From a virus, in IMG/VR virus record IMGVR_UViG_3300017605_000357, positions 1-29,633 of that record: a stretch of DNA of 29,633 nt, one strand, 5' to 3'. The notes beneath the pieces were generated by a model, which was given only the letters and a program-made list of their open reading frames with translations, was not told where the DNA came from and searched no databases. Numbering within the stretch: the stretch's first letter is position 1; each line of letters begins with the position of its first letter. The position numbers and the translations under genes were made by a program. This document shows, piece by piece, positions 1 through 29,633 of the stretch.

Positions 1-49
1 AGCCATGCTTATAACATGGAAATAGTCAGTTCGATTCTGACCGGTAGCA
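1..49 (+). tRNA. tRNA-Ile(UAU), 3' part only
   Basis: The window opens inside this tRNA, in front of the anticodon arm. The anticodon stem CCATG/CATGG (3-7 with 15-19) encloses the loop CTTATAA, which gives anticodon TAT and reads AUA. The T-arm is perfect: GTCAG, loop TTCGATT, CTGAC (25-41). The 3' acceptor strand CGGTAGC (42-48) and discriminator A49 follow. CCA is not encoded beyond the single C50. The acceptor and D-arm lie left of the window. AUA is rare in GC-rich hosts, so this tRNA would help an AT-rich phage. The next ATG begins at 51, one base after the discriminator. Confidence 0.85.
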
Positions 50-50
50 C

Positions 51-203
51 ATGTTAGATTGGAAAGCCTTCGCTGACACAAAACCGGAGTTATATGAGTT
101 TCTAACTACACAAGAATATATTGTTGAATATAATAAATGGAGATATAAAGCTAGACGTTTAGCACTAATATCAATGCTTGGCAACAAATGTGTTAATATG
201 TAA
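51..203 (+). CDS. small protein of unknown function, starting one base after a tRNA
   Basis: This is a 50-residue open frame starting MLDWKAFADTKPEL and rich in charged and aromatic residues, with a basic middle (YNKWRYKARR). No domain, membrane segment or signal peptide can be seen, and I do not recognise it. The ATG lies directly behind tRNA discriminator A49 plus C50, so there is no Shine-Dalgarno site. Translation would need a leaderless mRNA made by tRNA 3' processing. The ordinary codon composition and the same geometry at 285, 2569 and 3109 support it being real. It is short, so coding is likely rather than certain. Confidence 0.55.
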   Translation: MLDWKAFADTKPELYEFLTTQEYIVEYNKWRYKARRLALISMLGNKCVNM

Positions 204-283
204 GCGGAAACGTTCCTCATACATGAAGCGATATTATGCACTTAATGGAAGGAGGTAGGTGGGTTCAAGTCCCACCGCTCGCA
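204..283 (+). tRNA. tRNA-like element with intact T-arm and 3' acceptor strand
   Basis: The 3' half is unmistakably tRNA: T-stem GTGGG/CCCAC (259-263 with 271-275), loop TTCAAGT, 3' acceptor strand CGCTCGC (276-282) and discriminator A283. The 5' half does not fold as a normal tRNA. Only four bases, GCGG at 204 or GCGA at 228, can pair with the end of the acceptor strand. I find no five-base-pair anticodon stem with a seven-base loop, so I assign no anticodon. TTAATGG at 242-248 resembles a D-loop. It is either a degenerate tRNA or an element kept for its T-arm and acceptor. ATG of the next gene follows after C284. The left boundary is uncertain. Confidence 0.45.
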
Positions 284-284
284 C

Positions 285-452
285 ATGATACAAGCTCAGA
301 ATAAAGATGGAGAATGGGTACCAGCCATTCCAGAACCTTTCCATATCCTTAATGGTCTTAAACTTAAGTGCCAAAAATGCTTTAAGGATTATTGGACTTA
401 CGACGGTTATCGTGGTCACTATGCTCTCAAACATATATTGAGGTTGGATTAA
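285..452 (+). CDS. small CxxC protein, starting one base after a tRNA-like element
   Basis: This frame encodes 55 residues beginning MIQAQNKDGEW. It holds one CQKC pair near residue 30 followed by an aromatic, His-containing segment (YWTYDGYRGHYALKH), which suggests a small metal-binding fold. No family is recognised. The start is set by the tRNA-like element that ends at 283: C284 then ATG, with no Shine-Dalgarno site possible. The TAA stop overlaps the ATG of the next gene at 452 (TAATG), so the two are translationally coupled. Confidence 0.6.
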   Translation: MIQAQNKDGEWVPAIPEPFHILNGLKLKCQKCFKDYWTYDGYRGHYALKHILRLD

Positions 453-730
453 TGGCTAGAAGATTTGAAAGTATAGAAGAACCAACGATTAAAGTAATAC
501 GCATTGTTCACATAACGTGTGATAAATGTGGTCGAGCCTTAGATCGTGATGGAGATGAAGAACAGTTTCCAAATGAGCTAGTACTTGTTCTTAATGAATA
601 CGAATGTGTGAGTCAGAAATTTCTGAAGGATCTATGTACTGAATGTTTGACTCCAATCTGGTTGGATCTTTGTCAGATACTTGGTGTCGATCCTGATGAT
701 ACTTCGGGATCGAGTTTTAATAATGCATGA
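452..730 (+). CDS. hypothetical protein with two CxxC pairs
   Basis: The protein has 92 residues and starts MARRFESIEEP. CDKC near residue 23 and CTEC near residue 63 are spaced like two halves of a zinc ribbon. The N-terminus is basic and the C-terminus acidic and Ser/Asn-rich. I chose ATG 452 over an upstream in-frame ATG at 392 because 452 overlaps the stop of the previous gene and the extra residues would lie wholly inside that gene. The sequence TTGAGG sits ahead of the start at about the right distance. Function is unknown; a nucleic-acid-binding adaptor is possible. Confidence 0.7.
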   Translation: MARRFESIEEPTIKVIRIVHITCDKCGRALDRDGDEEQFPNELVLVLNEYECVSQKFLKDLCTECLTPIWLDLCQILGVDPDDTSGSSFNNA

Positions 731-751
731 TGGATAGTATGTCAATATATC

Positions 752-823
752 GCCGGTATAGCACAATGGCCAGTGCACCTGTCTTGTAAACAGGTTATCA
801 GAGTTCGATTCTCTGTTCCGGCT
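752..823 (+). tRNA. tRNA-Thr(UGU)
   Basis: This is a complete 72-nt cloverleaf. Acceptor 752-758/816-822 has one T-T mismatch at the sixth pair. The D-arm is GCAC/GTGC (761-764/773-776) with GG in the loop. The anticodon stem is CCTGT/ACAGG with loop CTTGTAA, giving anticodon TGT (785-787) for ACA. The T-arm is CAGAG, TTCGATT, CTCTG. The discriminator is T823 and CCA is not encoded. ACA is uncommon in GC-rich actinobacteria. Only C824 separates it from the structured RNA at 825-953. Confidence 0.93.
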
Positions 824-824
824 C

Positions 825-953
825 GATGGGCCAGACGCTAAAGGCCGAGATATAGTGTCATAGGCTGTCAGTCCCTCGCTATAGTTCGCGCGAGTAGCTG
901 TACACTGACTAAGCTATATCAGAGGGATAAGCCCGTCACTTACCCCATCACCA
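825..953 (+). ncRNA. structured RNA with tRNA-like ends (ACCA 3' end)
   Basis: There is no convincing gene in this stretch, but it holds nested perfect helices. GATGGG 825-830 pairs with CCCATC 944-949 and closes the element like an acceptor stem, followed by A950 and CCA 951-953. Inside are GATATAG 849-855 with CTATATC 914-920, GTCAGT 867-872 with ACTGAC 904-909, and CTCGC 875-879 with GCGAG 890-894. A separate hairpin is TAAG 928-931 with CTTA 939-942. GACG 834-837 could pair with CGTC 934-937 in a pseudoknot. A nine-codon frame (ATG 826 to TAG 855) overlaps the 5' end. It is not a normal tRNA, since the 3' hairpin loop is not TTCNANN. Its role is unknown; it may be a tRNA-like regulator or the leader of the gene at 991. 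Confidence 0.7.
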
Positions 954-990
954 AAATTTAATAGGATAGTAATAAGTTGGAAGGATTATT

Positions 991-2139
991 ATGGGTAAAC
1001 ATAGTGTCAAATCATCAGCTATTAAGAAGAATTTAGTTATTTCGCTTGGTGTTGGTGGACTGGTTGCTATTCTTATTGTTCCTAGCATGGCCAGTGCAGA
1101 TACAATAACTTCATTCTCTACTATTGCTAGAGATGAATGTGCCCAAGCATTAAATTGGCCTGATAGAACTGATGAACAAAAAGCTTGGCTGACATTATGT
1201 AAAGAAGCACTTACACCACCAACAGTAACTCCTACTCCAACTATTACAACGACACCAACCCCAACTATTACTCCTTCTGCTACTCAAACTACTACCTCAG
1301 CGCCGGCCACAACCACCACGCCGCCCGTCACAGTGACCGCTACGCCATCGCAAACAAATCCACCACCCACTACTCAGCCACCGCCGAGCGGAAATACAAA
1401 ACCGCAAGATGTTGGAGTTCCATCTAGTGTTGTAAGAACTGATGGTGGACCTTGTACAATCAATAGCAGTAATGTCACTTATAATGCAAGAAACTTTAAT
1501 TGCGATGGCATGCGAATTAACGGACAAAACGTAAAGATTACCAATTCATATATCACCACAGGGCAGTGGTGGAGTATCCTAATAGCAACAAATGCCTCGC
1601 TAACTATTGAAGATAGTACTATCGGTGGACCAAATGCATGCAACAGAGATGCCTCAATCAGTGGTGGTAATCTCATTGCACGTAGAATCAATCTCACTTC
1701 TGGTGGTGATGGATTCTGGGTATCTGGTCCTAACGTACTAGTTAGTAACTCATACGTCAAGCTTTGTGGTAGTGGTGGCACTCATGCTGACGGCATTCAG
1801 CTCAGTGATAGTGGTGGAAACAATTCAGTATTTGACAACGTAACTTTCGACATGTCATTTACAAGTCTTGGATCACAAAATTCACCAGTGTTCTGGTCTG
1901 GATCCACGCAAGGTAACAATGCTACTATTAAGAATAGCTTACTAATTGCTGGTGGTTATACTTTACGAGTGCATTCCGGTACAGGCATATCACTCATTAA
2001 TAACGTGATAGCTAAAAACGCTTGGCAATTTGGTCCTACTCTGATTGATTCAGGTAGAGTTTCAGTATGTACTGGAAATGTTGTAGCTGATGTTGATTCC
2101 AACTACAATGTATCAAATAGGGTTTCGATAGGTTGCTAA
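991..2139 (+). CDS. secreted right-handed beta-helix protein (pectate lyase-like fold)
   Basis: The protein has 382 residues. Residues 1-36 form a Sec signal peptide: basic start, hydrophobic core around 15-31 and cleavage near ASA-D. A short helical domain with two Cys follows (about 37-73). Next comes a Thr/Pro-rich linker (about 75-135) and a beta-helix of roughly 240 residues. Helix rungs show as repeated Asn/Gly-rich strands such as NVKITNSYI, ATIKNSLLI and ISLINNVI. Scattered Cys may form disulfides after export. The fold is common in polysaccharide lyases and depolymerases, but I cannot identify catalytic residues. GGAAGGA lies just upstream of ATG. The linker DNA around 1290-1400 is much richer in GC than its surroundings, which suggests recombination with a GC-rich genome. 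Confidence 0.8.
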   Translation: MGKHSVKSSAIKKNLVISLGVGGLVAILIVPSMASADTITSFSTIARDECAQALNWPDRTDEQKAWLTLCKEALTPPTVTPTPTITTTPTPTITPSATQTTTSAPATTTTPPVTVTATPSQTNPPPTTQPPPSGNTKPQDVGVPSSVVRTDGGPCTINSSNVTYNARNFNCDGMRINGQNVKITNSYITTGQWWSILIATNASLTIEDSTIGGPNACNRDASISGGNLIARRINLTSGGDGFWVSGPNVLVSNSYVKLCGSGGTHADGIQLSDSGGNNSVFDNVTFDMSFTSLGSQNSPVFWSGSTQGNNATIKNSLLIAGGYTLRVHSGTGISLINNVIAKNAWQFGPTLIDSGRVSVCTGNVVADVDSNYNVSNRVSIGC

Positions 2140-2483
2140 TGTCAAATAATAGATCAAGTAATGATGAATTAACTATAAGATTAACTTATCTTCGCAGCAA
2201 AGCTAACAATCCAACTTTAAGACACATAGCAGATGTAACCAATCATTCTGTAGCAACTATTCATTCTGCGTTTAACAGTAGAAGAGTAAGCTGGCCTATA
2301 GTTAGAGATATCTTAAAGTTTTTTAATGTAGAAGATGAAGAAACCATCAAAGACTACATGAAATTATGGGGTAAAACTTTTCCTACTGAACGTAGACAAC
2401 CTTATCATGAGCTTAGTGAAAGACTTGATAAAGTTGAAACTAAATTAGATGAAATACGTGCCTTATTACTTCCACCAAAATAA
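2139..2483 (+). CDS. helix-turn-helix DNA-binding protein with C-terminal coiled coil
   Basis: The protein has 114 residues. Residues about 8-65 look like the Xre/lambda-repressor type of helix-turn-helix found in many actinobacterial proteins: TLRHIADVTNHSVATIHSAF, then a WPIVRDILKFF helix. Residues about 85-110 form a heptad helix (LSERLDKVETKLDEIRALL) suited to dimerisation. The start ATG 2139 overlaps the TAA of the beta-helix gene, so the two are coupled and may be controlled together. An in-frame TTG at 2133 is less likely. The target site is unknown; the structured RNA and hairpins nearby are candidates for study. Confidence 0.75.
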   Translation: MSNNRSSNDELTIRLTYLRSKANNPTLRHIADVTNHSVATIHSAFNSRRVSWPIVRDILKFFNVEDEETIKDYMKLWGKTFPTERRQPYHELSERLDKVETKLDEIRALLLPPK

Positions 2484-2494
2484 CAATTTAATAG

Positions 2495-2567
2495 GCTCAC
2501 GTGCGCTAACGGCAAAGCGATCAGATTCAAAATCTGGTGATTGTTGGTTCGAATCCAACCGTGAGTA
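2495..2567 (+). tRNA. tRNA with anticodon CAA (nominally Leu) on a class I body
   Basis: The cloverleaf has 73 nt. The acceptor is GCTCACG/CGTGAGT (2495-2501/2560-2566), with a G-T first pair. The D-arm is CGC/GCG with GG in the loop. The anticodon stem TCAGA/TCTGG encloses TTCAAAA, giving CAA (2528-2530), which reads UUG. The variable region is only TGATT, and the T-arm is GTTGG, TTCGAAT, CCAAC. The discriminator is A2567, then C2568, then ATG. Bacterial leucine tRNAs normally have a long variable arm, so identity is uncertain even though the anticodon is clear. UUG is a rare codon in GC-rich hosts. Confidence 0.85.
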
Positions 2568-2568
2568 C

Positions 2569-3027
2569 ATGACAAATTATGATAGCACGGCAGATACATT
2601 GAAGCACAGTGCACGTGTTGGTGTACTTATGGACAGCATACTATACGAATTGATTGATCGTAGTCGTCATCATGACATTAGTAAAACTGCTAATCCTGAG
2701 AAGGCTATGTTTGATGAGTTTACACCAAAACTCAAAGAATTAACGTATGGTTCTGATGAATACAAAGCTTGTTTAGTAGATATGGGTGAAGCCTTAAAGC
2801 ATCACTATGCAAGTAATAGACATCACCCGGAGCACTTCGAAGATGGCATCAACGGTATGACGCTCGTTGATTTGATTGAAATGCTTGCCGATTGGAAAGC
2901 TGCCACGGAGCGTATGGATAACGGTAATTTAGGCATAAGTCTGCAAATTCAGAAAGAACGCTTTGGAATCTCTGACCAATTAATGACCATTTTGGAAAAC
3001 ACAGCTCAATGGTTTGGTTGGATATAG
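2569..3027 (+). CDS. DUF5662 family protein
   Basis: The protein has 152 residues. It carries the family hallmarks: SRHHDISKTANPEK at about 32-45, then TPKLKELTYGSDEYK, then LKHHYASNRHHPEHF at about 76-90, then the helices MTLVDLIEMLADWKAA. The His/Asp pattern recalls HD-type metal-binding helical proteins, but activity is unproven. The family is frequent in phages. The family homology begins right at ATG 2569, which supports this start although it lies one base behind a tRNA and has no Shine-Dalgarno site. Starts further upstream would run through the tRNA. Confidence 0.8.
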   Translation: MTNYDSTADTLKHSARVGVLMDSILYELIDRSRHHDISKTANPEKAMFDEFTPKLKELTYGSDEYKACLVDMGEALKHHYASNRHHPEHFEDGINGMTLVDLIEMLADWKAATERMDNGNLGISLQIQKERFGISDQLMTILENTAQWFGWI

Positions 3028-3033
3028 TTCTAA

Positions 3034-3107
3034 GCCCACGTAATGGCCCGGTCTTCTAAACCAGAGGTGCATAATGGACAATGCTGGTTCGAATCCAGTC
3101 GTGGGTG
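3034..3107 (+). tRNA. aberrant tRNA-like element, possible tRNA-Arg(UCU)
   Basis: The acceptor GCCCACG/CGTGGGT (3034-3040/3100-3106) and the T-arm GCTGG, TTCGAAT, CCAGT (3083-3099) are sound. The loop CTTCTAA (3053-3059) sits in a stem CCGGT/ACCAG with one C-A mismatch and would give anticodon TCT for AGA. It lies too close to the acceptor: only TAATGGC remains where a D-arm should be. About 18 extra bases fill the variable region, and these include the D-loop-like AATGGACA between GCAT and ATGC. Either the D-arm is lost and a class II-like arm gained, or the element no longer decodes. A long-D-loop fold gives no anticodon stem. Discriminator G3107, C3108, then ATG. Confidence 0.55.
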
Positions 3108-3108
3108 C

Positions 3109-3411
3109 ATGAGAATTACAGGAACAGAACGTGGTACAATATGGGGCTTACATGGTAAGCAATCTAAGCAAAAGTATGTTTCTACATACACGCAACCAAT
3201 ACAAAATTATGTAGTATCATGGTTATATCATCACATTTGGGAAAAGATATCTTGGCGTTTCTTTAGATATCTTGAGAAATTCCAACATGAGCTTGATATC
3301 GGCGCTGAAACAATCAATACTCCATTCACGAACAGACAAGATCTCAGATGCGATCGTCTAAGTCATAAAAATAAAATCATTCTAAAAACGGAATATGAGG
3401 ATATAGATTGA
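3109..3411 (+). CDS. hypothetical protein, starting one base after a tRNA-like element
   Basis: The protein has 100 residues beginning MRITGTERGTIW. It is basic and rich in aromatic residues, with a Trp/Phe-rich helix around residues 38-57 (WLYHHIWEKISWRFFRYLEK). No family is recognised. The start is fixed by the tRNA-like element ending at 3107, so the mRNA would be leaderless after tRNA processing. Starting upstream at 3043 would place the N-terminus inside the tRNA-like element. The gene ends one base before the next ATG at 3413. Confidence 0.65.
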   Translation: MRITGTERGTIWGLHGKQSKQKYVSTYTQPIQNYVVSWLYHHIWEKISWRFFRYLEKFQHELDIGAETINTPFTNRQDLRCDRLSHKNKIILKTEYEDID

Positions 3412-3412
3412 C

Positions 3413-3703
3413 ATGATGACTCCACTACTACCAATGAACATCCATCCTTGGTGTAATTGTCATGCCACCGGTAAATGGCTACAACAGGATGGTTATGGCT
3501 TCGATCCTCCATCAGGTTTGTGGGTTCACGGTAGATGCCGTAAACCAAGTAAAATGAATTATGATCGATTTGTACTTGGTTTGGAACCTATTCCACAACC
3601 CAAAAAGCCAACAGATATCTACGAAGTAGAACGTAGATACGAAGCCCGACAAACTATAGAAGAAGAATTAGATTGGGAAGATGACGACGATGACGATTGG
3701 TGA
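3413..3703 (+). CDS. hypothetical protein with acidic tail
   Basis: The protein has 96 residues. The N-terminal half holds CNCHATGKW and HGRCRKPSK, which look like one small zinc-binding module around residues 14-45 preceded by the HPW motif. The C-terminus ends in a run of seven acidic residues. Two ATG codons are adjacent (3413 and 3416) and either could serve. The last 14 bases overlap the Fic gene. Function is unknown; this type of Cys/His patch is common in small actinophage proteins. Confidence 0.7.
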   Translation: MMTPLLPMNIHPWCNCHATGKWLQQDGYGFDPPSGLWVHGRCRKPSKMNYDRFVLGLEPIPQPKKPTDIYEVERRYEARQTIEEELDWEDDDDDDW

Positions 3704-4166
3704 TCTGCCAGAGAATTATGTTGAACAATCAAATTTGATTGAAGGTGTTACTGATCTAGCAGAAATTCCTAAGTCGATAAGAGCTTGGAAATTTCTCTCA
3801 TCGATTGAATTCTTAACTAAAGAAATAATTCTTGATGTTCACAAGATTATAATGGAAGGACTAATTCACCATACATTAGCAGGTAAGTATCGTCCTTACA
3901 ATGTAGTTGTTGGTGGAAGATCTTGTCCATCATTTTTATTAGTACCAGGTTTGATGGGTGAATGGATCCTAAACATGCGTCATTGGCAGGATCTATCACC
4001 AAAACTAAACCATGTTAGTTTTGAAGTAATACATCCATTTGTTGATGGTAATGGTAGAGTTGGTCGATTGCTTATGTGGTGGCATGAGGCTAAGCGAGAC
4101 GAAGATCTAACTCTTATAGAATACAAGAATCGTTGGGACTACTATAAATGGTTTCCCCAAAGCTAA
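3690..4166 (+). CDS. Fic domain protein (probable AMPylase)
   Basis: The protein has 158 residues, essentially a minimal Fic core. The catalytic loop HPFVDGNGRVGR spans about residues 115-126 and matches HPFx(D/N)GNGRxxR in full, including the catalytic His. Upstream AGKYRPYNVVVGG is the flap that aligns the target. SNLIEG at residues 14-19 fits the inhibitory (S/T)xxxE(G/N) motif, so the enzyme is probably self-restrained, as in class II Fic proteins. Fic enzymes usually transfer AMP to hydroxyl side chains of target proteins. The start at 3690 has GGGAAG nine bases upstream; 3681 is an alternative but abuts that site. No antitoxin gene is evident nearby. The target is unknown; host takeover or defence against other phages is possible. 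Confidence 0.88.
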   Translation: MTIGDLPENYVEQSNLIEGVTDLAEIPKSIRAWKFLSSIEFLTKEIILDVHKIIMEGLIHHTLAGKYRPYNVVVGGRSCPSFLLVPGLMGEWILNMRHWQDLSPKLNHVSFEVIHPFVDGNGRVGRLLMWWHEAKRDEDLTLIEYKNRWDYYKWFPQS

Positions 4167-4194
4167 GATCGAAGATCATCAATGTGTTAGCCTC

Positions 4195-4223
4195 TTGACA
4201 TCCGCCGGAGCATGTGTTACGCT
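4195..4223 (+). promoter_or_regulatory. sigma70-type promoter for tRNA-Lys and the replication arm
   Basis: TTGACA (4195-4200) is a perfect -35 box. After 17 bases comes TACGCT (4218-4223), which fits the actinobacterial TANNNT -10 pattern. Seven bases further is 4230, the first base of tRNA-Lys, so transcription would begin at the mature tRNA 5' end. GGAGC (4207-4211) and GCTCC (4220-4224) form an inverted repeat across the spacer and -10 and could be a control site. It lies in the only gap of this stretch, between the Fic gene and the tRNA. Confidence 0.75.
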
Positions 4224-4229
4224 CCAAAC

Positions 4230-4301
4230 ACGCCGCTAGCTCAGTGGTAGAGCCATTGACTCTTAATCAATAGGTCGAGAGTTCGATTCTCTCGCGGCGT
4301 A
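4230..4301 (+). tRNA. tRNA-Lys(CUU)
   Basis: This is a clean 72-nt cloverleaf. The acceptor is ACGCCGC/GCGGCGT, the D-arm GCTC/GAGC with GTGG in the loop, and the anticodon stem ATTGA/TCAAT. The loop CTCTTAA gives anticodon CTT (4262-4264). The T-arm is GAGAG, TTCGATT, CTCTC. The discriminator is A4301 and CCA is not encoded. Unlike the tRNAs to its left it is not followed at once by ATG: the next gene has its own ribosome binding site. AAG is not rare in GC-rich hosts, so codon supply alone does not explain it. Confidence 0.95.
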
Positions 4302-4323
4302 CGTTGTAATGAAAGGATAAACT

Positions 4324-4467
4324 ATGTGTGATATAGGAGAAATTCAGAGATCAGTAACGTTCGAGCCTATAGAGCTAGAAACTGTTAATACTGTAATCAC
4401 TGAAGAATCTAAGGAATTCGAACTCACTCCTGTAGAGTCACCACAGGAGGTACCCATTGTCAAATGA
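4324..4467 (+). CDS. small acidic protein of unknown function
   Basis: This frame has 47 residues, MCDIGEIQRSVTFEPIELE and onward. It is rich in Glu, Thr and Val and alternates in a way that suggests beta strands or disorder. GAAAGGAT precedes the ATG at a normal distance. The end overlaps the start of the next gene by 11 bases, and the Shine-Dalgarno site AGGAGG of that gene lies inside this frame. It is the first frame after the promoter and tRNA-Lys. No family is recognised. Confidence 0.55.
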   Translation: MCDIGEIQRSVTFEPIELETVNTVITEESKEFELTPVESPQEVPIVK

Positions 4468-5104
4468 TGAATACTCCGGCACTAGCAGAGATTTAATACC
4501 TGGTTCTATCATTGGTTATAGAACCTGGAACATTACTCAACCAGGTGTGATAATTTCCCATAATGGTTCTATTTGGGCTAAAAATGGAACGAAGCACGCC
4601 GTATGTCTAAAAGTGAATGGTTCACTTTCTGTTCGAGAACCACATCGCGCACCAATTCGTGATTGCACCTGTGGTATTTATGCCAAATATGATCCAACGG
4701 ATTTTCATGACATAATGCCAATGTTACCACATGGTACCATTATTGGAGCAATCAGTGCTTTTGGTAATGCAGAATTAGGACCACGCGGTTTCAGAGCTGC
4801 ACAAGCTTCTATTCTTGCAATATGTCCACTGATCACGTATGACATTAAACTTAGTCCTCAAGGACCAACGTTATCTCAATTTCTAAACGATGTGGCGTAT
4901 TCATATAGAATACCACTCTTTCTAACTATGCGTGATCTTGTTGACAGATATCCACCAAGTGATGTATCTGGTCTCGTTGACAGATATCCACCAAGTGATG
5001 ACCGTAATTTGTTTCGTCTTGAAAAAATAAGAATGATGCTACCATCATCATTATTAATGGATAAGACACAAATTAGAAATCTATTTACGGGTAACTGGGC
5101 GTGA
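4457..5104 (+). CDS. phage protein of unknown function with internal peptide repeat
   Basis: The protein has 215 residues. The start is TTG 4457, chosen for the strong AGGAGG at 4445-4450 six bases ahead. Residues about 10-75 hold GYRTW, a Trp strand and CTCGIYA, an arrangement I associate with a widespread actinophage family of unknown role. Near residues 162-182 the peptide LVDRYPPSD occurs twice, separated by VSG. Two Cys-containing strands may bind metal. It overlaps the next gene by four bases (GTGA). The repeat appears to be a recent internal duplication. Confidence 0.7.
   Translation: MSNDEYSGTSRDLIPGSIIGYRTWNITQPGVIISHNGSIWAKNGTKHAVCLKVNGSLSVREPHRAPIRDCTCGIYAKYDPTDFHDIMPMLPHGTIIGAISAFGNAELGPRGFRAAQASILAICPLITYDIKLSPQGPTLSQFLNDVAYSYRIPLFLTMRDLVDRYPPSDVSGLVDRYPPSDDRNLFRLEKIRMMLPSSLLMDKTQIRNLFTGNWA
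4940..5000 (+). repeat. 25-bp perfect direct repeat within a gene
   Basis: The 25 bases from 4940 to 4964 recur exactly at 4976 to 5000, a period of 36 bases or 12 codons. The repeat keeps frame and doubles LVDRYPPSD. Each copy contains TTGACA, but this is coding DNA and no matching -10 box was found. Perfect identity over 25 bases points to a recent slip or duplication. Confidence 0.9.
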
Positions 5105-5364
5105 TCAATATGTCTAGTATTACTAAAGATTTATTGGAGGCTGTTACACGCTACAATCAATTAGATAAAGAATTCTATGAAGCCAGACAAGACTTGGCTG
5201 ATTTATTAAAACAAGCAGCAGAAAACCAACAAGTAACTAATTTAGCTCGTTTAACTAAAATAAATCGAACCACAATATATTGGTTAATCAGAACGTGGAG
5301 CCGCAATGAAAACAGAAGTAGTAGAAGTAACGGCAGCGAAAGCCAGAACATTACTCCAAAATAA
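5101..5364 (+). CDS. small helix-turn-helix protein
   Basis: The protein has 87 residues from GTG 5101, which overlaps the preceding stop; ATG 5110 is an alternative start. Residues about 10-45 form an amphipathic helix with many charges. VTNLARLTKINRTTIYWLIRTW at about 46-67 reads as a helix-turn-helix of the kind that begins with a short hydrophobic helix and ends in a recognition helix. The Ser/Asn/Arg-rich tail overlaps the next gene by 59 bases. It is probably a DNA-binding regulator or accessory protein; the target is unknown. Confidence 0.6.
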   Translation: MINMSSITKDLLEAVTRYNQLDKEFYEARQDLADLLKQAAENQQVTNLARLTKINRTTIYWLIRTWSRNENRSSRSNGSESQNITPK

Positions 5365-6187
5365 TCTTTCATTTGAACGTGGTGTGGATGGCACAAATAG
5401 ACCAGTTAGCACTCGTAAAGTTAACGATTACGCTGTTGACATGCTTAAGGGTGAGTGGAAGTTAACTCATCAAGGAATTGCTTTTGATACAAAAGGAATA
5501 TTAAAAGATGGTCAGCACAGACTACTAGCAGTAGTTCAAGCCTCTGAGGAAGGTGCTCAGGAGGGCGAAGTAGTTTATTCACCAAATCCAAGAATCAAAA
5601 TCAAGTTCCAAATAACATATGGTCTTGATGCAGATACTTTTGATAAACTGGATGTTGGGTTACTAAGATCGCCAGCACAAATTTTAGCAATGGCTGGTTA
5701 TTACAACCAGTCACATCTAGCTGCATCCGCCCGTCTCTTGTATTTATTTGATACACATGAGTTTAAGTACTGGCGGAATGTAAAGGTTACTAACCACCAA
5801 ATTCTAGAAGTTGTTCGTAACACAACTCTCAGTGAATATATTTCCAATACTACCAAACTAGTTCCAATAGGATTTATTGCTGCATCTGCTACTGTAGGAT
5901 ATTACGTCTGCGAGCGAGAGTTCCCTGATGGTCCTCATCTGCAATTTATTGATGGACTAAAGACTGGTGCTAATCTAGCTAGCGACAATCCTGCATTGGC
6001 TCTTAGAGAGTACATGATTCGTTCTAAGTCTGTAGCAAAAAATCGTCGCGACTCTCACGTGCATTTGGCGTTGTATATCAAATCATGGAATGATTTTGTT
6101 ATGAAGCGTCGACGTAATGTAGTGTCTTGGCGTCAGGGTGAGAGTTTCCCAATTCCATTCGGAAAGTCAAACGATGAGCAATCTTAA
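5306..6187 (+). CDS. ParB-like domain protein
   Basis: The protein has 293 residues. Residues about 30-80 hold RPVSTRKVNDYAVDM, GEWKLTHQGIAFD and DGQHRLLAV. DGQHRL is the ParB/Srx-type signature for nucleotide or DNA binding and is often seen in phage proteins labelled ParB-like nucleases. The remainder is alpha-helical, with a helical bundle around 120-250 of unknown role. GGAG at about 5297 precedes ATG 5306. The long overlap with the previous frame is unusual but the domain requires this start. It could act in DNA processing or packaging. The fold is assigned from the motif alone. Confidence 0.6.
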   Translation: MKTEVVEVTAAKARTLLQNNLSFERGVDGTNRPVSTRKVNDYAVDMLKGEWKLTHQGIAFDTKGILKDGQHRLLAVVQASEEGAQEGEVVYSPNPRIKIKFQITYGLDADTFDKLDVGLLRSPAQILAMAGYYNQSHLAASARLLYLFDTHEFKYWRNVKVTNHQILEVVRNTTLSEYISNTTKLVPIGFIAASATVGYYVCEREFPDGPHLQFIDGLKTGANLASDNPALALREYMIRSKSVAKNRRDSHVHLALYIKSWNDFVMKRRRNVVSWRQGESFPIPFGKSNDEQS

Positions 6188-6674
6188 AACTCATACAATG
6201 AGAACTTATAATTATGCATTGCTTATGTATGATGCAATGCTGGCAGAAGCAAAAGAAGAACCTGCTGGAAATGTTGCAGTATACGGTTATCCAGCTCAAC
6301 CCAATGAGAAAGTACTAATTTTTCGTGGTACTGCTTCTAACATTGGTAATGGTCTAGGTTATACAGTATCAAATACACAACGATTTATGTCATTGTTAAA
6401 AGCAATGCGTTCTGTTACGATACTAAAAAATGGTGGTCCGGTACATCCTAGCGTTTACGCGCTACATTTCCGTCCTACTGAAAGACAATACCAAGAATTC
6501 AGAGAGCATACCAGACAAGCTAACACTTACATAATACCAAGTAAGTATGAACTTCTCTTGAGAAGCATTGAAAGTCTTAGAGACACAATGAAATTAATGA
6601 CAGATCAGATTGATGATTTGCGTGGTAGAATTAATTATTTGGAATTGATGGCGCAAGGTAAAACACCGGAGTGA
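6174..6674 (+). CDS. hypothetical protein with C-terminal coiled coil
   Basis: The protein has 166 residues. The N-terminal two thirds look like a winged-helix-type domain: a helix, the strands KVLIFRGTA, then NTQRFMSLLKAMRSVTILKNG. Residues about 125-158 form a heptad helix (LLRSIESLRDTMKLMTDQ). I chose ATG 6174 because it overlaps the end of the ParB-like gene by 14 bases; ATG 6138 would overlap it much more. It may bind DNA or a partner as an oligomer. No family is identified with confidence. Confidence 0.65.
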   Translation: MSNLKTHTMRTYNYALLMYDAMLAEAKEEPAGNVAVYGYPAQPNEKVLIFRGTASNIGNGLGYTVSNTQRFMSLLKAMRSVTILKNGGPVHPSVYALHFRPTERQYQEFREHTRQANTYIIPSKYELLLRSIESLRDTMKLMTDQIDDLRGRINYLELMAQGKTPE

Positions 6675-6677
6675 ATA

Positions 6678-6980
6678 GTGGGAGATACCACTTATGAAGA
6701 GGCAAAACGATGCCCTAAGTGTGAACAACCTGGTGTAGATATAGGTTCAGTTAGAGGACCACATGGTAGTAGAATGCATACCATACAATGCAAGAATACT
6801 CGTTGTACTTGGTATGAAACTAACTACTCAGTTCAAGTAAATCAAGATGGTTCAATTCCAGAACCATCTTTGAATAGACCAAAGTCCTATCCAGCATTGC
6901 CACAACGCAATGATGCTGATGTAGAAAGACAAATGGAAGCTATATACCAACAAACGCTCAGACAAGGAGAAACAAGATAA
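6678..6980 (+). CDS. zinc-ribbon protein of unknown function
   Basis: The protein has 100 residues and starts at GTG 6678, with CGGAGTG upstream. CPKC at about residues 12-15 and CKNTRC at about 38-43 form a typical four-Cys zinc ribbon, with HGSRMHTIQ strands between. The C-terminal 50 residues are Pro/Gln-rich and end in a charged helix. It sits just before the SNF2 helicase gene and is separated from it by a strong ribosome binding site. Such ribbons often bind DNA or RNA polymerase, but nothing here shows which. Confidence 0.7.
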   Translation: MGDTTYEEAKRCPKCEQPGVDIGSVRGPHGSRMHTIQCKNTRCTWYETNYSVQVNQDGSIPEPSLNRPKSYPALPQRNDADVERQMEAIYQQTLRQGETR

Positions 6981-7002
6981 AATTGGAGGTGACTAAAATA
7001 TC

Positions 7003-8406
7003 ATGCAATTGTTTCCGTTTCAAAAAGAGGCCGTAGAAAAGCTAAGCCCAATAGTGTCATGCCTGATTGGTGACGATATGGGTTTGGGCAAAACACATGA
7101 GGCCATAGCATTAGATTTAGCCAGGAGAGCACAGTTTCCTGGCAGAAAACTAAAGACTTTGGTTATTTGCCCATTGGCTATGGTTTCTAGTTGGACTAAA
7201 GCATGGTTTCAATGGTCACCTGACCTAAGAATTATACCAATCAACAATAAAGATAGAAGTTATTTCTTAGATCAGTTGAATGATGATTTCCATGATGTCT
7301 ATATTTGTCATTGGCCTGTTTTAAGGTTAATGCCAGAACTTAAAGATGTTAAGTGGTTTCACATTATTGCTGATGAAGCACATGCTATTCAAAATAGAAA
7401 ATCAAAACAATCTGAACACCTAAAGTTAATACCCACAGGGTACAAAACTGCCCTGACTGGTACGCCAGCTTTTGATAAGCCAGACGATCTCTGGAGTATT
7501 CTAAACTGGCTGTATCCGAGAGTTTGGTCCAGTTATTGGGCCTATTTTAATGAACATATTTTATTCAATAATCTAAACGGTTATCGAACAATTCTTGGTG
7601 TTAATAATGCAGAAAAGCTACAAGCAGAAATGCAGCATTTCTATGTTAGACGACGCAAAGAAGAAGTTCTCGAAGATCTTCCCGAAAAATACTACACAGA
7701 AGTTCGAGTAGATCTACACAAGCAACAGCAAACAGCATATGATTCAATGAAAAACAACATGCTCGCTTGGATCGGCCAGCAGGAACACCAACCTGTGGTT
7801 GCTCCGGTGGTCATCGCGCAGCTCACGCGACTACAACAATTTGCGTGTGCATTCGCAGAGTGGAATGAAGAGAAACAGAAAATGTTTCTCTCAGAACCAT
7901 CTAGCAAACTTGATGCCGTAATGGAAATCATCGAATCAACTAAACAACAGGTCGTTGTATTTAGTCAATTCGCGCAGGTAATTAAGTTGCTGGCAGCAAG
8001 GCTTGAAAAGAAAGGTATAACCTGTGGTAGATTCATTGGGGACACCTCCGCATATGAACGATCCAAGATTATCTCTGATTTTCAAGATGGAAAAATTCAA
8101 GTATTTGCTGGGACTATCGCAGCCGGCGGGGTTGGAATTACTCTTACGGCTGCCAGCATTGTTATATTCACGGATAGATCTTGGTCCAACGCTCTCAATT
8201 TGCAAGCCGAAGACAGATTACACAGAATTGGTCAGAAGTCAGCAGTTCAAGTTGTTGACATTCTTGCTAACAACACCATTGATGCCAAGCGTATCAAGGT
8301 AATTCAACAAAAATGGAGCTGGATTAAGCGTCTTATTGGAGATACAAAAGAGAATCCTGAAACTGAAGAGTTAGAGGATTTTCTAGATGATGTGGATGTA
8401 GAATGA
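7003..8406 (+). CDS. SNF2-family (superfamily 2) DNA helicase/translocase
   Basis: The protein has 467 residues, a compact SF2 enzyme without accessory domains. It has DDMGLGKTHEA (motif I, about residue 24), ADEAHAIQ (motif II, about 123), LTGTPAF (motif III, about 148), VVFSQF (motif IV, about 314), TIAAGGVGITLTAA (motif V, about 370) and RLHRIGQ (motif VI, about 405). All catalytic residues are present. GGAGGT at 6984-6989 is a good ribosome binding site, 13 bases before the ATG. The enzyme uses ATP to move along double-stranded DNA. It probably helps replication fork restart or recombination together with the nuclease and Sak4-like genes downstream. It overlaps the next gene by ATGA. Confidence 0.95.
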   Translation: MQLFPFQKEAVEKLSPIVSCLIGDDMGLGKTHEAIALDLARRAQFPGRKLKTLVICPLAMVSSWTKAWFQWSPDLRIIPINNKDRSYFLDQLNDDFHDVYICHWPVLRLMPELKDVKWFHIIADEAHAIQNRKSKQSEHLKLIPTGYKTALTGTPAFDKPDDLWSILNWLYPRVWSSYWAYFNEHILFNNLNGYRTILGVNNAEKLQAEMQHFYVRRRKEEVLEDLPEKYYTEVRVDLHKQQQTAYDSMKNNMLAWIGQQEHQPVVAPVVIAQLTRLQQFACAFAEWNEEKQKMFLSEPSSKLDAVMEIIESTKQQVVVFSQFAQVIKLLAARLEKKGITCGRFIGDTSAYERSKIISDFQDGKIQVFAGTIAAGGVGITLTAASIVIFTDRSWSNALNLQAEDRLHRIGQKSAVQVVDILANNTIDAKRIKVIQQKWSWIKRLIGDTKENPETEELEDFLDDVDVE

Positions 8407-8744
8407 CATATGACGATGAACACCAAGAAACTGGCAGTAGCAATATCAGTAAAGCTACGTTAGAATGGAAAATAAAACTAGCTGCGGCAAGAAGTCAAGC
8501 TGTGGAAGGTGAAATTCCATTACTTCTTGCTTATGAATTAGTAAATGCTGAGGTTGCCGCTGGTATTCCTTGGAGTAAATGTCAAAGCTGTGGCAGTCCA
8601 TATATGCTAAAAGCTTTTGGTGCTAGTAGTACACATTGTTCTCCATCTTGTTATGATGAAGCAGTTGCAGATTTGAACGAGGAAGTAAGTCGATCCAGAG
8701 GTGCATATGAATTCGTCGACGAATACCACGAAGATATGTACTAA
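8403..8744 (+). CDS. small protein with a four-Cys motif
   Basis: The protein has 113 residues. Residues about 18-55 form an Ala/Glu-rich amphipathic helix. CQSCGSPYMLKAFG then HCSPSC (about 60-83) look like a zinc finger with C-x2-C and C-x3-C. The C-terminus is acidic and Tyr-rich. It is coupled to the SNF2 gene by an ATGA overlap. No family is recognised; a DNA-associated accessory factor for the helicase is possible by context only. Confidence 0.65.
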   Translation: MTYDDEHQETGSSNISKATLEWKIKLAAARSQAVEGEIPLLLAYELVNAEVAAGIPWSKCQSCGSPYMLKAFGASSTHCSPSCYDEAVADLNEEVSRSRGAYEFVDEYHEDMY

Positions 8745-8784
8745 ATGGCATGAACTAGAAAGTAAAGATCATTGTAGCAAGGAG

Positions 8785-8850
8785 CGACATTGCGTGTCAG
8801 TTGATGCATATTGTAATTCATTGTTATGCAACGATGAGCACGCAATGTCG
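8785..8850 (+). promoter_or_regulatory. long stem-loop in front of the gene at 8876
   Basis: The 12 bases CGACATTGCGTG (8785-8796) are followed 42 bases later by their perfect reverse complement (8839-8850). Inside, TGCATA and TATGCA form a second helix, so the transcript folds into a long rod with an AT-rich apical loop. It lies in the largest gap of this operon, 25 bases ahead of the next start. GGAGAGG at 8862-8868 stays free outside the stem. No U-run follows, so it is not a simple terminator. It may be an RNA processing site, a translational switch, or a protein-binding operator. Confidence 0.75.
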
Positions 8851-8875
8851 TGTTGCTGCTGTGGAGAGGGAACAA

Positions 8876-9361
8876 ATGGAAGAATCAAATAAAGAAGAAT
8901 GGGTAGAAAGATTTAACAATGCATTAAGTGTTAAATGGTATGCTCAACCGGATGATCTCATTGGTGGTTGGTGTGTAAGTATTATAGATCGACCACCATC
9001 AGAAGGTCCTGGTAACATTGGTGACTTTATGTCAGAAGACATAGCCCGCCATGTAGTTGAGACTCACAATAGATGGTTGTTTCTTGAGAGAATCAAGAAT
9101 GAGATTGACAGTATAAAAGCACCATGTGGTTGTTCATCCTCATTGTCTGGAAGATTTATACATGAAGTAAATTGTACCCATTTTAGTGGAATACCTCAAA
9201 CATCATCTATCGCTACTTCACATACCAAATTAATAACTGAGGCTGTTGACGACGTTGTGAATCAATTTGTTGAAGAACGAGAAGCTCGACGTGTTAATTT
9301 TCAAACAGTAGATGAAGATACCGAAGAACCATATACATGGGATTCATTCAAATCACCATGA
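8876..9361 (+). CDS. hypothetical protein
   Basis: The protein has 161 residues and starts MEESNKEEWVERF. I chose ATG 8876 because GGAGAGG lies six to seven bases upstream. An earlier in-frame ATG at 8801 would read through the stem-loop and add a Cys-rich stretch unlike a normal N-terminus. Residues about 8-65 look alpha/beta with several Trp. CGCSSSLSGRFIHEVNC (about 82-98) may bind metal. The C-terminal third is a charged helix. I do not recognise a family. Confidence 0.7.
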   Translation: MEESNKEEWVERFNNALSVKWYAQPDDLIGGWCVSIIDRPPSEGPGNIGDFMSEDIARHVVETHNRWLFLERIKNEIDSIKAPCGCSSSLSGRFIHEVNCTHFSGIPQTSSIATSHTKLITEAVDDVVNQFVEEREARRVNFQTVDEDTEEPYTWDSFKSP

Positions 9362-9537
9362 AAAAAGAAAGAAAGTCTGAACCTATCTGTTTTAGACTTC
9401 CTGAAGATGAATTAAGATATTACAAAAGAATAGCAAAACATAGAGGAATTACTATTACCGATCTAATTACTGAAGCACTTCACCTTCTTTATTTTCCAAA
9501 AGGTCCTGAGGGCATAGAGTGGTTAGATCCCACATAG
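9358..9537 (+). CDS. ribbon-helix-helix (CopG/Arc-like) DNA-binding protein
   Basis: The protein has 59 residues. SEPICFRLPEDELRYYKRIAKHRG then ITITDLITEAL is the classic ribbon-helix-helix plan: one strand, helix A, a turn with G and helix B ending in a hydrophobic patch. ATG 9358 overlaps the previous stop (ATGA). Proteins of this size act as dimeric repressors and often bind palindromes near their own gene. A long inverted repeat lies right behind it at 9538-9584 and is a reasonable operator candidate. Confidence 0.8.
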   Translation: MKKERKSEPICFRLPEDELRYYKRIAKHRGITITDLITEALHLLYFPKGPEGIEWLDPT

Positions 9538-9584
9538 TATGTTTTTGAGCGTATACGTCTTGCACGTATGCGCACATAAACATA
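9538..9584 (+). promoter_or_regulatory. double inverted repeat between ribbon-helix-helix and VWA genes
   Basis: The inner arms GCGTATACGT (9549-9558) and ACGTATGCGC (9564-9573) pair over 10 positions with one G-T and a five-base loop. The outer arms TATGTTT (9538-9544) and AAACATA (9578-9584) also pair. No T-run follows the stem, so termination is doubtful. It may be the binding site of the ribbon-helix-helix protein encoded just upstream, or an mRNA stability element. Confidence 0.7.
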
Positions 9585-9608
9585 TTAACCACTACAGAAA
9601 GAATTAAA

Positions 9609-10643
9609 ATGAAAACGAAGTTATCGTTTCCACCAAATATTATTAATCATATCGGATTAGTACTAGATGCTTCAAGCTCTATGACTGATCGGGCTCCAAT
9701 GCTCATAAAGGTTGCAGATGGTTTAATTGCGCATCTAGCACAACGTTCTAAGGAAATGGATCAGGAAACTCGTATTTCTGTCTGGACGTTTTCGTATGCA
9801 AATGACATTAAATGTGTTGTTTGGGATATGGATGTATTGAGACTTCCTAGCATTGCTAGTTTTTATCGTCCATATGGGAGTACAGCACTAATCGATGCTA
9901 CACTTAAGAGCATTGATGATCTTGATGAGATTCCTGAACGATATGGAAATCATTCGTTCTTATTCTATGCTCTAACAGATGGTGAAGAAAATAATAGCAA
10001 GGCTAGCCCTAGCGTTCTACACTATCGTATTAGTAATCTTCCAGATCATTGGACTGCTGCGGCGCTCGTACCAAATGCAAATGGAGTGCATGAAGCTAAG
10101 CGTTTTGGTTTCCCAGCTGGTAATATTGAAATTTGGGATTCTACTTCTAATCACGGTGTTGCAGAAGTTGGCGAACGCATTCGTGTTGCAACCGATAGCT
10201 ACATGACAAATCGCGCTTCTGGCATTAGATCAACTAGAACGTTGTTCTCTACTGGTGCAGATGCTGTAAACGCTCAAACAATAGCACAAGCAGGATTAGT
10301 TCCATTACTCAACAATGAATATAAGTTGATTCCTGTTCCAAGTGATTGTGCAATCAAGGAATTCACTGAGGGTTGTGGTTTCAAGTACATTCTTGGTCGC
10401 GGATATTACGAGCTGACTAAAACTGAAACTATCCAACCACAGAAGGAAATTGCTATTGTTGAACGTAATCGCCGGGGACGAGTTTTCGTTGGACGCGATG
10501 CACGGCAAATGATTGGTTTACGCGATGAAAATGAGCGCGTCAAGCCAGATCATAACTCGGATTATGCTGTATATGTTCAATCGACTTCTGTTAACCGTAA
10601 ACTAAAGGCTGGTACAAAGTACCTATACTTGGTTCGGGACTGA
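9609..10643 (+). CDS. von Willebrand factor A domain protein
   Basis: The protein has 344 residues. Residues about 12-205 form a VWA domain. The MIDAS metal site is complete: DASSS at about 20-24, GSTALIDA at about 96 with the Thr, and ALTDGEEN near 122. There is no signal peptide or membrane segment, so it is cytoplasmic. The C-terminal 130 residues form a separate beta-rich part with no family I know. Cytoplasmic bacterial VWA proteins usually act as assembly partners of AAA ATPases. No MoxR-type ATPase is visible here, so the partner may be a host protein. The upstream site AGAAAGAA is weak. Confidence 0.85.
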   Translation: MKTKLSFPPNIINHIGLVLDASSSMTDRAPMLIKVADGLIAHLAQRSKEMDQETRISVWTFSYANDIKCVVWDMDVLRLPSIASFYRPYGSTALIDATLKSIDDLDEIPERYGNHSFLFYALTDGEENNSKASPSVLHYRISNLPDHWTAAALVPNANGVHEAKRFGFPAGNIEIWDSTSNHGVAEVGERIRVATDSYMTNRASGIRSTRTLFSTGADAVNAQTIAQAGLVPLLNNEYKLIPVPSDCAIKEFTEGCGFKYILGRGYYELTKTETIQPQKEIAIVERNRRGRVFVGRDARQMIGLRDENERVKPDHNSDYAVYVQSTSVNRKLKAGTKYLYLVRD

Positions 10644-10645
10644 GA

Positions 10646-11887
10646 ATGCCTCTAGAATTAGATCCTAATATTCAGTGGTATGTTGATAACCACCTAACAC
10701 ACCAAATCCATACGTCAGAACGAAGGGCTTTTAGAGCCTGTCGACGTAGGTGGAATTGGGTATATCGAGATATGTACCAACCACAGACCACTCCGGAACC
10801 GTTAGAATTCGGAGTGGCATTTCATGCTGCCATGGAAATCTTCTATGAACCTCGCACGTGGATGTCTCCGCTTGAGATTCGTACAGATTTAGCCTTGGTA
10901 GCATTTCGCCGTGAATGTGATAAACAGCTCAAACGCTATATGAAACTAAACTCTGATCCTGATGTTACAGTACTCGAATCATATAAGACAAGACTAGATC
11001 TTGGTCTTAACATGATTCGATACTACTGCAATAACATGAGCCCACACTATGACAAGCGTTGGACTCCAATCAGAGTTGAAATTTCTTTCGAAGTACCAAT
11101 CAAAGATCCCGACAACAAAGAACAACTTTGGTGCAAATGCGATGTTTGCTGGAGTAAATACGTTAAGTGGACTACCTCTTTAGATGAAAAAGATCCTAAA
11201 CGTAATCCTGGTAGACATATATGGATTGGTATTCCTGTAACATATGGTGGCAGACTTGATGCATTGTTCCAAGATGAGCAAGGACGATATTGGATTGTCG
11301 ACTGGAAAACGACTACTCGTCTATTAGATGAGGATGCAGAAGCATCGTTTTTGCAGCTCGATGATCAGATCACGTCCTACTTGTGGGCTCTATCACAGTA
11401 CGGAATAAATTGCGCCGGGTTCGTCTACGTCGAGATTAAAAAAACCTTCCCACAGGCACCTGAGCGGCTGAGCCGCACCTACAAAGGGTGTGCTTTCTCG
11501 ACCAACAAGCAAGCGCTCACAACATATGAACTAGCTACCAAAGTTTTTCAAACCGATGTAGCAGCATGGCAAATGGGCTTATACAATGGATATCTAAATT
11601 GGCTCAAAACTGATGGTCCAAAGTTTACTCAGAGACATCAAATTCATAAGAACGAAAACGAAATCCACAACGCTGGTATTGCAATTGCACAAGAAGCATT
11701 AGACATGATTGACAACCCACGCATATATCCTATGCCAGGTCGTTTCTCATGTAACTGGTGCTCATTCAAGCAACCATGTCTTGGTGTAAATATGGGTGAA
11801 GATTACCAATATACTCTAGATACGTTGTTTGAAAAGAAAACTCTTCTTTATTGGGAAGAAAAGCTTGCGAATGCGAGCACTGACTAA
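10646..11887 (+). CDS. PD-(D/E)XK nuclease, Cas4/RecB-like, with probable Fe-S cluster
   Basis: The protein has 413 residues. Residues about 200-245 hold the active-site pattern: GRLDALF, VDWKTTT and QITSYLWAL, giving D, D-x-K and the Q-x3-Y helix of RecB-family nucleases. A Cys at 32 (ACRRRWNWVY) and three more near the C-terminus (CNWCSFKQPC) match the four-Cys iron-sulfur site of Cas4 and AddB. It should degrade or trim DNA ends with Mg2+. It sits near the Sak4-like ATPase and SSB-like genes, fitting a role in making single-stranded ends for recombination. The segment 11410-11510 is visibly richer in GC than the rest. Confidence 0.88.
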   Translation: MPLELDPNIQWYVDNHLTHQIHTSERRAFRACRRRWNWVYRDMYQPQTTPEPLEFGVAFHAAMEIFYEPRTWMSPLEIRTDLALVAFRRECDKQLKRYMKLNSDPDVTVLESYKTRLDLGLNMIRYYCNNMSPHYDKRWTPIRVEISFEVPIKDPDNKEQLWCKCDVCWSKYVKWTTSLDEKDPKRNPGRHIWIGIPVTYGGRLDALFQDEQGRYWIVDWKTTTRLLDEDAEASFLQLDDQITSYLWALSQYGINCAGFVYVEIKKTFPQAPERLSRTYKGCAFSTNKQALTTYELATKVFQTDVAAWQMGLYNGYLNWLKTDGPKFTQRHQIHKNENEIHNAGIAIAQEALDMIDNPRIYPMPGRFSCNWCSFKQPCLGVNMGEDYQYTLDTLFEKKTLLYWEEKLANASTD

Positions 11888-11900
11888 TGGGAGAGTGCAA

Positions 11901-12218
11901 ATGATTCTACAGCCAACTAGAGTTTTTATTGAAAACAGTTTTTCAGCTAATGGCGTAGCAGTACATCTAGGTACGTACAGCAATGGTAAACTGTTAGTAG
12001 CAAAATTCATGCAATTAGAATGGGAAGAAGTTCCACCTGCTACCTCAACTCAGCCATCCTTATATTTAGACGATAATCTTGCTCGATCATTATTGGATGC
12101 ACTAGCTAGACATTATGGTGCATCCACTGATATCATTACAACACGTGAAGATTATCTACATGAGCGTAGTAGAGTTGATAAACTAATTGATAATCTCATG
12201 ATTAGGAATAATCTATGA
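11901..12218 (+). CDS. hypothetical protein
   Basis: The protein has 105 residues. The N-terminal half is beta-rich (ILQPTRVFIENSF, VAVHLGTYSNGKLLVAKF) and the C-terminal half is helical (LARSLLDALARHYG, then a charged helix). I chose ATG 11901 because GGGAG lies seven bases before it; ATG 11871 inside the nuclease gene is an alternative. It overlaps the next gene by ATGA. No function is assigned. Confidence 0.65.
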   Translation: MILQPTRVFIENSFSANGVAVHLGTYSNGKLLVAKFMQLEWEEVPPATSTQPSLYLDDNLARSLLDALARHYGASTDIITTREDYLHERSRVDKLIDNLMIRNNL

Positions 12219-12427
12219 AATCACAAAGTTTCAAAGATTATCATGTTAAAATCGCAAATCAACTAGATGCTGTACGAAGGATGGTTTGTCCATATGGTGC
12301 AGGAGAAAATGAAAGTTGCGATTGCAAGTACGGTATTTCCAATGAAACTCAACTTATTCGTTCTGAACAAACTGGATGCCCTGAACTTAGAGATTTAGTT
12401 AAGATATACAGGATGGCTAGTCAATAA
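12215..12427 (+). CDS. small Cys-containing protein
   Basis: The protein has 70 residues starting MKSQSFKDYH. CPYG and CDCKYG lie near residues 24-40 with a further Cys near 55, consistent with a small metal site. The termini look helical. It is coupled on both sides: ATGA with the previous gene and a one-base overlap with the next. Function is unknown. Confidence 0.6.
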   Translation: MKSQSFKDYHVKIANQLDAVRRMVCPYGAGENESCDCKYGISNETQLIRSEQTGCPELRDLVKIYRMASQ

Positions 12428-12642
12428 TGCCAAGAGAAGTGTATCAGTGTCAAGTTAATGGACGTTTGTCCATACAAGCCTGTGGTGCTAAAGCTGATCA
12501 AGTATATCGATGTGAAGTTATTGGTTCACACGATAATCACCAAGTTGGCGAACACACCATTAGACATTCATTGCTTGGCAATGGTTATACTTGTTCGTCT
12601 ATCCAAGAACTGGATAAAAATTATGACACCAAAACAACGTAG
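12427..12642 (+). CDS. small beta-rich Cys protein
   Basis: The protein has 71 residues starting MPREVYQCQVNG. It alternates short strands with Cys at about 8, 19, 29 and 57, so a zinc-bound beta module is possible. The TAATG junction with the previous gene supports the start. A second frame over the same DNA (from 12458) is open as well, but its proper start is most likely 12623. No family is recognised. Confidence 0.55.
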   Translation: MPREVYQCQVNGRLSIQACGAKADQVYRCEVIGSHDNHQVGEHTIRHSLLGNGYTCSSIQELDKNYDTKTT

Positions 12643-12973
12643 GGAATTTGTTGCTTCATTGCCTTGGGTAAAAAGATTGAAAACTCCAGTAGCATGTGAT
12701 GGACTACTGTATAGTAAAATGCCTTTAAGGGCTTTATACTATCATGGTCCTAAACGTAGCTTGCCACCAACTGGTACTGATCCATATAAATGTAAAAAAG
12801 TTGCATACTGGAAATTCAAAGCTTTGAAGAAATCGTGGGCCAAAGATGGTACATTCTGTATGTCACATTTATTTAGTCAAATTGACATGGATGAGCAAGA
12901 TAGAATGGATCGTTGGATAATACGTAAGTATGGTTCACTGGAGAATTGGCAACAAGAATTCTTTGGAGGCTAG
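12623..12973 (+). CDS. hypothetical basic protein
   Basis: The protein has 116 residues beginning MTPKQRREFVASLPW. It is basic and aromatic: YHGPKRSLPPTGTDPYKCKK, then a KVAYWKFKALKKSW helix, then CMSHLFSQIDMDEQDRMDRW. Three Cys and some His are spread out. The start at 12623 overlaps the previous gene by 20 bases; earlier ATG codons in this frame would overlap it almost fully. The charge suggests nucleic-acid contact, but that is a guess from composition. Confidence 0.6.
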   Translation: MTPKQRREFVASLPWVKRLKTPVACDGLLYSKMPLRALYYHGPKRSLPPTGTDPYKCKKVAYWKFKALKKSWAKDGTFCMSHLFSQIDMDEQDRMDRWIIRKYGSLENWQQEFFGG

Positions 12974-13102
12974 ATGATCTGCGATGCGTGTAAGGCAAAT
13001 CCACACGATGGAAAACCTAAGTTGTGTAGAGGTGGCACTTGGTGTGATTGTGCTCATAGATTACCAATTGAAATAAACAAAACCACTAATGAGGAGAAAT
13101 AA
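12974..13102 (+). CDS. mini-protein with two CxxC-like pairs
   Basis: The frame has 42 residues, starting MICDACKANPHDG directly after the TAG of the previous gene. Cys at 3, 6, 18, 24 and 26 plus a His at 28 (CRGGTWCDCAH) form a compact zinc-binding pattern. Its tail contains GAGGAG, the ribosome binding site of the next gene. It resembles other short zinc-ribbon proteins in this arm but shares no clear sequence with them. Confidence 0.6.
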   Translation: MICDACKANPHDGKPKLCRGGTWCDCAHRLPIEINKTTNEEK

Positions 13103-13103
13103 T

Positions 13104-13352
13104 ATGTCTGAAGAAAATGTACAACTCCCAGAAACAATCCTAGACACTGTTGATCGTGCTGCCAATGATGAAACATTCGGTGAGCAGAAGGATCGTCCAA
13201 CACGAGTAGAAGAAGCGGATGAAGAATCATTCGTCGACGAAGATGACGATGATGAATATGAAGACGAAGACGATGAAGATGGAGACGAAGACTATGATGA
13301 AGATGAAGACGAAGAACACGTAAATTTTGAAAATTCCGTCGAAGGTTTGTGA
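13104..13352 (+). CDS. highly acidic protein, possible DNA mimic
   Basis: The protein has 82 residues. From about residue 35 to 75 nearly every residue is Asp or Glu, with spaced Tyr. The start ATG 13104 has GAGGAG eight bases ahead; a slightly earlier ATG (13089) is inside that site. No fold is visible and the acidic part is likely disordered. Acidic phage proteins of this kind can mimic DNA and block host nucleases or nucleoid proteins, or act as chaperones for SSB-like proteins. The Sak4-like and SSB-like genes follow directly. The role is an inference from composition and place. Confidence 0.7.
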   Translation: MSEENVQLPETILDTVDRAANDETFGEQKDRPTRVEEADEESFVDEDDDDEYEDEDDEDGDEDYDEDEDEEHVNFENSVEGL

Positions 13353-13459
13353 TCGTTCAGCTCTTGCGGCTCGATGACCTGCGATGGTAGACTGAGAGAT
13401 CCAAAAAGAAACACATCAAATTTCCACAATTCGGACAAAAGTGATATTAAGGAAATCGG

Positions 13460-14230
13460 ATGTCTCTGAATGCCATCGCAGGATTACCTGTTAGAAAAGT
13501 TGCAGATTACCCACTACACGTCAATATGTTAATTTATGGCGAGAGTGGTAGTGGTAAAACAACTTTAGCAGGATCTGCTGACGAAGTTCCAGAAATGCGT
13601 AAAGTACTCATTCTAGATATAGAAGGTGGAGTACTTTCGTTAAAGAGCCGTTATCCCAATGTAGACAGTGTAAGAATAAAGTCTTGGGATGATATGCAAA
13701 GAGTTTACGATGAACTTTATGAAGGTAACCATGGCTACAATACAATTGTAGTAGACAGTCTTACTGAACTTCAGAAGATGTCCATGGATGAAGTAATGCG
13801 TAAGCTTGTTGCTCAACATGAAGAACGTGATGCTGATGTTCCTGGTATTCGAGAATGGAATATCAACATCGAGCAAACTAGAAAATTCGTTCGAGCATTT
13901 AGAGACTTGCCAGTAACTACAATATTCACTACGCTTTCCAAAGTTGATGTAAACAAAAGAACTGGAAATAGCAGAACTAAACCGTCACTAGCTGGAAAAG
14001 TTGCAGATGAAGTTGCTGGCTTCCTTGATATAGTTTCTTACTTGTACACCAAGGAGGTTGACGGGGAACAACAGCGGATATTACTGTGTGGAGCTACTCA
14101 GGATAATGTGGCCAAAGATCGCACAGACAAACTAAGTCAAGTTATACAGAAACCAACTATGGCAATTATCTGGAAAGCTATCAAGGAGATAAGTAGTAAT
14201 GACTCTGCCGCTGAAAGTAAACTTCTCTAA
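13460..14230 (+). CDS. Sak4-like RecA-fold ATPase (single-strand annealing/recombination)
   Basis: The protein has 256 residues. Walker A GESGSGKTT lies at residues 27-35, Walker B NTIVVDSL at about 95-101, and conserved ADEVAGFLDIV and FTTLSKVD segments follow. This is the AAA_24/Sak4 plan: a single RecA-fold core lacking the long DNA-binding extensions of RecA. Such phage proteins pair with a phage SSB and anneal or exchange DNA strands. The next gene encodes an SSB-like protein and overlaps by 32 bases, which supports this partnership. AAGGAA precedes the start. Confidence 0.9.
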   Translation: MSLNAIAGLPVRKVADYPLHVNMLIYGESGSGKTTLAGSADEVPEMRKVLILDIEGGVLSLKSRYPNVDSVRIKSWDDMQRVYDELYEGNHGYNTIVVDSLTELQKMSMDEVMRKLVAQHEERDADVPGIREWNINIEQTRKFVRAFRDLPVTTIFTTLSKVDVNKRTGNSRTKPSLAGKVADEVAGFLDIVSYLYTKEVDGEQQRILLCGATQDNVAKDRTDKLSQVIQKPTMAIIWKAIKEISSNDSAAESKLL

Positions 14231-14660
14231 AGAAGAAGCTAGCTCCACTCCGCGCGAAGTTCCCCCCACTGGTGAGTACATCGTCAATATCACAGATGGT
14301 GAAATCAAGGAAGTACAGCCAGGTAAGAAGAACTCTGGCAAGCCATTCTGGCAGCTTAAGTACGTTATTCAAGAGGGTACATACGCTGGCACCAGTCTTA
14401 TGTCTTCCATCATGCTCTTTGATGGTGCACTATATTCCTTCGCGCAGCTTATGCGTGCACTAGGATATGATATTAATGAAGGAGACTTCGAAGCTCCTTC
14501 ACTTGATGAAGTGATTGGTAAAACCATCAACGTTCGTGGTAACAAAATGCCCCCGAAGACAATAGACAATAAGGAACTACCAGAAAGATTTGAGATCAAG
14601 GGTTACAAGAAGCCGAGTAAAGTTAGTGCTAAAACTGGCGACTCTGCTCTACTTCCCTAG
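14199..14660 (+). CDS. single-stranded DNA-binding-like protein (DUF669 type)
   Basis: The protein has 153 residues. It has a beta-barrel pattern (TGEYIVNITDGEIKEV, PFWQLKYVI, SLMSSIML) followed by LYSFAQLMRALGYD and the strand GKTINVRG. This fits the phage DUF669/SSB-like group, which accompanies Sak4 and similar recombinases. AAGGAG is nine bases ahead of the ATG. The C-terminus is Lys/Ser-rich and lacks the acidic tail of host SSB. A strong terminator stands 25 bases behind the gene. Confidence 0.8.
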   Translation: MTLPLKVNFSKEEASSTPREVPPTGEYIVNITDGEIKEVQPGKKNSGKPFWQLKYVIQEGTYAGTSLMSSIMLFDGALYSFAQLMRALGYDINEGDFEAPSLDEVIGKTINVRGNKMPPKTIDNKELPERFEIKGYKKPSKVSAKTGDSALLP

Positions 14661-14685
14661 TAGGTAATTTAACGTTCTAGGACAG

Positions 14686-14719
14686 CCAACCTGTATCTTT
14701 GTGGTACAGGTTGGTTTTT
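14686..14719 (+). terminator. Rho-independent terminator
   Basis: CCAACCTGTA (14686-14695) and TACAGGTTGG (14705-14714) pair perfectly over 10 bases around a nine-base loop, and TTTTT follows at once (14715-14719). It closes the recombination block behind the SSB-like gene. The primase gene starts 22 bases later with no visible promoter, so some read-through must occur or a promoter lies further upstream. Confidence 0.93.
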
Positions 14720-14741
14720 CCTTCATCCTAAAGGGGTAAGT

Positions 14742-16997
14742 ATGACAGCATACTCCACCTTCCAGGATGTAGTAGAACACACAAAAGAACGCCGCATTGA
14801 CTTTTTCCGTCTCGTCTTTGGTAATGAGTCTGGCTATGTATGCATAGCATATAAAAGTCATCTTGATAGATCAATGAGAGAGAAATTTTTTCAATATCCA
14901 TCACAACTATCGGAAATGTGTGATGATATAGATAAGAACTCTCTGACTCTTACTCACGTTTATTTCTGTCCCCAATTATTTATAGATGCTTCATACAAGC
15001 GCGCCGGGGATGGTAAGGGACCACGTGTTAAAGAAAATGTAAAAACCTGTCCATGTCTGTGGGCTGACTTAGATACATGTAATCCACAGTTGTTACAGGT
15101 TCCGGCGTCTATTGTTGTTCAGTCTAGTAAAGGAAGATGGCAAGCTTTCTGGCGAATGGATGAATCGCTTCAGCCAGCAGATGCTGAAGCACTCTCCATG
15201 AAGATAGCATATTTTCATTCTGATCAGGGTGCGGATCGTAGCGGTTGGGACTTAACGCAATTATTGCGTGTACCATACACACCTAATTACAAGTATGGTG
15301 ATCTCAAAACTGCACCTATAGTTGCTGTAATAAATACTACATCAGCGTTGTACAGATCAACTGATTTTGATGTTTATCCACAATACGAAGCATTGAAGTT
15401 TGTCGATAACCCTGTTCCTCTTCCTGAAGATCTACCACAGGAAGCAGCACTAGACATTTTGCAGCGTTATCGTTCAGTACTACATCCACAAGTATTTGGA
15501 TTGTTCAGTTCTGAACTAGGTGATGGAGATGACTGGAGTAAGGTACAGTGGAAACTAGCTAAACTTTGTAGTGAAGCTGGAATGACTCCAGAAGAAACCT
15601 TTGTTGTAGTAAGAGACGCTGCTTGCAATAAGTACGCTAGAGATGGTCGACCAGTTGCAACATTGTGGACAGAAATAAAGAAAGTATATGTTCGAGAATA
15701 TGAAACAAAAAATTTAGTTCCCACTCCTACATCAATAATTCCTGAATTAATAACCCAGGCTGAACTTAGAGTAGTTCAGGGTAGAACTACCTTCATTGAA
15801 AGATATATTAGGTGGGCATCAGATCTAACCGATGCAGCACCTCAATATCACCAAGCTGGTGCATTCACAATTCTTAGTGCGATGTTATCTGGATCGGTCA
15901 GATTACAAACATCGTTTGGGACAATCATCCCAAACCTGTGGTTCATGATTTTGGCAGACACTACGTTGACACGTAAATCTACTGCCATGGACATCGCAAT
16001 GGAATTGTTAGCAGAAGTTAGTCCCAATGCGATACTAGCTACAGATGGTAGCCCTGAAGGTATTTTGAGTGCCTTAAAGGATAGAACTAAGCAGCCATCC
16101 ATATATTTCAGAGATGAATTTACTGGGTTGCTTGAGGCCATTACCAACAAAGATTATATGGCTGGAATGGCTGAGCAATTTACCAAATTATATGATGGAA
16201 AAACTATCAAGAGACTTCTTAGAAAAGAAGAAATCAGAATTACTGAACCAAGATTCATCATGTTTACTGGCGGAGTTAAAACTAAAACGCAATCTCTACT
16301 GAATGAAGAACATATAAACAGTGGATTCATTCCACGTTTTATTTTCATTACAGCAGTTGCAGACCCTTCCAGAGTACGTCCTGTGGGTCCTCCAATCTAT
16401 CATAATCATGAAAGTAAAATTCAAATAAAAGATGAACTATTTCAAATAGATGATAACTACAATCGTCCTCGAATGATAATTCTACCAGATGGTAGAACTA
16501 CTTCAAATCTCAAGCCAGAGTTTGAAGTAAAATTATCAGATGACGCTTGGAGAAGATATAATGAATTAGAAAGTTTATTAACTAATACAGCACTCTCTAT
16601 TGGTATAGCACATTTAACTCCTGTCTATGATAGGCTTGCAAAGTCTACATTGAAAGCTGCGATTCTTATTGCAGCATCAAGGCAAGGAGAAAAAGGTACT
16701 GAAATAACCGTAGAGCTAGATGACATTCTTCATGCAATTTATTACTGTAAACAATGGTATGTATATGCAAACGAGATTGTTAGCAGTATTGGCAAGAGTA
16801 ATGATGAACGCACTATAGATAAAATTATGGAGTTCGTGGTAAATGCTGGCATCAATGGTGTTAGTCGTTCAGACATCATGCGTGCATTCCACCTTGATTC
16901 AAGGAGAGCAGAACTATTACTAACTACCATAATTCAACGTAGACTAGTATTTGTCTCCCACTTCAGTGGACAACCAAGATATGTTGGGATTGGTTAA
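14742..16997 (+). CDS. primase-helicase: AEP-like primase fused to DUF3987-like ATPase
   Basis: The protein has 751 residues. The N-terminal third looks like an archaeo-eukaryotic primase of the RepB-like kind: WADLD at 107-111 gives the metal-binding Asp pair, SSKGRWQAFWR follows at 128-138, and GADRSGWDLTQLLRVP at 163-178 closes the site. After a helical linker, residues about 395-560 form a DUF3987-like ATPase with ADTTLTRKSTA as Walker A, IYFRDEF as Walker B, FIMFTGG as sensor and GFIPRF as a possible arginine finger. The last 100 residues include a winged helix. It should prime and unwind DNA at the fork. Walker A lacks its usual Gly residues. Confidence 0.85.
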   Translation: MTAYSTFQDVVEHTKERRIDFFRLVFGNESGYVCIAYKSHLDRSMREKFFQYPSQLSEMCDDIDKNSLTLTHVYFCPQLFIDASYKRAGDGKGPRVKENVKTCPCLWADLDTCNPQLLQVPASIVVQSSKGRWQAFWRMDESLQPADAEALSMKIAYFHSDQGADRSGWDLTQLLRVPYTPNYKYGDLKTAPIVAVINTTSALYRSTDFDVYPQYEALKFVDNPVPLPEDLPQEAALDILQRYRSVLHPQVFGLFSSELGDGDDWSKVQWKLAKLCSEAGMTPEETFVVVRDAACNKYARDGRPVATLWTEIKKVYVREYETKNLVPTPTSIIPELITQAELRVVQGRTTFIERYIRWASDLTDAAPQYHQAGAFTILSAMLSGSVRLQTSFGTIIPNLWFMILADTTLTRKSTAMDIAMELLAEVSPNAILATDGSPEGILSALKDRTKQPSIYFRDEFTGLLEAITNKDYMAGMAEQFTKLYDGKTIKRLLRKEEIRITEPRFIMFTGGVKTKTQSLLNEEHINSGFIPRFIFITAVADPSRVRPVGPPIYHNHESKIQIKDELFQIDDNYNRPRMIILPDGRTTSNLKPEFEVKLSDDAWRRYNELESLLTNTALSIGIAHLTPVYDRLAKSTLKAAILIAASRQGEKGTEITVELDDILHAIYYCKQWYVYANEIVSSIGKSNDERTIDKIMEFVVNAGINGVSRSDIMRAFHLDSRRAELLLTTIIQRRLVFVSHFSGQPRYVGIG

Positions 16998-16998
16998 A

Positions 16999-17292
16999 AT
17001 GCCATATTTTGGCGTTAGAGTTATACATAAAACATTTATAATAACAGTAAAAATACATGGTCCATTAGACACATTTGAACTATCACCAATTCCCATAAAG
17101 GAATTCGTAAATAACCATCTGGATAAGCAAACTGAGGGTTTTAATATAGTCAGCGTGGCACATGACCTCGCTGAAGGTATTGCTGATGGTTTCTTGGATG
17201 GTGAGAGAACACTTTGGGTAGAAGTCGAAGTAAGTTCGAGTAACAACTTAATATTCGGATCATCTGCTGAGAAGATATTATTAGGACGCTGA
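16999..17292 (+). CDS. hypothetical protein
   Basis: The protein has 97 residues starting MPYFGVRVIHKTF. Strands (FIITVKIHGPLDTFEL) precede a helix with IVSVAHDLAEGIADGFLDG, then strands LWVEVEVSSS. The order suggests a small alpha/beta domain. ATG 16999 follows the primase stop by one base; a start inside the primase gene at 16951 is less likely. No known family. Confidence 0.6.
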   Translation: MPYFGVRVIHKTFIITVKIHGPLDTFELSPIPIKEFVNNHLDKQTEGFNIVSVAHDLAEGIADGFLDGERTLWVEVEVSSSNNLIFGSSAEKILLGR

Positions 17293-17295
17293 GAC

Positions 17296-17601
17296 ATGAG
17301 TTCGCATGCATTCGAAAATTTTGTTGGTAACAGCTATTTTATGTTTAGTAGCAAAGTTGCTCCAAAATATTTTCGGATCGGAAAGCACTCATTGGGCAAG
17401 CAGAAGTTGAGTAGAATAGCAATAAAAATAGGATTCAAATTATTGTTAATTTTATACATAATTTCGAGATTAGACGATTTGCGTTTAAGCAGTATTTTTA
17501 GACTAAAACATTATAGTTGGCACATAATTGGTGCAACTTATATTCTATCAACGATCGCATTGTCCTTAGTGCTTAGCTACTATCAATTACATCATCCGTA
17601 A
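17296..17601 (+). CDS. small membrane protein with two transmembrane segments
   Basis: The protein has 101 residues. The first 40 are soluble and basic. The hydrophobic segments are about residues 44-60 (IKIGFKLLLILYIISRL) and about 77-95 (IGATYILSTIALSLVLSYY), with a basic loop between them. No signal cleavage site is visible. It sits among replication genes, not in the lysis region, so it might anchor replication to the membrane or affect host entry exclusion. That role is only suggested by position. Confidence 0.65.
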   Translation: MSSHAFENFVGNSYFMFSSKVAPKYFRIGKHSLGKQKLSRIAIKIGFKLLLILYIISRLDDLRLSSIFRLKHYSWHIIGATYILSTIALSLVLSYYQLHHP

Positions 17602-17602
17602 T

Positions 17603-17818
17603 ATGAAAAGAAATTTGTGTGTTAATTGTCGAAAAGCAATTCACGGTAAAGTTAATCGTGATTCATCAGTAACATGGCAACATATTCTTCCTAATGAAAA
17701 TTGTGAAAATCCAGAACCTTATCCTGGTCCACCACCATGTACATGTAATTGTCCACATTTTCATTGTTACGTAGTTACATGCAAGTGCAAACTTCACAGC
17801 TATTATGTTCTAGGATGA
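17603..17818 (+). CDS. small Cys/His-rich protein
   Basis: The protein has 71 residues with ten Cys and five His: CVNCRKAIHG at the start, then PPCTCNCPHFHCY and CKCKLH at the end. This is enough for two zinc sites. It ends four bases before the polymerase start and is likely co-translated with it. Function is unknown. Confidence 0.65.
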   Translation: MKRNLCVNCRKAIHGKVNRDSSVTWQHILPNENCENPEPYPGPPPCTCNCPHFHCYVVTCKCKLHSYYVLG

Positions 17819-17821
17819 CAT

Positions 17822-20131
17822 ATGAGAAAACATCCTCTTGCTCAGTGCGAGAAATGTCCATTCGAGAATGCACCGTTTGTACCAACTCAGAACCCACAAC
17901 CAAGATCAAAATTGGCTGTTATAGGTGAAGCTCCTGGTGCATATGAAGCTGGACGTGGTATTCCATTTACTGGACCATCTGGCAAACTATTAGATCAGGT
18001 ATTGAGTCATCACGGTTTTCAACGTTCTGAAGTTATGGTAACAAATGTGTGTTTGTGCAGACCAGCCAATAATGAAGATCCACCGAAAGCTGCTATCGCT
18101 GCCTGCAAACCTAGGCTTGACGCCGAGCTAGCTCACAGCGGCGTGGAGAAGATTTTAGCCGTGGGTGGTACCGCAGCTAGCACGCTCATCGACCCAAAAA
18201 AGAAAATCTCATATTTACGAATTGGTCCTCCGAAACCATATATTGAAAATTCAGAAATTCAAGTTGTGGCATCATGGCACCCAGCATATTGCTTACGTTC
18301 TCCAGATGCTTTTCCATCATTAGTTTCCGATACAGCTAAACTCAAAGGTAAAATTTACAGCAAATGGGTTCCTCCCACCTATAAAGTTGTTGATTCTAAT
18401 AAAACAGCATTGGCGGCCATCGAAGCTCTATGGTTAGTTGATGGACCATTAGTTATTGATATCGAAACTGGTTTCGACAAAGATGAAGCATTCGATCACC
18501 CGAATCACTATGACCTATTGTGCATAGGTATTTCGTTTGCACCAAATCGTGTCATAGTGTTTGGAACAAACGCACTAAAAGATCCCGAAGTACAAACAAG
18601 GTTAGGGCAGTTATTAAGATCTAAGAAAGTCACTGGACATAATATCAAATCTGACCTGGCTGGATTGTATCCTATCTTTGGTAGAATCGAAGCTGCTCGG
18701 GATACAATGCTGCTAAACTATTGTCAGGATGAACGGCCTGGACAACATGCATTAGAAAAGCTTGGCATTGAAATACTTGGAGCACCAAACTGGAAAGAAG
18801 CTTTTCGTAGATTAGTACCACCAAAGAAAACATATGCAGATGCACCACGAGATAAATTGTATGAATACAACGCTGGTGATGTTTCTGTTACTCGCGATCT
18901 AGATGATTTATTTGAATCACGAATCACAGATCGTGAACGCCAAGAGCACGCATTTTTGATCAGAGCTTCCAATGCTATAGTCAATTTGGAAATGGCTGGT
19001 ATGCCATTCGATGTTGAGTATAGCAAGGAATTAGAAAACATGTTTGAAAAAGAACTCTATGAACTTGAAGTTCAAATCTCAGACACCACAGGTAGGAATC
19101 TAAACCCGCGATCACCGATGCAGATTGCAAGATGGTTTGCAGATGAAGGTTTTGTATTAAAGTCTACCGACAAAGATACTATGGAAGCTTTGCTCAACAC
19201 AAAGTTACCAGATCATGTTAGGACATTTATTGAACAACTTTTGTTACATCGTCGCAGAGCCAAACTTTGTGGTACTTATGTTAAAGGGTTCCAGAAGCGT
19301 ATCTATAATGGGAAAGTCTTTACGACATATACTTTGCATGGAACTACATCTGGGCGTCTTGCTTCGCGGAATCCGAATATGCAGAACATCGTACGGGACA
19401 AGCGAATTAAGCATCAATTCACAGTGGAGCGCAACGGAAACGTACTTATCCAATTGGACTACAAGCAAGCCGAAGGTCGAGTTATCACGACGTTGGCGCA
19501 GGACGAATATCTAGCCGCAATTTTCAGAGATCCTAACCGAGACATCTTTAATGAACTTTGCAATGATATCTATGGTGTAGATAATTGGGTCAAAGAAAAT
19601 CGTGTAAGTATGAAATCAATTTTCTATGGAAATGCATACGGACGTGGCGTTAATGCAATCGCATTGGAACTTCAACAACAAGGTTCTTCTATTACGGTGG
19701 CGGAAACTAGAGAACTTATGCAGGCGTTCAATGCGCAGATATCTAGTGTTGTCACGTGGCAAGCATCGGTCAAACACAGTGTTATGGCAGGCGATGATCT
19801 TATTACGCCATTCGGCCGTAAGAGATCCTTCTGGCTTATTACAGACCAAAATAGAACCGATGTCCTCAACGAAGCTCTCAGTTTCTACCCACAATCAATT
19901 GCCTCTGATATCTGCCTCACCGCTCTTATCGAACTACAACCAAGATTACAAGGAATTGCTACCATTAGACTCACCGTCCACGACGCGCTTATTATTGAAT
20001 GTGCCAAGGTGGACGCAGAAAGAGTTATAGCAATTGCCAAAGAAGAAATGATTGCCGCTGGTCGCGCATTTACAACGTATGTGCCATTTGCAGTAGACGT
20101 TTCTATGGGAACTAGATGGAGTGAACTTTAA
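17822..20131 (+). CDS. DNA polymerase I with N-terminal family-4 uracil-DNA glycosylase and 3'-5' exonuclease
   Basis: The protein has 769 residues in three parts. Residues 1-180 form a family-4 uracil-DNA glycosylase: Fe-S cysteines C9, C12, C79 and C95, the motif GEAPGAYEAGRGIPF (35-49) and WHPAYC (about 150). Residues about 205-365 form a DnaQ-like exonuclease with DIET, HNIKSDL and YNAGD. Residues about 380-769 form a family A polymerase with LDYKQAEGR (motif A, about 544), the O helix RVSMKSIFYGNAYG (about 592) and LTVHDALI (motif C, about 717). The usual Glu after HD is Ala. There is no 5' nuclease. It copies phage DNA and could sense or remove uracil ahead of synthesis. Confidence 0.95.
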   Translation: MRKHPLAQCEKCPFENAPFVPTQNPQPRSKLAVIGEAPGAYEAGRGIPFTGPSGKLLDQVLSHHGFQRSEVMVTNVCLCRPANNEDPPKAAIAACKPRLDAELAHSGVEKILAVGGTAASTLIDPKKKISYLRIGPPKPYIENSEIQVVASWHPAYCLRSPDAFPSLVSDTAKLKGKIYSKWVPPTYKVVDSNKTALAAIEALWLVDGPLVIDIETGFDKDEAFDHPNHYDLLCIGISFAPNRVIVFGTNALKDPEVQTRLGQLLRSKKVTGHNIKSDLAGLYPIFGRIEAARDTMLLNYCQDERPGQHALEKLGIEILGAPNWKEAFRRLVPPKKTYADAPRDKLYEYNAGDVSVTRDLDDLFESRITDRERQEHAFLIRASNAIVNLEMAGMPFDVEYSKELENMFEKELYELEVQISDTTGRNLNPRSPMQIARWFADEGFVLKSTDKDTMEALLNTKLPDHVRTFIEQLLLHRRRAKLCGTYVKGFQKRIYNGKVFTTYTLHGTTSGRLASRNPNMQNIVRDKRIKHQFTVERNGNVLIQLDYKQAEGRVITTLAQDEYLAAIFRDPNRDIFNELCNDIYGVDNWVKENRVSMKSIFYGNAYGRGVNAIALELQQQGSSITVAETRELMQAFNAQISSVVTWQASVKHSVMAGDDLITPFGRKRSFWLITDQNRTDVLNEALSFYPQSIASDICLTALIELQPRLQGIATIRLTVHDALIIECAKVDAERVIAIAKEEMIAAGRAFTTYVPFAVDVSMGTRWSEL

Positions 20132-20132
20132 T

Positions 20133-20645
20133 ATGAAGGTATATATCGCCGGACCAATTGCCGGTTACGAAGATTTGAACAGAAAACAATTCGAGTCCGC
20201 TGTTAAAATACTAACCGAACTTGGACACAAACCTGTAAACCCACATGACGTACCACCACTAGATCATGGTGATGCACCTTGCAAAGGTGAACCAACACAA
20301 AATAATGGGCACTCCTATGGTTGCTACATGATACCAGATTTGCAAGCCTTGTTGACCTGTGATGGTTATACATTACTGCCAGGATGGGAAAAATCAAAGG
20401 GTGCTGTTGTAGAACAACAAGTAGCAAAAATTTGTGGTCTGACACTTATCGATGTATTCAATGTTAACTCCTCCAGGGAAGAATTCTATGACGGTGTTCG
20501 TGATAGATTCATTATAAGAGTTACTAAAGGTGAAAGATCTATCCAAATGAGCTATTCTCCCAAAGAATATAAGGCTCTTACTCCATTACAATTGGATATG
20601 GATTATCAACTTCTAGAGAACAAACTGCGTCTTGCAGATGCATAG
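20133..20645 (+). CDS. DUF4406 protein, nucleoside 2-deoxyribosyltransferase-like
   Basis: The protein has 170 residues. KVYIAGPIAGYEDLNRKQF opens the Rossmann-like fold of this group. VNPHDVPPLDHGDAPC, YMIPDLQALLTCDGYTLLPGWEKSKGA and VEQQVAKICGL follow, which match the DUF4406/NDT pattern including the D and GWE region. Related enzymes exchange bases on deoxynucleosides or cut nucleotide bonds, so a role in nucleotide salvage or modification is plausible. The C-terminal 50 residues are extra. The start overlaps the polymerase region by closeness only (one base gap). Confidence 0.75.
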   Translation: MKVYIAGPIAGYEDLNRKQFESAVKILTELGHKPVNPHDVPPLDHGDAPCKGEPTQNNGHSYGCYMIPDLQALLTCDGYTLLPGWEKSKGAVVEQQVAKICGLTLIDVFNVNSSREEFYDGVRDRFIIRVTKGERSIQMSYSPKEYKALTPLQLDMDYQLLENKLRLADA

Positions 20646-20674
20646 CATTAATCAGGTTAAGGGGAGGCATTGTC

Positions 20675-21196
20675 ATGGCATTAACTCCGGTAAGCGTGAC
20701 TTCTAAGTTTGAAGCAGCACAGTACGATGGCACTAATGGTAGTGATATCGCAGACTGGTTGCAAGATGCTACATTCGTTAGTGATGATGGCGAAGAATTA
20801 GTTCTATCAATGGTTTACGGTGGCGAATACACCGTACCAGTTAATGCTTTTGTCATCAGACAGGAATCATACGGCCTGTGGGGTCACTACGTAGGTGCAG
20901 ATTACACTAACAAATGGTCGCTAATTCCAGTAATAACACAGGCAATTGGTATTGCCAACGTACCATCATTAGTTGCTGATGCAACTACAACTGTATCAGT
21001 TACATTAACTGCATCGTTTGCTGATTCAAGTTATAACGCGCAAGCAGTATTAGTTGGTGGTGTTGGCGTATTGGCAGCACTAGAAATTACAAGTGTAACT
21101 GTAACTGATATCAACACTGTAGATGTAGCTGTACATAATACTGGATTAATAACATTATCAGGTGCACAAATATTAGTAACAGCAATCAAATCATAG
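20675..21196 (+). CDS. hypothetical protein with tail-like C-terminal beta domain
   Basis: The protein has 173 residues. Residues about 10-90 (FEAAQYDGTNGSDIADWL, then GGEYTVPVNAFVI) look like a phage domain also seen at 22864-23145. Residues about 95-173 are beta-rich with Thr/Val repeats (SVTLTASFADSSY, LEITSVTVTDINTVDVAV), resembling tail-fibre type domains. GGGGAGG at 20661-20667 is a strong ribosome binding site, so the protein may be abundant. Function is unknown. Confidence 0.65.
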   Translation: MALTPVSVTSKFEAAQYDGTNGSDIADWLQDATFVSDDGEELVLSMVYGGEYTVPVNAFVIRQESYGLWGHYVGADYTNKWSLIPVITQAIGIANVPSLVADATTTVSVTLTASFADSSYNAQAVLVGGVGVLAALEITSVTVTDINTVDVAVHNTGLITLSGAQILVTAIKS

Positions 21197-21205
21197 TAGG
21201 GTAAA

Positions 21206-21487
21206 GTGGAAAAATCAGAAGAACAAATCGACGCTGATCGAAAATTAACTGAAGCAGTAGAAGAATGCATGCGCGTATACGTTGGTGATGAAGTACAAAA
21301 ATATGTTCTAGGAGATTTCGTAGTATTATCAGCAATTCAAATGCTAACTGAAGATGGAATACTAGTAACGAGATATCCAGTGTTCTTACGCGATGGTGAT
21401 TTACCATGGTATCGTGTGTTTGGTTTAATTGATATGAGTAAAATCCAATTAGAGAAACATGCTACAGGAACAGAAGACAATGGTTAA
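21206..21487 (+). CDS. hypothetical protein
   Basis: The protein has 93 residues from GTG 21206. Residues 1-35 form a charged helix; the rest is beta-rich (YVLGDFVVLSAIQML, ILVTRYPVFL, WYRVFGLI). It has a plausible weak site AGGGT ahead. It overlaps the next gene by eight bases. No family is recognised. Confidence 0.65.
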   Translation: MEKSEEQIDADRKLTEAVEECMRVYVGDEVQKYVLGDFVVLSAIQMLTEDGILVTRYPVFLRDGDLPWYRVFGLIDMSKIQLEKHATGTEDNG

Positions 21488-21908
21488 CACATTAATGGGA
21501 GAATTTCCTAAGGATATCTTAGCCATCGTTGGTAGTACCGTGTTTCATAATGATAATTTGGCAGCCAGTATGGCTTTAGGACTCATTGTAGATTTTATTA
21601 AAGAAACTAAACCAGAAATGATTATTTCCGGTGGAGCAATTGGCATAGATACAATAGCAAAAGTAAGTGCTGAAAATCTGTTCGTTCCCTTTAAAGAATA
21701 TTCACCAAGGAATGCTAGATGGGCACCAGATGGTTATTTAGCACGTAACAAGATCATTGCTATAACTTGCACTAGATTACTTTGCGTAAGACATTTTAAA
21801 TCCAAAACATATGGATCAGGATGGACTGCTGATTACGCAGAAAGTTTACATAAATCTGTTGTTAGAAAAATACTTACTGAAGACTATGAATTTGTGGATG
21901 TACTATGA
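21480..21908 (+). CDS. SLOG-family (DprA/LOG-like) Rossmann protein
   Basis: The protein has 142 residues. ILAIVGSTVFHND near the start and MIISGGAIGIDTIA at about 51-64 are the two nucleotide-binding loops of SLOG proteins. LARNKIIAITCTRLLCV with ATG 21480 upstream completes a short Rossmann fold. DprA helps load RecA and LOG proteins cleave nucleotides; phage members are mostly uncharacterised. It might bind a nucleotide second messenger as in some defence systems, but no effector is joined to it. Confidence 0.7.
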   Translation: MVNTLMGEFPKDILAIVGSTVFHNDNLAASMALGLIVDFIKETKPEMIISGGAIGIDTIAKVSAENLFVPFKEYSPRNARWAPDGYLARNKIIAITCTRLLCVRHFKSKTYGSGWTADYAESLHKSVVRKILTEDYEFVDVL

Positions 21909-22063
21909 TGTATAAGGTTATCGTTCAAGAAGAACGCGAGGAAGAATTGAAAATTTATTTCGAAACTGTACATGAACTTAGTACACAAGATAAAGTAGTA
22001 CTTGCAAATTCTTTGCGCGCTATTGCTAATCAATACGATCCACCAAGAACTCTGCAACGATGA
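21905..22063 (+). CDS. small protein of unknown function
   Basis: The frame has 52 residues beginning MMYKVIVQEEREEEL. It reads as a strand, a long charged helix and a second helix (STQDKVVLANSLRAIANQY). It is coupled at both ends: ATGA with the SLOG gene and ATGA with the next gene. This regular coupling is the main sign that it is expressed. No family is recognised. Confidence 0.6.
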   Translation: MMYKVIVQEEREEELKIYFETVHELSTQDKVVLANSLRAIANQYDPPRTLQR

Positions 22064-22332
22064 GATATTACATATTCGCTGCTAATGCTAAGCATGCAGA
22101 TTATTATGCGAAACGCTTAGGCTTAGGTGGAATCAATCAACCAAATGTAATTTACGTTAGTGATGTTCATTTATTATATGGACTACAAAAAACTGAAGAT
22201 GTAAAATTTATATTCTATGAGACTTTTTGGGATCATCCAAAGGCATTAGACATAAAACTACAAGTAAATATTATAGAGGCAACATCGCCTTCTCAGAGAA
22301 AGGACACCACAGGTGGAGGAAAACAAGGATAG
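22060..22332 (+). CDS. hypothetical protein
   Basis: The protein has 90 residues. MRYYIFAANAKHADYYAKRLGL looks like a strand-helix start, followed by VIYVSDVHLLYGL and VKFIFYETFW strands, a small alpha/beta fold of about 70 residues. The Thr/Gly/Lys tail is disordered and overlaps the next gene by 20 bases. It could be a fragment of a nucleotide-binding fold, but no motif is conclusive. Confidence 0.65.
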   Translation: MRYYIFAANAKHADYYAKRLGLGGINQPNVIYVSDVHLLYGLQKTEDVKFIFYETFWDHPKALDIKLQVNIIEATSPSQRKDTTGGGKQG

Positions 22333-22633
22333 TGTCTGGTGGAAGTTAGTGAACTTGGATCCAGCACTGTTGCGTGGTTTGATCACGGCTGGTGTAATGT
22401 TCTTAGCATCATTTGGTTTAATCCTGGCACCAGGAGTACCAGATGCGGCTGTTGGTTTTATCAGCGTTATATTCTTAATGGCACAAGCTCTGTGGATTAG
22501 ACCATCTGTTACACCTAATGCCAAGGTAGCTGTAAGCGTTCCCGATCCGGTTAACGCGCCGCACGTGGTAGAGGCCGGCGAGGCAAAAACAACTGCATCT
22601 AATGCTGATATTCTAGACGCAGCGAAGAATTAA
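22313..22633 (+). CDS. two-helix membrane protein, holin-like
   Basis: The protein has 106 residues from GTG 22313. Two hydrophobic segments lie at about 20-40 (LLRGLITAGVMFLASFGLIL) and about 46-62 (AAVGFISVIFLMAQALWI) with a short turn APGVPD. The C-terminal tail is Ala/Glu-rich. The plan fits small holin-like proteins of actinophages, but it lies in the replication arm, away from the endolysin. The tail DNA (22540-22585) is richer in GC. The start is uncertain. Confidence 0.65.
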   Translation: MEENKDSVWWKLVNLDPALLRGLITAGVMFLASFGLILAPGVPDAAVGFISVIFLMAQALWIRPSVTPNAKVAVSVPDPVNAPHVVEAGEAKTTASNADILDAAKN

Positions 22634-22635
22634 TC

Positions 22636-22863
22636 ATGTCAGGAACCAAGGTTATTAAAGAACCTTTATTTGCTTTATGTGACAATTGTAAATGTTGTTT
22701 AGCTAAAACATCTCATTGTTGGCATTGTCACATAAACTCTACAATAGCTGGATTGTGTGGTTGTGGTGATTGTCCTAGTCGTGCTGATGCATTTTATGAT
22801 CTAGAACAATTACGTATTAGAGGTTTACGAAACATCAGATCTGTAAGAAACAAGGAAGGTTAA
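22636..22863 (+). CDS. small Cys-rich protein
   Basis: The protein has 75 residues. CDNCKCC, CWHCH and CGCGDC give at least nine Cys with two His in the first 50 residues, probably two zinc knuckles. The C-terminus is a basic helix (LRIRGLRNIRSVRNK) suited to nucleic-acid contact. It is followed at once by the next ATG at 22864. Function is unknown. Confidence 0.65.
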   Translation: MSGTKVIKEPLFALCDNCKCCLAKTSHCWHCHINSTIAGLCGCGDCPSRADAFYDLEQLRIRGLRNIRSVRNKEG

Positions 22864-23145
22864 ATGGATCCGATAAAAGTACAACCTAAAATACTTAGCA
22901 CTGAAGCAATGCAATGGACTGTTGAAAATACAAAACCAGTTCTTGAATGGCTAAGTAATAGAGGCTTTGGTTATTCATGGCATGAAATTCAAAGTGCTGG
23001 ACAACTAATTGTTTACATAACGGCAGGACCAGTAATGGTTCCATTTGGTCATTGGATTATCCTAACAGATACAAATTTAGCTTTGTGTGATGATATAACT
23101 TTCAAGCAGTTATATGAGGTACTCGATGAACCTGTTCAAAAGTAA
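22864..23145 (+). CDS. hypothetical protein, related in part to the gene at 20675
   Basis: The protein has 93 residues. MQWTVENTKPVLEWL, a short insertion, then AGQLIVYITAGPVMVPFGHWIILT follows the same order as residues 10-90 of the 20675 product (QYDGTNGSDIADWL, GGEYTVPVNAFVI). The pattern, target-strand, helix, strand and a final W/I-rich strand, occurs in many phage proteins of unknown role. It ends inside the next gene. Confidence 0.65.
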   Translation: MDPIKVQPKILSTEAMQWTVENTKPVLEWLSNRGFGYSWHEIQSAGQLIVYITAGPVMVPFGHWIILTDTNLALCDDITFKQLYEVLDEPVQK

Positions 23146-23320
23146 AAAGAGAAACGTAATAAAACTCAATGCTATAGTTGGTGAAAAAGTCGTAGTTCAA
23201 CTAGGAAATGCGAGTTTTACTGGTATAGTAGATCAGGTTGAATACAACAGTATACAATGGTCTCCAACACATAAGAAAACTCTTGTTGTACGAATTGTTC
23301 AAGAGGATTTCGATGATTAA
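23126..23320 (+). CDS. small beta-barrel-like protein
   Basis: The protein has 64 residues, MNLFKSKKRN followed by strands VIKLNAIVGEKVVVQLG, FTGIVDQVEYN and KTLVVRIVQEDF. The five-strand order resembles a small SH3-like or Sm-like barrel. ATG 23126 lies inside the end of the previous gene; 23114 is possible. The stop overlaps the next start. Function is unknown. Confidence 0.55.
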   Translation: MNLFKSKKRNVIKLNAIVGEKVVVQLGNASFTGIVDQVEYNSIQWSPTHKKTLVVRIVQEDFDD

Positions 23321-23609
23321 TGTTTTTGTAATGATAGGTAATTCTGACGATAAACTTACACAATTTCAATGGTCTACTTTCATCAGTGATGTTCGACTTG
23401 TGCTAACAAGTTTTCCAGTGATTAAGATATGGGGAGAACTATATTGTTTACCTAATATTATGTATCAGAATGCTTGTTGGCACATTGGTATTGCGAACAA
23501 CTATCCATTACAAACTATCAAAGATGAATTAGTTATAGTGTCCAGAAAATTTGGACAAGATGCTATTGCATGGATTGAATGTAAGGATGCTGAGTTCCTT
23601 GACCGTTGA
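23313..23609 (+). CDS. hypothetical protein
   Basis: The protein has 98 residues starting MINVFVMIGNSDDKL. It shows strands and helices typical of a ferredoxin-like fold (FVMIGNSDDKLTQFQWSTFI, then VRLVLTSF). No catalytic motif is visible. ATG 23313 overlaps the preceding stop; a longer frame from 23238 would cover most of the previous gene. It overlaps the resolvase-like gene by 23 bases. Confidence 0.6.
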   Translation: MINVFVMIGNSDDKLTQFQWSTFISDVRLVLTSFPVIKIWGELYCLPNIMYQNACWHIGIANNYPLQTIKDELVIVSRKFGQDAIAWIECKDAEFLDR

Positions 23610-24048
23610 TATTTGTGCATTAGATCCTGGAGTAACCACAGGATTAGCAACAGCAACAGACGATCACTATACTTCATTCGAGCTAAAGGCTGGTGATTAT
23701 CCACACCCACACGAAATGCTGTTTGATACTCTATCTAATCTAGAACCCAAGAAAATCATTTATGAATCATTCCAATTTAGACAAGCTCAATTGGGTGCAG
23801 TATTTAAGGGTGTAGAATACATAGGTGTAATCGAACTGTATGCACAACTTAAATGCATTGAGGTGATCATACAATCACCTAGTGATGGAAAAGCATTTTG
23901 GGATGACAAAAAGCTGAGAGCACTTGGTGTTTATAAACCAGGTAAACCTCATGCCAATGATGCTATAAGGCATCTATTGACTTATAGAGGAAAACAAGAT
24001 CCAGAGTTTCTGGATTTCGCACTAAGAATATTGAAGGAAAAATTATGA
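23587..24048 (+). CDS. RuvC-like Holliday junction resolvase
   Basis: The protein has 153 residues. CALDPGVTTGLA near the start (DPG with a following G) is the first acidic site of the RNase H fold. KIIYESFQF near residue 56 gives the Glu. HANDAIRHLL near residue 125 gives the final Asp with the His. All three match RuvC-family resolvases. It would cut four-way junctions made by recombination or replication before packaging. The Sak4-like protein, SSB-like protein, nuclease and polymerase of this arm make the junctions it would act on. Confidence 0.85.
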   Translation: MLSSLTVDICALDPGVTTGLATATDDHYTSFELKAGDYPHPHEMLFDTLSNLEPKKIIYESFQFRQAQLGAVFKGVEYIGVIELYAQLKCIEVIIQSPSDGKAFWDDKKLRALGVYKPGKPHANDAIRHLLTYRGKQDPEFLDFALRILKEKL

Positions 24049-24410
24049 TAATTAACTTAACTCCTCACCAAATTGTACTTTTTAATGAGAGTACTCCCGA
24101 TCAATTAGATGATAATGATGATCTGTCGCGTTTCATTCAATTGATATATCCAAAGTCTCTTGAACATCCTCCGGTTAGAATAGTAGAGATTAATTTAGGT
24201 ACTACTTATAGTGATCATGCTCCTATTGAACATATAGAATATGGACGTATCAGACCTGAACCATCAGTTGTAGCAGATACTTATTATATAGTTTCGCTGG
24301 CCACAGCTTTAGCGGCCGTGAATAGATCTGATTTCATCGTACCTTTCCGCGAGGTACGCAATTTAAATGGAACCGTAATAGGTTGTAGATCCTTCGCAAA
24401 GCCATGCTAA
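24045..24410 (+). CDS. hypothetical phage protein with NLTPH motif
   Basis: The protein has 121 residues. MIINLTPHQIVLF opens it and TYYIVSLATALAAVNRSDFIVPF with GTVIGCRSFA closes it. I know this order from several phage families of unknown function. The Cys near the end is conserved in them. It overlaps the resolvase gene by ATGA, so it is co-translated. No enzyme role can be assigned. Confidence 0.7.
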   Translation: MIINLTPHQIVLFNESTPDQLDDNDDLSRFIQLIYPKSLEHPPVRIVEINLGTTYSDHAPIEHIEYGRIRPEPSVVADTYYIVSLATALAAVNRSDFIVPFREVRNLNGTVIGCRSFAKPC

Positions 24411-24423
24411 GATTGAATCCAAA

Positions 24424-24516
24424 TGAAAATTATAGCCGGAATCATAATGGGATTGTTAATCGTAGGGTGTGGTGCCCTCATTATGATAACCGGCATGATT
24501 TGGTTTATTAAATAAT
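24424..24516 (+). CDS. mini membrane protein, possible lipoprotein
   Basis: The frame has 30 residues: MKIIAGIIMGLLIVGC is a hydrophobic stretch, followed by GALIMITGMIWFIK. IVGC resembles a lipobox, so lipid attachment at Cys16 is possible. The alternative is a single transmembrane helix of about 25 residues. No clear ribosome binding site is visible. It is the last plus-strand gene before the terminator. Coding is supported by position and composition only. Confidence 0.45.
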
Positions 24517-24532
24517 CAAGGTTGTGCTAAGC

Positions 24533-24573
24533 GAAGAGGGACCGCGTACTATGGTCCCTCTTCACTCTTTTTT
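24533..24573 (+). terminator. strong terminator at the convergent junction
   Basis: GAAGAGGGACC (24533-24543) pairs perfectly with GGTCCCTCTTC (24553-24563), 11 bases, around a nine-base loop. After ACTC come six T (24568-24573). It ends the plus-strand replication arm. The minus-strand holin-like gene reads into it and its stop (24549-24551) lies in the loop. On the minus strand no T-run follows, so termination there is weaker. Confidence 0.92.
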
Positions 24574-24896
24574 AATCTCTTAACTACTTCTATTATTTTT
24601 CTTGCTGCTCTGGCTTCAATTTGATATTTCAACAATAGTATAATCAAGCTCCAAATAGTTATTCCCATCACACCTAAAGTAATAATCCAACCGCGTGTTC
24701 TCCATGGTTCAGTTATTTTAACATAGCGAATTAAAGTTCCGTATGTGAGGCCAAGAGTTATACTACCAATAAAACTTGTTATATATCTACCCATGCGTTC
24801 ACGCCATGACTCAGCTAGAGTTATGTATATTGCCACAAAAATGATGAAACCAAGTGTGGCTATCCACAAGACTACATCTAATAATAATTTATCCAT
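24549..24896 (-). CDS. holin-like membrane protein with three transmembrane helices
   Basis: The protein has 115 residues. Hydrophobic segments lie at about 5-27 (LLDVVLWIATLGFIIFVAIY), 41-58 (SFIGSITLGLTYGTLI) and 70-88 (GWIITLGVMGITIWSLIIL). The C-terminus is Lys/Arg-rich. This plan fits class I holins, which make the membrane pores that release the endolysin. It is the last gene of the structural arm. AGGAGA precedes the start by seven to eight bases, and the start overlaps the upstream gene. A role in lysis is probable but not proven. Confidence 0.7.
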   Translation of the reverse strand: MDKLLLDVVLWIATLGFIIFVAIYITLAESWRERMGRYITSFIGSITLGLTYGTLIRYVKITEPWRTRGWIITLGVMGITIWSLIILLLKYQIEARAARKIIEVVKRLKKSEEGP

Positions 24897-25131
24897 GGTT
24901 TAATCTCCTGAAGCTCTGATCAATCTCTTCAGTAAATCTATTTACGCGGTATTGTACGCGCCGAGCACTTGCTACTGCTCTGGCTAGTTCAGGCATTTTC
25001 GCTTGTTCTTCAGTTATTTTATGTCTCAACTCTTCTAAATCTTGATCTGCACGTTCTAATTCGGGGCGCTGAATTTCCTCATTCTCTATAACACATTGAG
25101 ATTTTCTACAAAAGATTTTTAACCATTTCAT
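24889..25131 (-). CDS. small helical protein
   Basis: The protein has 80 residues. MKWLKIFCRKSQC is a basic, slightly hydrophobic start. The rest is one long charged helix with heptads (LEELRHKITEEQAKM, ARAVASARRVQYRVNRF). There is no full membrane segment. It overlaps both neighbours by four to eight bases and lies in the lysis cluster between two membrane proteins, so it may be an accessory lysis factor. Confidence 0.6.
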   Translation of the reverse strand: MKWLKIFCRKSQCVIENEEIQRPELERADQDLEELRHKITEEQAKMPELARAVASARRVQYRVNRFTEEIDQSFRRLNHG

Positions 25132-25430
25132 TTCACAACCCTTTCGCCTATTGCAGGCGGTAGCGCATCCAGCATTCCATGCGCTCGTGAAACTTCTATT
25201 AGTTGATCAAATTTCCCCGCTAAATTGTCGTTACGAACATTTTGCATCTCATTGATTTTTTCTAATTTATTGATGTAGTCGTCTTTGTCGGCTAAACGTC
25301 TTTCCTTTTCTTGTAAAAGTAAATCAACGGATGCTTTGGTATGTATGGCACCGGAACGCAACCCCAGGAATAGCAGTACCAAGAACATACCACCAATGCC
25401 CAGATTAATCCATGAATAAGCATTGGGCAT
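25128..25430 (-). CDS. membrane-anchored coiled-coil protein, possible lysis factor
   Basis: The protein has 100 residues. One transmembrane helix lies at about 7-25 (WINLGIGGMFLVLLFLGL), followed by a long helix with heptads (LLLQEKERRLADKDDYINKL). The C-terminal end is MLDALPPAIGERVVK. The topology resembles Rz-like or spanin-like lysis proteins, although actinobacterial hosts often lack an outer membrane. GGAGTGAG precedes the start. The neighbours are a holin-like gene and the tail genes. Confidence 0.6.
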   Translation of the reverse strand: MPNAYSWINLGIGGMFLVLLFLGLRSGAIHTKASVDLLLQEKERRLADKDDYINKLEKINEMQNVRNDNLAGKFDQLIEVSRAHGMLDALPPAIGERVVK

Positions 25431-25444
25431 ATCGGCTCACTCCA

Positions 25445-25960
25445 TTATGTTAAATTTTTTCCATTTCCATTAGGAGAATGGTCAGCCAGTTGCTGACGAA
25501 GCTTATCGATTCTGGTTTTGTCGTTTTGTTCTGGTTTTGGTGTTGCATTCATCATATCGAAAGTTTTTGTGACATGTCCTCTTTTAAGTTCTATTGCCTC
25601 AGGATCGAAGTGTGAATGACCCTTTATTGTTTGATAATGTTGTGCACTATTATCTGGTCCAGGTGGTCTAAGTCTAGCTTTAATTGATATTATATTTGCA
25701 CCATGACTGTTTTTAGCAGCTGCACTATTCGGGTAATCATACAACCCTGGTTCTGATTGATCCATATATGGAGAATATATGATTAAATCAATCAAAGCAT
25801 CTTGATCAGTTGTATCATATTCTGCAGCACGCCATTCTAATGTTTCCTCCGAGAACATATGTTGGTTTATTTCTACTGTGTTATCATCATTCGTGATTTC
25901 TTTAAACACCGAAATGATAGCACCATCTTTAGATACAGAAAGAATCTTCACTGATTTCAT
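25445..25960 (-). CDS. hypothetical protein of the tail/lysis region
   Basis: The protein has 171 residues. I chose the ATG at 25960 because TTAGGAGC lies seven bases upstream; a longer frame from 26062 would run into the tail gene. The N-terminal strands (KSVKILSVSKDGAIISVF) are followed by a helical/irregular part with many Asp and Asn, and a Gln/Asn/Gly-rich C-terminus. It may be a structural accessory protein. No family is recognised. Confidence 0.65.
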   Translation of the reverse strand: MKSVKILSVSKDGAIISVFKEITNDDNTVEINQHMFSEETLEWRAAEYDTTDQDALIDLIIYSPYMDQSEPGLYDYPNSAAAKNSHGANIISIKARLRPPGPDNSAQHYQTIKGHSHFDPEAIELKRGHVTKTFDMMNATPKPEQNDKTRIDKLRQQLADHSPNGNGKNLT

Positions 25961-25968
25961 ATTTGCTC

Positions 25969-26697
25969 CTAAAGCCTTGTATTCCACATATTTAATATTT
26001 TGGCCGTGGTGCCAGTCCAGGCTACGGTAAATGCGCTGCTGCTCTGAGCCGTCAGCGACCACGCCACGGCGCCGGACGCGCTGTGAAATCCTAACACTGG
26101 TGCGACTGTAGTCGCAAACGTAGCGGAATACGTAACAGTTGCAGAACTTACTCCTGCACTAATACTTCGACTTCCACTATAGATTGCATCTGTGGTAGCT
26201 ACTTGAAATTCATTTAGCCATTGACCAATAAACCACAGGTTGCCCGGCGCACCATAGATGCTAAACTCTCTGAGGGCAATTTGACCTTGTTGTACATTTG
26301 CCGGTACATATCGTAAAGTCACGAACGTTTCTGACATTGATAAGCTTCCACCATCTACAAAACCTGTTGCTGGAGTATATCTATAGTATTGATTGTTTGT
26401 TTGTGCGATACCATCGAAGTTTATATCTTGAACGTAATAAACAATTTCCGGATCGGCATTACCTTGTGGGACAAATCTAATGACAGCAATACCTAATGTA
26501 GTATAATAGGCAATAACTATTCCAACAGAACCATCATCTTTGAAAATGGTTATTTGACCTTCTGCTGGTACTATTAATTCACCACCATCTATCGCAGTGG
26601 CTACTATGCGTGGATTATTTTCAAGTGCTCGTATTCTACGTTTTAATGCGATTATTCTGTCAATAAGATCAACTGAACCTGTTCTGTATTTTCCCAT
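25969..26697 (-). CDS. minor tail protein, paralogue A
   Basis: The protein has 242 residues. A short N-terminal helix (LIDRIIALKRRIRALENNPRI) precedes beta-rich repeats with the GG turn motif, ending in a C-terminal domain WSLTAQSSSAFTVAWTG and NMWNTRL. The same start and end occur in the next upstream gene at 26699-27415, so the two are tandem copies. The middle parts differ. The gene starts two bases after its twin ends. The 3' end (about 25985-26100) is unusually rich in GC. It is probably a tail-tip or fibre protein that touches the host. Confidence 0.75.
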   Translation of the reverse strand: MGKYRTGSVDLIDRIIALKRRIRALENNPRIVATAIDGGELIVPAEGQITIFKDDGSVGIVIAYYTTLGIAVIRFVPQGNADPEIVYYVQDINFDGIAQTNNQYYRYTPATGFVDGGSLSMSETFVTLRYVPANVQQGQIALREFSIYGAPGNLWFIGQWLNEFQVATTDAIYSGSRSISAGVSSATVTYSATFATTVAPVLGFHSASGAVAWSLTAQSSSAFTVAWTGTTAKILNMWNTRL

Positions 26698-26698
26698 G

Positions 26699-27415
26699 TT
26701 AGAGCCTTGTGTTCCACATGTTTATCGTTTTAGCTGCTGCTGCACCAGTCCAAGCAACAGTGAACGCCGAAGTAGATTGTGCCGTGATGCTCCAAGAAAC
26801 AGCTCCGGCAGTACTCAAGAAACCTAACACAGGTACAATAGTAGTAGCAAATGTTATGGTATATGTAATCGTTACAGAGTTAGCTACACCGGAAGTAACT
26901 GATCCAGTTATTACCGCATCAGTACTAGAAATTTGGAATGTATTTAACCATCTACCAAATATTCTAACTATGCCGGGAGTACTATTAAATATGCCAGCCT
27001 CATAGCCACCTTCAGCGCCAGTTGCATTATCAACATGGCTAAGTCTAGCACCATTATTATAAAGTAGTACTCCACCACCATCTTGTAATAATCCTGGAAC
27101 AGTTCTTATTTGAAATCTACCAGCAGTTTGATCTACACCAAATATTGTTTCTTCTTGGGCAAATATACTAGCAACATGGGTAGTATCATCACCAAGTGGT
27201 GCAAATCTAATTTCTGGTGGATCACTTTTAAAGATTTTAATTATTTCTACGCCATTAGTATCTTTGACAATTATATCTCCACCATTGACAGTTAATCCTC
27301 CAGAGTCAATTGCAGTATTTCCTATTCGAGGATTCCTTTCTAGTTTTGAAACTTTATCTTCTAGTTCTTTAATCATAGCCAATAGATCTTCTGTTGAACG
27401 ATATTTGTCAGACAT
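26699..27415 (-). CDS. minor tail protein, paralogue B
   Basis: The protein has 238 residues. It matches paralogue A in the N-terminal coiled coil (LLAMIKELEDKVSKLERNPRI, GNTAIDSGGL) and in the C-terminal domain (WSITAQSTSAFTVAWTG, NMWNTRL), with a diverged middle. I chose ATG 27415 because AGGTGA sits five bases ahead; GTG 27424 is possible. It overlaps the upstream hub gene by eight bases. A receptor-binding or tail-decoration role is likely for a gene in this place. Confidence 0.75.
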   Translation of the reverse strand: MSDKYRSTEDLLAMIKELEDKVSKLERNPRIGNTAIDSGGLTVNGGDIIVKDTNGVEIIKIFKSDPPEIRFAPLGDDTTHVASIFAQEETIFGVDQTAGRFQIRTVPGLLQDGGGVLLYNNGARLSHVDNATGAEGGYEAGIFNSTPGIVRIFGRWLNTFQISSTDAVITGSVTSGVANSVTITYTITFATTIVPVLGFLSTAGAVSWSITAQSTSAFTVAWTGAAAAKTINMWNTRL

Positions 27416-28493
27416 CAGGATCACCTTCGAAAACTAAACTAGCTTCTTCAACTCCATCAGACGATTGTGGATGTAATTCCCATTTTAATAATCTTTTCGC
27501 AGCTGTGAATCCACTAGGAAATCTAGCATCTTTAATTTTTAGCATGCAAGTATCACCTAGATTGTAGCTGCCGAATTCTGGAGTTACATCACCTTTTAAT
27601 GTTACTTTGATTACGGCCATTGGTGGAAGTCTAACCTCAGATTGTTGTAATGCTAAAGAATCTGCAATACTTTGACTAGATACATCTTTTCTAGATATGT
27701 CTGTATCCCAACGAGGCCAACCCTGTGCGTATAAGGCAGTATTATCTACATGACCTACAATCATGGATGATCCTTCGCCAGCTCCAATTACAAAAACATT
27801 GGTGCCAGCATCAGCCATAGGTTCTGTATAATAGTACTGGGTTATATTTCCAGGATATTCAAATGTATTCATACCAGAAGAAGATCCAACACCAAGATTT
27901 GGATAACCAATTAATAGATCTTTTCGATAATTAGTTCCATCTTTAGTTACAGCTATATACCAGTCAAAACCATCTGCTGAATCGGCCATGGAACTCATTA
28001 CTTCATCGTAATATCTGAAGTCAGTTCGAAGAACCGTCAAATCTTTAAGCACCGCATCAGCAAATGCCGCTGGTACGTTAATATTTACATTTGCGTTCTG
28101 TGCCGACTGCATTGTCGTCCAAAGAGTTCTAAAAATGTTTCTTTGCTCTGTAGCTGTAAAGGTTAAATCAGATTCTACCAATTGTTTCTTTGGGTAGTTA
28201 TCAAAAGATAAACCAAATAACTGCATGCTTTTTGATTGTGCTGAATAAACTCTACTCCAGATGTAACCATGCCAAACGCAAACACCATTACGTTCACAAG
28301 AAACCCAGGTTTTTCCAGGAGTCGTTGCTCCTATAAGATCATAATTATTTTTACCAGTTTGATCTAATTGAAATGTTCCTTGAAAATCACCACCTTTGTT
28401 TATTTCCATGGACATGATTACACCATAGAGAGGTATTTCTTCGACAACTTGCTCTGTAAGCATAGTACCGAAGATGTATCTATATGTCGCCAT
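27408..28493 (-). CDS. tail hub/minor tail protein (ReqiPepy6 gp37-like)
   Basis: The protein has 361 residues. The order of strands is YGVIMSMEINKGGDF, FQLDQTG, WVSCERNGVCVWHGYIW and LFGLSFDNYP. These resemble the gp37-like hub proteins of siphoviruses from Gram-positive hosts. Later parts have FEYPGNITQYYY and a C-terminal beta domain. It should form part of the baseplate or tail tip. The gene overlaps the next one on its strand. No clear ribosome binding site is seen other than GAG. Confidence 0.75.
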   Translation of the reverse strand: MATYRYIFGTMLTEQVVEEIPLYGVIMSMEINKGGDFQGTFQLDQTGKNNYDLIGATTPGKTWVSCERNGVCVWHGYIWSRVYSAQSKSMQLFGLSFDNYPKKQLVESDLTFTATEQRNIFRTLWTTMQSAQNANVNINVPAAFADAVLKDLTVLRTDFRYYDEVMSSMADSADGFDWYIAVTKDGTNYRKDLLIGYPNLGVGSSSGMNTFEYPGNITQYYYTEPMADAGTNVFVIGAGEGSSMIVGHVDNTALYAQGWPRWDTDISRKDVSSQSIADSLALQQSEVRLPPMAVIKVTLKGDVTPEFGSYNLGDTCMLKIKDARFPSGFTAAKRLLKWELHPQSSDGVEEASLVFEGDPDV

Positions 28494-28511
28494 TATAACT
28501 CATATCTGTAA

Positions 28512-29450
28512 TTAATTCTCTAAACGAGCAGCTTCTTCATCTGCAACTGCTTTTGCAATCTTTGTTACTGATGCATCAGTAACATCTACTGGTCCAGTTA
28601 CAGTGCCACCAGATCCACCAACTAGTGTTGCTATATCAATACCCCAAACATCCATATCTCCACCACTGATAAAGATTTTACCAGTGGAATCCCATTGACC
28701 TGCTGAACCGTTGCCGGGAGGACCAGTTTGGATGTTGCCAAGCAACACATCTTGGTGTACTTGTGAATTGGTAATTGGCCCAGTTACATTTGGATCTAAC
28801 CACGCTTGCTTTACTACACGGCGGAACTGACCATCACAGTACCAAACAATATTAGTGCCAGAATCTTTTACGAGCATTGGCTGTGCCATGTCTAAATCGC
28901 CTCCATTAACGATTAGAATAGCTTTCTGCAAAATTGTATTCAGTTGGTTGATAATATTTTGGCCAGGACAATCACAGTGACCCCAAACTTGTCCTGTGGT
29001 GTTTTTTACTACCCATGAGCCATATTGACCGTTAGCCGTAGCGCAAGCTAATGCGTGAAAAGCTAATCCCTGATCAGCAGGAGAAGAAGCTAGCCTTAAT
29101 GGCCATCCATATTGCGTGTGACCTCGTGCGAATAATTTTGCGTTCGCATCTACCTGCGCGGCTGTTAATGCAGTAGGAGTAAATCCAGCATTTTCAGATG
29201 AAAGCCACTTGCCGTTTCCCTGTTGTTGTGTCCATGCTGTAATATCAGTATCGACAACCTGAGCAATTTTTCCACTTTGATCTACTACAAAGTGGCTGGA
29301 TACATCAGCTGCTGGATTTTTCTGCCAAGCAATAGTACCTTCGTATGAGCCTTCTGCAATGTGAATAATTAGACCGCGATGCTGCGACATAGCTCCGCTT
29401 TGATTAGGTGTAGGCCCACGCCATTCTGCAAGATCAGTCCAATGACTCAT
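28512..29450 (-). CDS. endolysin, N-acetylmuramoyl-L-alanine amidase
   Basis: The protein has 312 residues. Residues about 1-175 form an Amidase_2/PGRP domain: GLIIHIAEGSYEGTIAWQ with its metal His, SSHFVVDQSGKI, ITAWTQQQGNG, and WGHCDCPG with a second metal His and Cys. These give the Zn-binding set. It cuts the amide bond between muramic acid and the peptide in peptidoglycan and thereby opens the host wall. The C-terminal part (about 185-280) is beta-rich and probably binds the wall. AGGAGGG precedes the start by three bases. The catalytic part is well supported; the binding part is inferred. Confidence 0.9.
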   Translation of the reverse strand: MSHWTDLAEWRGPTPNQSGAMSQHRGLIIHIAEGSYEGTIAWQKNPAADVSSHFVVDQSGKIAQVVDTDITAWTQQQGNGKWLSSENAGFTPTALTAAQVDANAKLFARGHTQYGWPLRLASSPADQGLAFHALACATANGQYGSWVVKNTTGQVWGHCDCPGQNIINQLNTILQKAILIVNGGDLDMAQPMLVKDSGTNIVWYCDGQFRRVVKQAWLDPNVTGPITNSQVHQDVLLGNIQTGPPGNGSAGQWDSTGKIFISGGDMDVWGIDIATLVGGSGGTVTGPVDVTDASVTKIAKAVADEEAARLEN

Positions 29451-29463
29451 TTTCCCTCCTAGT

Positions 29464-29483
29464 ATTTTAATCCATATTAAAAT
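29464..29483. repeat. AT-rich inverted repeat upstream of the endolysin gene
   Basis: ATTTTAAT (29464-29471) and ATTAAAAT (29476-29483) are perfect arms around four bases. They lie between the structural gene stop (29488) and the endolysin start. The pairing is AT-only and weak. It could be a regulatory site or just a chance of base composition. Confidence 0.4.
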
Positions 29484-29487
29484 GTTA

Positions 29488-29633
29488 TTAAATTGCTTTA
29501 GCGTTAAGTCTTCTATCTTGTGCAGTTAGAGTACTGGCACCATTAACACGATATTTAGCTGTGAAGGTACTTGAACCAGGTGTCAAACCTGTTAATAACA
29601 CAGTTCTACTAGCTAAAATCAAAGTGTTGTTGG
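29488..29633 (-). CDS. structural protein, C-terminal end only
   Basis: The last 47 residues of a protein run to TAA at 29488-29490. The end reads VLLTGLTPGSSTFTAKYRVNG, then STLTAQDRRLNAKAI. The beta-strand pattern with GLTPGSSTFTA is typical of phage minor tail or fibre C-termini, seen also in Ig-like structural domains. It is cut by the window edge, so its length and start are unknown. Confidence 0.75.
   Translation of the reverse strand, partial: NNTLILASRTVLLTGLTPGSSTFTAKYRVNGASTLTAQDRRLNAKAI

Follow-up and report, generated by a model that had tools for sequence, protein, structure and literature searches.

Gene starts abutting tRNAs in an actinobacteria-type phage: candidate tRNA punctuation of leaderless genes and a putative tRNA-Arg with rearranged chain order

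How might a small gene be expressed when its start codon lies a single nucleotide behind a tRNA? The question is raised by a 29,633-nucleotide phage sequence of actinobacteria-type lineage (IMG/VR record IMGVR_UViG_3300017605_000357, analysed whole and hereafter called the window), in which four tRNA or tRNA-like elements are each followed by one C and an ATG. The features concerned are listed below; +1 denotes a start codon separated from the discriminator base by one nucleotide, and rewired denotes an altered order of the tRNA chain.

1..49, + strand: 3' part of tRNA-Ile(UAU), truncated by the window start with its 5' part outside; anticodon 10-12, T arm 25-41, acceptor 3' strand 42-48, discriminator A49
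51..203, + strand: ORF of 50 aa, ATG at +1 after C50
200..283, + strand: tRNA-like element (or a remnant of one) with its T arm intact at 259-275, the acceptor 3' strand at 276-282 and discriminator A283
285..452, + strand: 55-aa gene, ATG at +1 after C284; homologue in locus L029 (53% over 51 aa)
752..823, + strand: canonical tRNA-Thr(UGU) without a +1 start; an ATG at +2 opens 9 codons
2495..2567, + strand: canonical tRNA-Leu(CAA), discriminator A2567, then C2568
2569..3027, + strand: DUF5662 gene, start at +1; Pfam match from residue 4
3034..3107, + strand: rewired tRNA-Arg(UCU), G73 at 3107; R1 model 38.8 bits, E 9e-9
3109..3411, + strand: ORF of 100 aa, ATG at +1 after C3108
4230..4301, + strand: canonical tRNA-Lys(CUU) without a +1 start

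The initial annotation had placed the discriminators and start codons at 49/51, 283/285, 2567/2569 and 3107/3109, and direct inspection of the sequence returned the same coordinates. All four junctions are exact, with the gene start directly 3' of the tRNA as in mitochondrial-type punctuation. A T-arm pattern ending in C-ATG recovered the four in a search of the window, where 0.22 matches were expected from shuffling, together with one extra match that is due to chance. The finding of an ATG at +1 behind 4 of the 7 tRNA or tRNA-like elements has P = 9e-6 when the probability of ATG after C is taken as 0.023. The single C is not specific to the junctions; ~90-98% of CCA-less phage tRNAs carry it there, and by this comparison it corresponds to the usual first position (C74) of a CCA end. 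Consistent with a further claim of the initial annotation, no Shine-Dalgarno (SD) site was detected at the four junctions; their anti-SD energies lie between -0.7 and -4.0, compared with a median of -2.4 for the background and values of -4 to -15 for most other genes.

The gene at 2569-3027 matches DUF5662 (PF18907) at 118 bits against a gathering score of 27 (E = 3e-34). Its homology begins at residue 4 and its relatives begin at about the same residue, which supports the proposal that the start at 2569 is real. The frame is also open from 2449 through the tRNA, but translation from there was rejected because the family homology and the relatives' starts favour 2569. The similarity to L029 supports a gene at 285. 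The ORF at 51..203 is without a homologue among the fetched loci, and a database search with the ORF at 3109..3411 gave no match and no homologue. For the element at 200-283, the best 5' acceptor partner is GTAAGCG at 200-206 (6/7 pairs) and no cloverleaf forms; Rfam detects the T arm alone, and the element is not recognisable as a tRNA. Searches with the R1 model and Rfam lent no support to its being a rewired tRNA.

A search of related phages for tRNA-NC-ATG junctions, as the initial annotation had proposed, revealed a sharp +1 peak among actinophages. Among 317 CCA-less tRNAs from window-like and other actinophages, 28 are followed at +1 by an ATG or GTG that opens a reading frame 40 codons or more in length. 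These cases represent 17 apparently unrelated gene families, one of which (in L055, 669 codons) could be a frame open by chance, compared with ~3 families per other offset (Poisson P ~4e-8). Offsets +0, +2 and +3 are nearly empty of gene starts, and a second small cluster of starts lies at +4. The same peak was seen in the Arg scan of actinophage groups, behind 14/198 canonical and 6/17 rewired tRNAs (means at other offsets, 1.6 and 0.45). L435, a true relative with 55-79% amino acid identity to several window proteins, has ATG or GTG ORFs of 49-114 codons, all different genes, at +1 behind three of its eight tRNAs. Homologous genes hold the +1 position even where ATG and GTG are swapped. At +1, ATG or GTG opens an ORF in 28/32 cases and TTG in 1/13 (Fisher P = 7e-7), so that these starts, compared across sequences, follow the ATG/GTG-only rule of leaderless mRNAs. 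In a mostly non-actinophage set (the Ile scan), +1 starts follow 1/288 canonical and 0/70 rewired tRNAs, and a global test of random IMG/VR contigs found no enrichment of ATG at +1, indicating that the effect is lineage-specific. The pattern is not a peculiarity of one phage but a habit of an actinophage lineage.

The fourth junction involves an unusual tRNA, a topology absent from the initial annotation. In the element at 3034-3107, nucleotides 10-21, comprising the D-stem 5' strand and the D-loop, are placed 3' of the anticodon arm. The 5' side consists of the acceptor strand (3034-3040), U8 and A9 (3041-3042) and the D-stem 3' strand (3044-3046); the anticodon arm (3048-3064, anticodon 3055-3057), variable nucleotides (3065-3068) and the D-stem 5' strand (3069-3071) follow; the D-loop with A20 (3072-3082), the T arm (3083-3099), the acceptor 3' strand (3100-3106) and G73 (3107) complete the molecule. 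The 7-bp acceptor, the 5-bp T arm with a TTCRA loop and the 7-nt anticodon loop with U33 are those of a canonical tRNA, and the D hairpin normally found between nucleotide 9 and the anticodon arm is absent from that site. The element carries the tRNA-Arg identity set (A20, C35, U/G36, A/G73) as anticodon UCU, A20 and G73, and 2/3 of its D-stem pairs are standard. It was undetected by ARAGORN and falls just below the gathering score of Rfam RF00005 (28.3 versus 29 bits), which aligns it with the D arm deleted and an insertion in the variable region; canonical tRNAs score at most 27 bits in the R1 search in which it scores 38.8. The architecture was derived by sequence comparison; when 3033-3107 was folded by minimum free energy, no cloverleaf appeared and the z-score was weak. 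Gilsonvirus phages have a 90% identical counterpart. Of the 269 Arg codons in the window, 105 are AGA, more than any other, and the rewired tRNA is the sole UCU tRNA found there.

Phages of Streptomyces, Rhodococcus, Microbacterium and Pseudomonas, along with crAss-like phages, carry more than 120 distinct rewired relatives; the sequence descriptor also picked up ~10 canonical tRNAs, which were later removed. Rewired members score at least 35 bits with R1 and most canonical tRNAs at most 32. Their anticodons are almost only Arg or Ile. Across the family 99.6% of D-stem cells are paired, with both-side changes at all three pairs, and the relocated segment carries the D-loop consensus A14, A15, G18, G19 and A21. 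A20, the principal identity base of tRNA-Arg, is present in all 64 Arg members but in just 1/57 Ile members, in agreement with canonical phage tRNAs (124/129 Arg, 2/77 Ile), and all Ile members have A73. The rewired architecture, its covarying D-stem and the Arg/Ile identity bases are seen by comparing sequences. Some members pass the RF00005 gathering score, and Rfam treats the D arm as deleted with 15-18 nt inserted in the variable region. GenBank records misname rewired tRNAs as tRNA-Phe, -Leu, -Val or tRNA-OTHER; because standard tools miss or misname them, phage decoding capacity is misjudged. Anticodons overlap between rewired and canonical tRNAs in 6/96 cases, compared with 3/288 duplicates among canonical tRNAs, and complementarity is not claimed. 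In phage A3Wally, a rewired and a canonical ACG tRNA are both present. No earlier report of such a tRNA was found in the literature, preprints lying outside the search, and the family is apparently undescribed so far.

From these comparisons we infer co-transcription, a cleavage site, leaderless initiation and charging of the rewired tRNA. The tRNA genes of the phage would double as punctuation: they would be transcribed jointly with the small genes downstream, and tRNase Z or another tRNA 3' endonuclease would cut the folded tRNA, most likely directly after the encoded C74, releasing a free tRNA and an mRNA beginning with AUG or GUG. A cut after the discriminator would instead give C-AUG, the 5' end favoured initially; the C is indeed present at all junctions, whereas a cut after C74 would leave 5'-AUG. 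In CCA-encoding tRNAs of Streptomyces coelicolor the cut falls between the two Cs (PMC4681348), and the phage message may accordingly start exactly at AUG. The freed mRNA would be translated leaderless, as actinobacterial ribosomes can do. Mycobacterial leaderless genes start with ATG or GTG (PMC4633059), a rule matched by the near-absence of TTG starts at +1. The fourth punctuating element would itself be a functional tRNA-Arg(UCU), its cloverleaf core built from a non-circularly permuted chain. We assign a probability of about 0.6 to this reading as a whole, tRNA punctuation yielding leaderless mRNAs together with a working rewired tRNA-Arg(UCU). The initial proposal of tRNA 3' processing remains the best reading of the +1 peak, the ATG/GTG swaps, the ATG/GTG-only rule and the lack of SD sites and -10 elements at the window junctions.

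Other explanations of the junctions were weighed. A G-rich acceptor 3' strand could act as an SD site within the tRNA and recruit ribosomes to an unprocessed tRNA-mRNA transcript, making cleavage unneeded. In relatives with +1 genes this strand is more SD-like than in other tRNAs (median -5.6 versus -3.85, P = 1e-4), with strong cases in L433 Thr (AGGAGG), L432 Lys (GGAGGGGG) and Moab Phe (AGGAG). At the four window junctions, however, the strands are not SD-like; such a site would be sequestered by pairing in the acceptor stem, and it would allow varied spacing and TTG starts, contrary to the near-empty offsets and the start-codon bias. We consider this explanation unlikely. Genome compaction, in which +1 is simply the nearest possible gene position beside a tRNA obliged to keep C74, accords with the tight gene/tRNA packing of these phages and the nearly constant C74, but predicts neither that bias nor the emptiness of +2 and +3. 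The phages of the Ile scan are also tRNA-rich and almost lack +1 genes; compaction appears decidedly improbable. Mycobacterial leaderless mRNAs are described as products of transcription, not processing (PMC4633059), and a promoter starting at the A of ATG would reduce the tRNA to a bystander. A TANNNT -10 element is nonetheless present at 0/4 window junctions and 2/23 related ones, and the bases at the -10 position are dictated by tRNA structure; a promoter origin is hardly credible.

The fourth element could also be a D-armless tRNA with an unrelated variable-region insertion, as the Rfam alignments of rewired RNAs would have it, or an anticodon-nuclease decoy. Protection against tRNA-cutting defences is a known role of phage tRNAs. 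Neither reading predicts that the insertion pairs and covaries with the remaining D strand, bears the D-loop consensus, or tracks the amino acid at base 20, which makes both very doubtful. We regard it as quite likely that many phages encode working, non-circularly permuted tRNA-Arg and tRNA-Ile that carry nucleotides 10-21 in the variable region while retaining identity bases, the D-stem and the contacts of D-loop and T-loop, and that in actinophages these, like ordinary tRNAs, also serve as processing signals creating leaderless mRNAs. If so, tRNA is not bound to a single chain order, a rewired chain can build a working tRNA, and another natural non-circular permutation stands beside the hammerhead ribozymes. 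The junctions offer a simple testable proposal: where hosts tolerate leaderless messages, tRNA processing would supply phages with mRNA 5' ends at no cost. They also yield discriminator-C-RTG as a start-site rule for the annotation of small genes beside tRNAs.

Animal mitochondrial punctuation shares with the phage case a tRNA 3' end abutting the start codon, an mRNA 5' end that tRNA excision would set, and, in the proposed reading, leaderless initiation. In the phage, +1 starts follow some tRNAs only, SD-led genes coexist, and the machinery is bacterial. Leaderless genes known from mycobacteria and from Streptomyces (PMC4633059, PMC4681348) likewise start with ATG or GTG, not TTG, and need no SD site; the mycobacterial ones are described as arising by transcription initiation, whereas processing at a tRNA is proposed for the phage junctions.

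Rewired tRNAs share with canonical tRNA-Arg and -Ile (RF00005) the acceptor, anticodon and T arms, U8, A14, G18, G19, U33 and A58, and the identity bases A20 for Arg and A73 for Ile; they differ in that nucleotide 9 is joined to nucleotide 22 and nucleotides 10-21 follow the variable region, ahead of the T arm. In D-armless mitochondrial tRNAs the usual D hairpin site is also empty, but rewired tRNAs retain the D-stem and D-loop, relocated. Circularly permuted tRNA genes, whose transcripts pass through a circle before being processed into a standard tRNA (reviewed in PMC3978253), also encode tRNA parts in altered order; all rewired members instead keep both acceptor strands in normal order and move an internal segment, which sets them apart from that class. 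A further analogy in topology is a ribozyme, not a tRNA: non-circularly permuted hammerheads keep their fold despite a changed order of internal segments, and the 2023 study that describes them states that no non-circular permutation was previously known in natural RNAs (PMC10085705).

In the window, the discriminator bases at 49, 283, 2567 and 3107 are each followed by a single C and then ATG, confirming the four junctions that the initial annotation had read as tRNA punctuation, that is, tRNA 3′ processing that creates the start of a downstream mRNA. From base composition, the odds of such junctions at four of the seven tRNA or tRNA-like elements in the window are ∼9e-6.

Ending at 49: tRNA-Ile(UAU), 3′ part, truncated by the window edge; junction
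Ending at 283: T-arm/acceptor remnant without a cloverleaf; junction
752–823: tRNA-Thr; no junction
Ending at 2567: tRNA-Leu(CAA), canonical; junction
3034–3107: tRNA-Arg(UCU), not reported by ARAGORN, Rfam score slightly under threshold; junction
4230–4301: tRNA-Lys; no junction

The C by itself carries no signal: it is the encoded first base of the CCA tail (C74), present in ∼90–98% of CCA-less phage tRNA genes, whether of actinophages or of other viruses. The start at 2569, which the initial annotation took as real, is well supported: DUF5662 homology begins at residue 4 and relatives start near the same residue. None of the 23 relatives inspected has a tRNA end immediately upstream, which means that the DUF5662 gene does not as such bring the junction with it. 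A homologue of the gene at 285 was found, and its start is compatible; no homologue was found for the ORFs at 51 and 3109. Elsewhere in the window lie a Fic/DOC family protein (3681–4166, Pfam E 2e-13), a protein with a signal-like N-terminus and a Thr/Pro-rich linker and no Pfam match (991–2139), and, directly 3′ of tRNA-Thr, a GATGGG...CCCATCACCA segment (825–955) with modest folding (z −2.0) and no match in Rfam or phages.

The fourth element, the tRNA-Arg(UCU), is ∼90% identical across 14 Gilsonvirus phage records and can also be made out in phages of Rhodococcus and Pseudomonas; it is mostly unannotated. Its comparison with other elements missed by ARAGORN gave a shared order of parts: acceptor, U8 A9, D-stem 3′ strand, anticodon arm, variable region, D-stem 5′ strand, D-loop, T arm, acceptor. 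This family of rewired tRNAs, fourth element included, is a more novel result than the punctuation. A descriptor search, with canonical tRNAs removed, yielded 122 distinct members. In an ungapped 87-member alignment, 99.0% of pairs are standard, against at most 49% in slid versions. The D-stem in this alignment is 99.6% paired with both-side changes at all three pairs. Conservation is partly by construction at the positions that the pattern of the Ile-type scan fixed, namely the two G's of the D-stem and some of the D-loop; the pattern set no condition on the opposite D-stem strand, the third pair, the anticodon or A versus U at 20. Members score ∼35 bits and above with a covariance model of the family, the window element 38.8, and most canonical tRNAs at most 32. 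Just two of the three D-stem pairs are standard in the window member, which leaves homology, the D-loop and A20 as the grounds for assigning it this topology. Rfam independently sees this rearrangement: it aligns rewired tRNAs as a D-arm deletion plus a variable-region insertion.

Member anticodons are those of Ile (UAU, GAU) and Arg (UCU, ACG, UCG, CCU), with one CAU; in loci not selected by pattern, clear members are likewise Ile or Arg, plus the same CAU. A at base 20 is present in 64/64 Arg and 1/57 Ile members (Fisher 4e-34, relatedness ignored). Among canonical phage tRNAs of the fetched loci, 124/129 Arg carry A20 and 71/77 Ile carry U20. In E. coli, arginine identity depends chiefly on A20, and in bacteria A73 is an isoleucine determinant (PMC9976931); A73 is present in 57/57 Ile members. 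Because base 20 tracks the amino acid as in canonical tRNAs and A73 is in all Ile members, the relocated segment seems to occupy the usual D-loop place and the rewired tRNAs look like working tRNAs. AGA is the commonest Arg codon of the window (105/269), and the sole UCU tRNA detected there is the rewired one.

The initial annotation had proposed a search of related phages for tRNA-C-ATG junctions. They recur in the lineage of the Arg-type scan, and are not enriched beyond chance in random IMG/VR contigs or frequent in the Ile-type scan. In the random contigs, 57% of the ATGs at +1 (one base after the discriminator) begin an ORF of 40 or more codons, against about half that share or less at other offsets. 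Phages for the lineage comparison were picked solely for carrying a rewired tRNA; those of the Arg-type scan include Streptomyces phages, Gilson for example, and those of the Ile-type scan are for the most part different phages. In the Arg-type scan, 14/198 canonical and 6/17 rewired tRNAs have an ORF of 40 or more codons beginning at +1 (mean at other offsets, 1.6 and 0.45); in the Ile-type scan, 1/288 and 0/70 do. For 317 pooled tRNAs, ATG and GTG starts number 1, 28, 2, 1 and 6 at +0 to +4. The 28 ORFs at +1 belong to 17 families, one of which (L055, 669 codons) is possibly a frame open by chance. The six at +4 (C-NNN-ATG), in actinophage loci, form a second, small ATG-start group with ORFs of at least 40 codons, not all convincing. 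Homologous +1 genes swap ATG and GTG with the position kept (M/VVNTKK after tRNA-Phe, M/VERKL after rewired tRNA-Arg). The GenBank annotation of Gilson, Moab and NiceHouse places genes at +1, and genes of A3Wally start likewise; L435, which is truly related to the window phage, has a +1 junction at 3/8 tRNAs, in different genes.

Triplets at +1 open ORFs in 28/32 cases for ATG/GTG vs 1/13 for TTG (Fisher 7e-7), and the same phages use TTG as a start codon elsewhere. In mycobacteria, leaderless initiation accepts ATG and GTG but neither TTG nor CTG (PMC4633059). In S. coelicolor, 264 mRNAs have leaders of <10 nt and most CCA-encoding tRNAs are cut between the two Cs (PMC4681348). Cleavage after C74 would make the start codon the mRNA 5′ end, which would explain why +1 is preferred over 0 or 2. 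No −10 element was found upstream of the four window junctions. The main rival is that a Shine–Dalgarno (SD) site within the tRNA acceptor strand drives the +1 starts; it is retained because this strand is SD-like in several relatives, more so in junction tRNAs than in other tRNAs. The four window junctions, however, lack anti-SD pairing (−0.7 to −4.0 vs a background median of −2.4), and such pairing is present at most other window genes. The punctuation reading, with its putative cleavage and putative leaderless translation, is partly supported.

The Ile-type pattern occurs in at least 120 stretches in IMG/VR and, among 84,980 bacterial and archaeal genomes, in three contigs, all MAGs. Rewired tRNAs are carried by, among others, phages of Streptomyces, Rhodococcus, Microbacterium and Pseudomonas as well as crAss-like phages. 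GenBank names rewired-type tRNAs tRNA-Phe (Mildred21), tRNA-Leu (EGole), tRNA-Val (Yaboi) or tRNA-OTHER, with one at L004:16989–17064; that of crAss-like phage cr130_1 (UAU, L443:5446–5523) is unannotated. A possible D-armless tRNA-Ser(GCU)-like element lies in another phage contig (L263:1177–1250). No published description of the rewired tRNA was found in the open-access papers searched, and a review of non-canonical tRNAs does not mention permutation (PMC7609411). Natural RNAs with a non-circular permutation were unknown before permuted hammerheads, according to a 2023 paper (PMC10085705). Compared with a standard tRNA, the rewired tRNA has nucleotides 10–21 shifted to immediately before nucleotide 48. 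The new joins (9 to 22, 47 to 10 and 21 to 48) link nucleotides that lie next to each other in the core of the established tRNA structure.
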